From: Providencia rettgeri
GTDB taxonomy: Bacteria > Pseudomonadota > Gammaproteobacteria > Enterobacterales > Enterobacteriaceae
Direction: 5' to 3'
Assembly: GCF_001874625.1 (NCBI RefSeq)
Contig: NZ_CP017671.1
Coordinates: 4,340,001 to 4,404,000, forward strand
Length of the DNA: 64,000 nt
Shown piece by piece: positions 1-64,000 of this stretch. Both the position numbers and the translations under genes were made by a program. How positions within the stretch are numbered: the stretch's first letter is position 1; each line of letters starts with the position of its first letter. The notes under the pieces were generated by a model. That model was given only the letters and a program-made list of their open reading frames with translations. It made no database searches and was not told the origin of the DNA.

Positions 1-953
1 GGTTTTCTTGGATTATGATCACCGATAAAGATCAGTTCGTGATTGCCGCTGAATTGATAGATCTGTTTTAAGATCTCAATAGCTTGTCGGCTTAAAGGGA
101 CTAGGTGAGGAGTACGCATTTTTGATCCACGATGAGAGTGTTTTACCCCTTCTATCGCTTCGCGCTCAGCTGGGATCGTCCACATGGCATTTTCAAAATC
201 GATTTCATCCCAACGAGCGAAGCGCAATTCACTGGAACGAATGAAGACTAACAAGGTAAGTTTGACTGCAAGTTTAGTTAAAGGTCTTCCCTTATAATCA
301 TCGATGCGTTGTAAGAACTCGGGTAGGCGTTTAAGTTCTAATGCAGCTCTATGGACTCGTTTACCTGTGGCAACAGCACCCGCCATATCTTGTGCCGGGT
401 TATAATCGATCAAACCACTTTGTACGGCATAACGCATTATGGCTGTCACACGTTGTTGTAAACGTGCTGCCACCTCAAGACGTCCAGACATCTCTACGGC
501 TTTAATGGGTTCAAGTAGGTCGCGAGTTTTTAGTTCGGCAATATTGCGTTTACCAATAGTAGAAAAGATATTGTCCTCAAGGCTTTTGAGTACTCGATGG
601 CTATGGCCTTCAGACCACTTCTTATTAGTCTCGTGCCAATCGCGAGCAACCTTCTCAAAGGTATTAAATTCCTTTTGTTGTTCTTCTTTCACTTCTTTGC
701 GTTTTTCGCTTGGATCAAAACCATTAGCAATTAACTTTCTGGCGGCATCTCTTTTCTCTCTGGCTTCTGCGAGTGAAATATCAGGGTAAACACCCAGAGC
801 TAACATTTTTTGCTTACCGCCAAAACGATACTGTAAACGCCAATATTTTGAGCCGTTGGTATGTACCATCAAGTGCATACCATCACCATCGGTCAATTTA
901 TACGATTTATCCAAAGGCTTGGCAGACCTGACTTTAGCATCAGTAAGAGCCAT
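1..953 (-). CDS. P4-type tyrosine recombinase (integrase), partial at the left edge
   Basis: About 317 codons are open on the minus strand from the ATG at 951-953, preceded by a GGAG ribosome site. The stop lies outside the window, so the C-terminus with the HxxR and Tyr catalytic residues is not visible. The N-terminus (ALTDAKVRSAKP, then DGDGMHLMVHTNGSKYW) is the DUF4102 arm-binding domain of P4/CP4-type integrases. The first catalytic Arg box is seen as FIRSSELRFARWDEID. Families of this type run about 400 residues and insert genomic islands at tRNA 3' ends. The gene sits downstream of leuX and reads away from it, as expected for an island entering at the tRNA; the island body lies left of the window. 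Confidence 0.93.
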   Translation of the reverse strand, partial: MALTDAKVRSAKPLDKSYKLTDGDGMHLMVHTNGSKYWRLQYRFGGKQKMLALGVYPDISLAEAREKRDAARKLIANGFDPSEKRKEVKEEQQKEFNTFEKVARDWHETNKKWSEGHSHRVLKSLEDNIFSTIGKRNIAELKTRDLLEPIKAVEMSGRLEVAARLQQRVTAIMRYAVQSGLIDYNPAQDMAGAVATGKRVHRAALELKRLPEFLQRIDDYKGRPLTKLAVKLTLLVFIRSSELRFARWDEIDFENAMWTIPAEREAIEGVKHSHRGSKMRTPHLVPLSRQAIEILKQIYQFSGNHELIFIGDHNPRK

Positions 954-1103
954 GATTTATCTCCTTGCGTTGGTACAAACTATTATCGAATCGAGAGATA
1001 CCAACACATATACCAACAGTAGGTACTTGATGTGGGTTGACCTTAGTATACTTGGGAAGACTGAAAAGTGGGGAAAAGCCTTGTAAAACTGGGATTTCAG
1101 ATA

Positions 1104-1130
1104 CAAAAAAAGACGTCAGTTGACGTCTCT
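1104..1130 (-). terminator. Terminator of the leuX transcript
   Basis: On the minus strand a GAGACGTCAACTGACGTC hairpin is followed by a run of seven T, 12 nt past the tRNA CCA end. It would separate leuX transcription from the integrase. Confidence 0.75.
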
Positions 1131-1141
1131 TGATGTTCTTA

Positions 1142-1159
1142 TGGTGCCGAAGGCCGGAC
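1142..1159. other. Putative attachment site (att) at the leuX 3' end
   Basis: P4-type integrases recombine within the 3' end of a tRNA gene. The last 18 nt of leuX are the natural crossover segment here, with the integrase starting 188 bp away. The second copy of the direct repeat would lie left of the window, so this is inference from position only. Confidence 0.45.
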
Positions 1160-1226
1160 TCGAACCGGCACACCCGAAGGCGGTTGATTTTGAATCAACT
1201 GCGTCTACCAATTCCGCCACTCCGGC
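1142..1226 (-). tRNA. leuX: tRNA-Leu (anticodon CAA)
   Basis: An 85-nt cloverleaf on the minus strand. The acceptor stem GCCGGAG pairs with CTTCGGC, the anticodon loop TTCAAAA gives CAA, there is a long class-II variable arm, the T-loop is GTTCGAGTC, and the CCA end is encoded at 1142-1144. Length and sequence agree with E. coli leuX, the target of P4-like and many pathogenicity-island integrases. It lies near lptG-lptF, as in E. coli. Confidence 0.96.
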
Positions 1227-1259
1227 ACTGAAGTGATGTGTTTCTTGGAAAACGCTGCC

Positions 1260-1287
1260 ATTATACTTGCCTTGTGTCTACTGGCAA
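1260..1287 (-). promoter_or_regulatory. leuX promoter
   Basis: On the minus strand TTGCCA (1282-1287) and a perfect TATAAT (1260-1265) are separated by 16 bp. A GC-rich discriminator (GGCAGCG) follows, as in stringently controlled stable-RNA promoters. Confidence 0.75.
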
Positions 1288-1502
1288 CACTTATTCTTGA
1301 AGATCAAGTCTGTTCGATTAAAAAAACGCATATTGCTAAAATCACATGATAAGAGAAAGAAAGCTTCTTTTGTTTATATCTTCATTAGCCGATATGGTAG
1401 CTTTCCCTAACTATTTTTCTTATCACAACGCTGGGTCACTGGCGATAGACAATTATTTTTGTTAGTTTATCCGCAATCTAATACAAACATTAAGGCTTTA
1501 TC

Positions 1503-1589
1503 ATGGGTTTTGTTGGGTGGATAGCGACAGGGATCTTTATTGGCATCTTAATTGGTGTGGTAATGAAAATTTTCGCTAAGAAAAAATAA
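1503..1589 (+). CDS. Candidate 28-residue membrane peptide
   Basis: ATG at 1503 with AAGG eight bases upstream encodes 28 residues. A Gly/Ile/Val-rich hydrophobic stretch (WIATGIFIGILIGVVM) is followed by a basic tail (KIFAKKK). This is the usual shape of a single-span small membrane protein with the basic end in the cytoplasm. The start loosely recalls the opening of GlsB/YeaQ-type small proteins, but it is far too short for that family. It lies 50 bp upstream of ampH on the same strand. No homologue is recognised, and chance cannot be excluded at this size. Confidence 0.4.
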   Translation: MGFVGWIATGIFIGILIGVVMKIFAKKK

Positions 1590-1638
1590 GATTGGCTGAA
1601 TAGCCATTTGCAAACAATCATATCGGCTGGCTTCAAAC

Positions 1639-2862
1639 ATGAAGAAATCATTACTAAAAATTCTGTCAGTATCTGCGTTGTCTTTAGCCTTGATGGCATG
1701 TTCAACAACGACCAAAAAAACACCAAAATTTCTGCAAACGAATGATATTGCATCTACTGACTGGCAGGTTTTTGAAGGAGATAGAAGGACCTACGAACGC
1801 GTTGCTAAAATTGTCGATTTATATGCCAATCGTATTTTTAACGAAAGCGACGCCAGAGGTATGGCAATAATTGTTATTGATAATAACCAAGTTTTATCCC
1901 GTTATTATGGCGAAACAGCACCCGGCAATGGTAAAAAACCGGGGCCAAATTCACTCATTCGCATAGCATCAATTACTAAATTGATGACGAGTGAAATATT
2001 AATCAAGCTTGAACAAGACAAAAAGTTATTAATTACTGACCCGCTGCAACAATATGCCTATCATGGTGTTACTGTGCCTGATAACTCCAGTGGGCAGCCG
2101 ATTCGCCTCTACCACCTTGCAAGCCACACCAGTGGCTTACCTCGTGAGCAACCAGGCGGAAAATGGGGGCGTCCTGTATTTATTTGGCCAACCCAAGATA
2201 ACCGCTGGACATGGTTAAAAACAGGCAAATTAGATGCGACGCCAGGCACAGAGGCATCCTATTCTAACCTTGCATATGACTTATTAGCTGATGCCATGGT
2301 GAAAGCATCAGGTCATTCTTACCCACAATTGTTTAGTCATTATGTCACCTCCCCAGCCAAAATGACCAATACCACCTATACACCCAATAAAGCTCAATGT
2401 GCACGTTTAATGGAAGGCACTAAACCAAGCCCTTGCCATAATACACTTGCAGCAGCAGGAAGCGGTGGTGTGTATTCAACCCCAGCAGATATGCAAAAGT
2501 GGATGCAACAATTTTTATCGACAGATAAGAGCTTAAGGAAAGTCACCGCGGCTCGTGAGCAAGGCATCTATTTCCCTCGCGAAAAATTGTTAGAAATTAA
2601 AGGAATGGACGTCGCTGGCCATGCGGATGGGTTAGGCCTTGGGTGGGTGTATATGAAACCGAAGAATGGCACTCCAGGAATTTACCAGAAAACAGGCGGC
2701 GGCGGTGGGTTTAATACCTATATGGCGATGATCCCACAGCAAAACATTGGGGTATTTGTCGTCATGACCCGAAAAGATAGCAGCAAATTTAGTAAGTTAA
2801 CTATTGGCGTTAATGAACTCGTCGCTTCGCTATCTTCTAACCACGCATATGGGAAACATTGA
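1639..2862 (+). CDS. ampH: AmpH penicillin-binding protein (DD-carboxypeptidase/DD-endopeptidase)
   Basis: A 407-residue serine hydrolase of the class C beta-lactamase fold, close along its length to E. coli AmpH, which trims peptidoglycan cross-links in the periplasm and binds beta-lactams. The active-site serine is in SITK (IRIASITKLM), the second motif is YSN (EASYSNLAYDLL), and the third is KTG (QKTGGGGGF). The N-terminus is MKKSLLKIL followed by LALMAC, a good lipobox, so it is probably a lipoprotein, whereas E. coli AmpH has a cleavable signal peptide. It is monocistronic and ends in a hairpin terminator. It is not a resistance AmpC; the AmpH features (HTSGLPREQPGG, TLAAAGSGGVYSTP) are distinct. 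Confidence 0.92.
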   Translation: MKKSLLKILSVSALSLALMACSTTTKKTPKFLQTNDIASTDWQVFEGDRRTYERVAKIVDLYANRIFNESDARGMAIIVIDNNQVLSRYYGETAPGNGKKPGPNSLIRIASITKLMTSEILIKLEQDKKLLITDPLQQYAYHGVTVPDNSSGQPIRLYHLASHTSGLPREQPGGKWGRPVFIWPTQDNRWTWLKTGKLDATPGTEASYSNLAYDLLADAMVKASGHSYPQLFSHYVTSPAKMTNTTYTPNKAQCARLMEGTKPSPCHNTLAAAGSGGVYSTPADMQKWMQQFLSTDKSLRKVTAAREQGIYFPREKLLEIKGMDVAGHADGLGLGWVYMKPKNGTPGIYQKTGGGGGFNTYMAMIPQQNIGVFVVMTRKDSSKFSKLTIGVNELVASLSSNHAYGKH

Positions 2863-2952
2863 AGGAGTACCGCCAAAGCATTACAAACAATGGCGAGTTA
2901 CACCCCGACCCTAAAACGTGGATTTACCCGCATTATCGCATTAATTGCGACA

Positions 2953-2980
2953 ACAGCCTGATATATTCAGGCTGTTTTTG
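2953..2980 (+). terminator. ampH terminator
   Basis: A nine-base perfect stem (acagcctga / tcaggctgt) with a 5-nt loop and a T-run. A 23-codon ORF (2890-2961) ends inside the stem; it has no ribosome site and is not called. Confidence 0.8.
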
Positions 2981-3064
2981 ATAATTTTACTACCCATTTT
3001 TAAAATCAATTCATTCAAATTCCCGATAATCTTTTAGCCTTCCATTAACACATCCAGAGCTAAA

Positions 3065-3508
3065 ATGAAAACAAAAAACCACGCGATAACATTAAGTTGT
3101 CAGGCTACACAATACCCGAAAATTAGCCAATTTGAATTGATAGAAATTTTGAATAGTATTAGAGGCCATTGTACTAAAAAACCAGAGTACGTAGAGAATA
3201 GGTCTATTGCTACTCAATACCCCTACAAATATTTAGATGGCTCAGAATTACAAGCTATCAAAGCTTACCGACAAGAAGAAAGGCGAATATATCGGGAAAA
3301 GTGCCAAACGGCTTTTAAATTTAAACGACAAAATAGTATGAAAGGTGGATTTTTTTCACTTGCTCAGCAATTAGCAAACCGGAGTCGCCAAAATATTTTA
3401 GCTATTGATAACCAAAGTCATATCTCAGGAGCCAGAAAAAAGTTATTTCAACCCCAAACAAGGGTAGTCGCCTTTATCAGTGCATTAGGTTACGCAATAG
3501 TTGGTTAA
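3065..3508 (+). CDS. Unknown protein, first of a tandem pair of paralogues
   Basis: 147 residues, no signal peptide or membrane span. The C-terminal third (GGFFSLAQQLANRSRQNILAID and following) closely matches the C-terminus of the next gene (YFSCAQQLANKSRLNVIGIK), so the two are duplicates. The middle is charged and probably helical (AYRQEERRIYREK). No family is recognised. It lies between ampH and lptG, in the stretch next to the leuX integration site, and is AT-rich. Confidence 0.6.
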   Translation: MKTKNHAITLSCQATQYPKISQFELIEILNSIRGHCTKKPEYVENRSIATQYPYKYLDGSELQAIKAYRQEERRIYREKCQTAFKFKRQNSMKGGFFSLAQQLANRSRQNILAIDNQSHISGARKKLFQPQTRVVAFISALGYAIVG

Positions 3509-3632
3509 TAATAACAGTATTAATGCCCTATTATTCAAGCTATTTCTTATATTTATAATCGTTTTATGCAATGTTGTAAGCTGATTCAAGGCTAATCTTA
3601 ATCCCTCTTCTACTTGATGAATAGGAATTAAA

Positions 3633-4129
3633 ATGCGTACTTCTCCATTTTTTTTACATCATATAACACGGCCCTGTACCATTAAACAGGGCAACGTTTC
3701 TGAGTTGGTTCTCCAACTTAGAAGAATCCATAACCACCAAAACATATTCCCTGCCCCGCAGAAACCGACATCAGTAGAAATAAATCTTGGATCACTCAAT
3801 TCTCATCCTTTAAAAAACAATCAAAAGAAATTAGAACAAACACCTGAATATAAAAAACTTGTCAGTGAAGCACGAAAAGAAGTACAAATCGCATTCACAG
3901 AGCAAGAATGGAAAAAAGCTTATCTTATTCGCCAGTCATATACGGCGAATGGCGGTATTTTTCTTGTGCTCAACAGTTAGCGAATAAAAGTCGATTGAAT
4001 GTTATTGGGATTAAAGGTGAATATATCAGTACATCTGCAGATAATAGGCAACAACAAGTTTTATTCCGTCCTCAGAATAAACTATTACGAATTATCAGTA
4101 AGTTAGGAAACTTATTACTAAGTAAATGA
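3633..4129 (+). pseudogene. Second tandem paralogue, frameshifted in a T-run
   Basis: The frame opening at 3633 runs to 3980. The conserved C-terminal block (CAQQLANKSRLNV to the stop at 4129) is in the -1 frame. Adding one T to the five-T run at 3958-3962 joins them into about 165 residues, giving ANGGIF-SCAQQLANKSR, which lines up with KGGFFSLAQQLANRSR of the upstream paralogue. There the matching site has seven T. Either the gene is broken or the run length is an assembly error. The function is unknown. Confidence 0.65.
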
Positions 4130-4138
4130 CGACAAAGA

Positions 4139-4173
4139 AAAAGGCTGTGATACCCGAAGATACACAGCCTTTA
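4139..4173. terminator. Bidirectional terminator between the paralogue pair and lptG
   Basis: Ten-base stem (aaaggctgtg / cacagccttt) between converging genes, with A- and T-rich flanks on both sides. Confidence 0.75.
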
Positions 4174-4188
4174 ATGACCTATAAAACG

Positions 4189-5265
4189 CTATTTTCGTTT
4201 CACTAATAAAACAATACTGACAATTAGGAACAATAAGCTTGGCAAGATAGCTGCAATAATCGGTGGTACTGAATAAACAAGGCTCCAGTTACCAAACCCT
4301 TGGTTTAGCACATAAAATAAGAAGCCGCCCACAATACCTGAAATAACACGTACCCCCATTGGTACGGTGCGTAATGGCCCGAAAATAAACGAAACGGCCA
4401 TTAACATCATGACAGCGGCAGAGAGTGGCGCCAATATTTTTTTCCACATACTTAATTCATAAACAGCTGCAACTTGACCACTTTCTTTCAAATAAGAAAC
4501 ATACTGATATAAGCCACGAATAGATAACGAATCCGCATTCAAAGAAACTATCCCTAGTTTTTCTGGGGTAAGGTTAGTTTTCCAGTCAACCGTCAACCGC
4601 TGTGAACCCGTAATTTTTTTCTCACTGCTTAATATTGACTCATCCACTTGAGATAACACCCACTGTTTATTTGCCGTGTCATACTCCCCACTTGAAGCAA
4701 ACATCACCGAGTTAAGTTTTTGTTGCTTATCAAAACGGTAAATCGATACATCTTGAATCGATGTTGCGTTATTAATACGCTGAATGTGTATAAAGTCGCG
4801 GCCATCTTTTGCCCACATTCCCTCGTCAGTAACCACTAATGAATTACCAACGATTTTTTCTGCACGGTAGTTTCTCGCCCATTGCTCACCGGCTGGTGCA
4901 ATCCATTCACCAATGAACATCGCCACGATAACCAGAGGGATAGCCGTTTTCATCACCGCAAGGGCAATCTGTAAACGGGTAAAACCAGAAGCTTGCATGA
5001 CCACCAGCTCACTACGTGAAGCGAGTGCACCTAAGCCCATTAACGCCCCTAATAAGGCCGCCATCGGGAAGAAAACATCAATATCTTTTGGTACCGTAAG
5101 TAAAGTAAAAACCCCCGCGCTCAACGCAGTGTAATCACCATCACCTACTTTACGCAGTTGCTCGACAAATTTAATAATCCCAGCGAGTGAAACCAATAAA
5201 AAAAGCGTCACCAAAATAGAATTTAGGATGGTCCGACCGATATACCTATCTAAAACACCAAACAT
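4189..5265 (-). CDS. lptG: LPS export ABC transporter permease LptG
   Basis: A 358-residue inner-membrane permease of the YjgP/YjgQ family (E. coli 360). With LptF and the ATPase LptB2 it extracts lipopolysaccharide and passes it to LptC and the periplasmic bridge. The N-terminus (FGVLDRYIGRTILNSILVTLFLL) and the final three helices (SAAVMMLMAVSFIFGPL to the end) frame a periplasmic beta-jellyroll domain. Its ATG shares one base with the lptF stop, so the pair is translationally coupled. Confidence 0.97.
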   Translation of the reverse strand: MFGVLDRYIGRTILNSILVTLFLLVSLAGIIKFVEQLRKVGDGDYTALSAGVFTLLTVPKDIDVFFPMAALLGALMGLGALASRSELVVMQASGFTRLQIALAVMKTAIPLVIVAMFIGEWIAPAGEQWARNYRAEKIVGNSLVVTDEGMWAKDGRDFIHIQRINNATSIQDVSIYRFDKQQKLNSVMFASSGEYDTANKQWVLSQVDESILSSEKKITGSQRLTVDWKTNLTPEKLGIVSLNADSLSIRGLYQYVSYLKESGQVAAVYELSMWKKILAPLSAAVMMLMAVSFIFGPLRTVPMGVRVISGIVGGFLFYVLNQGFGNWSLVYSVPPIIAAILPSLLFLIVSIVLLVKRK

Positions 5266-6362
5266 CAGGCAACCCCTTTACTCAATTTAAGACGCATACG
5301 GCGCATAGGAACAGTGTTCCATGCATTGAGGATCACCGCTAAGACTAAATACCCTAAGTTCACTGCCCACATGGTATACCTTGGGTCAATATCACCTTTA
5401 TCTGCACTATTGCGTAACGTACTTTGCAGCAAAAAGAAGATGAGGTACAACAGCAGCGCAGGTAACATACTTAGCACCCGACCTTGACGTGGGTTCACTT
5501 CACTTAGAGGTACCACCATTAAAGCCATGACGATAACCGAGAAAACAATCGTTAAACGCCAATGAAACTCTGCATTCACTTCAGGTGTATTTTCATTCCA
5601 CAATTGCAGCATATTCTTTTGCTCAACGCGGTCATTACGAGCCTCACCTGTTTGATGATCGACTATGGCTTGGTAATTGACAAAGTCAGTGATACGAAAA
5701 TCACGTAATAATGCCGTCCCCTCGTAACGGGTCCCTTCATTAAGAATAACCACTTGACGGCCATCAGGGTCTTCCTTCATATAGCCACTTTCGGCAACCA
5801 CTACAGAAGGGCGCTGTTCATTCGCAGCACGTAACTGCGCTAGGAAAACATTTTTGAAATTACTCCCTTTTACATCACCAATATACAAAACATAGTTGCC
5901 GTCTTTTGTGGTTTTAAACTGCCCTTCCACCATTGCGGCTAAACCTGGGTTAGCTTTAGCATCCGCTAACACTTGTTCTTGATATTGAGATGACCACGGT
6001 AGCATCCACGTAATATTGGCAACTGCCACCATGGCGGTAATCATGGCCAGCACTAACGCCGCTTTGACCAAAACACTTTTCCCTAAACCGCAGGCGTGCA
6101 TTACCGTAATTTCACTTTCAGTATAAAGCTTACTGTAGGTCATCAATAGCCCAAGAAATAGGCTTAAAGGTAAGATAAGTTGCGCCATTTCAGGCACACC
6201 TAACCCCAGTAAAGGAAGTACTAAGTTTGATGGAATATTGCCCTGAACGGCAGCGCCCAGAATATCTATCGACTTCTGGCTAAAAAAGATTAGCATCAAT
6301 ACAAAAAGTATGGCTAACTGACTTTTCAGGGTTTCCCGTACCAAATATCTAATAATGATCAC
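5265..6362 (-). CDS. lptF: LPS export ABC transporter permease LptF
   Basis: Partner of LptG in the LptB2FG extractor. The family start IIIRYLVRETLKSQLAILF follows a GTG at 6360-6362, giving 365 residues against 366 in E. coli. An in-frame ATG 57 bp upstream (6419) would add a stretch not found in the family, so GTG is preferred. There are six membrane segments with a periplasmic domain between the third and fourth. It is first gene of the lptF-lptG operon and is divergent from pepA. Confidence 0.95.
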   Translation of the reverse strand: MIIIRYLVRETLKSQLAILFVLMLIFFSQKSIDILGAAVQGNIPSNLVLPLLGLGVPEMAQLILPLSLFLGLLMTYSKLYTESEITVMHACGLGKSVLVKAALVLAMITAMVAVANITWMLPWSSQYQEQVLADAKANPGLAAMVEGQFKTTKDGNYVLYIGDVKGSNFKNVFLAQLRAANEQRPSVVVAESGYMKEDPDGRQVVILNEGTRYEGTALLRDFRITDFVNYQAIVDHQTGEARNDRVEQKNMLQLWNENTPEVNAEFHWRLTIVFSVIVMALMVVPLSEVNPRQGRVLSMLPALLLYLIFFLLQSTLRNSADKGDIDPRYTMWAVNLGYLVLAVILNAWNTVPMRRMRLKLSKGVA

Positions 6363-6702
6363 GCTTATTACGCCTGTGAAAACTTGTCTTTTGGGTAGAA
6401 AATGGCTAAGTTCGTTCAATGTCTGCCATTTACTAACATATACTCTAGTTTATTGTATGGCTAGAATGATATAAAAGCATTCTCTATACTGATTAAAATA
6501 TCAGAACATGCTTAATATTCGCGAAACCAAATATACTCGCCATACTTCGTAGTTGTATCGCGATAAACAGCATACAACTTGGTTTATTTCGCGTATAGAT
6601 GGTCAGTTTAACATAAAGAGTTCATTCTCTATGAGGTAGATCATGCGAAACGCTAATTCTAGCGGGAGCATCGGCCTTTGTCTTTAAGATTCAGGAGAAC
6701 GC
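6363..6702. promoter_or_regulatory. Divergent lptF / pepA intergenic region
   Basis: 340 bp of AT-rich DNA that must hold promoters for both directions. Tat-like -10 candidates occur on both strands, but no operator stands out. The pepA ribosome site (AGGAG) is at 6691-6695. Confidence 0.5.
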
Positions 6703-8214
6703 ATGGAGTTTAGTGTAAAAAGTGGTAGCCCGGAAAAACAACGCAGTGCATGTATTGTTGTCGGAGTCTTTGAACCACGCCGTCTGTCCCCAATTGCTGA
6801 ACAGCTGGACAAAATTAGTGACGGATATATCAGCGCCCTGCTGCGCCGCGGCGAACTTGAGGGTAAAGTAGGGCAATCCCTGCTACTCCATCATGTACCA
6901 AATGTTCTGTCTGAACGCATTCTGCTTATCGGTTGTGGTAAAGAGCGCGAATTAGATGAACGCCAATTTAAACAAATTATTCAGAAAACAATTAGTACTC
7001 TGAATGAAACAGGCTCAATGGAAGCCGTATGTTTCTTAACTGAATTACATGTAAAAGGCCGCAATAACTACTGGAAAGTACGTCAAGCAGTCGAAACAGC
7101 AAAAGAATCGCTGTATGTGTTTGACCAACTAAAAAGTAATAAAACAGAGCACCGTCGCCCACTACGCAAACTGGTGTTTAATGTCCCAACACGCCGTGAA
7201 TTGACCAGTGGTGAGCGCGCGATTTCCCATGGCTTAGCCATTGCTTCAGGGGTTAAAGCTGCGAAAGACTTAAGTAACATGCCACCAAACATTTGTAATG
7301 CCGGTTACTTAGCCTCTCAAGCTCGTCAACTAGCAGATATTTCAGATAGCAAACTAACCACTCGTGTGATTGGTGAAGAGCAAATGAAAGAGCTGGGAAT
7401 GAATGCCTATCTAGCAGTGGGTCAAGGTTCACAAAATGAATCACTGATGTCCATTATGGAATATAAAGGCAACCCAGATGCGGACAGCAAGCCAATTGTT
7501 CTGCTCGGTAAAGGGTTAACCTTTGACTCAGGTGGTATTTCAATCAAACCAGGCGAAGGCATGGATGAAATGAAATACGACATGTGTGGTGCGGCAAGTG
7601 TGTATGGCGTGATGCGTTTTATCACTGAATTGCAACTTCCAATCAATGTGATTGGGGTACTAGCAGGTTGTGAAAACATGCCTGGTGGTCGCGCTTATCG
7701 TCCCGGCGATATTTTAACTACCATGTCAGGGCAAACCGTTGAAGTACTTAATACTGATGCGGAAGGTCGGTTAGTTCTGTGTGATGCACTCACCTATGTT
7801 GAACGCTTTGAACCTGAGCTGGTTATTGATATCGCTACCTTAACAGGGGCTTGTGTAATTGCATTAGGTAGCCATTATACAGGGTTGATGTCAAACCATA
7901 ATCCACTAGCTCATGAGCTGTTAAATGCCTCGGAACAAGCGGGTGACCGTGCATGGCGCTTACCACTAGCGGATGAGTATTTTGACCAAATCACCCCTAA
8001 TTTTGCTGATTTAGCGAATACAGGTGGTCGTCCAGCAGGTGCAATTACCGCTGGCTGCTTCCTATCTCGCTTTGCCACTAAATATAACTGGGCACACCTT
8101 GATATTGCAGGTACCGCTTGGCGTTCAGGTGCCGCGAAAGGGGCTACTGGTCGTCCGGTTGCGATGCTAGCGCAGTTTTTACTAAACCGCGCGGGTTTAA
8201 ATGGTGATGAGTAA
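6703..8214 (+). CDS. pepA: Leucyl aminopeptidase PepA (M17), also a DNA-binding regulator
   Basis: 503 residues, same length class as E. coli PepA. The C-terminal catalytic domain shows the metal/active-site stretch [19 protein letters not shown] and the M17 signature NTDAEGRL; the N-terminal domain is the one used for DNA binding. The enzyme is a hexameric Mn/Zn aminopeptidase of the cytosol. In E. coli it also assists XerCD recombination at cer and represses carAB. It is followed by its own terminator, so holC-valS are transcribed separately. Confidence 0.97.
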
Positions 8215-8251
8215 TCCCATTTAAATGATTTAGCTGTATCTCGTCCATAAA

Positions 8252-8292
8252 AATATCCCGATGAGCAATAGTGATTCGGGATATTGTTTTTT
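8252..8292 (+). terminator. pepA terminator
   Basis: Stem aatatcccga / tcgggatatt with a 14-nt loop and a T-run at 8287-8292. Confidence 0.8.
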
Positions 8293-8383
8293 GGTTTTCA
8301 AGGCACTGAGAAAGCCATTTTGAGGCAGCTATAAAAAAGGATATAATTAAGCATAGATATATACTGCGCTTGGTTACCAAAAT

Positions 8384-8801
8384 ACACCCCTGCAAATTGA
8401 AGGGTAGCGATTTAAACTATACCCTAGATAATTCAGTTTGTAGGTAGGCGGCAAGCGACTGAGACCTTAGGAGCATACATAAGTAGGTGACTAAGGCGAA
8501 AAAACGTAGCTAACACCCCTGCAAATTGAAGGGTAGCGATTTAAGCTATACCCTAGATAATTCAGTTTGTAGGTAGGCGGCAAGCGACTGAGACCTTAGG
8601 AGCATACCTAAGTAGGTGACTAAGGCGAAAAACATAGCTAACACCCCTGCAAATTGAAGGGTAGCGATTTAAGCTATACCCTAGATAATTCAGTTTGTAG
8701 GTAGGCGGCAAGCGACTGAGACCTTAGGAGCATACCTAAGTATGTGACTAAGGCGAAAGAGCGTAGCCAACACCCCTACAAACTGAAGTATGACGGGTAT
8801 A
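8384..8801 (+). repeat. Tandem array of three ERIC elements plus one right-end fragment
   Basis: Three complete ERIC (IRU) units start at 8418, 8547 and 8675 (spacing 129 and 128 bp). The last spans 8675-8801, exactly the classical 127 bp. Each has the inverted ends (tataccctagataattc / gaagggtagcg or gaagtatgacgggtata), the core AGGCGGCAAG, and the central hairpin ccttag...ctaagg around GAGCATAC. A lone right end at 8384-8417 precedes them. ERICs are non-autonomous palindromic repeats of Enterobacterales. This array fills the pepA-holC gap and stops 8 bp before the holC start. Confidence 0.93.
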
Positions 8802-8809
8802 ATGGGTAT

Positions 8810-9259
8810 ATGAAAAAAGGTACATTTTACCAACTAACACAAGCCTCACCGCTTCCTGATCTTGAAGCCCATGAATGGCTAGCTTGCGAGCTTGCTGCTC
8901 AATTGTGGCGTAATGGGAAGCGAGTTCTGATTGCTTGCGAAACGCAGCAACAGGCAGAAAAAATAGATGAAACCTTGTGGCAGCGTGACCCACATCAGTT
9001 TGTTCCCCATAATTTAGCGGGTGAAGGCCCTCGTTATGGTGCGCCTATTGAAATTTGTTGGCCTGCCAAACGGGGAAATACGCCACGTGATATACTGATT
9101 AATTTACAAAATCAGTTCGCAGATTTTGCCACGGCTTTCCATGAAGTGATAGACTTCGTACCTATTGATGAAACTTTAAAACAGTTGGCGCGTGAGCGGT
9201 ACAAAATATACCGTAGCGTCGGCTTCAATTTGACTATGGCGGCGCCGCCAACTTACTGA
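8810..9259 (+). CDS. holC: DNA polymerase III chi subunit
   Basis: 149 residues (E. coli 147). HolC links the clamp-loader psi subunit to single-strand binding protein. Family features: MKKGTFYQLT at the start, GKRVLIACE, FVPHNLAGEGPRYGAPIEI, and FADFATAFHEVIDFVP. The start at 8810 matches the family. An in-frame ATG at 8744 would begin inside the ERIC and adds 22 residues encoded by repeat sequence. Upstream of 8810 only the ERIC end and a weak GGGT stand in for a ribosome site. It is followed 12 bp later by valS, as in E. coli. Confidence 0.95.
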   Translation: MKKGTFYQLTQASPLPDLEAHEWLACELAAQLWRNGKRVLIACETQQQAEKIDETLWQRDPHQFVPHNLAGEGPRYGAPIEICWPAKRGNTPRDILINLQNQFADFATAFHEVIDFVPIDETLKQLARERYKIYRSVGFNLTMAAPPTY

Positions 9260-9271
9260 ATACAAAAGATA

Positions 9272-12166
9272 ATGGAAAAGAAACCAGATAGCCCAATGAA
9301 TGAGCCTTCGCTCGATAAAACCTATAACCCCGCAGAAATTGAGCAATCACTGTATGCTCACTGGGAGAAAAGCGGTTATTTCAAACCTAATGGGGATACC
9401 ACCCAAGATAGCTTCTGTGTCGTCATTCCACCACCGAACGTCACTGGTAGCCTGCATATGGGGCATGCCTTCCAACAAACCATCATGGATACCATGATCC
9501 GTTACCAACGTATGCAAGGTAAAAATACCTTATGGCAAACAGGTACTGACCACGCAGGTATCGCGACTCAAATGGTCGTTGAGCGTAAAATTGCGGCAGA
9601 AGAAGGCAAAAACCGTCACGATTACGGCCGTGATGCGTTTATTGACAAAATTTGGGAATGGAAAGCAGAATCTGGCGGCACTATTTCTCAACAAATGCGT
9701 CGTTTAGGCGACTCTGTTGATTGGGAACGCGAACGCTTCACCATGGATGAAGGCTTATCTAAAGCTGTTAAAGAAGCTTTCGTTCGTCTCTACAAAGAAA
9801 ACTTAATTTACCGTGGTAAGCGCCTTGTTAACTGGGACCCAAAACTGCACACCGCAATTTCTGATTTAGAAGTTGAAAACCGTGAAGTTAAAGGTTCTAT
9901 GTGGCACCTGCGTTACCCATTAGCTGACGGGGCAAAAACCGCCGAAGGCAAAGACTATTTAGTCGTTGCTACTACACGTCCTGAAACCATGTTGGGAGAT
10001 ACTGGCGTTGCTGTTAACCCAGAAGATCCTCGCTATAAAGATTTGATTGGTAAAGAAATTATTCTACCAATTGTTAACCGCCGTATTCCTATTGTTGGTG
10101 ACGAGCACGCAGATATGGAAAAAGGCACGGGCTGCGTGAAAATCACCCCAGCTCATGACTTTAATGACTACGAAGTCGGTAAGCGCCATCAGTTAACGAT
10201 GATTAACATGATGGATTTAGATGGTAACGTACGTAGCGAAGCTGAAGTTTTCGATACTAACGGTAACCCATCAACCGCTTATAGCAGCGAAATGCCTGAA
10301 GCATACCGTGGCATGGAGCGCTTTGCAGCACGTAAAGCTATTGTGGCAGAGTTTGAGCAATTAGGCCTACTCGTTGAGGTGAAACCTCATGACCTCACCG
10401 TCCCTTATGGCGATCGTGGTGGTGTCGTTATTGAGCCAATGCTAACTGACCAATGGTATGTACGTACTGAGCCTTTAGCCCGTGATGCCATCAAAGCTGT
10501 CGAAGACGGTCGTATTCAGTTCGTTCCTCGCCAATACGAAAACATGTATTTCTCGTGGATGCGTGATATCCAAGATTGGTGTATTTCTCGCCAATTGTGG
10601 TGGGGTCACCGCATCCCCGCGTGGTATGACGAAAAAGGCAACGTCTACGTAGGTCGTGACGAAGACGAAGTTCGCCGTGAAAACAACCTAGGGGCAGATA
10701 TCACACTACGTCAAGATGATGACGTTCTAGATACTTGGTTCTCTTCCGGCTTGTGGACATTCTCCACCCTCGGCTGGCCAGAAAATACAGATGCACTGAA
10801 AACTTTCCATCCAACCGATGTATTAGTCAGTGGGTTTGATATTATTTTCTTCTGGATCGCCCGAATGATCATGATGACCATGCATTTCATTAAAGATGAA
10901 AATGGCGAGCCACAAGTTCCATTTAAAACTGTTTACATGACAGGCCTGATCCGCGATGAAGAAGGCCAAAAAATGTCGAAATCCAAAGGGAACGTTATTG
11001 ACCCACTGGATATGATTGACGGTATTTCTCTGGAAGATTTACTCGAAAAACGCACAGGCAACATGATGCAGCCACAATTGGCTGAAAAGATCGCTAAACG
11101 CACCCGTAAAGAGTATCCAGAAGGAATTGAAGCCCACGGAACCGATGCACTGCGCTTTACTTTAGCGGCATTAGCGTCAACAGGTCGTGATATCAACTGG
11201 GATATGAAACGCCTGTCTGGTTACCGTAACTTCTGTAATAAACTCTGGAATGCGAGCCGTTTCGTGTTGATGAACACGGAAGGTCAAGATTGCGGCCAAA
11301 ACGGCGGAGAGATGAGCTTTTCACTCGCTGACCGCTGGATCATGGCACAATTTAATCAGACAGTGAAAGCTTACCGCGATGCGTTAGACACTCACCGTTA
11401 CGATATCGCAGCGGGTATTCTGTATGATTTCACATGGAACGAGTTCTGTGACTGGTATTTAGAACTGTCTAAACCTGCGGTTCATAAAGGTAACGAAGCA
11501 CAAGTTCGTGCGGCTCGTTTCACTTTAATTGAGGTATTAGAAGGCTTACTGCGCCTTGCACACCCTATCATTCCGTTTATCACTGAAACCATCTGGCAAC
11601 GCGTCAAAGTAGTGAAAGGTATCGACGCTGATACTATCATGCTACAAGCGTTCCCTGAGTTCGATGCGGCTAAAGTGGATCAACTCGCGCTGAGTGACCT
11701 TGAGTGGATCAAAGAAGCGATTATCGCCGTGCGTAATATTCGTGCTGAAATGAATATTTCCCCAGGTAAACCGCTCGATGTAATGCTGCGTGGTGCTTCT
11801 GCCGATGCGAAACGTCGTGTCGATGAAAACCAGAACTTTATCAAGTCAATGGCTCGCTTAGAAAGCATCTCAGTATTAACTGAAGGTGAAGAAGCGCCTA
11901 TATCTGTCACCAAACTAGTTGGTGGTGCTGAGTTACTGATCCCAATGGCGGGTCTAGTAGACAAAGACGCCGAACTGGCTCGTTTAGATAAAGAGCTGGA
12001 AAAGGTGGTTAAAGAGATCGAAACCATTGAAAACAAACTAGCAAATGAAGGTTTTGTAAGCCGTGCACCTGCTGCGGTAGTGGAAAAAGAGCGTGAGCGT
12101 TTAACCGCTAATATTGAAGCGAAAGCGAAAATTGAAGCGCAAAAAGTGACAATTGCCTCTTTATAA
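9272..12166 (+). CDS. valS: Valyl-tRNA synthetase
   Basis: 964-residue class Ia synthetase (E. coli 951). The HIGH-type motif is HMGH in [17 protein letters not shown] and the KMSKS loop is in [17 protein letters not shown]. The editing domain contains [16 protein letters not shown]. The C-terminal coiled-coil arm ([21 protein letters not shown]) binds tRNA. The N-terminus carries about 13 extra residues before TYNPAEIEQ compared with E. coli; an internal ATG at 9296 is a possible alternative start. Cotranscribed with holC. Confidence 0.98.
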
Positions 12167-12190
12167 CGGTTCATTAATTTAGCCGACTTG

Positions 12191-12226
12191 AAAGCCCTTA
12201 TTGGTTTACTAATAAGGGCTTTTTCT
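12191..12226 (+). terminator. valS terminator
   Basis: Stem aaagcccttatt / aataagggcttt with a short loop and T-run. Confidence 0.88.
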
Positions 12227-12337
12227 TGCTGAATAATTCGAGTATCATCAAACGACTGCGTTCGCAGTTCTCAGATTGAAGTTCCCTTCTGGTTCTCTCT
12301 ACACTGAGTTGTACACAATAATAATCAAGAGTTTCAC

Positions 12338-12832
12338 ATGACAACACAAAACTATAACGTTCGACTTATTGAACAACAAGATAATGCAGGGATTGCCGCG
12401 GTGATCCGTGAAGTTTCTGCTGAACATGGTTTAACTGCAGATAAAGGCTTTGCCGTTGCAGACCCCATCTTAGATACCTTATTTGAGGTATACAACAAAC
12501 CCCGTAGCGCTTATTGGGTGGTAGAAATGGATGGGGAAATTGTCGGTGGCGGCGGTGTTTCACAACTGGCAGGCGGCGATAACGAAACAGCGGAATTACA
12601 GAAAATGTATTTATCTTCCGTATTACGTGGCAAAGGCTTAGCCAAAAAAATTGTGCAGATGTCACTGGAGTTTGCGAAACAACAAGGTTATACCCGTTGC
12701 TATTTAGAAACCACCAAAGACTTACAAGCCGCAATTAAGCTATACGAAAAGTTAGGTTTTGAATTTATTGATGCCCCTTTAGGTAATACAGGCCATAGCG
12801 ACTGTGAAATTCGTATGTTAAAAGCGTTGTAA
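12338..12832 (+). CDS. yjgM: GNAT N-acetyltransferase, YjgM-like
   Basis: 164 residues. The acetyl-CoA binding loop is seen as LRGKGLAKK, preceded by ELQKMYL and followed by [21 protein letters not shown], the normal GNAT order. It matches E. coli YjgM along its length ([21 protein letters not shown]) and holds the same place after valS. The acceptor substrate is unknown. Confidence 0.9.
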
Positions 12833-12843
12833 TTATAAAGCTT

Positions 12844-12871
12844 ATAAGGGTAGTCAATATGCTATCCTTAT
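12844..12871. terminator. Bidirectional terminator between yjgM and the MerR gene
   Basis: Imperfect stem ataagggtag / ctatccttat between convergent genes. Confidence 0.6.
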
Positions 12872-12875
12872 TTAT

Positions 12876-13274
12876 CTAATATTCTTTAGATAATAGATTT
12901 TTTATGATCCCACATTTATATCGAGAACCTATTTCATCACTATGTTCTTGTAAAATAATTAGTTCCTTCTCTAAGTTAATTAATTTTTCAATATTTTCTC
13001 TCACATTAATTAAATGCGTATTAATAACAGATTCAACTAATTGGCAATCATTACTATTATTATCCACTAAGTCTAATAGTTTTTTTATTTCTCGATGAGA
13101 CATATTAAGACTACGGCAGTTTTTAATAAACCTTAGTCTCTCAATGTGATTTTCACTATAGCTTCGATAGTTATTATCATTTCTATTAGGAGGAATAATT
13201 AACCCCTCTTTTTCATAGAAACGTATAGTCTCCCTTGGAATGTTGAATAGTTTTGATAATTCACCTATTTTCAT
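12876..13274 (-). CDS. MerR-family regulator, CadR/PbrR-like
   Basis: 132 residues from ATG 13274: MKIGELSKLFNIPRETIRFY is the winged-helix domain, followed by a coiled coil and a C-terminal metal-loop region. It is closest in layout to Cd/Pb sensors (NYRSYSENHIERLRFIKNCRSL). Cys77 (SNDCQL) and a C-terminal Cys121 (YKCGII) are present, but the family's middle Cys near 112 is replaced (HSDE), so metal choice may differ. A start at 13373 would place the gene's own promoter (13321-13351) inside the coding sequence and is rejected. No cadA or pbrA gene is adjacent. Confidence 0.85.
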   Translation of the reverse strand: MKIGELSKLFNIPRETIRFYEKEGLIIPPNRNDNNYRSYSENHIERLRFIKNCRSLNMSHREIKKLLDLVDNNSNDCQLVESVINTHLINVRENIEKLINLEKELIILQEHSDEIGSRYKCGIIKNLLSKEY

Positions 13275-13320
13275 TATTGACCACCTAAAAACGGATACAG
13301 CCCATTGTAAACTTTCAATA

Positions 13321-13351
13321 ATACTAATCCTTACCATCATTGTAAGGTCAA
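13321..13351 (-). promoter_or_regulatory. MerR-type promoter of the regulator gene
   Basis: On the minus strand TTGACC (13346-13351) and TAGTAT (13321-13326) are separated by 19 bp, the long spacer that MerR proteins untwist. The spacer holds the dyad CCTTAC / GTAAGG. It points into the regulator, so autoregulation is likely. Confidence 0.75.
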
Positions 13352-13500
13352 GAAAAAAACATATTTTTTTCATTTGTCCACTATATTATTAAAATATATA
13401 ATTAAATTTATTAGTATCGTATTTTTTGGTTCTTTTGGTATATAGAATTAGCCAGATGACTAGCTAATTCTATTCCTTCTTCTAAAACCTATTCACTAAA

Positions 13501-13854
13501 CTATGCATGATATCTTAGCATTGTTTCTCTCCTATATTTAGCAGGGGTCACTTTCAATTCTCGCTTAAATGCTCGTGTTAGCCCTTGCTGACCATCAAAT
13601 CCATACCTGAAAGCGATATCAATGATTTTATCATTGGTTTCTTTCAAATCTGTTGATACCCTTAACAAGCGGCTGATTAAAAGATATTGTCCTAAACTCA
13701 CACCAACCGTATTTTTAAAAATACGTTGGAAATACCACTTTGAATATCCTGCTCTATCAGAGATTTCCGCTATCTGTAGTGGTTTATCTACATTCATATC
13801 GATCCACAAAAGAATATCTTGTATTACATTTTCTCTAATGGTTTGATGACTCAT
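13501..13854 (-). CDS. AraC-family activator, MarA/SoxS-like
   Basis: 117 residues consisting almost only of the two helix-turn-helix units of MarA, SoxS and Rob: GYSKWYFQRIFKNTVGVSLGQYL and IAFRYGFDGQQGLTRAFKRELKVTPAKYRR. There is no ligand domain, so activity would follow the amount of protein. MarA-type proteins turn on multidrug efflux and oxidative-stress genes. It is second gene after a DUF1471 gene (30 bp gap), and that pair diverges from the RND pump operon. Confidence 0.9.
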   Translation of the reverse strand: MSHQTIRENVIQDILLWIDMNVDKPLQIAEISDRAGYSKWYFQRIFKNTVGVSLGQYLLISRLLRVSTDLKETNDKIIDIAFRYGFDGQQGLTRAFKRELKVTPAKYRRETMLRYHA

Positions 13855-13884
13855 CGCTCATCTCCTTAATAAAACCGAATGGCT

Positions 13885-14178
13885 TTACTGATAAAATGTG
13901 ACATGTCCTCGAAGTTGATTTTCACCGCTTGCGCCAACAATTTTATAGCGGCTCGCTCCTAACTTTTTAGCTTCTTGCTGAGCCTGCATTTCAATTGATG
14001 ACAAACTAGCATCACCAACAAAAGTCTTTGTTACTAATATTTTTCTGTGAGGTTCTGTTGAGGAATTATTTTCAATTATTTTATTTGATACCAGCTGAAA
14101 GTTAACCTTATTACCGGAAGCCAAACCCTGGTAACTAAATAAACTTAACGCTAATAAAACTATCATCTTCTTCATCAT
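13885..14178 (-). CDS. Periplasmic DUF1471 (YhcN/BhsA-like) protein
   Basis: 97 residues with a signal peptide (MMKKMIVLLALSLFSYQGLASG) and the DUF1471 ending, here ASRYKIVGASGENQLRGHVTFYQ. DUF1471 proteins are small stress-induced periplasmic or outer-membrane proteins. It is probably cotranscribed with the downstream MarA-like gene, a layout that recalls marAB but with a different small partner. The role is not known. Confidence 0.82.
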   Translation of the reverse strand: MMKKMIVLLALSLFSYQGLASGNKVNFQLVSNKIIENNSSTEPHRKILVTKTFVGDASLSSIEMQAQQEAKKLGASRYKIVGASGENQLRGHVTFYQ

Positions 14179-14362
14179 TAACCCTTATTTAAGTATGTAT
14201 TTAAATTAATGATTATTATTAAAAACCTTAAAGTAGATACAAGGTCAATAGCTTATTTCTATTTTTGCACAGTATATTTTAGTCAATTAATCATAATTGA
14301 ATTAATTAAAGGTTCCTTTTCGATTTTTAATATCCTATTAAAGCCTTATTATATTAAAACGG

Positions 14363-14393
14363 TTGACCTTACAACTACTGTAACCTTTACCCT
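14363..14393 (+). promoter_or_regulatory. MerR-type promoter of the RND pump operon
   Basis: TTGACC (14363-14368), a 19-bp spacer containing the dyad TTACA / TGTAA, and TACCCT (14388-14393). It lies 66 bp before the pump start codon. The TTGACCTTAC block is identical to that of the MerR gene's own promoter. Confidence 0.7.
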
Positions 14394-14458
14394 GCCCAAA
14401 TATTTCTTATTCAAGTTTTAAGCTAACAATGAGATCAATTAATTAGGTAAGGTTTATT

Positions 14459-15691
14459 ATGAAAATAAAAATCGGGATATACGCTACATTTGTTGTAGCC
14501 ATGGGCATAAGTGGTCTAGTTATTGCTCAAGACGCAAATAATGATAACAAATCAGAAACAGCAAGTTCCACCATACTTCCCAAAGTGCCTGTAGCAGAAG
14601 TTATTCAACAAGAAATTGTCCCTTCCTCTGAATTTACAGGCTATTTAGCGTCTCCCAAAATCGTGGATTTACGCCCTCGGGTTGGTGGACGCATTAATTC
14701 GATAGAAATTCCAGAGGGGAAACTGGTTGAAAAAGGGGATTTACTCTTTCATATAGATCCGCGACCCTTTCAAATAGCACTACTTGATGCAGAAGGAAAA
14801 TTAAGCCAAGCAGAAGCTTTAGCCATACAAGCTCAGCGAAATTACCAGCGCCTCAAAGGATTAGTCAATAAAGGGGCGATTTCCCGTAAAGACTATGACG
14901 ATGCCCTTTCTATACTTTCGGCTAATAATGCGCAAGTAAAATCCGCCAAAGCAGCCGTAGAGTCCGCTAAATTAAATTTATCTTATACCCAAATCCGTTC
15001 ACCGATTGCGGGTCGAGTTGATAGAGCATTTATTACTGAAGGTAATTTAGTGACTGGTGGGGATACGAATGAGGCGACTCGCTTAACCACGATTGTTTCT
15101 ATTGACCCAATATATGCTTACTTTGATATTGATGAAACTACCTTTCATAAACTAACAAGTTTACAGCCGTCAACAATAAAAAATAGCGCGACAGCTTTAC
15201 CTCCAGTGACCATACGGTTACCAAATGAAAAACATACGCAATATACTGGCACCCTTAATTTTATTGGCAATCAAATCGAGAGAACGACTGGCACAGTAAA
15301 AGTCAGAGCGGTTATCGCCAATAAAGATGGCAAATTGATACCCGGTACGTTTATTCGTGCACAACTGCCTATAGGAGAAAAAACACCTTCAATTTTAATT
15401 GATGACCAAGCGATTGCTTCTAATCAAGGGCAGAACTACGTCCTCGTTCTAGATAAAAATAATAAGGCAGAATATCGCCCTGTGGAACTAGGCGCCATGA
15501 TTGGCGGCCTCCGAGTCATTAATCACGGTTTAACTGCTGGTGAGAAAATTATTATTAAAGGCCTTATTAGACCCGGTATGGAAGTCATGCCTAATCCTAT
15601 TCCTATGCATCCCTCATTAGCAGCAGAAGCAACTCAGTCAACCACGAACAACAAACATCTGACCGTCAATGAAGTCGAGGAGAAACAATAA
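14459..15691 (+). CDS. RND efflux periplasmic adaptor, MexE-like
   Basis: 410 residues with a signal sequence or N-terminal anchor (IGIYATFVVAMGISGLVIAQ). Membrane-fusion features follow in order: LRPRVGGRINSIEIPEGKLVEKGDLLFHIDPRPF (lipoyl half), a helical hairpin (100-180), SYTQIRSPIAGRVDRAFITEGNLV (second lipoyl half), and a beta-barrel. The closest layout is MexE of the MexEF-OprN multidrug pump. Its TAA overlaps the ATG of the transporter gene by one base. Confidence 0.92.
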   Translation: MKIKIGIYATFVVAMGISGLVIAQDANNDNKSETASSTILPKVPVAEVIQQEIVPSSEFTGYLASPKIVDLRPRVGGRINSIEIPEGKLVEKGDLLFHIDPRPFQIALLDAEGKLSQAEALAIQAQRNYQRLKGLVNKGAISRKDYDDALSILSANNAQVKSAKAAVESAKLNLSYTQIRSPIAGRVDRAFITEGNLVTGGDTNEATRLTTIVSIDPIYAYFDIDETTFHKLTSLQPSTIKNSATALPPVTIRLPNEKHTQYTGTLNFIGNQIERTTGTVKVRAVIANKDGKLIPGTFIRAQLPIGEKTPSILIDDQAIASNQGQNYVLVLDKNNKAEYRPVELGAMIGGLRVINHGLTAGEKIIIKGLIRPGMEVMPNPIPMHPSLAAEATQSTTNNKHLTVNEVEEKQ

Positions 15692-18600
15692 TGAAGTTTC
15701 CTCATTTCTTTATACAGCGCCCTATTTTCGCTATGGTTTTATCAATATTTATAGTGATAGCTGGGGTATTAAGCTTTTATAAGCTTCCCCTAAGCGAATA
15801 TCCATCGGTAACACCGCCGACAGTTCAAGTTATTGCGAGTTATCCTGGTGCCACCCCAAAAGTGATTGCAGACACCGTTGCCTCCCCCATTGAGCAAGCA
15901 GTAAATGGCGTCGAGGGCATGCTCTATATGAGCTCACAGATGTCAACCGATGGAAAAATGGTGCTCACAATCTCGTTTAGACAAGATGTTGACCCCGATA
16001 TCGCGCAGATCCAAGTACAAAACTTAGTATCACGCGTTATTCCCCGTTTACCCCAAGAAGTTCAGCAAATTGGCGTTACCACAGAGAAAACTTCACCGGA
16101 CGTACTAATGGTTGTCCATATGTATTCGCCTAATAATGTCTACGAACCTCTGTTTGTTTCTAACTATGCATTACTCAATGTCCGTGATGAAATCGCAAGA
16201 CTACCTGGAGTGGCAAGCGCATTAGTATGGGGTGAAGGTGAATATGCGATGCGAGCATGGATTGACCCAACAAAAATAGCCTCATTAGGGCTAACCGCAA
16301 ATGATGTCGTTGCCGCTATTCGAGAACAAAATGTCCAAGTTGCTACAGGCTCTATTGGGCAACAACCGAATGCAACATCATCATTTCAAGTTAGTATAAA
16401 CGCCCTTGGACGACTCACAACTGAAGAACAATTTGGCAATATTATTATTCACTCAGGAGAAGATGGACAAGCCACCTATTTAAAAGATGTCGCTAGGCTA
16501 GAGCTAGGTGCCGATAATTATTCACTTCGTAGTTTGCTGAATGGGCAAAATGCAGTCGGGCTACAAATTGTGATGAGCCCAGGGGCAAATGCATTAGAGG
16601 TTGCCGAATCAGTCAGAGAAACTATGGCGCGTTTACAAGCTAACTTTATCGAAGGAATCGATTATAAAATCGCCTATGACCCAACCATATTTGTCAGTGC
16701 TTCTTTAAAATCTGTCGCCATCACACTGCTTGAAGCCACCATATTAGTTGTCCTGGTTGTTGTTTTGTTTTTACAAAGTTGGCGTGCTTCTATTATTCCA
16801 TTAGTCGCTGTACCAGTATCCTTAATCGGCACATTTGCCTTTATGTACCTGTTTGGTTTTTCTCTAAATACGTTATCTTTATTTGGTTTAGTTATCTCAA
16901 TAGGAATAGTTGTCGATGATGCTATTGTCGTCGTCGAAAACGTTGAAAGGCATATTTCAGAGGGCTTAGCCCCAAAAGAAGCCGCATTTAAGGCAATGGA
17001 GGAGGTTACAGGCCCAATCCTTGCGATTACCTCAGTTCTAGCCGCCGTTTTTATTCCCACCGCATTTTTGTCTGGCCTACAAGGAGAATTTTATCGTCAG
17101 TTTTCATTAACCATTGTTATTTCGACAATTATTTCAGCAATTAACTCGCTAACGTTATCCCCTGCCCTTAGCGCGATTTTGCTCAAATCCCATGATAAAA
17201 ATACAAAGTTAGATTGGCTTACTCGTATTATCAATGCAATATTTGGTCGTTTCTTTACAAAATTTAATATTTTTTTCAATACATTATCTAACAAATACGT
17301 TCTAATCGTACGCCGTTGTATTCGAGGAAGCTTAATTGTTCTAGTGCTATATCTGGGGTTTGTTGGGCTAACCGCATTAGGCTTCAAAGTAGTGCCTAAT
17401 GGTTTTGTTCCCGCACAAGATAAATACTATTTGATTGGCGTTGCTCAATTACCATCCGGTTCATCTCTCGATAGAACAGAAGCCGTTGTCAAAGAAATGT
17501 CACGCCTTGCATTGATGGAACCAGGAGTTGAAAATGTAGTGGCTTTCCCTGGCCTCTCAGTGAATGGGCCTGTTAATTTGCCTAACTCTGCCCTCATGTT
17601 TGCCATGCTCAAGCCTTTTGATGAGCGCACTGACCCCTCCTTGTCTGCAAATGCGATTGCAGAGCGCTTAATGGGCAAATTCAGCCAGATACCTGACGGA
17701 TTTGTTGGTATATTTCCTCCACCTCCTGTGCCTGGACTTGGTTCAATGGGGGGTTTTAAAGTACAAATCGAAGATAGGGCTGACCTAGGTTTTGATGCAT
17801 TAGCACAAGTGCAAGAACAAATCCTTATGAAAGCGATGCAATCACCCGAGTTAACAGGAATGATGGCTAGTTTTCAGACTAATTCCCCACAAATAGATGT
17901 AGATATTGACCGTGAGAAAACCAAGTCTCAAGGAATAACACTGACCGATATCTTCGATGCTTTACAAATCAATTTAGGTTCTCTCTACGTCAATGACTTC
18001 AATCGCTTCGGTCGTACCTATCGTGTTGTTGTTCAAGCTGATACTCCATTTAGAATGGACCCAAAAGATATTGAACTGATCAAAGTGCGTAATAAACATG
18101 GCGAAATGATCCCTTTAAGTGCATTAGTGACTATTACTCGTACAAATGGCCCAGACCGCGTGATCCATTATAACGGCTATCCTTCCGTTGATATTACTGG
18201 CAATGCAGCTCCAGGCTATACCTCTGGTCAAGCAACTAACGCAATGGAGAAAATCTTACGTGATACCTTACCTGAAGGAATGGATTTTGAATGGACAGAT
18301 TTAACTTACCAAGAACAATTAGCGGGTAATTCTGCTCTCTATATTTTCCCATTAGCAGTACTATTTGCCTTCTTAATATTAGCTGCCCAATATAACAGTT
18401 GGTCGTTACCATTCTCAGTATTACTAATAGCCCCAATGGCACTACTGTCAGCAATTACGGGAGTCTGGTTGCTCGGCGGGGATAATAATATTTTCACACA
18501 AATTGCCTTTATTGTACTGGTCGGTCTTGCGGCGAAGAATGCTATCTTGATTGTTGAATTCGCAATAGTGCAAGAGAAGCAAGAAAAAGATCCACTAACC

Positions 18601-18831
18601 GCTGTATTGGAGGCTTCGCACCTAAGATTGCGCCCTATTTTGATGACATCTTTCGCCTTTATTGCTGGAGTTATTCCACTGGTACTAGCCACTGGAGCAG
18701 GCTCTGAAATGAGACAAGCAGTGGGGATCGCGGTATTTTTCGGCATGTTAGGCGTCACCTTCTTCGGCTTATTGCTAACCCCTGTATTTTATATGACGAT
18801 ACGGAGATTAACGTCCAAGAAATCAACATAA
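15691..18831 (+). CDS. RND multidrug efflux transporter, MexF/AcrB (HAE-1) type
   Basis: 1046 residues, the usual size of a 12-helix proton-driven RND pump. The start MKFPHFFIQRPIFAMVLSI, the duplicated ISIGIVVDDAIVVVENVERH and VGLAAKNAILIVEFA helices, and the two large periplasmic loops are clear. The paired Asp residues of TM4 (VVDDA) for proton relay are present, and the sequence is of the drug type, not the CusA metal type. No outer-membrane channel gene follows, so it must borrow one such as TolC. Second gene of the adaptor-pump operon. Confidence 0.95.
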   Translation: MKFPHFFIQRPIFAMVLSIFIVIAGVLSFYKLPLSEYPSVTPPTVQVIASYPGATPKVIADTVASPIEQAVNGVEGMLYMSSQMSTDGKMVLTISFRQDVDPDIAQIQVQNLVSRVIPRLPQEVQQIGVTTEKTSPDVLMVVHMYSPNNVYEPLFVSNYALLNVRDEIARLPGVASALVWGEGEYAMRAWIDPTKIASLGLTANDVVAAIREQNVQVATGSIGQQPNATSSFQVSINALGRLTTEEQFGNIIIHSGEDGQATYLKDVARLELGADNYSLRSLLNGQNAVGLQIVMSPGANALEVAESVRETMARLQANFIEGIDYKIAYDPTIFVSASLKSVAITLLEATILVVLVVVLFLQSWRASIIPLVAVPVSLIGTFAFMYLFGFSLNTLSLFGLVISIGIVVDDAIVVVENVERHISEGLAPKEAAFKAMEEVTGPILAITSVLAAVFIPTAFLSGLQGEFYRQFSLTIVISTIISAINSLTLSPALSAILLKSHDKNTKLDWLTRIINAIFGRFFTKFNIFFNTLSNKYVLIVRRCIRGSLIVLVLYLGFVGLTALGFKVVPNGFVPAQDKYYLIGVAQLPSGSSLDRTEAVVKEMSRLALMEPGVENVVAFPGLSVNGPVNLPNSALMFAMLKPFDERTDPSLSANAIAERLMGKFSQIPDGFVGIFPPPPVPGLGSMGGFKVQIEDRADLGFDALAQVQEQILMKAMQSPELTGMMASFQTNSPQIDVDIDREKTKSQGITLTDIFDALQINLGSLYVNDFNRFGRTYRVVVQADTPFRMDPKDIELIKVRNKHGEMIPLSALVTITRTNGPDRVIHYNGYPSVDITGNAAPGYTSGQATNAMEKILRDTLPEGMDFEWTDLTYQEQLAGNSALYIFPLAVLFAFLILAAQYNSWSLPFSVLLIAPMALLSAITGVWLLGGDNNIFTQIAFIVLVGLAAKNAILIVEFAIVQEKQEKDPLTAVLEASHLRLRPILMTSFAFIAGVIPLVLATGAGSEMRQAVGIAVFFGMLGVTFFGLLLTPVFYMTIRRLTSKKST

Positions 18832-18972
18832 CGTATATTTTATCCGATAAGGAAGCTCACTAAGCACAAGTAGTTTGGTGAGTTTTCTATTTAATCACCA
18901 AATAAAATTCATTATAAAACAAAAAAATAAAGAAAATTATCATTAATATAAATAAAAATTAAAAAATAGCAC

Positions 18973-19003
18973 TTGACCTTACCCTTAAGGTAAACGTTAG
19001 TCT
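18973..19003 (+). promoter_or_regulatory. CueR-type promoter of copA
   Basis: TTGACC (18973-18978), 19-bp spacer with TTACC / GGTAA dyad, and TAGTCT (18998-19003). This is the arrangement of CueR-controlled copA promoters. Confidence 0.82.
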
Positions 19004-19036
19004 TTACTCAATAAAGACATTCAAGAGGGTAGGTCC

Positions 19037-21541
19037 ATGACAACAAATATCTCTAATACCTCAGTCAATAGACTAAGCTTGCCAGTAGAAGGCATGACCT
19101 GTGCATCCTGCGTTGGTCGTGTTGAAAAGGCATTAAAAGCGGTTACAAATATTGATACGGCTGTGGTGAATTTAGCAACAGAACGTGCTGATATCACCTT
19201 TAAAGGTGATGTTGATCCAGACGTAGCAATCCGCGCGATAGAAAGCTCAGGTTATAAAGTGCGGGAAGAAACAACCGAACTGGCGATCGAAGAGATGACC
19301 TGCGCATCGTGTGTCGGTCGCGTTGAAAAAGCATTATTACAAATACCGGGTGTAATTGAAGCGAATGTTAACTTAGCAACAGAACGCGCCCGTATTCGCC
19401 ATTTATCTGAAGTGGTCACTATCGCCACTTTGGAAGAAGCCATTGTTCAAGCTGGCTATAAACCTCGCCGTTTATCAGATACAACGACCAATGCAAATGA
19501 CCAAGCCAATGAGCGCCGTGAAAATGAAGAGCGCTCTCTACGTCGTGCGTTGTTCACTGCGGCTATATTTACCTTACCAGTATTTATTATTGAAATGGGT
19601 TCACACTTTATTCCAGGTATTCACCACTGGGTATCAGAAAACCTTGGGCAGCAACTCAATTGGTATATCCAATTTATATTAGCAACCCTTGTTTTGTTTG
19701 GTCCTGGTTTGCGCTTTTTCCAAAAAGGAGTTCCAGCACTATTACGCGCTGCGCCTGATATGAACTCACTTGTTGCTGTAGGTACTGCCGCGGCTTATGG
19801 GTATTCAGTAGTAGCAACGTTTATCCCCCAAGTTCTCCCAGCTGGCACCGCAAATGTGTATTTTGAAGCAGCTGTCGTTATCGTAACGTTAATTCTACTT
19901 GGTCGCACATTAGAAGCGCGAGCGAAAGGAAAAACCTCCCAAGCGATTAAACGCCTTGTAGGGTTACAAGCTAAAACGGCTCGTGTAGAACGCGATGGAA
20001 AAATGATTGAGATCCCTCTGGATCAAGTTATAACGGATGATATTGTTTTCGTTCGCCCTGGTGAAAAAATCCCTGTAGATGGTGAAGTCATCGAAGGCGC
20101 TTCCTATGTTGATGAAAGCATGATCACAGGAGAACCTGTTCCTGTATCTAAAGAAGTAGGTTCTGAAGTTGTTGGCGGCACAATAAATAAAACAGGCGCG
20201 TTTAGTTTTCGCGTCACTAAAATTGGTTCAAACACTGTATTAGCTCAGATAATTCGTTTAGTTGAAGAGGCACAAGGGTCAAAATTACCTATTCAAGCGT
20301 TAGTTGATAAAGTCACGATGTGGTTTGTACCTGCCGTTATGACAGGTGCCGTGATCACATTCTTTATTTGGCTAATATTTGGCCCAGACCCAGCCCTGAC
20401 CTTCGCATTAATTAATGCTGTTGCTGTACTCATTATCGCATGTCCATGTGCAATGGGCCTCGCAACACCGACATCTATCATGGTTGGAACAGGAAGAGCG
20501 GCTGAATTAGGTGTTCTATTCCGCAAAGGCGAAGCATTGCAAGCTCTACGCGATGTCACTGTAGTTGCTCTTGATAAGACGGGGACATTAACAAAAGGAC
20601 GTCCAGAGCTCACTGACCTAGTCCCTGCAGATGGCTTTGAATATGATGAAGTTTTATCCTTGGTCGCTGCAATTGAAACCCGTTCTGAACATCCGATTGC
20701 GGAAGCAATTGTCAACGCAGCAAACGAAAAAGGTCTGACATTTGCGGCAATTGAAGAATTTGAAGCTGTCCCAGGATTTGGTATTTCAGCCAGAGTAGAT
20801 GGTCGAGCAGTCTCTGTTGGCGCCGATCGCTTTATGAAACAACTCGGATTAGATGTCAGTCACTTCCAGCAATCTGCGCTACGACTAGGAGAGCAAGGAA
20901 AAAGCCCATTGTACGCAGCTATTGATGGTCGCTTAGCTGCAATTATCGCCGTAGCTGATCCCATTAAAGAAACAACACCAGAGGCTATTAACGCGTTACA
21001 CGCATTAGGTTTAAAAGTTGCCATGATCACTGGTGATAATGCAGCGACTGCCGCAGCTATCGCTAAACAGCTTGGGATTGATGAAGTTGCCGCAGAAGTA
21101 TTGCCAGATGGTAAAGTTTCAGCCCTAAAACAGTTCCGTAACAATGGTAATAAAGTCGCATTTGTTGGTGATGGTATCAACGATGCCCCAGCATTAGCCG
21201 AAGCAGATGTTGGATTAGCAATTGGTACAGGAACAGATGTCGCTATTGAAGCCGCAGATGTCGTATTGATGTCAGGAGATCTACGCGGTGTTGTTGATGC
21301 CATTGCATTAAGCCAAGCAACTATTCGTAACATAAAACAGAATCTGTTCTGGGCATTCGCTTACAATGCGCTATTGATCCCAGTAGCCGCAGGCTTGCTA
21401 TACCCAATTAACGGAACTTTGCTTTCACCTATTTTAGCAGCCGCCGCAATGGCACTTTCTAGCGTATTCGTATTAGGTAATGCCTTACGTCTAAAACGCT
21501 TCCAAGCCCCTATGAAAGATAGTATGGCTCAAACTCAATAA
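19037..21541 (+). CDS. copA: Cu(I)-exporting P1B-type ATPase
   Basis: 834 residues, the same length as E. coli CopA. Two N-terminal heavy-metal domains each carry MTCASC (Cys22/25 and Cys89/92). The membrane metal site is CPC at 469-471 ([14 protein letters not shown]). The phosphorylation motif is DKTGTLTKG (Asp513) and the hinge is [17 protein letters not shown]. It pumps cytosolic Cu(I) to the periplasm. First gene of copA-grx-cueR-copZ. An unusual feature is that the two metal domains are almost identical over their first 14 residues. Confidence 0.96.
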
Positions 21542-21552
21542 AGGACTTAATC

Positions 21553-21577
21553 GCCAGACTTTATAAAGTCTGGCTTT
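21553..21577 (+). terminator. Hairpin between copA and the glutaredoxin gene
   Basis: A perfect 11-base stem (gccagacttta / taaagtctggc) followed by only three T. It may be an attenuating terminator that lowers expression of the downstream genes relative to copA. Confidence 0.6.
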
Positions 21578-21598
21578 ACTCGTAGAAAGGAGTTAGCT

Positions 21599-21868
21599 AT
21601 GACACTCTCATCAAAAGAACAAATATTGATTTACACCACGCCAACTTGCCCTGACTGTCAACAACTTAAGGATTGGTTAGCTAAAGAACAGCTCTCTTTT
21701 GAAGAACGAGACCTTACCGACCCCAAAATTATGGCTGAAGCTAAAGCTCGAACAGGTGTACGTGTTGCTCCCATTATCATCATTGGGGAACATATTTTTT
21801 ACGGTACTTTTTCATCGCAAAAACCAAACATATTAGCAGCACTCAAACTACCTAAAGAAAATAGCTAG
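21599..21868 (+). CDS. Glutaredoxin-like thiol protein of the copper operon
   Basis: 89 residues with a thioredoxin fold. The active site is CPDC (Cys17, Cys20 in YTTPTCPDCQQLKDWL), and the cis-Pro region is VRVAPIIIIGEHIFYG. The resemblance is to NrdH/GrxC-sized glutaredoxins. It follows copA, so it may reduce copper-oxidised thiols or shuttle Cu(I); this is inference from position. Ribosome site AAAGGAG is clear. Confidence 0.85.
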   Translation: MTLSSKEQILIYTTPTCPDCQQLKDWLAKEQLSFEERDLTDPKIMAEAKARTGVRVAPIIIIGEHIFYGTFSSQKPNILAALKLPKENS

Positions 21869-21890
21869 GTATTTTATTTCTAAAATACCT
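21867..21890 (+). other. Perfect hairpin between grx and cueR
   Basis: Ten-base AT-rich stem (aggtatttta / taaaatacct) with a tttc loop and no long T-run after it. It may be a weak terminator or an RNA-processing hairpin. Confidence 0.45.
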
Positions 21891-21912
21891 ATTCTATTGA
21901 GGAGATAAGATT

Positions 21913-22365
21913 ATGAATATCGGTCAAGCCGCTAAACTTTCTGGCATCTCAGCAAAAATGATCCGCTATTATGAGCAGACTGGGTTAATCCCCAAAGCAA
22001 AACGGACTAATGCAGGGTATCGCTATTATAGTCAAACAGATATTGATAGCCTAAACCTCATTCGTCGCGCCCGAGCCCTAGGTTTCCCGACTGAACAGAT
22101 TTCAGTTCTACTATGCTTATGGCGCAATAGAGAACGTGCTAGTGCTGATGTTAAAAATATGGCACTTACTCATCTTCATGAATTAAAAAGAAAAATTAAT
22201 GATCTACAAGGTATCGCAAATACTCTCGAAGTACTGACAAAACATTGCCACGGTAATAGTGATCCTGACTGCCCTATCATTGAAAACTTAGTGAATCCAG
22301 CCGAATACCTTGAAACTCCAGTCACTAAAAAAGGACAACTCGCAAATTATTCAGTAAAAAACTGA
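21913..22365 (+). CDS. cueR: Copper-responsive MerR-family activator CueR
   Basis: 150 residues. The helix-turn-helix is MNIGQAAKLSGISAKMIRYYEQTGL, then a dimer helix. The copper loop is HCHGNSDPDCPII with Cys at positions 112 and 120, exactly the CueR residues that bind a single Cu(I) in linear geometry. It would activate the 19-bp-spacer promoters of copA and copZ. Ribosome site GAGGAG. Confidence 0.94.
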   Translation: MNIGQAAKLSGISAKMIRYYEQTGLIPKAKRTNAGYRYYSQTDIDSLNLIRRARALGFPTEQISVLLCLWRNRERASADVKNMALTHLHELKRKINDLQGIANTLEVLTKHCHGNSDPDCPIIENLVNPAEYLETPVTKKGQLANYSVKN

Positions 22366-22396
22366 TTGACCTTCCAATAGGGTAAAGCTGTATATT
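22366..22396 (+). promoter_or_regulatory. CueR-type promoter of copZ
   Basis: TTGACC (22366-22371) starts directly after the cueR stop; a 19-bp spacer with TTCC / GGGTAA dyad and TATATT (22391-22396) follow. This gives copZ its own copper-induced promoter. Confidence 0.78.
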
Positions 22397-22426
22397 TATC
22401 AAAATGTTAATAATAGGAGTTAGAAA

Positions 22427-22624
22427 ATGATTAACCTTACAATACCTAAAATGGCTTGTGGTGGCTGCGCTAAATCAATTACCAAAATTGTGTTAGATAT
22501 TGATGCTAATGCACAGGTAGAAACGGACCCAACGACAAAAAAAGTGCTAATTACCAGCCATATAGATGAAAGTATTTTCCGTACAGCGCTCAGCACCGCG
22601 GGATACCCGGCAGATCCTAAATAA
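22427..22624 (+). CDS. copZ: Copper chaperone, CopZ-like
   Basis: 65-residue heavy-metal-associated domain. The Cu(I) site is MACGGC (Cys11, Cys14) in LTIPKMACGGCAKSI. It probably buffers cytosolic copper and hands it to CopA. It differs from the CopA domains (CASC), so it is not a recent duplicate of them. Ribosome site TAGGAG. Confidence 0.88.
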   Translation: MINLTIPKMACGGCAKSITKIVLDIDANAQVETDPTTKKVLITSHIDESIFRTALSTAGYPADPK

Positions 22625-22793
22625 TTTAGTAGGGAATAATAGCTAATATATTTCAGACTGCAGACAAACATATTATGTTTGGCGAAAAATCGAATAGGTT
22701 ATTGAATATTAGTCAATCTTCAAGGGCATGAATAACAAACGCCTTGTTGAAATAACCTTTTGTACATCCAGTTCAACTATTTTATTTTAAAAT

Positions 22794-22824
22794 GCCTGCT
22801 TTTGGTCATTTTTCAAAGGCAGGC
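22794..22824. terminator. Terminator between copZ and rraB
   Basis: Stem gcctgcttttg / caaaggcaggc between converging genes; T-rich flank on both sides. Confidence 0.7.
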
Positions 22825-22851
22825 TCATTATCACAGTCTTAGATGTTAGAA

Positions 22852-23265
22852 TTAATGAACGCGATCTTCGGGCTCGATATCATCACCGTCTTCGTCATCA
22901 TATTCTGCATCTGGGTCTTCAAAATAAGTGCCCCAACCATCATAGTTGACACCCATTTTTTCCGCCAGCTTCATTAGCTGTTCAACTTGTGCGTCAATAA
23001 GTTCTGCGTTTAATGCGCTTTCGCTGATCACATCGCAACACATCAACGTTTCACCTGTTTCAATTTCTAACTCTTCCGCATCCGTCACTTCATAACCTAG
23101 CTTGAATGCTTCAACTGCTGCTTTTTCTAATAACGCAAAGTTGTCCGCAGAGAAATGATGCTCAATTGCATACAATGCATCAGGATCGCTACCATCTTCT
23201 AACAGTTCCTCGATAATTAACCGAGTTTCTTCATACTGCGCATCGAGTTCAGCTTTATCTACCAT
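22852..23265 (-). CDS. rraB: Ribonuclease E activity regulator RraB
   Basis: 137 residues from ATG 23265, which follows AAGGGG and matches the family size (E. coli 138). A longer reading from 23337 adds a non-conserved stretch. Features are [32 protein letters not shown], and a highly acidic tail ([13 protein letters not shown]). RraB binds the C-terminal scaffold of RNase E and alters its action. Divergent from the ornithine carbamoyltransferase gene, as in E. coli. Confidence 0.94.
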
Positions 23266-23370
23266 ATCCACACCCCTTGTTCCATTATCGCTAGTCTCGC
23301 CCCATTCTCCCATAGGGTTGACAGTGAAACCATACATTTAAAAATAATTTCTTTTTCACTTGGGGTTGAT

Positions 23371-23388
23371 TTTGAATTTTTATGGATA
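23371..23388. promoter_or_regulatory. ARG box 1 (ArgR operator)
   Basis: 18-bp site tttgaatttttatggata; the left half fits the consensus TGAAT and the right half is weaker. It is 3 bp from box 2, the standard spacing for an ArgR hexamer. Confidence 0.7.
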
Positions 23389-23391
23389 TAA

Positions 23392-23409
23392 ATTGAATAT
23401 TAATTCAAC
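23392..23409. promoter_or_regulatory. ARG box 2 (ArgR operator)
   Basis: 18-bp near-perfect palindrome centred on TGAATATTAATTCA, about 19 bp before the argF/I start. With box 1 it implies arginine repression. Confidence 0.85.
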
Positions 23410-23427
23410 ATAAAAAGGCCGTAATTT

Positions 23428-24453
23428 ATGAACCCCTTATATAGCAAGCATTTTTTAAGGCTACTTGATTTTACATCTAGCGAAATTCATTCACTGTTAA
23501 AACTCTCAGCTTGGTTAAAATCAGAAAAAAAAGCCGGTACAGAACACCCTCTCCTCGCAGGTAAAAACTTTGCACTCATTTTTGAAAAAGACTCTACTCG
23601 CACACGTTGCGCATTCGAAGTTGGTGCGTTCGACCAAGGCGCTAGAGTGACCTATTTAGGGCCTTCTGGTAGCCAAATCGGTCATAAAGAAACCATGAAA
23701 GATACCGCACGGGTGCTAGGGCGGATGTACGACGGCATTCAATATCGGGGATTTGCTCAATCAACCGTAGAAGTATTAGCCGCGCACTCGGGAGTGCCTG
23801 TATGGAATGGATTAACCAACGAATTCCATCCCACACAGTTATTAGCCGATCTGCTGACCATTCAAGAACACCGACCAAATACGCCATTCTCAGAAATTAA
23901 ATTTGCCTATTTAGGCGATGCACGCAATAACATGGGCAACTCGATGTTAGAAGCTGCGGCTCTCACAGGTTTAGATTTGCGTTTAGTCGCCCCGAAAAGC
24001 TGCTGGCCGGAAGAAGAGCTGGTCAATGCTTGCCAAGAGATAGCGAAAAAAACAGGTGCAAAAATTACGCTCACTGAAGATGTGGCTGAAGGCGTTAAAG
24101 GAGCTGACTTTATCTATACTGATGTTTGGGTCTCGATGGGAGAAGCCAAAGAGGCTTGGGCACAGCGTATTAATTTATTAAAGCCGTACCAAGTGAATAT
24201 GGATGTGATTAAGCTTACAGGCAACCCGAATGTGAAGTTCCTGCACTGCTTACCCGCTTTCCATAATGAAGATACCACGCTTGGGGCTCAGCTAGCGAAA
24301 GAGTTCAATATGTATGGTGGGCTAGAAGTCACGGAAGAAGTCTTTGAATCCCCTTATAGTATCGTCTTTGACCAAGCAGAAAACCGCTTACATACTATCA
24401 AAGCCGTAATGGTCGCAACATTAGCCCCTGAACTACCGGTAAATATCTTCTAA
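23428..24453 (+). CDS. argI: Ornithine carbamoyltransferase
   Basis: 341 residues (E. coli ArgI 334). It converts ornithine and carbamoyl phosphate to citrulline in arginine synthesis. The carbamoyl-phosphate loop is [11 protein letters not shown], the second site is [11 protein letters not shown], and the ornithine motif is [10 protein letters not shown]. The position beside rraB matches E. coli argI; argF would be an equally valid name in a single-copy genome. Tandem ARG boxes precede it. Confidence 0.95.
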
Positions 24454-24463
24454 GATTGGCAAT

Positions 24464-24494
24464 CACCATCGGCACGAATATCATGCCGATGGTG
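24464..24494. terminator. Bidirectional terminator between argI and phnX
   Basis: Eleven-base perfect stem caccatcggca / tgccgatggtg between convergent genes. Confidence 0.72.
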
Positions 24495-24507
24495 CCATAA
24501 TCAAGCG

Positions 24508-25317
24508 TTAAGGGCGCTCACCTTTTGCTAAACGCTGATTAATGGAATCGATAACTGAAGGTAAATCGTTTAAAGTATCAATAACATAATGAGCTCCTGC
24601 GGCAAAAAGTTTATCAGCCGCCTCCTGTTTCAGTTGGCTAACTGCCTCTTCTGGCATACTTTGGTACTCCTCCCATGTTTTGCCAAATTCATTACCTGAA
24701 ACAGACAACCCAACACTCCACATTCCTGCATTGCGGCCTTCTTCAATACCGGGCACTGCGTCATCAACTTTTATACAGGAAAATACTGCTTCTACGCCTA
24801 GTTCAATCACATTTTGCAATGCCATCCAAGGCCCCGGACGCCCTCCCGCTGGGATATCATCACTTGCGACCCAGTAATCAGGGTGATAACCGAGTTTTTG
24901 TGCTGCAGGTACTAATTTCTCCATTACTGCGCGAGGGTAACCAGAACAAGAACCAATTTTAATATTTTGCTGGCGTAAAGTAGTGATTGTGTCGGAAACT
25001 CCAGCTATTGGTGCTGCAAAGTCGACAACTTTGGCAATCTGCAATGGCATAAATGCCGCATAGATTGTATCGATATCTTCACTGGTCATTGAGCGCCCAA
25101 ATTTCACCTTCCATAAAGTGTCAATTTCAGGTAATTTCCCAAGTGCTTCAATATGTTGCCACTTACCTAACCCCATAGGAATACGGGCTTGTGCTAAGGT
25201 GATCTCAATATCAAACACACGCTTAAATGCTTCAATAAAAATTTGTGTGGGGGCAAAAGATCCAAAATCCACCGTAGTACCTGCCCAATCCAGAATAACA
25301 GCCTGAATGCGGTTCAT
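24508..25317 (-). CDS. phnX: Phosphonoacetaldehyde hydrolase (phosphonatase)
   Basis: 269-residue HAD-family enzyme that splits phosphonoacetaldehyde into acetaldehyde and phosphate. The nucleophile Asp is in [12 protein letters not shown], the Schiff-base Lys is in [11 protein letters not shown], and the acidic HAD motif is in [12 protein letters not shown]. Follows phnW on the same strand (9 bp gap), so both catabolic enzymes form one operon. Confidence 0.95.
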
Positions 25318-25326
25318 AATTCTTCC

Positions 25327-26430
25327 TTATTGTTTCCAGTAAATGGCTTTTTCTATCGCTAACAATAATGCGTCAATATCTGTTTCATACACTTCGCCAA
25401 TGTTTCCAATACGGAAACAATCACTCTGTGACACCTTACCTGGGTAAATAACAAAACCTTGCGATTTTAATCGCTGATAGAACTCTTTAAATTGGTAATT
25501 AACTGAACTTGGTGAGTAAAATGCGGTGATAATCGGTGAATGGTTGCTATCATCTAATAATGTTTTAAATCCGAGAGCTCGCATACCTGCGACTAGTTTT
25601 CTCTGATTTTGCCGATAACGTTGGAAACGAGCGGCAATGCCCCCTTCAGCTTCAAGCTCTTTAAGAGCCTGAGCAAAAGCTAATACCGTATGCGTTGGTG
25701 AGGTAAAACGCCATTTACCATGGAAATCCTCCATACAACGCCACTGGGCATACAAATCGAGAGATAATGAGCGAGAGCGCCCCTTACAATTTTCAAGTGC
25801 TTCAGTGCGTGCTATCACAAATGCAAAGCCCGGTACTCCTTGAATACATTTGTTTGCCGAACTTATCAAGAAATCAATATTTAGTTGCCCAATATCCATT
25901 GGGATACCGCCAAAGCTACTCATGGCATCAACGATATAGCGTTTTTGATACTGCTTCGCTAGCGCGGCGACTTGCTCTATCGGGTTTAAAATCCCCGTCG
26001 TCGTTTCACAATGTACCATCGCAATGTGTGTGATCTGGCTATCTTGTTGTAGTAATTGTTCTATCCATTCAATATCTGGCTTTACCACCTCACCACAATC
26101 ATAGAGATGATGTGTAATCCCTAAACGCTGTGCCATTTCAGCCATCCGTGCGCCGTATGCACCATTACTGATAATCAATAATTTATCTTCTGGGTGTATC
26201 GCACTTCCTAAAACCGCTTCCACCGCATAGCTGCCACTGCCCTGTAATAATACCGATGAGTAGCCTGACTGCGCCGTTGATAGGGCAACTAGCTGTTGGC
26301 GGACCTTTTGTACTACCTCTAAGTTATAGTCGTCATCCCATGTACAACTATCAAATAACATGGCCTGCTTCACCGTTTTAGAGGTAGTTAGCGGACCCGG
26401 TGTTAACAGCAAATAATTTTTGGTTGTCAT
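25327..26430 (-). CDS. phnW: 2-aminoethylphosphonate:pyruvate aminotransferase
   Basis: 367-residue class V PLP enzyme. It transfers the amino group of 2-aminoethylphosphonate to pyruvate, giving phosphonoacetaldehyde for PhnX. The PLP Lys is in [15 protein letters not shown], and the start [17 protein letters not shown] is family-typical. First gene of phnW-phnX, divergent from phnR, with a PhnR-type operator in front. Confidence 0.96.
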
Positions 26431-26442
26431 TCAACTCACCTA

Positions 26443-26456
26443 TTGGTCTATACCAG
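26443..26456. promoter_or_regulatory. Probable PhnR operator before phnW
   Basis: TTGGTCTATACCAG, near-palindromic and almost identical to the perfect palindrome before phnS. It lies 13 bp upstream of the phnW start. Confidence 0.75.
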
Positions 26457-26569
26457 ATTTCTATTATAATGGTCTTAGGGAGATCAAAAGGTCAAAGGAA
26501 AAGTGCCCGTGCAACAAAAAATTCATATAACTATGTATAATGTGGAAGAAATAATCAGCGGAAATAACA

Positions 26570-27289
26570 ATGAAATTATCAACGGATGAAATGCCTCAGT
26601 ACCTGCTAATTAAGGCTCAATTACAAAAAAGAATTCAGAATGGGGAACTAAAAAGTGGCGATAAGCTCCCTTCTGAGCGCGAGCTTTGTGCTATTTTTGG
26701 TACCACGAGGGTCACTATCCGTGAAAGTTTGGCGCAATTAGAATCAAGCGGCGCAATTTATCGTTCTGAACGCCGTGGCTGGTTTGTCACTCCTGAACGC
26801 CTTTGGTTAGACCCAACACAAAATACTAATTTTCATAAACTTTGCCTTGAGCAAAACCGCCAGCCTAAAACGACCTTGTTAGATGGCCGAGTTGTCACTG
26901 TCCCCCTTGACGCCATGAGTCCGTTGCAGCTCCAACCTTTCGAGCAAATATACTTACTCACACGCCTACGCTTTGCCGATGAAAGGCCTGTTTGTTATTG
27001 TGAAAATCATTGCCTACCAGCCCGAGTCCCCGAGTTACTACGCCATGATCTCAATGGCAGTTTAACCGAGGTATATGAAACCCATTTCGGGTTGATATAT
27101 ACCAGTATGCACTTGTCATTCTACCCAACAGCCATGCCTCCTCAAGCCGCTTATGCACTCGGGGTCGCGGTGGGTCGTCCCGCATTACTACTGCAGCGTT
27201 TGAACTATGATCAATACGGAAGAGTTCTAGATTACGATGTGGAATATTGGCGTCATGACAGCCTGAGAATTGAAGTCGATACATTGTAA
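26570..27289 (+). CDS. phnR: GntR/HutC-family regulator PhnR
   Basis: 239 residues. An N-terminal GntR winged helix ([39 protein letters not shown]) is joined to a UTRA ligand domain ([28 protein letters not shown]). The layout phnXW / phnR-STUV matches the Salmonella phosphonate locus. The likely ligand is 2-aminoethylphosphonate or its product; the likely targets are the two CTGGTATATACCAG-like sites. Confidence 0.92.
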
Positions 27290-27368
27290 AACCAACATCA
27301 GTAAAATATTTTCACTATTTAGCTCTGTTTCATCTTTTTGTCATATAAACCCGTTAGCGTAAAAGAAT

Positions 27369-27382
27369 CTGGTATATACCAG
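27369..27382. promoter_or_regulatory. Probable PhnR operator before phnS
   Basis: Perfect 14-bp palindrome CTGGTATATACCAG, 30 bp before the phnS start. It may overlap a -10 element (TATATA). Confidence 0.78.
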
Positions 27383-27411
27383 AGTGCATTTTACCTTAAC
27401 AGGAGAAGACA

Positions 27412-28425
27412 ATGAAACAAACTCACTTAGCCTGCCTATTGATGGCAACCTTTTGTTCAACAGCAGTATTTGCCGATAATGTTGTCACGGTTTACTCAGC
27501 TGATGGCCTACATGACGGTAATAATAGTTGGTATAAAAACCAATTTGCAGCTTTCACCAAACAAACAGGCATCAAAGTGCAATATGTTGAAAGTGGCTCT
27601 GGTGCAATAGTTGAACGCTTAGCGAAAGAACGTACCAACCCACAAGCCGATGTGCTAATCACTGTTCCTCCGTTTATCCAACGCGCCGCTAAAACTCAAC
27701 TGTTAGCAAAATTTACTCCAGAGGCTGCGGCCAGTATTCCAACTTCAAATCACTATTACACGCCATTGGTCAATAATTATTTAACCTTTATCTATAATGC
27801 TAAGTTACTAAAATCACCACCAGAAAATTGGGCTTCTCTTCTCGACCCACGTTTTAAAAATAAGCTGCAATACTCTACGCCAGGGCAAGCCGGTGACGGT
27901 ACGGCTGTCATGCTGCAAGTTTTTCATAGTTTTAATGGCAAAGATGCAGGGTTTGATTACCTCGGTAAATTACAAGCTAATAACGTAGGCCCATCCGCCT
28001 CTACCGGTAAACTGACCGCACTAGTTAACAAAGGTGAGCTTTATATTGCCAATGGCGATTTACAAATGAATTTATCCCAAATGGCGCGCAACCCAAATGT
28101 ACAAATTTTCTGGCCAAAAGATGATAATGGGGAGCGTAGTGCGCTCGTTTTGCCTTATGTTGTTGGCCTAGTACAAAACGGGCCTGAAACAGAAAATGGC
28201 AAAAAATTAATTAACTTTTTGTTAGATAAACAATCACAAAGCCGTGTGAGTGAGTTGTCATGGGGAATGCCTGTTCGTTCCGATATCACGCCTTCCGATG
28301 AACAATACCGTACAGCTGTGAAAATGCTTGAAGGTGTTAAAACATGGCAACCAAATTGGGATGAAGTCGAAGTTTCACTTTCCAGCGATATTTCACGTTG
28401 GCAAAAAGTCACTGATGGTGAGTAA
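27412..28425 (+). CDS. phnS: 2-aminoethylphosphonate ABC transporter substrate-binding protein
   Basis: 337 residues with a signal peptide ([18 protein letters not shown]). The fold resembles iron/polyamine-type binding proteins ([33 protein letters not shown]). It is first gene of phnSTUV; ribosome site AGGAGA. Confidence 0.93.
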
Positions 28426-28431
28426 TTTGTG

Positions 28432-29541
28432 ATGCTAATGAAACGTAAACTCACTGCCGCAATGCAGCAAACAGAACACTCAGGGATCACACTAGAGTCC
28501 TTGCGTGTTTCCTATCATAACAATGTCGTGCTTAAGCCGTTAAGCCTAACCATTGACCCCGGAGAAATATTAGTACTAATTGGCCCATCAGGGTCAGGAA
28601 AAACCACTGTATTGCGTGCTATTGCAGGGTTTGCTCAACCCGATAGTGGAAGGATATTATTAGGTGATACCGATATCACTCATCTCCCTCCCTATCAACG
28701 CGGGCTTGGGATGGTGGTACAAAACTATGCACTCTTTCCTCATATGAAGGTGGAGGATAACGTAGCGTTTGGATTACGCGCCCAGAAACAACCTAAAGTC
28801 TTGATCAATGAACGGGTCACCGAGGCTTTGAAGATTGTTGGGATGACAGATTATGCGACTCGCTACCCTCATCAATTATCGGGAGGGCAACAACAGCGGG
28901 TGGCGATTGCTAGAGCGATTGCGGTACGTCCTCGCGTTTTATTACTCGATGAACCTCTCTCTGCGCTTGATGCACAGATTCGCCATAATATGGTAGAAGA
29001 AATTGCACGCTTACACCGTGAACTACCTGAATTAACTATTCTTTATGTCACCCACGACCAAACAGAAGCCCTCGCCCTAGGCGACAAAATTGGTATCATG
29101 AAGGAGGGCTATCTCGTCGCCCATGGTGAAAAGAATGCCTTATATCACCGCCCACCAAACCGTTTTTCCGCTGAGTTTTTAGGCCGTGCCAATATTTTAA
29201 ATGCTACCGCCCTCGGTTTTTCAGCCAACCCAGCAATTGTCAATGTGAGCTGTAGTGGTACATTGCTGGAAGCTTATACCCCCGGTATGCGAGCAAGCAC
29301 ACACAAATGGGTATGCATCCGCCCACAACATATTACGCTAACGCCAAGAAACGAAACGAGCAATCAATTGCAGGCTGTTTTACGATCAATTCGCTGGCAG
29401 GGGGACTTGACTCATTTAGTCTGTAATGTTGCGGGCGAAACAGTCAGTGTTGCGGTAACGCACTTAGCTTCACAGCCCAAAGTAGGCGATAAACTCACCT
29501 TATGGTTTTCGCCTACTGATACCGTATTGATTGAGGAATGA
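28432..29541 (+). CDS. phnT: 2-aminoethylphosphonate ABC transporter ATP-binding protein
   Basis: About 369 residues. Walker A is GPSGSGKTT, the Q-loop VVQNYALFPHMKV, the signature LSGGQQQRVAIARA, Walker B LLLDEPLSALD, and the H-loop YVTHDQTEALAL. A C-terminal TOBE-like domain follows residue 240. Start chosen at ATG 28432, nine bases after GGTGAG; a GTG at 28429 and ATG at 28438 are also possible. Confidence 0.94.
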   Translation: MLMKRKLTAAMQQTEHSGITLESLRVSYHNNVVLKPLSLTIDPGEILVLIGPSGSGKTTVLRAIAGFAQPDSGRILLGDTDITHLPPYQRGLGMVVQNYALFPHMKVEDNVAFGLRAQKQPKVLINERVTEALKIVGMTDYATRYPHQLSGGQQQRVAIARAIAVRPRVLLLDEPLSALDAQIRHNMVEEIARLHRELPELTILYVTHDQTEALALGDKIGIMKEGYLVAHGEKNALYHRPPNRFSAEFLGRANILNATALGFSANPAIVNVSCSGTLLEAYTPGMRASTHKWVCIRPQHITLTPRNETSNQLQAVLRSIRWQGDLTHLVCNVAGETVSVAVTHLASQPKVGDKLTLWFSPTDTVLIEE

Positions 29542-29542
29542 C

Positions 29543-30403
29543 ATGTCATATATCAGTGTGCCAAAACGGTCAAGTATCTCTCTAAAACCCATTTATTGGA
29601 TAATACCGCCATTGCTGGTGTTAGCCACACTCTTTTTCTATCCGTTATTGTTAATCGCCCAACAAGCACTACAAAATGAAACTGGTGTCTGGGGGCTAGA
29701 TGCACTCTGGCAACTAATTGAATCTAAACGTTTCATTAATGGTCTATGGAACACCCTGCAAATCGCGTTTTTTGCTACCTTAGGCTGCCTTATCGTAGGG
29801 AGCATACTTTCCCTGATATTAGTGTTTATCCCCTTTCCTGGTAGCCGTTTTATTACCCAAGTTATTGATACATTTATTGCATTACCCACCTTTTTGATTA
29901 CTCTCGCGTTTACTTTTATTTATGGTTCCGCTGGGCTACTAAATGGCACGTTAATGGCATTATTTGATTTCGAACTACCGCCAGTTGATTTCCTATATTC
30001 TATCAATGGGGTCATTTTAGCCGAGATCACCGTATTCACGCCGTTAATTATGCGCCCATTGATGGCTGCTCTACGGCAAATAGATAAAAGCCAATTAGAA
30101 GCTGCGAGTATTTTAGGTGCGCACCCCGCTCGTGTTATTGCTCAAGTGATTTTTCCAGCCGCACTTCCCGCCTTACTTGCTGGCGGCAGTCTTTGCTTAC
30201 TATTAACCACCAATGAGTTTGGGATCGTTTTATTTATCGGCGCAAAAGGCGTGAATACCTTACCTATGATGGTGTACAGCAAAGCCATACTAGAGTCTGA
30301 TTATGCGGTTGCCTGTATGATTGCTTTAGTAAACATCTTACTTTCTCTCGGGTTATTTTTTCTCTATAGAATGGCTACAACTCGCCTCGGAGTAAGGAAT
30401 TAA
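29543..30403 (+). CDS. phnU: 2-aminoethylphosphonate ABC transporter permease
   Basis: 286 residues with six membrane segments. The EAA loop is QLEAASILGAHPARVIAQVIFPAALPALLAG. The ATG at 29543 follows GAGGA; a TTG 12 bp upstream is less likely. It starts 1 bp after the phnT stop, so translation is coupled. Confidence 0.93.
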   Translation: MSYISVPKRSSISLKPIYWIIPPLLVLATLFFYPLLLIAQQALQNETGVWGLDALWQLIESKRFINGLWNTLQIAFFATLGCLIVGSILSLILVFIPFPGSRFITQVIDTFIALPTFLITLAFTFIYGSAGLLNGTLMALFDFELPPVDFLYSINGVILAEITVFTPLIMRPLMAALRQIDKSQLEAASILGAHPARVIAQVIFPAALPALLAGGSLCLLLTTNEFGIVLFIGAKGVNTLPMMVYSKAILESDYAVACMIALVNILLSLGLFFLYRMATTRLGVRN

Positions 30404-30405
30404 CT

Positions 30406-31203
30406 ATGTTGATTTGGTCTAAACAAGGTCGAGCCGTCGCAACCTTGATTGCTATTAGCTTGTTTTCATTATTATTTTTGCTACCGTTAGTGATGATTTT
30501 AATGTCGAGTTTCAGCCAGCAATGGAATGGTATCTTGCCTTCAGGGTTTACATTTGAGCATTTTGTCAATGCATTCAGTGGCCCAGCTTGGGATGCTATT
30601 CTTTCTAGTTTAATTATTGGGTTTTGTGCCAGCCTATTTGCCCTATTTTGTGGGCTTTGGGCCGCATTGGCGCTCAGACGACAGAGCGGGAAATGGCAAA
30701 AATTACTCGGTATCGCATTTTACTTACCAAGCGCAATACCTTCAGTCTCTATTGGTCTTGGTATCCTTGTTGCATTTAGCCAAGGATATCTACAAATGAA
30801 CGGGACATTTTGGATTGTATTCAGTGCCCACTTTGTATTAATTTCAGCTTTCACATTTAGCAATGTTTCTACTGGGCTAACCCGCATTTCCCCTGATATT
30901 GAAAATGTCGCCTTTAGTTTAGGTGCTTCACCTTGGTATCGACTATGTCACGTCACTCTACCACTCTTGATGCCTTGGATGATCTCAGCATTAGCATTAA
31001 GCCTGTCCCTATCTTTAGGGGAGTTAGGCGCAACGATGATGTTATATCCCCCCGGTTGGGCCACCCTGCCCGTCTCAATTTTTAGCTTAACCGACCGTGG
31101 TAATATCGCAGATGGCTCAGCACTGACCATTGTACTGGTCGCCATCACCTTATTATTAATGTTCAAGCTAGAAAAAATAGCGACTAAGTTAAGTCAAAAA
31201 TAA
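30406..31203 (+). CDS. phnV: 2-aminoethylphosphonate ABC transporter permease
   Basis: 265 residues, second permease with its own EAA-type loop (ENVAFSLGASPWYRLCHVTLPLLMPWM). It begins 2 bp after phnU and ends the operon at a strong terminator. Confidence 0.93.
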   Translation: MLIWSKQGRAVATLIAISLFSLLFLLPLVMILMSSFSQQWNGILPSGFTFEHFVNAFSGPAWDAILSSLIIGFCASLFALFCGLWAALALRRQSGKWQKLLGIAFYLPSAIPSVSIGLGILVAFSQGYLQMNGTFWIVFSAHFVLISAFTFSNVSTGLTRISPDIENVAFSLGASPWYRLCHVTLPLLMPWMISALALSLSLSLGELGATMMLYPPGWATLPVSIFSLTDRGNIADGSALTIVLVAITLLLMFKLEKIATKLSQK

Positions 31204-31214
31204 GAGCAACCCCC

Positions 31215-31241
31215 AATAAAAGCTCGCAATGAGCTTTTATT
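31215..31241 (+). terminator. phnSTUV terminator
   Basis: Perfect 11-base stem aataaaagctc / gagcttttatt with a 5-nt loop and a T-rich tail. Confidence 0.82.
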
Positions 31242-31611
31242 CATTTTTCAATATTTTGATATTACCAAAATTATAATTATATATTCAGTTCATCATTTAA
31301 ATTAACATTAATAACAAATTCATTAACATTAAAATGGTTATTAACTAAAAAATACAAATGCAATATTAAATATAATACTTAAGTAAACAAACATAGTTAT
31401 TAAAGTATAAATTATTTATATCAAAATATTACCTAAGCATTTACTCTTAAAATAATTAAACACATAAACCACTACAGTTTAAAAAGAGTCTTTTAATGGG
31501 ATTTATTTTTTAAAACAAAATTAAATGTTTATTTAAATATCGTCTATTTAATATTTTTAATAACTTCATTAAAATAAAATACTTCTCAAAATCAATAAAA
31601 GGATTTTTATT
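31242..31611. other. Very AT-rich upstream region of the pilin-like pair
   Basis: About 370 bp that are strikingly AT-rich with many A- and T-tracts, the kind of DNA bound and silenced by H-NS. No ORF with a ribosome site and no clear operator is seen. Promoters for the pilin-like genes must lie near its right end (ribosome site AAAGGA at 31599-31604). Confidence 0.5.
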
Positions 31612-32115
31612 ATGCACTTGCTAAAAAAAAGTGGTTTAGCGCTATTACTGTGTGTTTCTTTACCTGCGTTATCAGCTGTTCAAAATATGCCAATTAATAT
31701 TAAAGGCACCTTCTCAAATGTCACCCAACCTTGTAATGATGCAAAGCTTGAAAACAGAACAGATTTTGGTGCGATCAATACACTAGAAAAAGTCGGTGAT
31801 GAAACTGCATTCCATAGTTCTGGCTATTTAAGCTTCACATGCCAATTCCCTGCTAATGCTAAACTCACTTTTGTCGCAAATAACGCACCAAATTCACCTG
31901 AAACATTTAAAACATCAAGTGATGCATTCGGTGTAAAATTAAAATATAACAATATTATAGTTAAACCTGGTCAAAGTGATGACTTTAAAGTGGTAAAAGG
32001 TGGGAACAGTATTTCATTTTCTACCAGCCTAACCCGTTTAACCGCTAATGGTCCCAATGACTTTGGTAATCATACCTTTGACATTACGGCTAACTTAGCA
32101 ATTACCTATCAGTAA
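31612..32115 (+). CDS. Secreted pilin-like protein, first of a pair
   Basis: 167 residues with a signal peptide (LLKKSGLALLLCVSLPALSA). The mature part begins VQNMPINIKGTFSNVTQPC. One Cys pair (TQPCND and SFTCQF, about 36 residues apart) and a C-terminal strand DFGNHTFDITANLAITYQ fit the chaperone-usher pilin fold. The family is assigned by shape rather than by a close known relative. No chaperone, usher or adhesin gene is nearby. A similar gene follows. Confidence 0.62.
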   Translation: MHLLKKSGLALLLCVSLPALSAVQNMPINIKGTFSNVTQPCNDAKLENRTDFGAINTLEKVGDETAFHSSGYLSFTCQFPANAKLTFVANNAPNSPETFKTSSDAFGVKLKYNNIIVKPGQSDDFKVVKGGNSISFSTSLTRLTANGPNDFGNHTFDITANLAITYQ

Positions 32116-32139
32116 TATTTATTACTCCTCTATATGATT

Positions 32140-32168
32140 GTGGCTGGGTTAATTCATTACTCAGCCAC
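32140..32168 (+). other. Hairpin between the two pilin-like genes
   Basis: Stem gtggctgggt / actcagccac without a T-run. It may protect the 3' end of the first message or partly terminate. Confidence 0.5.
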
Positions 32169-32226
32169 GTAATAATAATTTATATGAAAATAGATAAAAT
32201 GCATGATTTATCATTTGAGAAACATT

Positions 32227-32742
32227 ATGAATTCCGTTATTTTTTTTAAAGTTTTCATCTCTTTTGGGCTACTCCTTAGCGCTATTTCTATTTCACAAGC
32301 GGCAACGCAAAATGTACCTATCCATATTAATGGCTCATTTTCAATGACACCCACTATATGTCATATTTCTGACAACACAGTCGCAAGCCATCGCTCATTA
32401 TCTGTTAGCCATAGTAATCGTATAGGCGAAGAAACCGCACCACATAAAATCGCACTCAATATTGACTGTAATGCTACCGTCAACGCGAAGCTATCGTTTA
32501 ACGCAGCACCGGCCGCCAATTCAAATACACTATTTCAAACTTCAAGTCATGCGTTTGGTGTGAAATTAAGTTGGCAAGGAGCACCTATTCTCCCGAATAA
32601 AAGCGTTGATATTACGATGATAAAAAATCAAAAAAGTTATTATATCGATGCCACTATAATCAGGGTTGCGCCTAATGGTACCGGCGACTACGGTGAGCAC
32701 TCATTTAACATTGCAGGGAACTTAGCGGTAGATTACCCGTAA
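32227..32742 (+). CDS. Secreted pilin-like protein, second of a pair
   Basis: 171 residues from ATG 32227, with signal peptide VFISFGLLLSAISISQA. It shares with the upstream protein the pattern NVPIHINGSF, FQTSSHAFGVKLSW and GDYGEHSFNIAGNLAVDY, including the two Cys (TICHIS, IDCNAT). The pair is a diverged duplication. An upstream ATG at 32203 is possible but would put extra residues before the signal peptide. Function unknown; an orphan fimbrial subunit is the best guess. Confidence 0.6.
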   Translation: MNSVIFFKVFISFGLLLSAISISQAATQNVPIHINGSFSMTPTICHISDNTVASHRSLSVSHSNRIGEETAPHKIALNIDCNATVNAKLSFNAAPAANSNTLFQTSSHAFGVKLSWQGAPILPNKSVDITMIKNQKSYYIDATIIRVAPNGTGDYGEHSFNIAGNLAVDYP

Positions 32743-32869
32743 TACAAAAACAATAACTACAATCAGTAACTCCACCCTCATCTCGCTGATTTTTCCGCTT
32801 TTATTCAGTAGGCGAGTTTTCGCTCTAAATGCAAAAATTAAAAAAATTTATTTTTCTTTATGCAAACGC

Positions 32870-32897
32870 TTGCGTCAAAGAATGAGATGCGTATAAT
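32870..32897 (+). promoter_or_regulatory. pyrL-pyrBI promoter
   Basis: TTGCGT (32870-32875), 16-bp spacer, and perfect TATAAT (32892-32897), 26 bp before the leader peptide start. Confidence 0.75.
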
Positions 32898-32922
32898 GCG
32901 CCACAATTTGCCGGGAGAAACT

Positions 32923-33033
32923 ATGAACGCTGCTGCTGTATTTTTTACAGAGAACACCTCCAACACACTGCCTTCAGGCGGTTTGGACAGCCTGTTTTTC
33001 CCCTTCGTATTTCCAAGAAAGCCCCTCAATTGA
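32923..33033 (+). CDS. pyrL: pyrBI operon leader peptide
   Basis: 36 codons (MNAAAVFFTENTSNTL...RKPLN) preceded by GGGAGA. It ends inside the attenuator stem, as in E. coli. A T-rich stretch (CTGTTTTTCCCCTTCGTATTT) gives the UTP-sensitive polymerase pause. When UTP is low, polymerase lags, the ribosome reaches the terminator region and prevents hairpin formation. Confidence 0.9.
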   Translation: MNAAAVFFTENTSNTLPSGGLDSLFFPFVFPRKPLN

Positions 33034-33046
33034 GGGGCTTTTTTTT
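33021..33046 (+). terminator. pyrBI attenuator
   Basis: Perfect stem gcccctcaa / ttgaggggc followed by eight T, overlapping the last codons and stop of pyrL. Confidence 0.92.
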
Positions 33047-33089
33047 GGCCTATAGACCTAACATGTCTTGCTGACACAGGAGAACAACA

Positions 33090-34025
33090 ATGCCGAACCC
33101 TTTATACCAACGCGATATCATTTCAATTAATGATTTAGATCGTTCAGACCTTGAACTCGTACTCAACGTCGCCGCTTCACTGAAAAAACAGCCACAACCT
33201 GAACTTCTAAAACATAAAGTCATCGCAAGTTGTTTTTTTGAGGCTTCAACGCGGACACGTTTATCATTTGAAACCGCTATTCACCGCTTAGGCGCTTCGG
33301 TTGTTGGTTTTTCTGACAGTACCAATACATCATTAGGCAAGAAAGGCGAAACGCTGGCAGATACCATTTCGGTGATTAGCCAATATGTTGATGCAATTGT
33401 AATGCGCCACCCACAGGAAGGGGCATCTCGACTAGCCAGCCAGTTTGCAGGGCATATCCCTGTCATCAATGCAGGGGATGGCTCGAATCAACATCCTACT
33501 CAAACCTTACTCGACCTGTTCACTATTCAAGAAACACAAGGTAGGTTAGAAAATCTACAAGTCGCCATGGTTGGTGACCTCAAATATGGCAGAACAGTGC
33601 ATTCTCTGACCCAAGCGTTATCAAAATTTGAAGGCAACCACTTCTATTTTATTGCACCTGAAGCTCTGTCTATGCCAAATCATATTTTGCATATATTAGA
33701 AGAGAAAGGCGCAACTTATAGCCTGCATAATAATATTGATGAGGTCATGCCAGAGCTCGATATTCTGTACATGACACGCGTACAAAAAGAGCGTCTGGAC
33801 CCATCAGAATACGCCAATGTTAAAGCCCAATTTATTCTTCATGCTGCTGATTTACATTGTGCGAAACCGAACTTAAAAGTATTACACCCTCTGCCACGAA
33901 TCGATGAGATCACTGTCGATGTCGATAGCACACCTTACGCTTACTATTTCCAACAAGCTGGCAATGGGATTTATGCACGACAAGCATTGTTATCACTGGT
34001 TTTAAATAAAGAATTAGCTATCTGA
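33090..34025 (+). CDS. pyrB: Aspartate carbamoyltransferase catalytic chain
   Basis: 311 residues, same as E. coli. The carbamoyl-phosphate loop is [18 protein letters not shown]; further sites are [29 protein letters not shown] and [11 protein letters not shown]. It catalyses the committed step of pyrimidine synthesis. Thirteen bases separate it from pyrI. Confidence 0.98.
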
Positions 34026-34038
34026 GGAGGAAATCACC

Positions 34039-34503
34039 ATGACACACGACCATAAATTACAAGTTGAAGCGATCAGCCACGGCACCGTTATCGACCATAT
34101 TCCTGCTCAAATTGGTTTCAAGCTCCTGAAATTATTTAAACTGACAAAAACCGATGAGCGTATCACTATTGGCTTAAACCTGCCTTCTAGCAATCTGGGC
34201 AAAAAAGATATTATTAAAATTGAAAATACCTTTTTAACTCCAGAACAAGCTAACCAATTAGCAATGTATGCCCCTGAAGCCACTGTCAATCGTATTGAAG
34301 ACTACCAAGTGGTGGAAAAATTAGAACTCACCTTGCCTGACTATATCGATAACGTACTGATTTGCCCAAACAGTAACTGTATTAGCCATAATGAGCCGGT
34401 ATCCAGCAGTTTTCGTGTGAAAAAAATCGACAAAGAAGTGGCTCTGACTTGCCAGTTTTGCGAAAAAGAATTCGATAGAGACGCTGTGATCAATAACCAA
34501 TAG
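34039..34503 (+). CDS. pyrI: Aspartate carbamoyltransferase regulatory chain
   Basis: 154 residues. The N-terminal nucleotide domain ([25 protein letters not shown]) binds CTP/ATP. The C-terminal zinc domain has four Cys in CPNSNC and CQFCEKEF. It makes PyrB allosteric. Ribosome site GAGGAGG is strong. Confidence 0.98.
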
Positions 34504-34666
34504 GATATTTCAGCGTAGACTGCGGTGTTGTTCAGGCGTGATCCATGTTTATAATAGCGCCTGATGACCCATACAGTTATACTCAAATTATATTCAAATC
34601 CGCACATATAGCCGCAGGTTGAAATAACATGAGTATCTTCTCTTTACGTGATGAAACGGAGTAATT

Positions 34667-35053
34667 ATGTCATTCGAAATCAATACAGAAAATGCACCAG
34701 CAGCGATCGGTCCTTACGTTCAAGGCGTAGATTTGGGCAGTATAGTGATGACATCAGGCCAAATTCCTGTTGACCCTAAAACAGGTGAAGTCCCGGAAGA
34801 TATTGCCGCACAAACACGTCAATCCCTAGCTAACGTCAAAGCTATTTTAGAAAAAGCGGGCTTAAGTGCAGCTAATATCGTGAAAACAACGGTGTTTGTA
34901 AAAGATTTAAATGACTTTGCGACAGTGAATGCCACCTATGAAGAATTTTTCAAACAACACAATGCGCCATTCCCTGCTCGTTCTTGCGTCGAGGTAGCCC
35001 GCCTACCTAAAGATGTCAAAATTGAAATCGAAGCTATTGCTGTTCGTAAGTAA
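34667..35053 (+). CDS. ridA: 2-iminobutanoate/2-iminopropanoate deaminase RidA
   Basis: 128 residues of the YjgF/YER057c family. It hydrolyses reactive enamines and imines made by PLP dehydratases. Signature: PFPARSCVEVARLPKDVKIEIEAIA, with the substrate-binding Arg in ARSCVEV. Same place after pyrI as in E. coli, with a separate transcript likely (163-bp gap). Confidence 0.96.
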   Translation: MSFEINTENAPAAIGPYVQGVDLGSIVMTSGQIPVDPKTGEVPEDIAAQTRQSLANVKAILEKAGLSAANIVKTTVFVKDLNDFATVNATYEEFFKQHNAPFPARSCVEVARLPKDVKIEIEAIAVRK

Positions 35054-35070
35054 CCGCTAATTTGCTTTAA

Positions 35071-35097
35071 ACACCCCATCATCTTTATATGGGGTGT
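35071..35097 (+). terminator. ridA terminator
   Basis: Nine-base perfect stem acaccccat / atggggtgt; a short T stretch follows. Confidence 0.75.
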
Positions 35098-35239
35098 TAT
35101 TTTGATAATACCGATACAGCTTATCCTTTCTTAAGTCTAGCGAACAAAACTATAATTTAAGTTAAATTAGCACTCCCTGATGATAAGTATTTATTTTTAA
35201 CTTCCCCGCTTTTGATATTCATACAATTAATTTTTTTCC

Positions 35240-35253
35240 TTGTTTTGGATCAA
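35240..35253. promoter_or_regulatory. FNR-type site before nrdD
   Basis: TTGTTTTGGATCAA: right half perfect (ATCAA), left half one mismatch from TTGAT, with the required 4-bp gap. A class II position would set transcription start near 35288. Confidence 0.65.
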
Positions 35254-35282
35254 ACTTATTGCTGCTAAAAAAAAGCAATATC

Positions 35283-35295
35283 CTACATATTGTGC
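35283..35295. promoter_or_regulatory. Probable NrdR box 1 before nrdD
   Basis: CTACATATTGTGC resembles the NrdR consensus (ACAnTATnTnGTGT type). It is the exact reverse complement of a second site 30 bp away. NrdR boxes come in such pairs spaced by about three helical turns. Confidence 0.65.
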
Positions 35296-35312
35296 TTTAA
35301 TTATATCAATTG

Positions 35313-35325
35313 GCACAATATGTAG
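35313..35325. promoter_or_regulatory. Probable NrdR box 2 before nrdD
   Basis: GCACAATATGTAG, reverse complement of box 1, centre-to-centre 30 bp. Both overlap the predicted start of transcription, fitting repression by NrdR when dATP is high. Confidence 0.65.
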
Positions 35326-35339
35326 TATTTATTCACATT

Positions 35340-35348
35340 TTATCCACA
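35340..35348 (+). promoter_or_regulatory. DnaA box (perfect TTATCCACA)
   Basis: Perfect 9-mer DnaA box in the nrdD leader, facing a second inverted copy 44 bp further on. Confidence 0.7.
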
Positions 35349-35391
35349 GAAGAGTCGTAATAATCAAGATCAAAAATACTTTGATTAACGC

Positions 35392-35400
35392 TGTGGATAA
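35392..35400 (-). promoter_or_regulatory. DnaA box (perfect TTATCCACA, inverted)
   Basis: TGTGGATAA on the plus strand, 13 bp before the nrdD start and next to its ribosome site. Two perfect boxes in inverted orientation within 61 bp are unlikely by chance. Confidence 0.7.
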
Positions 35401-35413
35401 CTTAGCAAGGAGA

Positions 35414-37558
35414 ATGACAGTGGGAACGGTTGTGATTAAAAGAGATGGTTGTCAGGTCAACTTTGACCTTCCACGAATTCAGGAAGCCGTTAAACGTGCT
35501 GCTGCCGCAGTAAATGTTAAGGATGACGATTACTGTCTTCAAGTTGCAACTATAGTTAAAGAGCAACTTTGCAGCCGAAACCAAGTGGATATTGCCGAGA
35601 TCCAAGACGCCGTAGAAAACCAATTGATGGCTGGGCCGTATAAGGACTTAGCACGCGCTTATATTGAATATCGCCACGATAGGGACAGCGAACGCGAAAA
35701 ACGTAGCCAGCTGACTCATGATATTCGAGGCCTTATAGAACAAAGCAACGTCTCGTTACTCAATGAAAACGCAAATAAAGACAGTAAGGTCATCCCAACT
35801 CAGCGTGATTTACTCGCAGGGATCGTCGCAAAGCACTATGCTAAACAACATATTTTACCTCGTGATGTCGTGATTGCCCATGAAAAAGGCGAAATCCACT
35901 ATCACGACCTCGACTATGCCCCTTTCTTTCCAATGTTTAACTGTATGTTAATTGACCTTGAAGGCATGTTAACTAACGGCTTTAAAATGGGAAATGCCGA
36001 AATAGAACCCCCGAAATCTATTTCTACCGCAACAGCAGTAACAGCACAAATCATTGCACAAGTTGCGAGTCATATTTATGGCGGTACAACAATTAACCGT
36101 ATTGACGAAATTTTAGCGCCATATGTCGCAATCAGCTACGAAAAACACCTAAAAGTCGCCAAAGAATGGGGAATTGCAGACGCAGAAGGCTATGCCCAAA
36201 GCCGTACCGATAAAGAATGTTATGACGCCTTCCAATCATTAGAATATGAAGTTAACACACTACACACCGCGAATGGCCAAACCCCATTTGTCACCTTTGG
36301 TTTTGGTCTTGGCACATCAAAAGAAGCCCGATTAATTCAGCAATCTATCCTCAGAAATCGTATTGCAGGGTTAGGTAAAAACCGTAAAACAGCCGTTTTC
36401 CCTAAACTCGTATTTGCGATTAAAGATGGCTTAAATCATAAGCTAAGTGACCCTAATTACGATATCAAACAACTCGCTTTAGAATGCGCCAGTAAGCGCA
36501 TGTACCCCGACATTCTTAATTACGATCGTGTTGTTGATGTCACTGGCTCATTTAAAACACCAATGGGTTGTCGCAGTTTTCTGGGTATATATGAAGAAAA
36601 TGGGCAACAAATTCATGATGGACGCAACAATTTAGGGGTTATCAGCCTCAACTTGCCTCGTATTGCTATCGAAGCACAAGGCAGTGAAGATGCATTTTGG
36701 GCATTACTGGATGAACGCCTCGCTATCGCGAAAAAAGCCTTAATGACTCGTATTGCCCGCTTAGAAACAGTGAAAGCCCGCGTTGCCCCAATCCTCTATA
36801 TGGAAGGTGCTTGTGGTGTAAGGTTAAAAGCTGATGATAATATTGCTGAAATATTTAAGCATGGACGAGCATCAATTTCCTTAGGTTACATTGGGTTACA
36901 TGAAACAATCAATGCACTCTTTGGTTCAGAAACGCATGTGTATGACAGCGAAAAACTGCGCGAAAAAGCAGTGGCTATCGTCAACCGCTTACGCCAAGCT
37001 ACTGATGAATGGAAAGTTCAAACAGGCTACGGTTTCAGCTTATACAGCACACCAAGTGAAAACCTGTGTGACCGTTTTTGCCGTATCGACACCGCTGAAT
37101 TTGGGGTTATTGCTGGTGTCACAGATAAAGGCTACTACACCAACAGCTTCCACTTAGATGTTGAAAAACAAGTCAACCCATACGACAAAATTGACTTTGA
37201 AGCCCCTTACCCTGCTCTCGCGAATGGCGGTTTTATCTGTTACGGCGAATACCCGAACTTACAACATAATGTTAGGGCGCTGGAAGATGTGTGGGACTAT
37301 AGCTATCAGCACGTCCCTTATTATGGAACCAACACACCAATAGATGAATGCTATGAATGCGGCTTCTCTGGTGAGTTTTCCTGTACCAGTAAAGGGTTTA
37401 CTTGCCCTGCTTGCGGAAACCATGACACCAACCGAGTTTCTGTTATTCGCCGAGTTTGCGGTTATTTAGGTAGCCCAGATGCTAGGCCCTTCAATGCAGG
37501 GAAACAAGAAGAGGTGAAACGTCGTATTAAGCATCTAGGTAATGGTCAATTAGGTTAA
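35414..37558 (+). CDS. nrdD: Anaerobic (class III) ribonucleoside-triphosphate reductase
   Basis: 714 residues from ATG 35414 (ribosome site AAGGAG; E. coli 712). A longer reading from 35240 would run through the regulatory sites and is rejected. An N-terminal ATP-cone (VVIKRDGCQVNFDLPRIQEAVKRA) senses dATP/ATP. The zinc site is CYECGFSG and CPACGNH, and the glycyl-radical loop is RRVCGYLGSPDARPFN. It makes dNTPs without oxygen using formate as reductant. Followed by its activase nrdG. Confidence 0.97.
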   Translation: MTVGTVVIKRDGCQVNFDLPRIQEAVKRAAAAVNVKDDDYCLQVATIVKEQLCSRNQVDIAEIQDAVENQLMAGPYKDLARAYIEYRHDRDSEREKRSQLTHDIRGLIEQSNVSLLNENANKDSKVIPTQRDLLAGIVAKHYAKQHILPRDVVIAHEKGEIHYHDLDYAPFFPMFNCMLIDLEGMLTNGFKMGNAEIEPPKSISTATAVTAQIIAQVASHIYGGTTINRIDEILAPYVAISYEKHLKVAKEWGIADAEGYAQSRTDKECYDAFQSLEYEVNTLHTANGQTPFVTFGFGLGTSKEARLIQQSILRNRIAGLGKNRKTAVFPKLVFAIKDGLNHKLSDPNYDIKQLALECASKRMYPDILNYDRVVDVTGSFKTPMGCRSFLGIYEENGQQIHDGRNNLGVISLNLPRIAIEAQGSEDAFWALLDERLAIAKKALMTRIARLETVKARVAPILYMEGACGVRLKADDNIAEIFKHGRASISLGYIGLHETINALFGSETHVYDSEKLREKAVAIVNRLRQATDEWKVQTGYGFSLYSTPSENLCDRFCRIDTAEFGVIAGVTDKGYYTNSFHLDVEKQVNPYDKIDFEAPYPALANGGFICYGEYPNLQHNVRALEDVWDYSYQHVPYYGTNTPIDECYECGFSGEFSCTSKGFTCPACGNHDTNRVSVIRRVCGYLGSPDARPFNAGKQEEVKRRIKHLGNGQLG

Positions 37559-37559
37559 T

Positions 37560-38027
37560 ATGATGAATTACCACCAATATTACCCCGTTGATGTTGTTAA
37601 TGGTCCAGGTACCCGCTGTACACTGTTTGTTTCTGGCTGTGTGCATCAGTGCCGCGGTTGCTATAACCAAAGCACATGGCGGGTGGATTCCGGCGTACCA
37701 TTCACCCAAGAAATGGAAGATCAAATCATTCAAGATTTGCAAGACACGCGTATTCGTCGGCAGGGCTTGTCCCTGTCCGGTGGAGACCCGCTACATCCCG
37801 CCAATTTGCCAGCGATACTCAAGCTAGTGAAGCGAGTAAAAACAGTCTGCCCAGATAAAGACATTTGGGTATGGACGGGATACAAATTGAATGAGCTTAC
37901 CCTTGAGCAACAAAAGGTGGTCAGTTTTGTGAATACCTTGATTGACGGTAAGTTTGAGCAAAATTTGCACGACCCACGTTTAATTTGGCGTGGCAGCGCA
38001 AATCAGGTGATCCACCATTTGCGCTAA
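37560..38027 (+). CDS. nrdG: Class III ribonucleotide reductase activating enzyme
   Basis: 155-residue radical-SAM activase that installs the glycyl radical on NrdD. The cluster motif is CVHQCRGCYN (CX3CX2C) and the SAM-binding GGDP is in SLSGGDPLHP. A second ATG at 37563 gives the E. coli-like start MNYHQYYPVD and is equally likely. It overlaps convergent yhbP by 4 bp. Confidence 0.96.
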   Translation: MMNYHQYYPVDVVNGPGTRCTLFVSGCVHQCRGCYNQSTWRVDSGVPFTQEMEDQIIQDLQDTRIRRQGLSLSGGDPLHPANLPAILKLVKRVKTVCPDKDIWVWTGYKLNELTLEQQKVVSFVNTLIDGKFEQNLHDPRLIWRGSANQVIHHLR

Positions 38028-38473
38028 GCTTCTCGGGTCCAATGTAATTTTGTACCAAATCCCAATTTATTATCCACCATTTTGACATTGTCTAAGTGAA
38101 GCTGCCAAATAGGCAGTTTCGCTGTCAATGCCACAGGAAAACGACGGCAGTACTCTGTTCTAGCTAGTTGTTCTGGTTTACTTTCCAACCTTGCTATTTT
38201 GCCGATAAATTGAATACCTTGTATCTGATTGACCGTTTTCGATTGTGTCGAAATCGTCCCAGCGACTTGTGGGTTAGCTACCATCAATTGTCCATGCTTC
38301 GAACTGGCATCAGTCATTAAAATCAACGACATAGTTTTCGCATCAAATGCATAATAACAACTGGCAGGCCAGATATCATTGTGATGATGAGCAAATAAGG
38401 AAAAAACGTGTTGGCGGGCGATATAGCGCTGGATGTGTTGTAAGGTTTGTTCAGGGGTCATAGCGGTTTCCAT
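38024..38473 (-). CDS. yhbP: YhbP-like flavin-fold protein (UPF0306)
   Basis: 149 residues of the pyridoxamine-oxidase/FMN-binding split-barrel fold (SLILMTDASSKHGQLMVANPQVAGTIS; IQGIQFIGKIARLE). Similar to E. coli YhbP. The function is unknown. In E. coli it heads the yhbPQSTUV neighbourhood, as here. An ATG at 38461 is an alternative start. Confidence 0.82.
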   Translation of the reverse strand: METAMTPEQTLQHIQRYIARQHVFSLFAHHHNDIWPASCYYAFDAKTMSLILMTDASSKHGQLMVANPQVAGTISTQSKTVNQIQGIQFIGKIARLESKPEQLARTEYCRRFPVALTAKLPIWQLHLDNVKMVDNKLGFGTKLHWTREA

Positions 38474-38624
38474 ATAAACCCGTTCAGAACAAGCTCTTGG
38501 AGATAACCCCGTGAGCTTGCTTAAAATGTTCTGAACGTAGGCGTAAATTCGCTATTACTATAGCCTAACTAATTAGAAAATGGTTCTAATTAACTTGGCT
38601 TTTTAGGCTATCTCACCTAAGTCT

Positions 38625-38750
38625 TTACTCTAAATAATTCAAGTTGTAGCTAGGCGGCAAGTAAACGAGGCGCTAGAGGCATACATAAGTATGTGACTAG
38701 TGCGAATAAACACGGCCAACAACGCTACGGCTCGAAGTATGACGAGTAAA
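38625..38750 (+). repeat. Single ERIC element
   Basis: 126 bp with inverted ends (ttactctaaataattcaag / ctcgaagtatgacgagtaaa), AGGCGGCAAG, and central hairpin gcgctag...ctagtgc around GGCATACATAAGTATGTGA. It ends one base from the stop of the DUF1471 gene and so forms its 3' untranslated region. Confidence 0.92.
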
Positions 38751-38751
38751 T

Positions 38752-39003
38752 TTATTTATAGATAGCTGCTGTACCACTCATTGAATTCTCACCGCCAGCA
38801 GAAATGACACGGAATGAGGTCGCACCAGCTTCATCAGCTTTTTTGGCTAATTGTGCGGTAAGGTCATTTACGCTCACAGCACCTGTTACAGATACATAAC
38901 CTGCAGCCGGTTGGCTAGAATGTTGAACTTCATCAGCTGCCATTGAACCAAATGAAACAGCACCTAAAGCTAAAGCAGCAGCGAATAATGTTGATTTTTT
39001 CAT
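38752..39003 (-). CDS. Periplasmic DUF1471 (YhcN/BhsA-like) protein
   Basis: 83 residues with a signal peptide (KKSTLFAAALALGAVSFGSMA) and DUF1471 domain ending TSFRVISAGGENSMSGTAAIYK. Members respond to acid, peroxide or copper and affect biofilm. It is monocistronic, with a 240-bp AT-rich upstream region. Distinct from the copy at 13885. Confidence 0.88.
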   Translation of the reverse strand: MKKSTLFAAALALGAVSFGSMAADEVQHSSQPAAGYVSVTGAVSVNDLTAQLAKKADEAGATSFRVISAGGENSMSGTAAIYK

Positions 39004-39245
39004 GGTATGTTCCTTTTAACAAACTTGATTTTTAGTTGGGATTTTTACTGTCCCTCTGTGATATGGATCATATTATGCGCTTTAACTCAGAATGAAAATT
39101 AGCTAATTTTGCTATAGTTATTCAAATTATTTGAATCAAAACCTAACTTGAGGTTACGGATTTGTGACAGTTTTATATCATTTTTCATTTAAAATTTAAT
39201 ATGTTATAAACATCTTTCTTAACGAATATATTCGTTGTTAACCTA

Positions 39246-39611
39246 TTGTTTTATCTCAACACGCCAGCACAAAATGATAAAAAACACATCAAAAAAAGCG
39301 AAGATCAGCAAAGTAATTGGTATCTTTACTTAGTAAGAGAGAAAAATAATGCCTTGTATTGTGGTATCACGACAGATGTGCAACGCCGTTTTGAACAACA
39401 TAAAGCGGGTACAGGCGCAAAAGCATTGAAAGGGAAAACGCCACTTATATTAGCTTTCTCGTGTTTTGTCGGTTCACGATCAACTGCCTCACAAGTGGAG
39501 TATCAAATTAAGAAGTTGAATAAAAAGGTAAAAGAAAGGCTGGTCATTGACCAGCCTGATAATCTCATTGATTACTTAGCTAACTATAAATTACTGAAGT
39601 GTGAAGAATAA
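39246..39611 (+). CDS. yhbQ: GIY-YIG domain protein YhbQ
   Basis: 121-residue reading, core about 95. The GIY-YIG nuclease motif is [29 protein letters not shown]; then [15 protein letters not shown]. It matches E. coli YhbQ (100 residues). The start is uncertain: there is no in-frame ATG near, and the TTG at 39246 is the only common start codon before the conserved core, without a clear ribosome site. The 3' end overlaps convergent yhbS by 28 bp. Confidence 0.82.
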
Positions 39612-40087
39612 GTCACTAGGCCTTGATGAGCCCCTATTTCGCCATTTTCGAGCCCACATATCAGGAAATGGGGTTGTTGTTCAGGCCATTGGCAATTCAC
39701 TCCTTGTTTTGAGGCTGGTTCAAAACCAAAACGTGAATAGTAACGCTCATCCCCTAAAACGACGACAGCACCATAACCAAATTCATTCAGGCTATCTAAC
39801 CCTTCATAAACCAATTTTTCACCAACGCCTTGGCCTTGGTGAGCTTTACTAACCGCTAAAGGAGCTAACCCAACCCATTGTACGTCTTCACCATTGACAT
39901 CAACAGGTGTAAAGCCTACATAACCAATGACTTCGCCGTTGTCATTGGTCGCAACAACACCAAGCGTTAATAAGCCGTCTTCTCGCAAGTGCTGAACAAG
40001 GTTAGCTTCCGCTTCTGTTGGAAAAGTTTCACGCAATAGCTTATCAATTCCCATTGCATCGACTGGGATTTCAACTCGAATTAACAT
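39584..40087 (-). CDS. yhbS: GNAT N-acetyltransferase YhbS
   Basis: 167 residues. The acetyl-CoA loop is [17 protein letters not shown] after [24 protein letters not shown] is the conserved end. Same family and place as E. coli YhbS. It overlaps the end of ubiT by 7 bp, so the two are coupled. Confidence 0.9.
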
Positions 40088-40605
40088 GAAGTTAACGCAG
40101 GCGATTTGTGCTCTACGTCCTCGCTATCATGAACCGTTTTAATCACCTCAGCCAATTGCAGTAAAGCAAAACGCAGCGGAGCCGGCATATTTTCCAATTC
40201 AAAAGCATCCATTAAGTTTTTAACGTATAAACCTAATTCGGTGTCCCCTTCAATCACCAAGCGACGTTGGAAAAATAAAGTATCGGGATCTTCTTTACGT
40301 GCTGCTATCAAAATAAGGTCGTTTGCATTACCACTAACGCTGACATCAGCTTGTGCGTTCTGTTTAACGGCTAATTGGCCATCTTGCAAACTGATAAACC
40401 ACACCAATGATAAGTCACGAACTTCAACTTTTAGCCATTTATCCTCGAGAAAATCGAGTTCCCCTTCTTTGACTGACTCACGAAATTGCCAACTTAGTAG
40501 CTGTTCAAGCACATGGCGTTGCACAGCAAATGGGGTCACTTTTAAAGGTAATTTCAAAAATGAAGGACCTTTTGTGATGAGTTGAGAACGAATTTTACCT
40601 AGCAC
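40081..40605 (-). CDS. ubiT: SCP2-domain lipid carrier UbiT
   Basis: 174 residues of the SCP2 sterol-carrier fold (former YhbT): QNAQADVSVSGNANDLILIAARKEDPDTLFFQRRLVIEGDTELGLYVKN. It supports ubiquinone synthesis without oxygen, probably by holding quinone intermediates. Divergent from its partners ubiU-ubiV. Confidence 0.93.
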   Translation of the reverse strand: MLGKIRSQLITKGPSFLKLPLKVTPFAVQRHVLEQLLSWQFRESVKEGELDFLEDKWLKVEVRDLSLVWFISLQDGQLAVKQNAQADVSVSGNANDLILIAARKEDPDTLFFQRRLVIEGDTELGLYVKNLMDAFELENMPAPLRFALLQLAEVIKTVHDSEDVEHKSPALTSC

Positions 40606-41121
40606 AGTACTGACTCCCGTCTTAATTGTCTGCCCGTTTTCGGGTAACTACTCAACAACAGTAGCAGCTCGAATTATTTAGGGTAACATATTGTATATTC
40701 AATTAGTTAAACAAAATATTTGTAGTTAATAACCCCAATTACTGAGATCATCAATACACTATTTAGCTCACGATGAGTTATCTTGCCAAAAAAACACCTT
40801 ATTGGTCTGATCCTATATCAATTTTTGCCCATGTCACCCATATTTATTTTTAACAAAATGGATAGTTTCTATTGGTGGCTTTTACCACAAATCATGATCA
40901 ATAAATAACCAAAAATGACTTAATATCCAGATTTATGAAACGGGTCTCATTTTATTCTTTAGTGCCCTAACTCACAAAAAAGTCACTCACTAATTCAGTC
41001 ACCCACAGCCTTAATTAACGAATACTGATATCCATTAACAATTTCTCTGCTCTAAATCAAAATCTATAACAGTTCCCTTGACTAGAATGTCCGTTGTTAA
41101 ATTTTATACAGGGATAGGCCA
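40606..41121. promoter_or_regulatory. Divergent ubiT / ubiU control region
   Basis: 516 bp without a gene. Near the ubiU side is an FNR-like site CTGCTCTAAATCAA (41047-41060: one good half-site ATCAA) placed 41.5 bp before a start predicted from TAGAAT (41083-41088). A second FNR-like pair at 40808-40822 (CTGAT / ATCAA) has a 5-bp gap and is probably not a site. The remaining 300 bp show nothing recognisable. Confidence 0.45.
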
Positions 41122-42117
41122 ATGGAATTACTCTGCCCAGCAGGGAATTTGCCTGCGTTGAAAGCCGCTGTCGATAACGGCGCAGATGCTGTTTATATTG
41201 GGTTAAAAAACGATACCAATGCGCGCCACTTCGCAGGGCTCAATTTCACTGAAAAAAAGCTGCATGAAGCAGAGCGCTACATTCATAACCATAATCGCAA
41301 ATTGCATATTGCGATTAACACATTTGCACACCCTACCGGTTATGAACGTTGGCAAAACTCCGTCGATCTTGCTGCGGATTTAGGGGCTGATGCGTTAATC
41401 TTAGCCGATATCGCGATGTTAGAGTATGCAGCAAACAAGTACCCGCATATCGAAAGACACGTATCGGTTCAGGCTTCAGCCACCAATACAGAAGCGATCC
41501 GCTTCTATCAGCGAAACTTTCAAGTACATCGTGTTGTCCTTCCACGCGTTTTATCTATTCATCAAGTAAAACAACTCGCTAGAAATAGCCCTGTGCCGCT
41601 TGAAGTGTTTGCTTTTGGTAGTTTATGCATCATGGCTGAAGGCCGTTGTTATTTATCTTCCTACTTAACGGGCGAATCACCAAACACCGTAGGCGCTTGC
41701 TCACCAGCTCGTTTTGTTCGTTGGCAGCAAACAGAAAATGGTATGGAGTCTCGCCTGAATGACGTCTTAATCGACCGCTACCAAGAACATGAAAATGCAG
41801 GCTACCCTACTTTGTGTAAGGGGCGTTACCTTGTCGATGGTCAAAAATACCACGTCCTAGAAGAACCAACTAGCCTCAACACGATTGAACTGTTACCAGA
41901 ACTCATGGCCGCTAGTATTGCTTCAGTTAAGATTGAAGGCCGCCAGCGCAGCCCTGCTTATGTCACGGAGGTAACACGGATTTGGCGCCAAGCGATTGAC
42001 CGTTACAAAGCCAACCCTGATAACTTCACCACCGACCCTAAATGGCTAAAAGTATTAGGTGGGCTTTCAGAAGGCAGCCAGACGACTTTGGGTGCTTATC
42101 ATCGCAAGTGGCAGTAA
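41122..42117 (+). CDS. ubiU: Oxygen-independent ubiquinone hydroxylation protein UbiU (U32 family)
   Basis: 331 residues. U32 peptidase-like TIM barrel with an iron-sulfur cluster: Cys ligands are seen in SLCIMAEGRCYLSS, VGACSPARF and YPTLCKGRYL. N-terminus MELLCPAGNLPALKAAVDNGADAVYIG. With UbiV it hydroxylates the quinone ring using prephenate rather than O2. Ribosome site AGGGA. Confidence 0.95.
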   Translation: MELLCPAGNLPALKAAVDNGADAVYIGLKNDTNARHFAGLNFTEKKLHEAERYIHNHNRKLHIAINTFAHPTGYERWQNSVDLAADLGADALILADIAMLEYAANKYPHIERHVSVQASATNTEAIRFYQRNFQVHRVVLPRVLSIHQVKQLARNSPVPLEVFAFGSLCIMAEGRCYLSSYLTGESPNTVGACSPARFVRWQQTENGMESRLNDVLIDRYQEHENAGYPTLCKGRYLVDGQKYHVLEEPTSLNTIELLPELMAASIASVKIEGRQRSPAYVTEVTRIWRQAIDRYKANPDNFTTDPKWLKVLGGLSEGSQTTLGAYHRKWQ

Positions 42118-42134
42118 TTGAAAAGGTAAATATT

Positions 42135-43010
42135 ATGCAGTACTCATTAGGATCGGTTCTTTATTACTGGCCAAAACACACATTAAGTGAATTTTATCAG
42201 TGCGCAATCGAAAGTGAAGCCGATATTATCTACCTTGGAGAAACGGTTTGCAGTAAGCGCCGAGAAATGAAACCCAATGATTGGATAGAGCTCGCCCAAC
42301 AACTGGCCAAGAGCGGCAAACAAATTGTTCTGAGTACCCTTGCCCTTCTTCAAGCCCCTTCCGAACTTAAAGAAATCAGCAAGTTAGTTGATAATGGTGA
42401 GTTTCTCGTTGAAGCCCATGATTTTGGTGTGGTCAACATGTTAGTCGAAAAAAACCTTCCTTTTGTCGCTGGGCACGGGTTAAATTGCTATAACGCACAA
42501 ACTTTAAATATTTTATTACGCCAAGGTATGACGCGCTGGTGTATGCCTGTAGAGCTATCTCGTGATTGGCTAATTAATTTGCTCAATCAATGTGATGATA
42601 TTGGTATCCACGGTAAATTTGAGGTGGAAGTGATGAGCTACGGTCATTTACCTCTGGCCTACTCTGCCCGCTGTTTTACGGCTCGTTCAGAAAATCGGCA
42701 AAAAGACGAATGTGAGACTTGCTGTATTAACTACCCCCAAGGGCGCAAGGTTCTTTCTCAAGAACAGCAGCAAGTATTTACCTTAAATGGTATTCAAACA
42801 CTCAGTGGCGCTTGCTATAACCTCGGCAATGACCTGTATTCAATGCATGACCTTGTGGATATTGTGCGCATTTCACCTGAAGGCATTGAGACCCTTGAGG
42901 TAATCAAGCAGTTTAAAGCCAATGAAAATGGGGAGATCCCGTTGAATATTATCAACCAAAATTGCAATGGTTACTGGCGACAAATTGCAGGGTTGTCGAT
43001 GGTGCCTTAA
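42135..43010 (+). CDS. ubiV: Oxygen-independent ubiquinone hydroxylation protein UbiV (U32 family)
   Basis: 291 residues from ATG 42135 (E. coli 292); a longer reading from 42042 overlaps ubiU and is rejected. Cluster Cys are in ETVCSKRREM, ARCFTARSE and DECETCCINYP. It forms the heterodimer with UbiU. 17 bp after ubiU, one operon. Confidence 0.95.
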   Translation: MQYSLGSVLYYWPKHTLSEFYQCAIESEADIIYLGETVCSKRREMKPNDWIELAQQLAKSGKQIVLSTLALLQAPSELKEISKLVDNGEFLVEAHDFGVVNMLVEKNLPFVAGHGLNCYNAQTLNILLRQGMTRWCMPVELSRDWLINLLNQCDDIGIHGKFEVEVMSYGHLPLAYSARCFTARSENRQKDECETCCINYPQGRKVLSQEQQQVFTLNGIQTLSGACYNLGNDLYSMHDLVDIVRISPEGIETLEVIKQFKANENGEIPLNIINQNCNGYWRQIAGLSMVP

Positions 43011-43034
43011 GCCTATTACCCACCTCATAACCGC

Positions 43035-43092
43035 CTATCCTCAGTGTAATGCAAATGCATTGCACAATGCATTTGCATTACACTGAGGATAG
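43035..43092. repeat. Perfect 28-bp-arm inverted repeat
   Basis: Arms 43035-43062 and 43065-43092 are exact reverse complements with only CA between. They contain nested ATGCAAATGCATTG repeats. There is no T-run, so it is not a plain terminator. It lies between ubiV and the prlF start, 25 bp before the ATG at 43118; a role as an operator or cruciform of the toxin-antitoxin pair is possible. Confidence 0.9.
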
Positions 43093-43117
43093 ACTGGAAA
43101 TTTTTGAAGTAAATAAA

Positions 43118-43448
43118 ATGATTGATATAAACCCAAGCACTGTTTCTTTACGTGCAAAATCCCGCCTTACCGAACGCAGTCAAACAACTATCCCTGCGGC
43201 CATACATGATGCTTTACACTTACAACCTAGTGAAATAATTGAATATTCGCTATTAGCAGATGGTAATGTCATTATTTCTAGGCAAACAAACGCCCATGAG
43301 GACCCTATAGTTTCTCAATTTCCTAGAAAAAGATATGAAAGAAAATCCACGATACATTTATCCTGTGCCTGTAGCATTATGGAATAAGATCAATGAGCTT
43401 ACTGCGGATATCGACATTGATTTAGATGCACCACTTACTGATAGTTAA
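43118..43448 (+). pseudogene. prlF: PrlF-type antitoxin, frameshifted
   Basis: From ATG 43118 the AbrB-type DNA-binding part is intact (AKSRLTERSQTTIPAAIHDALHLQPSE). After SQF at 43321 the frame is lost; moving one base restores LEKDMKENPRYIYPVPVALWNKINELTADIDI to TAA 43448, which resembles the PrlF C-terminus (acidic, DIDID). One extra base in TTTCC explains it. As written, the protein keeps DNA binding but ends in 21 unrelated residues. Partner of the yhaV toxin next door. Confidence 0.75.
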
Positions 43449-43465
43449 TCATGGAGTCACAGGGA

Positions 43466-43956
43466 ATGTTAGAAATTAACGGATGGAAAATTTTTTTCAC
43501 TCATGTTTCTTAGAACAGTTAGTTGCATTAGTCAGTACAGTACAAACCTTAAAAAAATCTGCCCCAATAGGCTATAAAAAGAAAGCTCCCACAAAATTAC
43601 TCGCTACAATTAATAAAGTGATAACAGAACGAATTGCAGTCAACCCACTTGACCCAATTTTTTACCAAGGTAATACCTTAGGAACGAAACACAAACATTG
43701 GTTTCGGGCTAAATTTTTACAGCAGTTCCGTTTATTCTTTCGTTGCAGTGAAAAAGATAAAATCATCATTATTAGTTGGGTAAATGATTTCAGTACATTA
43801 CGTTCATATAGTTCCAAAAATGATGCCTATCAAGTATTTGCCTCAATGCTAAGCCCTCCTGATGACTGGGAAACCTTAAGCCAAGAAGCAAAAATGGCAA
43901 CAAAAGCCGTTGTTCCTAACTCAGCCATAGGTTTCCTACTCAAAAATAACGATTAA
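43466..43956 (+). pseudogene. yhaV: YhaV-type mRNA-interferase toxin, N-terminal frameshift
   Basis: The family start MLEINGWKIFF begins at ATG 43466 (ribosome site AGGGA) but stops soon after a seven-T run (43491-43497). The rest, HSCFLEQLVALVSTVQTLKK to the end, is in the -1 frame. An internal ATG at 43483 opens 157 residues, so a toxin with a slightly altered start could still be made. RelE-like core: ATKLLATINKVITERIAVNPLDPIFYQGNTLG, FRLFFRCSEKDKIIIISWVND. It overlaps the convergent permease gene by 4 bp. Confidence 0.75.
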
Positions 43957-45107
43957 TGCCGATGCCTACGCCAACGGTTAAACATATAGCTAATATGGCG
44001 TAACTCTCCATCTCTTAGCATGCCAATAAACACACCAATAACCGTATAAATTACACCAAGTGTTAGCATCATAACGATATCCATCAACACCTCACTAAAC
44101 GGCAATCCCATTTGGTTAAGGCCTGCCATGGCGTTTGTGGCCCATGTTGATGGCAATGCTGAAGCAATCATACGTACCCAATCTGGCATCGCTTGTAATG
44201 GCCAAATAGTGCCTGACATATAAAACACTGGCGTAGTGATAAACGCTAACGTTAAATAGATCATTTCAACACTGCGCAAGCATTCTGTTACCAACTTGCC
44301 TAGGCCAATAACCGCTAATAGGAACGGGAAGGTAAATATCCAAATTAAGTACAGCGGTGCTTCTTGCCGGAAGCCCAATACCCATGGCCAAAGTGCAAAA
44401 AAGACCGTAGATAAAAACAACCAAATGGGTATTAACGCAGATAATGCTCCCAAATAAACGGCTAAAGGCGGTTTACCTTTCGGTGTTGAACGGATCGCAA
44501 TACTGACGCGCACACAAGCGATCAACAAGGAGTGCTGTAACAACATCACCAATAAACCTGGGAAAACAATGGCCGCAAAGCTGACTCCCGGGTTATACAA
44601 CGGCTCAGTTTCACTGCGGACTGGGGTAATGATAACTTTGGCTTGTTCTTTGCTATAACCTGCTTTTGTTAGTAATTGCGTATTATAAGCGTTTAAAAGA
44701 GTTTGATATGCTTTTGAAAGCTCTTGTTGAATTTGGCCGCTAGCGAGGCGGTTAGTCGCATCACCATAGACAGGGACAGTAATGCTTTTACCACTTAGTA
44801 AATGCTGCTGAAAATCAGTTGGAATGATAATTATCGCAAATAATTTTCTAGCAATCATATCCTGACGAGCCTGCGCAAGGTTATCATAACCATGCAATTG
44901 TACTTTTGGCGTCGCGTCTAAATCACGGATTAGTTCGCGGCTAGCAGTGCTATGGTCCATATCGATCACGGCAACAGGCAAATCCCATAAAACAGGTTTT
45001 GCATAGACCAAACTCATCACGCACAATGAGACTAAAAGTAGTAGCCACATCGGCTTTTCTAACATACCCAGTAGCACTTTACGGAAAGTCGCAAAATAGA
45101 CCGCCAT
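43953..45107 (-). CDS. ABC-2 type exporter permease (second)
   Basis: 384 residues, YhhJ/YbhR-like. One N-terminal helix, a large extracytoplasmic domain (30-180), then five helices with the ABC-2 signature region FYMSGTIWPLQAMPDWVRMIASALPSTW. Its start overlaps the stop of the first permease. Last gene of hlyD-permease-permease. Confidence 0.9.
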   Translation of the reverse strand: MAVYFATFRKVLLGMLEKPMWLLLLVSLCVMSLVYAKPVLWDLPVAVIDMDHSTASRELIRDLDATPKVQLHGYDNLAQARQDMIARKLFAIIIIPTDFQQHLLSGKSITVPVYGDATNRLASGQIQQELSKAYQTLLNAYNTQLLTKAGYSKEQAKVIITPVRSETEPLYNPGVSFAAIVFPGLLVMLLQHSLLIACVRVSIAIRSTPKGKPPLAVYLGALSALIPIWLFLSTVFFALWPWVLGFRQEAPLYLIWIFTFPFLLAVIGLGKLVTECLRSVEMIYLTLAFITTPVFYMSGTIWPLQAMPDWVRMIASALPSTWATNAMAGLNQMGLPFSEVLMDIVMMLTLGVIYTVIGVFIGMLRDGELRHISYMFNRWRRHRH

Positions 45108-46252
45108 TAAACTTCCCCTCCTTGAGTTGCAAGCCGCTTAACCAAGCGTTTACGAACTAAAAAGGCAATTACGACAGGGTAAATTAATAAAAACAAACAA
45201 ACTTCTACAATTCGACCAAACGAAATTTCCCGTAAGAAAATATCGAACATTGCATTAAGTGTATGCGTAAGGGGTTCAATATTAGAAATAATTCGCGCGG
45301 GTAAAATCATCGATAATTCAGGCACAGCCATTCCTGAGAACGCTAAAGCGATACTCACTAGCATCCCTATTAAGCTATAAGCCATAATAGCACTAGAGGT
45401 AAAGCTAAATAGTAATACCCCAATACTTTGTGCCGCTATCACATAAAAGAAGCCTACCACCAGCATATACAATGGGTTACCCACCACTTTAGCATCAAAA
45501 ATGGTCACGAGTGCAGCAAGTTCAATTGCCAACAATGTCGTGAAAAATAACGTATACGGGGCCATCTTCCCTAATAGGGCAGTAGCGAAAGGTTTAACGC
45601 TTTGTAAAGTGCTCCCTCGCGACATAGTATAAATAGTCGCAGTGACGACAAACAGCTGTAACATATGAATAGTCGCAGCAAACTGCTGGTAATAAATATA
45701 ACTACCACTCGGATTGAACAAGCTGTCATAAGAAAGTGTCACTTGCGCCAACGGCGGTAGTGCTTTTCCCATCGACCTCGCCAGTTCTTGGCGATACTTT
45801 GCATTTAGCTCCGCAACTAAGCCGCTAAAGTCTTGAATTGCATAACTTCCCGATGCGTAAAATAAAGCGTTGTAGTACATACGCAGTTCAGGTTGGCGCC
45901 CTCTTAACACATCCTCTTCAAAATCATGGGGGATGTACAGTAATGCATAATCTTTTGAGCTGCCTAATCTTTTTAAGGATGTATTCAGATTGTCATCGAT
46001 AGTTTTTACATCTGCGTGAGGGCCTGAATTCAAGTCGCGAATAATTTGCCGAGATACTGGACTATGGTTGTCATCTACCACTGACACAGGCAAATCCATC
46101 AGCGTTCCTTCTGAAAAGTTAGAACTCACCAACGTAAACAACATCAATGGAAACAACCAGCTCAACCAGTGAAAAACAGGGCTACGGATAGCCATTTTAG
46201 TTTCACGGCTAAAAGCATGCTCGAAGCCTTGCCAAGCGAACTTTAATTTCAT
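45107..46252 (-). CDS. ABC-2 type exporter permease (first)
   Basis: 381 residues, same topology as its partner: N-terminal helix, extracytoplasmic domain (GTLMDLPVSVVDDNHSPVSRQIIRDL), then C-terminal helices (YSLIGMLVSIALAFSGMAVPELSMILPARI). The two permeases are paralogues (shared PVxVxDxDHS...SRxxIRDL). They would form a heterodimer. Confidence 0.9.
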   Translation of the reverse strand: MKLKFAWQGFEHAFSRETKMAIRSPVFHWLSWLFPLMLFTLVSSNFSEGTLMDLPVSVVDDNHSPVSRQIIRDLNSGPHADVKTIDDNLNTSLKRLGSSKDYALLYIPHDFEEDVLRGRQPELRMYYNALFYASGSYAIQDFSGLVAELNAKYRQELARSMGKALPPLAQVTLSYDSLFNPSGSYIYYQQFAATIHMLQLFVVTATIYTMSRGSTLQSVKPFATALLGKMAPYTLFFTTLLAIELAALVTIFDAKVVGNPLYMLVVGFFYVIAAQSIGVLLFSFTSSAIMAYSLIGMLVSIALAFSGMAVPELSMILPARIISNIEPLTHTLNAMFDIFLREISFGRIVEVCLFLLIYPVVIAFLVRKRLVKRLATQGGEV

Positions 46253-46263
46253 GGCAACACCTT

Positions 46264-47235
46264 TTACTTATCCCAGTGCCATAGCACACTCATACCGGGC
46301 CGCAACCCATCAATTGGCTCTAATGGATATAAACGAATTTCAAACGTTTTTAAATCAAAGTCACCAGTTGCACGGGTTGCACGCTTTGTTGCGTAATCAC
46401 CTTTTGGTGCAATATAACGAACCTCAGCCTCAATCACCTTATTGCCTAATGCGGGCACATCAAGTTGAACTTTATCGCCTTTTTTCACATTGACTAAAAT
46501 ATCTTCTCTCAAGTTATAAATGAAATAAGCCTGAGGTAAGCGAATTAATGAAATTAACGGGCTGCCTGCATTGAATAGTTCACCTATTTCTGCTGGGATA
46601 GGGCCGACTTCACCATCAACAGGCGCTCTGACTTGTAGGTCATCAACCTGTACTTGTAGCTCTGTAAGTTTTTGTTCTGCTTGATTCAGAGCTGCTTCGT
46701 ATTGTTTTCGTAACTCAACACGATCCCCATTCTGCCCCTCTTCTAACCGAGCTTTTGCACCTTGTACTTGAGAATATGCAACATCTTTAGCTTTACGGGC
46801 ATTATCAAGTTCATTTGCTGAAACATACCCTTTGCTTTTTAAATTACTCAAACGCGCATATTCGCGAGAAGCATTTTGATATTGTGAGTTTGCTTGCGCT
46901 AATGTGGCTTTAAGGTCCCGAATAGTCTCTGCTCGGGTCCCGTTAATCGATTGTTCGAGCTGAGCTTTTGCTTGGTCCCTTGCCGCTTTTGAGGCTTCGT
47001 ATTGCGCTTGCAACTCAGGGCTTTCTAATGTTAATAAAAGCTGCCCTTGTTTGACATCGTCCCCACGCTCGACATGGCGTTCAACCACTCGCCCCTTCGC
47101 TTTTGAGGTGACAATAACTTCAGGTGCATCCACTTCTCCCTGCAACAATAAATATTGATTATGGGAATGAAAAAGTGCAGCTGCTGCTATTAAAATGAGC
47201 ATCAGCAAAATCAGTACTATTGTTCTTTTTTTCAT
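46264..47235 (-). CDS. HlyD/EmrA-type membrane-fusion protein of the ABC-2 exporter
   Basis: 323 residues: one N-terminal helix (IVLILLMLILIAAAALF), lipoyl half (VTSKAKGRVVERHVERGDDVKQGQLLLTLES), a long coiled coil (70-190), and lipoyl half 2 (VRAPVDGEVGPI). Similar to YbhG/YhiI. First gene of the operon. The usual ATPase (YbhF or RbbA type) is absent. Confidence 0.92.
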   Translation of the reverse strand: MKKRTIVLILLMLILIAAAALFHSHNQYLLLQGEVDAPEVIVTSKAKGRVVERHVERGDDVKQGQLLLTLESPELQAQYEASKAARDQAKAQLEQSINGTRAETIRDLKATLAQANSQYQNASREYARLSNLKSKGYVSANELDNARKAKDVAYSQVQGAKARLEEGQNGDRVELRKQYEAALNQAEQKLTELQVQVDDLQVRAPVDGEVGPIPAEIGELFNAGSPLISLIRLPQAYFIYNLREDILVNVKKGDKVQLDVPALGNKVIEAEVRYIAPKGDYATKRATRATGDFDLKTFEIRLYPLEPIDGLRPGMSVLWHWDK

Positions 47236-47489
47236 TATTTATGTGAACCTTAAATAATAACGGGGGAAACTATCATCCCTAGAGTATGACAAGAAAATTA
47301 AATACAGCGTTAATAAATTCGTGCGCAAGATCACGAAAAGGTAGGGCATTGTCTAATATTGAATCGATTTTTTTCTTATGTCAAATAATGATGAATGTCC
47401 TTTACTCAAATGTCGATTACTTAACCAATGACTTACGGTATAATCACTCGCCAAATAAAGACTAAAAATAGACGCTAAAGTGAATAACT

Positions 47490-48736
47490 CCCGCAATGCA
47501 AAATATAACGAGCCATGTTCTAAATAGTTCACATTGTGGATAGGCGACAAGAGAAGACATCTTGGGGAGCGTACATCAGTATATGACCCAAAGAGCTGAA
47601 CGTAGTCAATACCCCATAACGTGCACATGACGAGCCATGTTCTAAATAGTTCACATTGTGGATAGGCGACAAGAGAAGATATCTTGGGGAGCGTACATCA
47701 GTATATGACCCAAAGAGCTGAACGTAGTCAACCTCCCATAACGTGCACATGACGAGCCATGCTCTAAATAGTTCACATTGTGGATAGGCGACAAGAGAAG
47801 ACATCTTGGGGAGCATACATCAGTATATGACCCAAAGAGCTGAACGTAGTCAACCTCCCATAACGTGCACATGACGAGCCATGCTCTAAATAATTCGCAT
47901 TGTGGGTAGGCGACAAGGAAACGAGCCCCTAGGAGCATACAGTAGTATGTGACTAGGGTGAGATGACAAAGTCAACACCCCATAACGTGCACATAACGAG
48001 CCATGCTCTAAATAATTCGCATTGTGGGTAGGCGACGAAGAAACGAGACCCTAGGAGCATACAGTAGTATGTGACTAGGGTGAGATGACAAAGTCAACAC
48101 CCCATAACGTGCACATGACGAGCCATGCTCTAAATAGTTCGCATTGTGGGTAGGCGACGAGGAAACGAGACCCTAGGAGCATACAGTAGTATGTGACTAG
48201 GGTGAGATGACAAAGTCAACACCCCATAACGTGCACATGACGAGCCATGCTCTAAATAGTTCACATTGTGGATAGGCGACGAAGAAACGAGACCCTAGGA
48301 GCACACAGTAGTATGTGACTAGGGTGAGATGACAAAGTCAACATCCCATAACGTGCACATGACGAGCCATGCTCTAAATAATTCGCATTGTGGGTAGGCC
48401 GACGAAGAAACGAGACCCTAGGAGCATACAGTAGTATGTGACTAGGGTGAGATGACAAAGTCAACACCCCATAACGTGCACATGACGAGCCATGCTCTAA
48501 ATAGTTCGCATTGTGGGTAGGCGACGAGGAAACGAGGCCCTAGGAGCATACAGTAGTATGTGACTAGGGTGAGATGACAAAGTCAACACCCCATAACGTG
48601 CACATGACGAGCCATGCTCTAAATAGTTCGCATTGTGGGTAGGCGACGAGGAAACGAGACCCTAGGAGCATACAGTAGTATGTGACTAGGGCGAGATGAC
48701 AAAGTCAACACCCCCACAATGTGAAATATGACGAGC
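47490..48736 (+). repeat. Tandem array of ten ERIC-type units
   Basis: Units begin at 47519, 47641, 47763, 47885, 48007, 48129, 48251, 48373, 48496 and 48618: period 122 bp, with 123 once (an extra C in unit 8). A right-end fragment (47490-47518) precedes them. Units 1-3 form one subtype (core cttgggg...cccaaag), units 4-6 and 8-10 another (ccctag...ctaggg). Unit 7 joins a subtype-1 left end to a subtype-2 right end. Each has ERIC landmarks: TCTAAATAATTC, GTAGGCGAC, GAGCATAC...GTATGTGA, ATGACGAG. The array fills the gap up to the btsS start codon. Confidence 0.93.
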
Positions 48737-50422
48737 ATGTACGAATTTGATTTAATATTACTCCTACTCCAGCAAATGTGCGTCTACCTTGTTATCGCAT
48801 GGGCGCTCAGCCGCACCCCACTCGTCATTCCCTTATTGAAAGTCACTATCCGCTTACCCCACAAGGTGATGTGCTACCTGATTTTTTCCGTATTTTGTAT
48901 TATCGGGACATATTTTGGCTTACATATCAATGATTCCATTGCCAATACTCGGGCAATTGGTGCGGTATTAGGTGGGCTACTTGGCGGCCCTGCCGTCGGG
49001 TTTGCCGTTGGTTTTACTGGCGGAATACACCGTTATTCATTAGGAGGGATGAGTGCATTTGCTTGCATGGTTTCGACCATTGTCGAGGGGCTCATTGGTG
49101 GCTTAGTCCATCGTTACTATATGAAACGTGGCGAAATTAATAAAATTTTTAACCCAGTTACTGCCAGTTGTGCGACTTTTGTAGCTGAAGTCCTACAAAT
49201 GCTGATTATTCTATTACTTGCGCGCCCTTTCGATGAAGCCCTTGAGCTGGTGAGAAGTATTGTTGCACCGATGTTAGTCGCTAACACCATTGGTGCAGCC
49301 ATGTTTATTCGTATTTTACTTGACCGACGCGCAATTGTTGAAAAATACACCACCGCTTTTTCCGCACAGGCCCTTAAAATTGCCTTAACGACCGAAGGTA
49401 TTCTACGTAAAGGCTTTAATGCGGATAACAGCATGAAAGTTGCCAAAATTATTTACCAAGAACTGGAAATTGGAGCTGTTGCCATTACCGATCGCGAAAA
49501 AATACTCGCCTTTATTGGTATTGGGGCAGACCACCACCGACCTGGAACACCAATCTCATCGACACAATCAAGACAAGCCATTGATAATAATGAGGTTGTC
49601 TATGCCGATGGGAATGAAACACCGTATAAATGTTCCCTCAGCCCAACTTGTAAACTTGGCTCGGCACTCGTCATTCCCCTACGAGGCGAAAATGACCGAG
49701 TGATTGGGACCATAAAACTCTATGAAGCCAAAAATAGCCTATTTAGCTCAATCAACCGTACATTAGGTGAAGGGATTGCCAGCTTGTTTTCAGCTCAAAT
49801 TTTGGCAGGGCAATACGAACGCAATAAACAATCGCTGCTACAATCGGAAGTAAAATTGCTCCATGCCCAAGTAAACCCTCATTTTTTATTTAATGTACTC
49901 AACACGTTGCAGGCCGTGATCCGCAAAGACAGCCAACAAGCGGGGCAATTAGTGCAATATATTTCGACCTTTTTCCGTAATAACTTAAAACGTCCGGAAC
50001 AAAATGCCACTTTGGGAGAAGAAATTGAACATATCAATGCTTACTTACAAATAGAAAAAGCTCGTTTTCAAGAAAACTTACAGATTTACATCGACATTCC
50101 AGAGGAAGTTAAACATGTTGAACTCCCTGCATTTACCTTACAACCTCTTGTTGAAAACGCAATTAAACACGGCACCTCACAGTTATTAGAGACGGGATAT
50201 ATTACAATACGTAGTTATATCGGTAGCGAACACGTCTATATTGAAATTGAAGACAACGCAGGGCTCTACCAATCTACGAAGCAAAGTGATGGCTTAGGGA
50301 TGGGCTTGGTCGATAAACGTTTGCGTTTAAAATATGGCGAACAATACGGCATTAGCGTAGAGCATGAGTCAGAAAAATTCACACGAATGAAAATCCGCCT
50401 ACCGTATTTGGCGGCACCATAA
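48737..50422 (+). CDS. btsS: Pyruvate-sensing histidine kinase BtsS (YehU)
   Basis: 561 residues from ATG 48737, exactly the E. coli length (MYEFDLILLLLQQMCVYL). The in-frame ATG at 48728 lies in the last ERIC and is not favoured. The N-terminal 5TM-LYT membrane sensor binds external pyruvate, a GAF domain follows (KCSLSPTCKLGSALVIPLRGE), then the LytS-type kinase with His in QVNPHFLFNVLNTLQ and an ATP lid DNAGLYQS...GLGMGLVDKRL. No ribosome site better than ACGAG is present. Confidence 0.95.
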   Translation: MYEFDLILLLLQQMCVYLVIAWALSRTPLVIPLLKVTIRLPHKVMCYLIFSVFCIIGTYFGLHINDSIANTRAIGAVLGGLLGGPAVGFAVGFTGGIHRYSLGGMSAFACMVSTIVEGLIGGLVHRYYMKRGEINKIFNPVTASCATFVAEVLQMLIILLLARPFDEALELVRSIVAPMLVANTIGAAMFIRILLDRRAIVEKYTTAFSAQALKIALTTEGILRKGFNADNSMKVAKIIYQELEIGAVAITDREKILAFIGIGADHHRPGTPISSTQSRQAIDNNEVVYADGNETPYKCSLSPTCKLGSALVIPLRGENDRVIGTIKLYEAKNSLFSSINRTLGEGIASLFSAQILAGQYERNKQSLLQSEVKLLHAQVNPHFLFNVLNTLQAVIRKDSQQAGQLVQYISTFFRNNLKRPEQNATLGEEIEHINAYLQIEKARFQENLQIYIDIPEEVKHVELPAFTLQPLVENAIKHGTSQLLETGYITIRSYIGSEHVYIEIEDNAGLYQSTKQSDGLGMGLVDKRLRLKYGEQYGISVEHESEKFTRMKIRLPYLAAP

Positions 50423-50440
50423 TAATGATAATGTAACCCT

Positions 50441-51157
50441 ATGAATGTATTAATTGTTGATGATGAACCACTTGCGCGGGAAAACGTCCGTTGCCTCCTC
50501 GAAGAACACGATGATATTGAAATCATTGGCGAATGTGCCAATGCGATAGAAGCTATTGGGATAATCCATAAAAAAAAGCCTGATGTGGTCTTTCTCGATA
50601 TCCAAATGCCGCGCCTAACTGGCCTTGAAATGGTGCGCATGTTAGATCCTGAAGACCGCCCCTATATTGTCTTTCTAACCGCTTTTAATGAATTTGCTAT
50701 TCAGGCTTTTGAAGAACATGCTTTTGATTATTTATTAAAACCCCTTGAACCAGAAAGATTGGAGAAAACATTAAGCCGGCTCCGTCAAGGTAAACAAAAA
50801 CAAAACCTTGAGCTACTGGGTAATAATGAACCACTTAAATTTATTCCGTGTACTGGTCATAGCCGTATTTATTTGATGAAACTCGATGAAGTATTGTATG
50901 CAACTTCTCGTTTGAGTGGCGTCTACGTCATGAGTACACAAGGGCAAGAAGGCTTTACTGAACTCACATTACGCACCTTAGAAACTCGTACACCGCTAGT
51001 GCGCTGCCATCGCCAATACTTAGTCAATATGACCCAATTAAATGAAATTTTATTTGGCGATAGTGGGCAAGCCGAGTTAGTACTTAGCTCTGGCGAACGC
51101 ATCCCCGTTAGCCGCCGTTACCTCAAACCACTAAAAGAGGCATTGGGTTTAGTCTAA
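50441..51157 (+). CDS. btsR: LytTR response regulator BtsR (YehT)
   Basis: 238 residues. The receiver domain has Asp53 ([13 protein letters not shown]) and Lys in [10 protein letters not shown]. The LytTR DNA-binding domain ([49 protein letters not shown]) follows. In E. coli it activates the pyruvate transporter gene btsT, which is not in this window. Confidence 0.95.
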
Positions 51158-51257
51158 ATGGCTCTTCGACTTCTCACACATGCACTTGGTGTATAAATTA
51201 ATAATAAATTTGTACATCAAAACAATTTTTCTATAAACAGAAACATAAGTTCAAAAA

Positions 51258-51294
51258 ACACACAATACGTTATTCTGTATTCCGTGTTGTGTGT
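51258..51294. promoter_or_regulatory. Inverted repeat before the antitoxin gene
   Basis: Arms acacacaatacg (51258-51269) and cgtgttgtgtgt (51283-51294) match in 11 of 12 positions. Position 35 bp before an antitoxin start fits an autoregulatory operator. Confidence 0.55.
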
Positions 51295-51328
51295 TCACCA
51301 TTTATAGGAACAAAATATATCTAATACA

Positions 51329-51586
51329 ATGTCGCAAAAAGCAGCACGTGAAGGCCTTGGTAACCCTGAGCTCTTTAAGGGGGGCGTTTTTGTAACAAAA
51401 AATGGGCAGTCTGAGCTTTTTATTCAAACTAGTGTGGAACGTGAAATAGAGCTAAAAGAAAGAGAAAGAGAGCGCCAAGCAAATGCACTGCTAAAATTGG
51501 TGATGGCAGCAAAAGATGATGTTAAAAATAAAAGAACCTTATCACCAGAAGAAGCGCTAGAAAAATTACGTGCAGCAAGAAAATAA
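51329..51586 (+). CDS. Antitoxin of a RelE/ParE-type system (Phd-like)
   Basis: 85 residues: short N-terminal DNA-binding/dimer part (MSQKAAREGLGNPELFKGGVFVTKNGQ SEL), then a long charged helix (EREIELKERERERQANALLKL) and the C-terminal segment LSPEEALEKLRAARK. The type II antitoxin family is assigned from this layout and the adjoining toxin remnant. The frame is intact. Confidence 0.65.
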   Translation: MSQKAAREGLGNPELFKGGVFVTKNGQSELFIQTSVEREIELKERERERQANALLKLVMAAKDDVKNKRTLSPEEALEKLRAARK

Positions 51587-51601
51587 TGAAAGGAAATTGT
51601 G

Positions 51602-51947
51602 ATGGAACAACCATATACGGTCACCCTCGCAGAAACTGCATTATGGTCACTACAGGATGTAGAATCGTTCAAAAATCAATTTTATGAGTAGTATTCAAGC
51701 TGCAGCGTTTGTTGATGAGTTACTTCTATCATCCGTAAAAGCAATATCAGAAGATCCTAAACCTTATCGCCCAAATCAAATGTTAGCCAATAATGGTCTA
51801 CTTATTCGAGAGTGAATCGATATAACTAGCCAATATCGCTGTTTATATGAATTTGATAAGCAAACAAATAACGTCGTTATCCTACTTTTTATTAGCACAG
51901 CACAAGATTTAGAAAAAACGCTTTATCGCCACTATATACTTAAATAA
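51602..51947 (+). pseudogene. RelE/ParE-family toxin, broken
   Basis: Starts MEQPYTVTLAETALWSLQDVE at 51602 and stops at 51689. The continuation, +1 frame from 51690 (SIQAAAFVDELLLSSVKAISEDP), has a further in-frame TGA after GLLIRE. It then reads DITSQYRCLYEFDKQTNNVVILLFISTAQDLEKTLYRHYILK to TAA 51947. This order is the RelE/ParE pattern. Two separate lesions show that it is a real pseudogene. 15 bp after the intact antitoxin. Confidence 0.8.
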
Positions 51948-51954
51948 AAATGAC

Positions 51955-51988
51955 TAATAAAAAAACCCGCACTTCAAAGTACGGGTTT
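51955..51988 (-). terminator. deaD terminator
   Basis: On the minus strand the stem AAACCCGTACT / AGTGCGGGTTT (one G-T pair) is followed by a T-run. Confidence 0.85.
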
Positions 51989-52024
51989 CGTTTTATTGGG
52001 ATTAAACTCCCCAAAACCTAGCTA

Positions 52025-53950
52025 TTACGCGTTATGGCTGCTGCTACGACGACGAGGTACCGCATTAGTGCCATCTTGGCGAGGTGCTGCATTGCCACGG
52101 TTACCACCGCCACGGCGTTCACCACCACCGTTGCTACGACGCTCACCACCACGGTCATTGCGACGACCTGCACCGAAACCTCCCTCGCTACCACCTTCAC
52201 GACGAGGACCACCACGACGCTCACCACCGCCACGACGCTCAAACGGTTGTGCATCACCAATCAGTTGCATTTGCATTGGTTTATTTAATACACGTGCACG
52301 GCTTAAGTGAGTTAACACTTCGCTTGGCATACCTTTTGGTAACTCGATGGTTGAGTGAGTACCAAACAGTTTGATATTACCAATATAACGGCTACTGATG
52401 TCCGCTTCGTTAGCAATCGCACCAACAATATGACGAACTTCCACACCGTCATCGCGACCAACTTCGATACGATACATTTCCATATCGCCAACATCACGGC
52501 GCTCACGACGACCGCCACGCTCCCCACGCTCTGCACGGTCAAAACCATTACCATTGCTATTGCGGTCACGACGGTCACCACGGCGATCATCACGGTCGTT
52601 GAATTCACGACGCGGACGACGAGGTGCATCTGGTGGTAGGATCAGGGCGCGTTCGCCTTGAGCCATTTTCAGTAACGCTGCTGCTAGAGTTTCCATATCA
52701 ACATCTTCTGATGGAGACATTTTCGCTAACAGTGAACGATATTGGTCTAAATCGCTGCTTTCTAATTGTTGCTGGATTTTTTCAGCAAATTTTTCCTGAC
52801 GACGTTGACTTAACAAATCTGCATTTGGCAGTTCAACTTCAGGAATAGTCAGTTTCATCGTACGTTCAACGTTACGTAACAGGCGACGCTCACGGTTCTC
52901 AACGAACAGTAAGGCACGGCCCGCACGACCTGCACGGCCAGTACGACCAATACGGTGAACATAAGACTCAGCATCCATAGGGATATCATAGTTAACGACT
53001 AAGCTAATACGCTCAACGTCTAAACCACGAGCTGCCACGTCAGTCGCAATCAAGATATCTAAACGACCATCTTTCAGGCGCTCTAATGTCTGCTCACGCA
53101 GAGCTTGGTTCATGTCACCATTCAGCGCTGCGCTGTTATAGCCGTTACGCTCTAATGCTTCTGCGACTTCTAATGTTGCATTTTTAGTACGGACGAAAAT
53201 AATCGCCGCATCAAAATCTTCTGCTTCTAAGAAACGAACCAACGCTTCATTTTTACGCATACCGTAAACAGTCCAGTAGCTTTGAGCAATGTCAGGACGT
53301 GTGGTAATGCTTGCCTGAATACGAATCTCTTTAGGTTCTTTCATAAAGCGACGCGTAATACGGCGAATTGGCTCAGGCATTGTCGCAGAGAACAATGCGG
53401 TTTGGTGCTCTGCTGGAATTTGGCCCATGATGTTTTCAACATCTTCAATAAAGCCCATTCGTAGCATTTCATCAGCTTCGTCTAAGACTAAGCCTTTTAA
53501 TTTAGAAAGATCTAAAGTACCACGCTTCAGATGGTCAAGAAGACGGCCAGGTGTACCCACAACGATTTGTGGACCTTGGCGTAACGCGCGCAATTGCACG
53601 TCATAACGTTGTCCACCGTATAGAGCAACGACGTTAACGCGGCTCATATGTTTAGAGAAATCGCTCATCGCTTCAGCTACCTGAACAGCCAACTCACGAG
53701 TTGGTGCCAGAACTAAAATTTGCGGAGCTTTTAAATCTGGGTCAATGTTTTGCAGTAATGGCAAACTAAATGCAGCGGTTTTACCACTACCGGTTTGTGC
53801 CATACCTAATACATCGTTACCATCCATTAACAATGGAATACATTGTTGCTGGATTGGTGATGGTTTTTCGTATCCCAGGTCGTTCAGTGCTGTCAAAATA
53901 GATGCTGATAAACCTAAATCAGCAAAAGAAATATCGGTCTCAGTAGTCAT
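52025..53950 (-). CDS. deaD: ATP-dependent RNA helicase DeaD (CsdA)
   Basis: 641 residues from ATG 53950 (GAGG 9 bp upstream), E. coli 629. Motifs: [44 protein letters not shown]. Then a DbpA-type RNA-binding domain ([24 protein letters not shown]) and a long Arg/Gly tail ([17 protein letters not shown]). It remodels RNA in ribosome assembly and cold adaptation and joins the cold degradosome. The extended RGG-like tail is longer than its core requires. Confidence 0.97.
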
Positions 53951-54020
53951 GTAAAGGTGCCTCATACATAATGGCAGCCAGTTTACATAACCATGCGAAA
54001 ATCATTTCGGTCATTTTCAT
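53940..54020 (-). CDS. yrbN: Small protein YrbN, overlapping the deaD start
   Basis: 26 codons from ATG 54020: [20 protein letters not shown] followed by APLHDY. E. coli has a 26-residue YrbN in the same gap between nlpI and deaD, and the core LCKLAAI with a following EA recalls it. The reading overlaps the first codons of deaD by 11 bp, suggesting translational coupling. No strong ribosome site. Confidence 0.65.
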
Positions 54021-54120
54021 TTAAAATGTGAACTGGCTCAAATTGTGTTTATTAAACGAACAAATAGGCCGTCACCCCGAGGGATGATGACTTAAAAATT
54101 AATCATGAAATGTTCGTCAG

Positions 54121-55038
54121 CTATTGCTGGCCCGATTCTAAAAGGTCGTCTTGTTCTTGGCCTAACAGCGCCAATTCCAACAATGCATAGCGGTGTTCAA
54201 CAAAGCTGTGAGCGTTGTTAGCTACCGTCAGTTTGAATAACGCAACTGCGCTATTCTTATCCCCCAGACTTAGGTAATGCTTACCTAAATAGAAGTTAGT
54301 TTCACTGAGATGCTCAGCGAGCGAAGTGTTATCCGTAGACGTTTCTTTCAAACGCTCCATCAATGTTGTTTCATTGATATTGCCAAGATAGAATTCTACG
54401 ATATTCCAGCCCCATTGCCCTTTCTCCGCTTGGTTGTAACGAGCAGCAAGATTATCTTGTGCCGTACGCGGGTCTATGTCTTTTTCTACAAGATAAAGCC
54501 ATAAAACACGAAAAGGATCATTTGGATCTATCTGATAATACGCCAGCAGATCATCCTGCGCTAGTTTGTACCGTTCACCGTAATATAAAGCGATGCCACG
54601 ATTCATCCGCGCGAAATTGTAAGTTGGATCAAGCTCTAAAACAGAATCAAACGCTTCATAGGCAGCATCATAGTTCCCTGCCTGCGTAAAATATATCCCT
54701 AAAAAATTAAAAACTTCAGGAATATCAGGACGTATGGCTAACGCAGTTGAAAAATCATTACGCGCCAGCGCCCTTAAACCTAGACTATCATACAACACAC
54801 CGCGCTCATATAAAAGCTGTGCGTATTCGTCATCGGTTAAAGACCGGCTCGCAAGGATTTGTTCCATACGAGCCAATATCACTTCTTGTTGCAATGAAGG
54901 TTGAAGTGGAACGGCAAAAACCTCGTTCTTTCGCCAATCTTTGCTGCTACATCCAATAATAACAAAAAAGATAAGCGCCAAGAGCACACGCGGTAACGTG
55001 CGATAATCTCTTACCCGAAGACAGATACTGTTCAACAT
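54121..55038 (-). CDS. nlpI: Outer-membrane lipoprotein NlpI (TPR adaptor)
   Basis: 305 residues (E. coli 294). Signal with lipobox VIIGC ([17 protein letters not shown]); then TPR repeats ([59 protein letters not shown]). It directs Prc proteolysis of peptidoglycan endopeptidases. The N-terminus has about 15 residues before the hydrophobic segment, longer than in E. coli. It follows pnp. Confidence 0.95.
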
Positions 55039-55135
55039 ACTCCGCCCTTACATTACCACGCATTTACAACAAATTATGGTTTCAGCAAATTTAGGCTGAT
55101 AGCGCTCTAAACAAATAGAGCGCAGCTAGGTCAAC

Positions 55136-57259
55136 TTATTCTGCTGAGTCCTGAGGTTGCGAACTTGGTTCCTCAGTTGCTACCGCTTCTTTCATGCTAA
55201 GGCGGATACGGCCTTGACGGTCGATTTCTAATACCTTAACTGGGACTTCTTGACCCATTTGCAGATAATCAGTCACTTTCTCAACACGCTTATCTGCGAT
55301 TTGAGAAATGTGTACTAGACCTTCTTTACCGCCACCAATAGCAACGAATGCACCAAAGTCAACGATACGAGTCACTTTACCTGGGTAAATACGACCAACT
55401 TCAACTTCAGCAGTAATATCTTCAATACGGCGAATGGCTTCTTTCGCCTTGATACCATCAGTTGCAGCAATTTTCACTGTACCATCATCTTCGATTTCAA
55501 TCGTAGTGCCTGTTTCTTCCGTTAATGCACGGATGACAGAACCACCTTTACCGATGACATCTTTAATTTTGTCTGGATTGATACGAATCGTATAGATACG
55601 TGGTGCAAATTCAGAGATTTCTTCGCGAGGACCATTAATAGCTTGTTCCATCGTCCCCAAGATGTGCAAACGTGCGCCTTTCGCTTGGTTCAGAGCAACC
55701 TGCATAATTTCGCTGGTAATCCCTTCGATTTTGATATCCATTTGCAGTGCACTGATACCATCACGGCTACCGGCAACTTTAAAGTCCATATCACCTAAGT
55801 GGTCTTCATCACCTAAAATGTCAGATAGGACAACAAAATCGTCACCTTCTTTCACCAGCCCCATTGCAATACCAGCAACAGCAGCTTTAATTGGCACACC
55901 TGCATCCATTAATGCGAGTGAAGCGCCACAGACAGAAGCCATAGATGATGAACCGTTAGATTCAGTAATTTCAGATACAACACGGACAGTATATGGGAAA
56001 TCTGCGTGATCTGGCATTACAGCTAACACACCACGTTTCGCTAAACGACCATGACCAATTTCACGACGTTTCGGTGAACCTACCATACCAGTTTCACCAA
56101 CAGAGTATGGAGGGAAGTTATAATGGAATAAGAAACGGTCAGTGTATTCGCCCATTAACTGGTCGATAACCTGTGCATCACGCTCTGTACCTAAAGTTGC
56201 AGTTACCAGTGCCTGAGTTTCACCACGTGTGAACAATGCAGACCCATGAGTACGTGGCAGAACACCGGTACGCACATCAAGTGCACGAACCATGTCTTTT
56301 TCACGACCGTCAATACGAGGTTCACCACGGATAACACGGCTACGTACAACTTGTTTTTCTAAGTTACCTAAAATATCAGCAACTTCAGAAACATCAACGT
56401 TTTCATCTTCAGCGACTAATGTAGCAATGACTTCATCTTTGATTAAATCAACTTGCGCGTAACGTTCTTGTTTCTCAGTAATGCGGTAAGCATCACCCAT
56501 ACGGCTTTCTGCTAATGCCGCAATGCGGTCATTTAATGCTTGGTTAACTGGCTCTGGATGCCAATCCCATTTTTCTTTACCTGCTTCTTTGACCAACTCA
56601 TTGATGTTTTGAATAACAATTTGTTGTTGGTCGTGGCCAAATACGACCGCACCTAACATTTGTTCTTCGCTTAACAAGTCAGCTTCAGATTCAACCATTA
56701 AGACCGCGTTATTGGTACCTGCAACCACTAAATCTAAACGGCTGTTTTTCAGCTCATCAGCTGTTGGGTTCAGAACATATTGGTCATTGATAAAACCAAC
56801 ACGAGCAGCACCGATTGGGCCATTAAATGGCGTGCCAGACAGCGCAAGAGCTGCAGATGCACCGATCATCGCAACGATGTCAGGGTTAACTTGTGGGTTA
56901 ACAGACACAACTGTAGCAATGATTTGAATTTCGTTTAAAAAACCTTCTGGGAACAGAGGGCGCAGTGGACGGTCAATCAAGCGTGCGATTAACGTTTCGC
57001 CTTCACCAGGACGACCTTCACGACGGAAGAAACTCCCTGGGATACGGCCTGCTGCGTATGTACGTTCTTGATAGTTAACAGTTAAAGGGAAGAAATCTTG
57101 ACCTTCTTTAACTTTCTTCTGAGCAACCGCAGTAACAAATACCGCAGTGTCATCCATGTTAACCATAACAGCGGCTGTCGCTTGACGCGCCATCATTCCC
57201 GTTTCAATCGTAACGGTATGTTGACCATATTGGAATTTACGAACAATAGGATTTAACAC
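55136..57259 (-). CDS. pnp: Polyribonucleotide nucleotidyltransferase (PNPase)
   Basis: 707 residues: two RNase PH domains ([43 protein letters not shown]), KH ([26 protein letters not shown]) and S1 ([21 protein letters not shown]). It degrades RNA 3' to 5' with phosphate as part of the degradosome. The upstream hairpin is the RNase III site used for autoregulation. Confidence 0.98.
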
Positions 57260-57317
57260 AATATTACCCTTTTTGTAAGGCTATCTGAGCATCTCGGATA
57301 GCATTGGCTTATTCTTC

Positions 57318-57393
57318 CTACAGCCTCGCGACTAATGAGAAGATTGATATTCAAGTCATCAATGTTCTCATTAGCCGCGCGAATCGGATGTAG
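57318..57393 (-). promoter_or_regulatory. pnp leader hairpin (RNase III processing site)
   Basis: Long imperfect stem with arms near 57326-57341 and 57365-57382 (tcgcgactaatgagaa / ttctcattagccgcgcga), inner gattga / tcaat. In E. coli the same structure is cut by RNase III and then PNPase represses its own mRNA. Confidence 0.85.
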
Positions 57394-57493
57394 CGAAGAG
57401 GCATTATTAAAACAACTAATTACAAACCATAGCTTAACATTTAAGTTAAGAACAATTCGAGTATTACTTCAACTTTCAAAATAACTTTTAGAA

Positions 57494-57518
57494 GAAAAGG
57501 GGCCTGTGGCCCCTTTTC
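57494..57518 (-). terminator. rpsO terminator
   Basis: Perfect 11-base GC-rich stem gaaaaggggcc / ggccccttttc; T-rich on the minus-strand downstream side. It lies about 140 bp after the rpsO stop because an ERIC intervenes. Confidence 0.85.
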
Positions 57519-57530
57519 TCTGAAACTGAC

Positions 57531-57656
57531 TCTACTCGTCATACTTCAAGTTGCAACGTTGTTGACTACACTCATTCGTACTAGTCACATACTGATGTAC
57601 ATTCCTAGCCACTCACTCATTGGTCGCCTAGCCGCAACTGGAATTATCTAGAGTAA
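57531..57656 (-). repeat. ERIC element between rpsO and its terminator
   Basis: About 126 bp. Plus-strand ends are tctactcgtcatacttcaag and ggaattatctagagtaaga; the core is gtactagtcacatactgatgtacattcctagccac. It begins 3 bp after the rpsO stop and is transcribed with rpsO on the minus strand. Confidence 0.92.
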
Positions 57657-57658
57657 GA

Positions 57659-57928
57659 TTAGCGGCGCAGACCTAAACGCTCAATCAGAGCAGTGTAGCG
57701 TGCGATATCTTTACCTTTCAAGTAAGCTTGTAAGCGACGGCGTTGTGCAACCATACGCAACAGACCACGACGGCTGTGGTGATCTTTTTTGTGCTCTGCA
57801 AAGTGGCTTTGCAGATGGTTGATTTGTGCAGTCAGCAGAGCGATTTGTACTTCGCTTGAACCAGTGTCATTTTCACCGCGGCCGAACTCAGCAACGATTT
57901 TAGCTTTCGCTTCATTACTTAGAGACAT
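57659..57928 (-). CDS. rpsO: Ribosomal protein uS15
   Basis: 89 residues from ATG 57928 (E. coli-like start [16 protein letters not shown]), giving the usual S15 length after processing. Core: [52 protein letters not shown]. Binds the central domain of 16S rRNA. Precedes pnp, with which it shares readthrough in E. coli. Confidence 0.98.
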
Positions 57929-58040
57929 AATAAACTCCAAAATGATTAATGTAAGTGATGAGAGCCAATCTCTAATTTAGCATCTCAAGATTAAGCGCCG
58001 CTATTCTACGCTGCTTATAACAGCAAAGCAATAAGCGCCA

Positions 58041-58994
58041 CTATGCGGATTGTTCATTTTCCACAACCAAACGCTTTGGTGCCACACGGCCATCTTCGCT
58101 AATCAGAGCAATACCGATAAAACGCTGCTCTTCACCGCAAGTCACTCGGACCATGTCCCCTTCAATGAGACCTTCAACATTCGCCCTAACAGGTTGACCC
58201 TGTTTAAAGTAAGCCGCTGTTTCTTCAGTTATATTGATAGCTGGAAAATGAACAACTGCGGTATCCATTGGCAATAACAAGCTATCCAGTAATGATTCAA
58301 AAGAACCTTCTCCTGCATCTACTTGTGCCCGCAAAGCGGCTAATTGCTCTAATGTTACCATGCGCTCATATGGGTAATTAGCGACTTGAATACGCCGTAG
58401 ATAAATCACATGAGCGCCACAGCCTAACATTTCGCCTAAATCATCAACAATAGTACGAATATAAGTCCCTTTCGAGCAATGAATTTCCAGTTCTAACTCA
58501 TTATTTTCTAAACGAATAAACTGTAGTTCATACACAGTAATTGGGCGGGCTTCACGCTCAACCGTAATCCCTTTACGTGCATATTCATACAATGGACGAC
58601 CTTGGTGTTTTAATGCGGAATACATCGAAGGTACTTGCAGTGTATCGCCTCGGAAAAACGCTAAGGCGTCATCTAACTGTTGCGGCGTAAACTCAACGTT
58701 ACGCTCGCTGATGATTTCGCCATGAGAATCCGATGTATCAGTACGTTGACCTAAACGAGCTACTACACGATAACGCTTATCTGAATCGAGTAAAAATTGG
58801 GAAAACTTCGTTGCTTCACCAAGGCAAACGGGCAACATACCTGTTGCTAACGGATCAAGCGCCCCTGTATGCCCAGCTTTATTAGCATTAAAAAAGCGCC
58901 GCACTTTTTGCAGCGCATCATTAGAAGAAATATCCGTAGGTTTATCCAGCAGCACTACACCGTCGATATCACGGCCGCTACGACGACGCCCCAT
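58041..58994 (-). CDS. truB: tRNA pseudouridine-55 synthase
   Basis: 317 residues. The catalytic Asp is in [28 protein letters not shown]-terminal PUA domain ([19 protein letters not shown]). Its start shares the last base of the rbfA stop. Confidence 0.97.
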
Positions 58995-59404
58995 TATTTT
59001 TCCTCTTTATCATCTGCATCAGCACGACGTTTTTCATCATCGCGAATGACATTCGAAACGAGGTTAGACATACGCATACCATCAACCAAAGAACTATCAT
59101 AAGAGAATGTCAGTTCAGGAATAACACGTAAGCGCATGGCTTTACCTAATAAAGAACGAATAAAACCTGAAGCTTCATTCAGCGCTTTAATGCCTTCTTT
59201 TACCATATCAGACTCATGTTCTTCATGAGAGATATTTAAAAACGTAACGAATACTTTACCGTATGCCAAGTCCCTAGACAGTTCAACACCAGAAACCGTT
59301 GCCATACCAATGCGAGGATCCTTCACTTCACGTTGCAAAATGATTGCAATTTCTTTTTGCATTTCTTGTGCAACGCGCTGAGAACGACTGAATTCTCTTG
59401 CCAT
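58994..59404 (-). CDS. rbfA: Ribosome-binding factor A
   Basis: 136 residues from ATG 59404, preceded by AGGAG; an upstream reading to 59443 lacks a ribosome site. KH-type fold ([29 protein letters not shown]) and an acidic-basic tail. It helps mature the 16S 5' end in the cold. The tail is 3 residues longer than in E. coli. Confidence 0.96.
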
Positions 59405-59514
59405 TGTTCTATCTCCTGACAAATTGGGGGCTAAGCCCCCCAATGGAAAATAAAGTATGAAGATATTTACCCGCTTCGCTTTATAACAAAGTGATATTAC
59501 GGGTATCTATAAAA

Positions 59515-62253
59515 TTAACCGTCGATCGAACGCTTAACTTCAATAACTTCGAAGACTTCAATCATATCGCCGACACGAACATCGTTGTAGTTCTTAACAC
59601 CGATACCACATTCCATGCCGTTACGAACTTCAGCAACATCATCTTTAAAGCGACGCAGAGACTCTAACTCACCTTCGTAGATAACCACGTTGTCACGCAG
59701 TACACGAATTGGGTTATTACGCTTGATGGTACCTTCTGTAACCATACAACCTGCAACAGCACCAAATTTCGGTGATTTAAATACATCGCGGACTTCTGCA
59801 AGACCAATGATTTGTTGTTTGTATTCAGGTGCCAACATACCGCTCATTGCTTGTTTGATTTCATCAATCAAGCTATAGATAACGGAATAGTAACGTAAAT
59901 CAACGCTTTCACTTTCAATGACACGACGCGCAGATGCATCTGCACGGACGTTAAAGCCAAGAATGATAGCATTTGATGCCGCTGCCAATGTTGCATCTGT
60001 CTCAGTGATACCACCAACGCCAGAACCGATGATTTTAATTTTAACTTCATCAGTTGACAGTTTCATCAGAGAGTCAGTGATCGCTTCACAAGTACCTTGA
60101 ACGTCAGTTTTCAGCACGATATTCAGTTCAGAAACTTTACCTTCTTCCATGTTCGCAAACATGTTTTCCAGTTTAGATTTCTGCTGGCGCGCTAATTTAA
60201 CATCGCGGAATTTACCTTGACGATATAGAGCAACTTCACGGGCTTTTTTCTCATCACGAACTACTGTCGCTTCATCACCAGCAGATGGGACGCTTGATAG
60301 CCCCAAAATTTCAACTGGCATAGAAGGGCCTGCAGATTGAACTTCTTTACCTAATTCGTTACGCATTGCACGAATACGGCCATATTCAAACCCACATAAG
60401 ACGATATCGCCTTTGTTCAGTGTACCTTCTTGAACTAAGATAGTTGCCACTGGGCCACGACCTTTGTCTAAGTAGGATTCAACAACAACACCGCTTGCCA
60501 TTCCTGCATAAACTGCTTTCAGTTCTAAAACCTCAGCTTGCAGTAAGATAGCATCCAGTAGGTCATCAATACCTGTACCTTTCTTAGCTGATACGCTAAT
60601 GAACTGAGTATCACCACCCCAATCTTCGGAAATAACACCGTATTGAGATAACTCATTTCTGACGCGGTCTGGATCAGCTTCTGGCTTATCGATTTTGTTG
60701 ACTGCAACCACAATTGGTACACCCGCTGCTTTCGCATGCTGAATAGCTTCAATTGTTTGTGGCATAACACCATCATCGGCAGCAACAACAAGGATTACGA
60801 TATCCGTTGCTTGTGCTCCACGAGCACGCATAGAGGTAAACGCGGCGTGACCTGGGGTATCTAAGAAGGTAATCATACCTTTATCGGTCTGTACGTGGTA
60901 CGCACCGATATGCTGAGTAATACCACCGGCTTCACCTGATGCCACTTTCGTTGAACGAATGTAGTCAAGTAAAGACGTTTTACCATGGTCAACGTGACCC
61001 ATAATAGTCACAACTGGTGCGCGTGGTTCTTGTAATGCAGAGCCTGTATCACGGTCATTCATTACCGCTTCTTCTAGCTCATTTTCACGACGCAGAATAA
61101 CTTTGTGACCCATTTCTTCTGCAACAAGCTGTGCAGTTTCTTGGTCAATCACTTGGTTGATAGTCGCCATAGCGCCCATCTTCATCATTGTTTTGATGAC
61201 TTGAGAGCCTTTAACCGCCATTTTATTAGCAAGTTCGCCTACAGTGATCGTTTCACCAATGATAACATCGCGGTTTACCGCAGCAGCTGGCTTAGTAAAG
61301 CTTTGCTGTAAGGAACTGCCTTTACGTTGTTTACCTTTAGTACGACCTGAACGACCTGCTGCACGCTCTTCTTCGCGATCAGCTTTCTCTGAAAGCTTGT
61401 TACCTTTTTTCTGGCGAGGTGCTTTAGCGGTACGGTTACGAGAACGACGGCCTTCTTCTTTCGCATCATTTTCATCTTCAGCGGCACGAGCGTGCGTAGA
61501 AGTGGTTGTATGATAATCGCTGTCTTCTTCAGTTTTAGTTTCAGCCGTCCATTTTTCGCCATTTTCTTCAGCCATTTTACGGGCTTCTTCAGCAACACGA
61601 CGCGCTTCTGCTTCAACTTTACGTTGAGTTTCTTCTTCAGCTTTGCGTTTTAGCTCTGCAGCTTCAGCTTCACGGCGTTGTTTGTCGGCATTAGTTTCAG
61701 ACGATTTGCCTGCTTTTTGATGATTTTCGCTTGGTTTCACTTTTTCTCTTTCCGCTGCTTCGCGCGTAGCTTTATCTGCTGCTTCACGTTTTGCTTTATC
61801 TTCGGCATCACGTTTTGCGTTTGCTTCTGCTTCGCGTTTTGCAGCTTCTTCTGCTAATCGCTTAGCTTGTGCTTCACGTTGTGCCAGTTCTTCAGCTTCG
61901 CGCTGTGCCTGCTCTTCCGCTTCACGCTGTGCCTGCTCTTCCGCTTTCGCTTCTTCAGCGTCACGGTTCACATAAGTGCGTTTTTTGCGGACTTCAACAT
62001 TTACCGATTTGCTTTTGCCACCGGTGACCGGAACACTCAACGTACTACGAGTTTTACGTTGTAGTGTTAACTTACTTGGCTGACCCGCCGCCCCGCCTTG
62101 TTCGCGGTTTAGGTGGTTCAGTAAAGCTTCTTTTTCTGACTGGCTAACAGAGTCATTCTCACTTTTTTTGATCCCTGCTTCAGCAAATTGCTGTACCAGG
62201 CGATCAACTGTGATTTGAATTTCCGTTGCCAATGTTTTTACAGTTTCTGTCAT
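59515..62253 (-). CDS. infB: Translation initiation factor IF-2
   Basis: 912 residues (E. coli 890). N-terminal IF2 domain, then a long Ala/Glu/Arg/Lys coiled coil built of short repeats ([20 protein letters not shown]). GTPase: [25 protein letters not shown]-terminal domains bind fMet-tRNA ([22 protein letters not shown]). 24 bp after nusA. Extra length compared with E. coli is in the repeat region. Confidence 0.97.
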
Positions 62254-62276
62254 GCCGTTCCTTCCTGCTACAGTGT

Positions 62277-64000
<1,724 letters not shown>

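Follow-up and report, generated by a model that had tools for sequence, protein, structure and literature searches.

What is the tandem array that lies against a btsS-like sensor kinase gene in Providencia rettgeri, how did it reach ten units, and what set its direction? We analyzed a 64,000-nucleotide stretch of contig NZ_CP017671.1 (positions 4,340,001 to 4,404,000; assembly GCF_001874625.1), which is called the window below and supplies the coordinates of all features. The original prediction was of ten tandem ERIC units in two sequence classes, with one mosaic unit. The parts of the array are as follows.

47490..47507, plus strand: ERIC right-end-like remnant adjoining unit 1 on the left (by eye, against the terminal right end)
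47508..47873, plus strand: units 1 to 3, class A core (unit alignment)
47874..48239, plus strand: units 4 to 6, class B core (unit alignment)
48240..48361, plus strand: unit 7, mosaic, A at the 2 left diagnostic columns and B at 28 (unit alignment)
48362..48606, plus strand: units 8 and 9, class B (unit alignment)
48607..48740, plus strand: unit 10, terminal and origin-side, with a canonical right end that runs into the btsS start codon (folds)

Tandem Repeats Finder reported 47508-48714 as 9.9 copies of period 122 (94% matches, score 1735). Alignment placed the ten unit starts at 47508, 47630, 47752, 47874, 47996, 48118, 48240, 48362, 48485, and 48607. Units 1 to 7 and 9 are 122 bp long, unit 8 is 123 bp, and unit 10 is 124 bp, with the register kept. 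Both methods therefore bear out ten ERIC units with a period of 122 and one of 123. Units 1 to 3 have no letter in common with units 4 to 6 and 8 to 10 at 30 of 125 alignment columns, which confirms the two classes. At these diagnostic columns, unit 7 is class A at the first two (columns 24 and 33) and class B at the remaining 28. It does, as predicted, join the left of one class to the core and right of the other, and its mosaic nature is real, resting on two sites. The class consensuses are 47% identical in the core and 88% and 93% identical at the two ends. This likeness at the ends, but not in the core, suggests that cores were exchanged inside an existing array. No donor of either core stood out elsewhere in the genome, where matches reached 82-85% over at least half a unit and 94% over 33 bp. 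Unit 5 differs from unit 8 at one column, as does unit 6 from unit 9, and this near-identity suggests duplication of a three-unit block.

The genes around the array are the following.

43953..46252, minus strand: two ABC-2 type permease-like genes (ORFs; NCBIfam matches under the cut-off)
46264..47235, minus strand: divergent gene, periplasmic adaptor of an exporter operon (NCBIfam RND_mfp, 119 bits against a cut-off of 94.9)
48737..50422, plus strand: btsS-like sensor kinase gene (ORF; match in 24/24 genus genomes)
50441..51157, plus strand: btsR response regulator (NCBIfam PRK11697.1 BtsR, 391 bits against a cut-off of 246)

The btsS product matched NCBIfam below threshold only, and we presume the name from the adjacent btsR and a similarity to btsS. 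The right end of unit 10 enters the btsS ATG (48737-48739), a few bases past position 48736, where the array had been thought to end. The idea that the array forms the whole btsS leader holds in that it reaches the start codon, but not at its other side, where unit 1 is separated from the divergent adaptor gene's start by 272 bp of other sequence. A consensus scan for promoter-like sites gave 7 against 3.7 expected, and no btsS promoter was located. Probably, the array is mostly neutral leader DNA. Three overlapping minus-strand ORFs of 91-95 amino acids run across it (47353-47938) and are probably spurious. One paper describes the misannotation of MITE ORFs in Photorhabdus (PMC6267812).

What kind of element are these units? 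Their length is near 120-130 bp, as for ERIC (Tandem Repeats Finder and alignments). The ERIC consensus is a long imperfect inverted repeat of 39 pairs, and 27 of these show two-sided changes in at least 1 of 41 elements. Pairing is maintained despite sequence drift, through selection or template switching between the arms. Many copies end in TACTC...GAGTA. All 43 of the 43 assessed loci in this genome are intergenic, although some extend into a start or stop by as much as 58 nt; in the ORF calling used for context, ORFs that lie more than 40% within an ERIC are dropped. An iterated profile turned symmetrical and served only for picking the better strand, and oriented searches were made with R1, a one-orientation sequence model built from 41 ERICs. 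R1 matches in 24 of 26 other enterobacterial genera point to sequence kinship with enterobacterial ERIC. One such match from another genus, L197, in turn matched elements in 5376 of 5426 E. coli genomes, the best rows being 86% identical over 98%, with no annotated feature beneath. We take the matched E. coli elements to be E. coli ERICs. Strand-specific mutation as a source of apparent orientation was considered and ruled out, because asymmetric positions are kept over 41 copies, two of exceptional polarity included.

The original prediction assumed that ERICs usually occur singly. This fails in the genome at hand. One array unit used as a BLAST query had 104 own-genome matches, many in arrays, and a profile scan of selected stretches found 132 units at 45 loci, of which 28 have more than one unit. 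The R1 search (1009 first-look candidates, 150 scored) placed the best 150 of 153 matches in 62 loci, 33 of which are multi-copy, and 81 neighboring pairs among these matches lie 90-200 bp apart. Pairs at that spacing numbered 0 in 126 rows from 14 other genera and 4 in 150 rows from G088, a genome of another genus. The window itself has three further ERIC loci.

8384..8788, plus strand: second tandem ERIC array, 3.1 copies, period 129 (Tandem Repeats Finder; ERIC profile)
38626..38743, plus strand: single ERIC, normal polarity (ERIC profile)
57538..57655, minus strand: single ERIC, exceptional polarity (ERIC profile; also present at the orthologous site of at least 7 relatives)

The second array has three units upstream of a gene that starts near 8830, and its linker duplicates the 5' flank. 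An Rfam match to Ysr276, a Yersinia sRNA, lies nearby (132 bits, 7261-7455). Elsewhere in the window, 61755-61953 holds several overlapping 24-bp tandem repeats that are possibly coding.

We compared the btsS site in 24 genus genomes, one with an N gap, by a profile search of the 1.5 kb upstream. In 18 of them, no more than 10 nt separate an ERIC right end from the btsS ATG. Full units (at least 100 bp) number ten in our genome, four in G013, three in G006, G005, and G014, two in G008, G011, G003, and G002, and one in seven others. G020, the nearest relative by protein identity, has a 56-bp right half alone, and G016 has a right end next to 174 N, the run of N falling exactly at the expected array position. 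G010 carries a single unit 125 nt upstream of btsS. Copy number across relatives, which the original prediction had linked to active expansion, thus runs from none to four full units and is not fixed at the species level. Could the ten copies be an assembly artefact? All ten units differ from one another, so that no identical pair exists, and eight other genus assemblies have two to four full units at btsS; we give the artefact practically no credence. Five genomes have no ERIC at the site (G004, G015, G018, G019, and G021), and in G019 the btsS gene is broken by a stop. The other four have GGAA a few nucleotides ahead of the btsS ATG and TA at the ATG. By comparison, in the ERIC-bearing genomes the ERIC right end occupies the place of the GGAA-type sequence.

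Junctions between units indicate how arrays grow. Across 20 arrays of at least three units, they differ from array to array, but inside most arrays they are near-identical. In arrays 744583, 752928, and 4348420, the linker, by eye, repeats the 5' flank, which is joined there to a truncated right arm, and 744583 and 752928 have a few bases in common at the join. In the other 17 of the 20 arrays, the linker resembles today's 5' flank little or over a few bases only. Right-end-like remnants, seen by eye ahead of unit 1 in some arrays, would fit repeated ERIC transposition into one site instead of local duplication. The linkers, near-identical inside most arrays and unlike between them, largely refute this. 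In addition, the class B units at btsS are 96-100% alike, whereas other ERICs of the genome match them at no more than about 85% over long stretches. Repeated transposition is therefore hardly credible, although array 3999367, whose junctions are unlike each other, may be an exception to local duplication. The predicted spread by unequal recombination or slippage with homogenization fits the array-specific junctions, the probable three-unit repeat, the mosaic unit, and the variable copy number.

Folding also differs along the arrays. The terminal origin-side unit has the lowest RNA MFE in 22 of 25 arrays, with array 1730213, whose terminal unit folds worse, among the exceptions. Mean RNA MFE is -54.5 for terminal units, -40.1 for 77 internal units, and -51.2 for 18 singles. 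As RNA, 58 of these internal units retain at least 15 outer-stem pairs, so hairpins persist inside the arrays in weakened form. At btsS, unit 10 has the lowest RNA MFE of the ten units. As DNA, this terminal unit (134 nt) folds at -28.4 kcal/mol (z -6.7), whereas equal-length folds at unit 1 and unit 6 (z +1.2 and -1.2) are no better than shuffles; a shorter register for unit 1 gave the same outcome.

The direction of the array is part of a chromosome-wide pattern. On this chromosome, dnaA lies at base 1 and dif at 2.464 of 4.781 Mb. Among the best 150 of 153 R1 matches, the right end faces the origin, on the strand opposite to fork direction, in 59 of 62 loci (p 1.7e-14) and in all 33 multi-copy loci. 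Therefore, the fork meets the right end first. The exceptions are loci 401839, 747880, and 4397532. Among best-scoring matches, a sample in which weak old copies are under-represented, other genus genomes gave 24/26 (G002), 16/16 (G010), 26/26 (G013), 35/37 (G017), 9/9 (G018), and 21/23 (G022), which with our genome makes 190/199 loci in 7 genomes. Six more gave 1/1 (G021), 2/2 (G015), 39/39 (G005), 36/36 (G011), 29/31 (G003), and 22/22 (G023), or 129/131. The total over 13 genus genomes is 319/330 loci and 439/450 listed units; since sites are partly common by descent, the genomes are not independent samples, but loci inside one genome are separate. The contigs of G002, G013, G017, and G018 start away from dnaA, and their strands still switch where dnaA and dif predict, which makes them a good control.

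For comparison with other genera, 79 family genomes were taken, one per genus, and R1 was run against the 26 whose dif lies on a large contig. In the 14 genera with dnaA located, 88 of 126 rows had the same polarity (p 1e-5), with single genera ranging from 3/9 (G024) to 5/5 (G048). This is weaker than in the first 7 genus genomes (Fisher p 2.4e-10). The 3.3-Mb genome G088 has, on contig 1, at least 150 ERIC-like matches on mixed strands. A runs test on its top 60 matches gave 25 runs against 29.8 expected, with 12% of shuffles as low. Its dif match is 0.14 Mb from dnaA, so fork direction is not assignable there.

Does the pattern come from transcription? Expressed genes lie for the most part on the leading strand, and ERICs might be retained as 3'-UTR hairpins after their stops. 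Of 41 normally polarized own loci, 30 have the right end no more than 12 nt from a CDS boundary, and none has the left end that close. The right end is turned toward a stop codon in 29 of the 41 loci (25 within 12 nt) and toward a start in 12 (5 within 12 nt), and passages of two papers (PMC2229807 and PMC10969869) report that ERIC at the 3' ends of Yersinia genes changes mRNA decay, orientation being crucial. However, a convergent gene pair has two equivalent stops, yet in 14 of 15 cases the ERIC is turned toward the gene on the origin side. The polarity also holds at divergent and head-on sites, btsS among them (5/5 each, or 10/10), and at 17 of 18 codirectional sites. (This count covers 43 of 45 loci with our own ORF calls; two were left out for a weak best unit.) A transcriptional rule is therefore very unlikely. 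In relatives, the right end abuts a CDS in 22 of 39 normal loci, 14 of the 39 being the btsS site, and the left end in none; of 9 exceptional loci, 7 have an abutting left end, and these 7 are all at a single orthologous site. These counts indicate that ERICs tend to sit against the origin-proximal gene.

The loci are also spread unevenly. Per tenth of the way from origin to terminus, the 62 own loci number 3, 12, 5, 16, 7, 4, 5, 5, 3, and 2 (KS p 0.0025), and 132 of 137 loci in six relatives number 11, 17, 18, 19, 23, 17, 7, 13, 2, and 5. ERIC loci are thus sparse near dif, with 2 of the 62 listed in the last tenth in our genome and 7 of 132 in the last two tenths in the six relatives.

Another way to reach such polarity is random insertion followed by loss of wrong-way ERICs, either through orientation-dependent hairpin instability at the fork or through selection. 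The btsS terminal unit makes a strong hairpin on either strand, and template switching at quasipalindromes is strand biased in E. coli, according to passages of one paper (PMC7202029). The polarity of Providencia, far above the 88/126 of other genera, could also be the work of a slow filter. On the other hand, the btsS terminal hairpin is near-equal on the two strands (-28.4 and -24.0), and a wrong-way ERIC can endure. A complete scan of the 60 kb around btsS in 18 relatives (units of at least 60 bits) gave a polarity of 39/48, and 7 of the 9 exceptions are at a single site, the orthologue of window position 57538. Persistence there in our genome and 7 relatives means that the reverse orientation is tolerated at this site. 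We consider loss of wrong-way ERICs rather unlikely. The site itself has a stop codon on one side and a terminator-like hairpin on the other, and a match to a ribosomal S15 leader is nearby. Its orthologue is empty in others such as G008, G012, and G003, and the empty site has no clean TA.

The btsS array is best explained as a locally amplified ERIC, an element of the non-autonomous, TA-flanked kind linked to IS630. Beyond the polarity and array anatomy established above, we think it fairly probable that a MITE was inserted in a fork-coupled manner and then amplified in tandem. At btsS, an ERIC would have arrived with its right end at the start codon, displacing the GGAA-type sequence before the ATG; the position common to 18 of 24 genus genomes makes one ancestral insertion likely. 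Tandem duplication would have followed, between a breakpoint within the ERIC right arm and a second one in the left flank, which, judging from the junctions, is as expected of slipped-strand synthesis through a hairpin. Unequal recombination and conversion may then have altered copy number and swapped cores, to judge from units 5/8, 6/9, and 7. The orientation of this array, and of nearly all other listed ERICs, would have been set by replication. Fork-coupled insertion with a fixed polarity appears most likely, rather than selective retention; because many ERIC sites are common to several species, few recent insertions can be scored for insertion bias against retention.

We put forward more tentatively, as a possibility short of likely, that fork-coupled transposition sets ERICs right behind the origin-proximal gene, so that the family is a chromosome-wide record of fork direction, and that tandem growth driven by the hairpins is polar and leaves the origin-side unit the most intact. 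ERICs might also be polar marks for replication or segregation. These elements are widely used in fingerprinting. Their near-absolute link to the fork makes the way they spread a testable question, with either a transposase coupled to the fork or a filter specific to one strand as the answer it suggests. Many arrays with known fork direction are natural replicates of hairpin-associated tandem duplication, and at btsS the start-codon bases of a sensor gene have been taken over by a mobile element.

In the open-access literature searched, we recognized no report of tandem ERIC arrays of this kind or of ERIC orientation relative to replication, although we do not claim that the literature has none. 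The main text of a 2024 MITE review (PMC10969869) lacks the words orientation, replication, and tandem. The elements described here share their length, intergenic siting, TA-like ends, long hairpin, and high copy number with ERIC/IRU/RU-1 (MITEPlu5 in Photorhabdus and MITEEc1 in ISfinder). Passages on MITEPlu5, the Photorhabdus counterpart, link it to IS630 via its ends and suggest IS630-type mobilization (PMC6267812). Unlike known ERIC, the elements here are multi-copy at 33 of 62 loci (best 150 of 153 matches), and their strand is locked to replication.

IS200/IS605, Tn7, and similar IS are autonomous, with transposition proteins of their own, unlike ERIC. IS200/IS605 elements have subterminal hairpins at both ends, whereas ERIC here forms a single end-to-end hairpin. 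REPINs are linked to RAYT transposases. Passages of a review describe an orientation tied to the fork for IS200/IS605, Tn7 (TnsE), and several beta-clamp-binding IS (PMC5371812), and element orientation tracks fork direction in ERIC as well; the terms MITE and IS630 are absent from the main text of that review. The tandem REPIN/REP clusters of Pseudomonas fluorescens SBW25, as described in parts of one paper (PMC3116915), consist of tandem units with flanking sequence, as do the arrays here, and the GI-GIII arrays of SBW25 run forward around 2 Mb and in reverse around 4 Mb. The parallel drawn here between REPINs and ERIC arrays is one of description.
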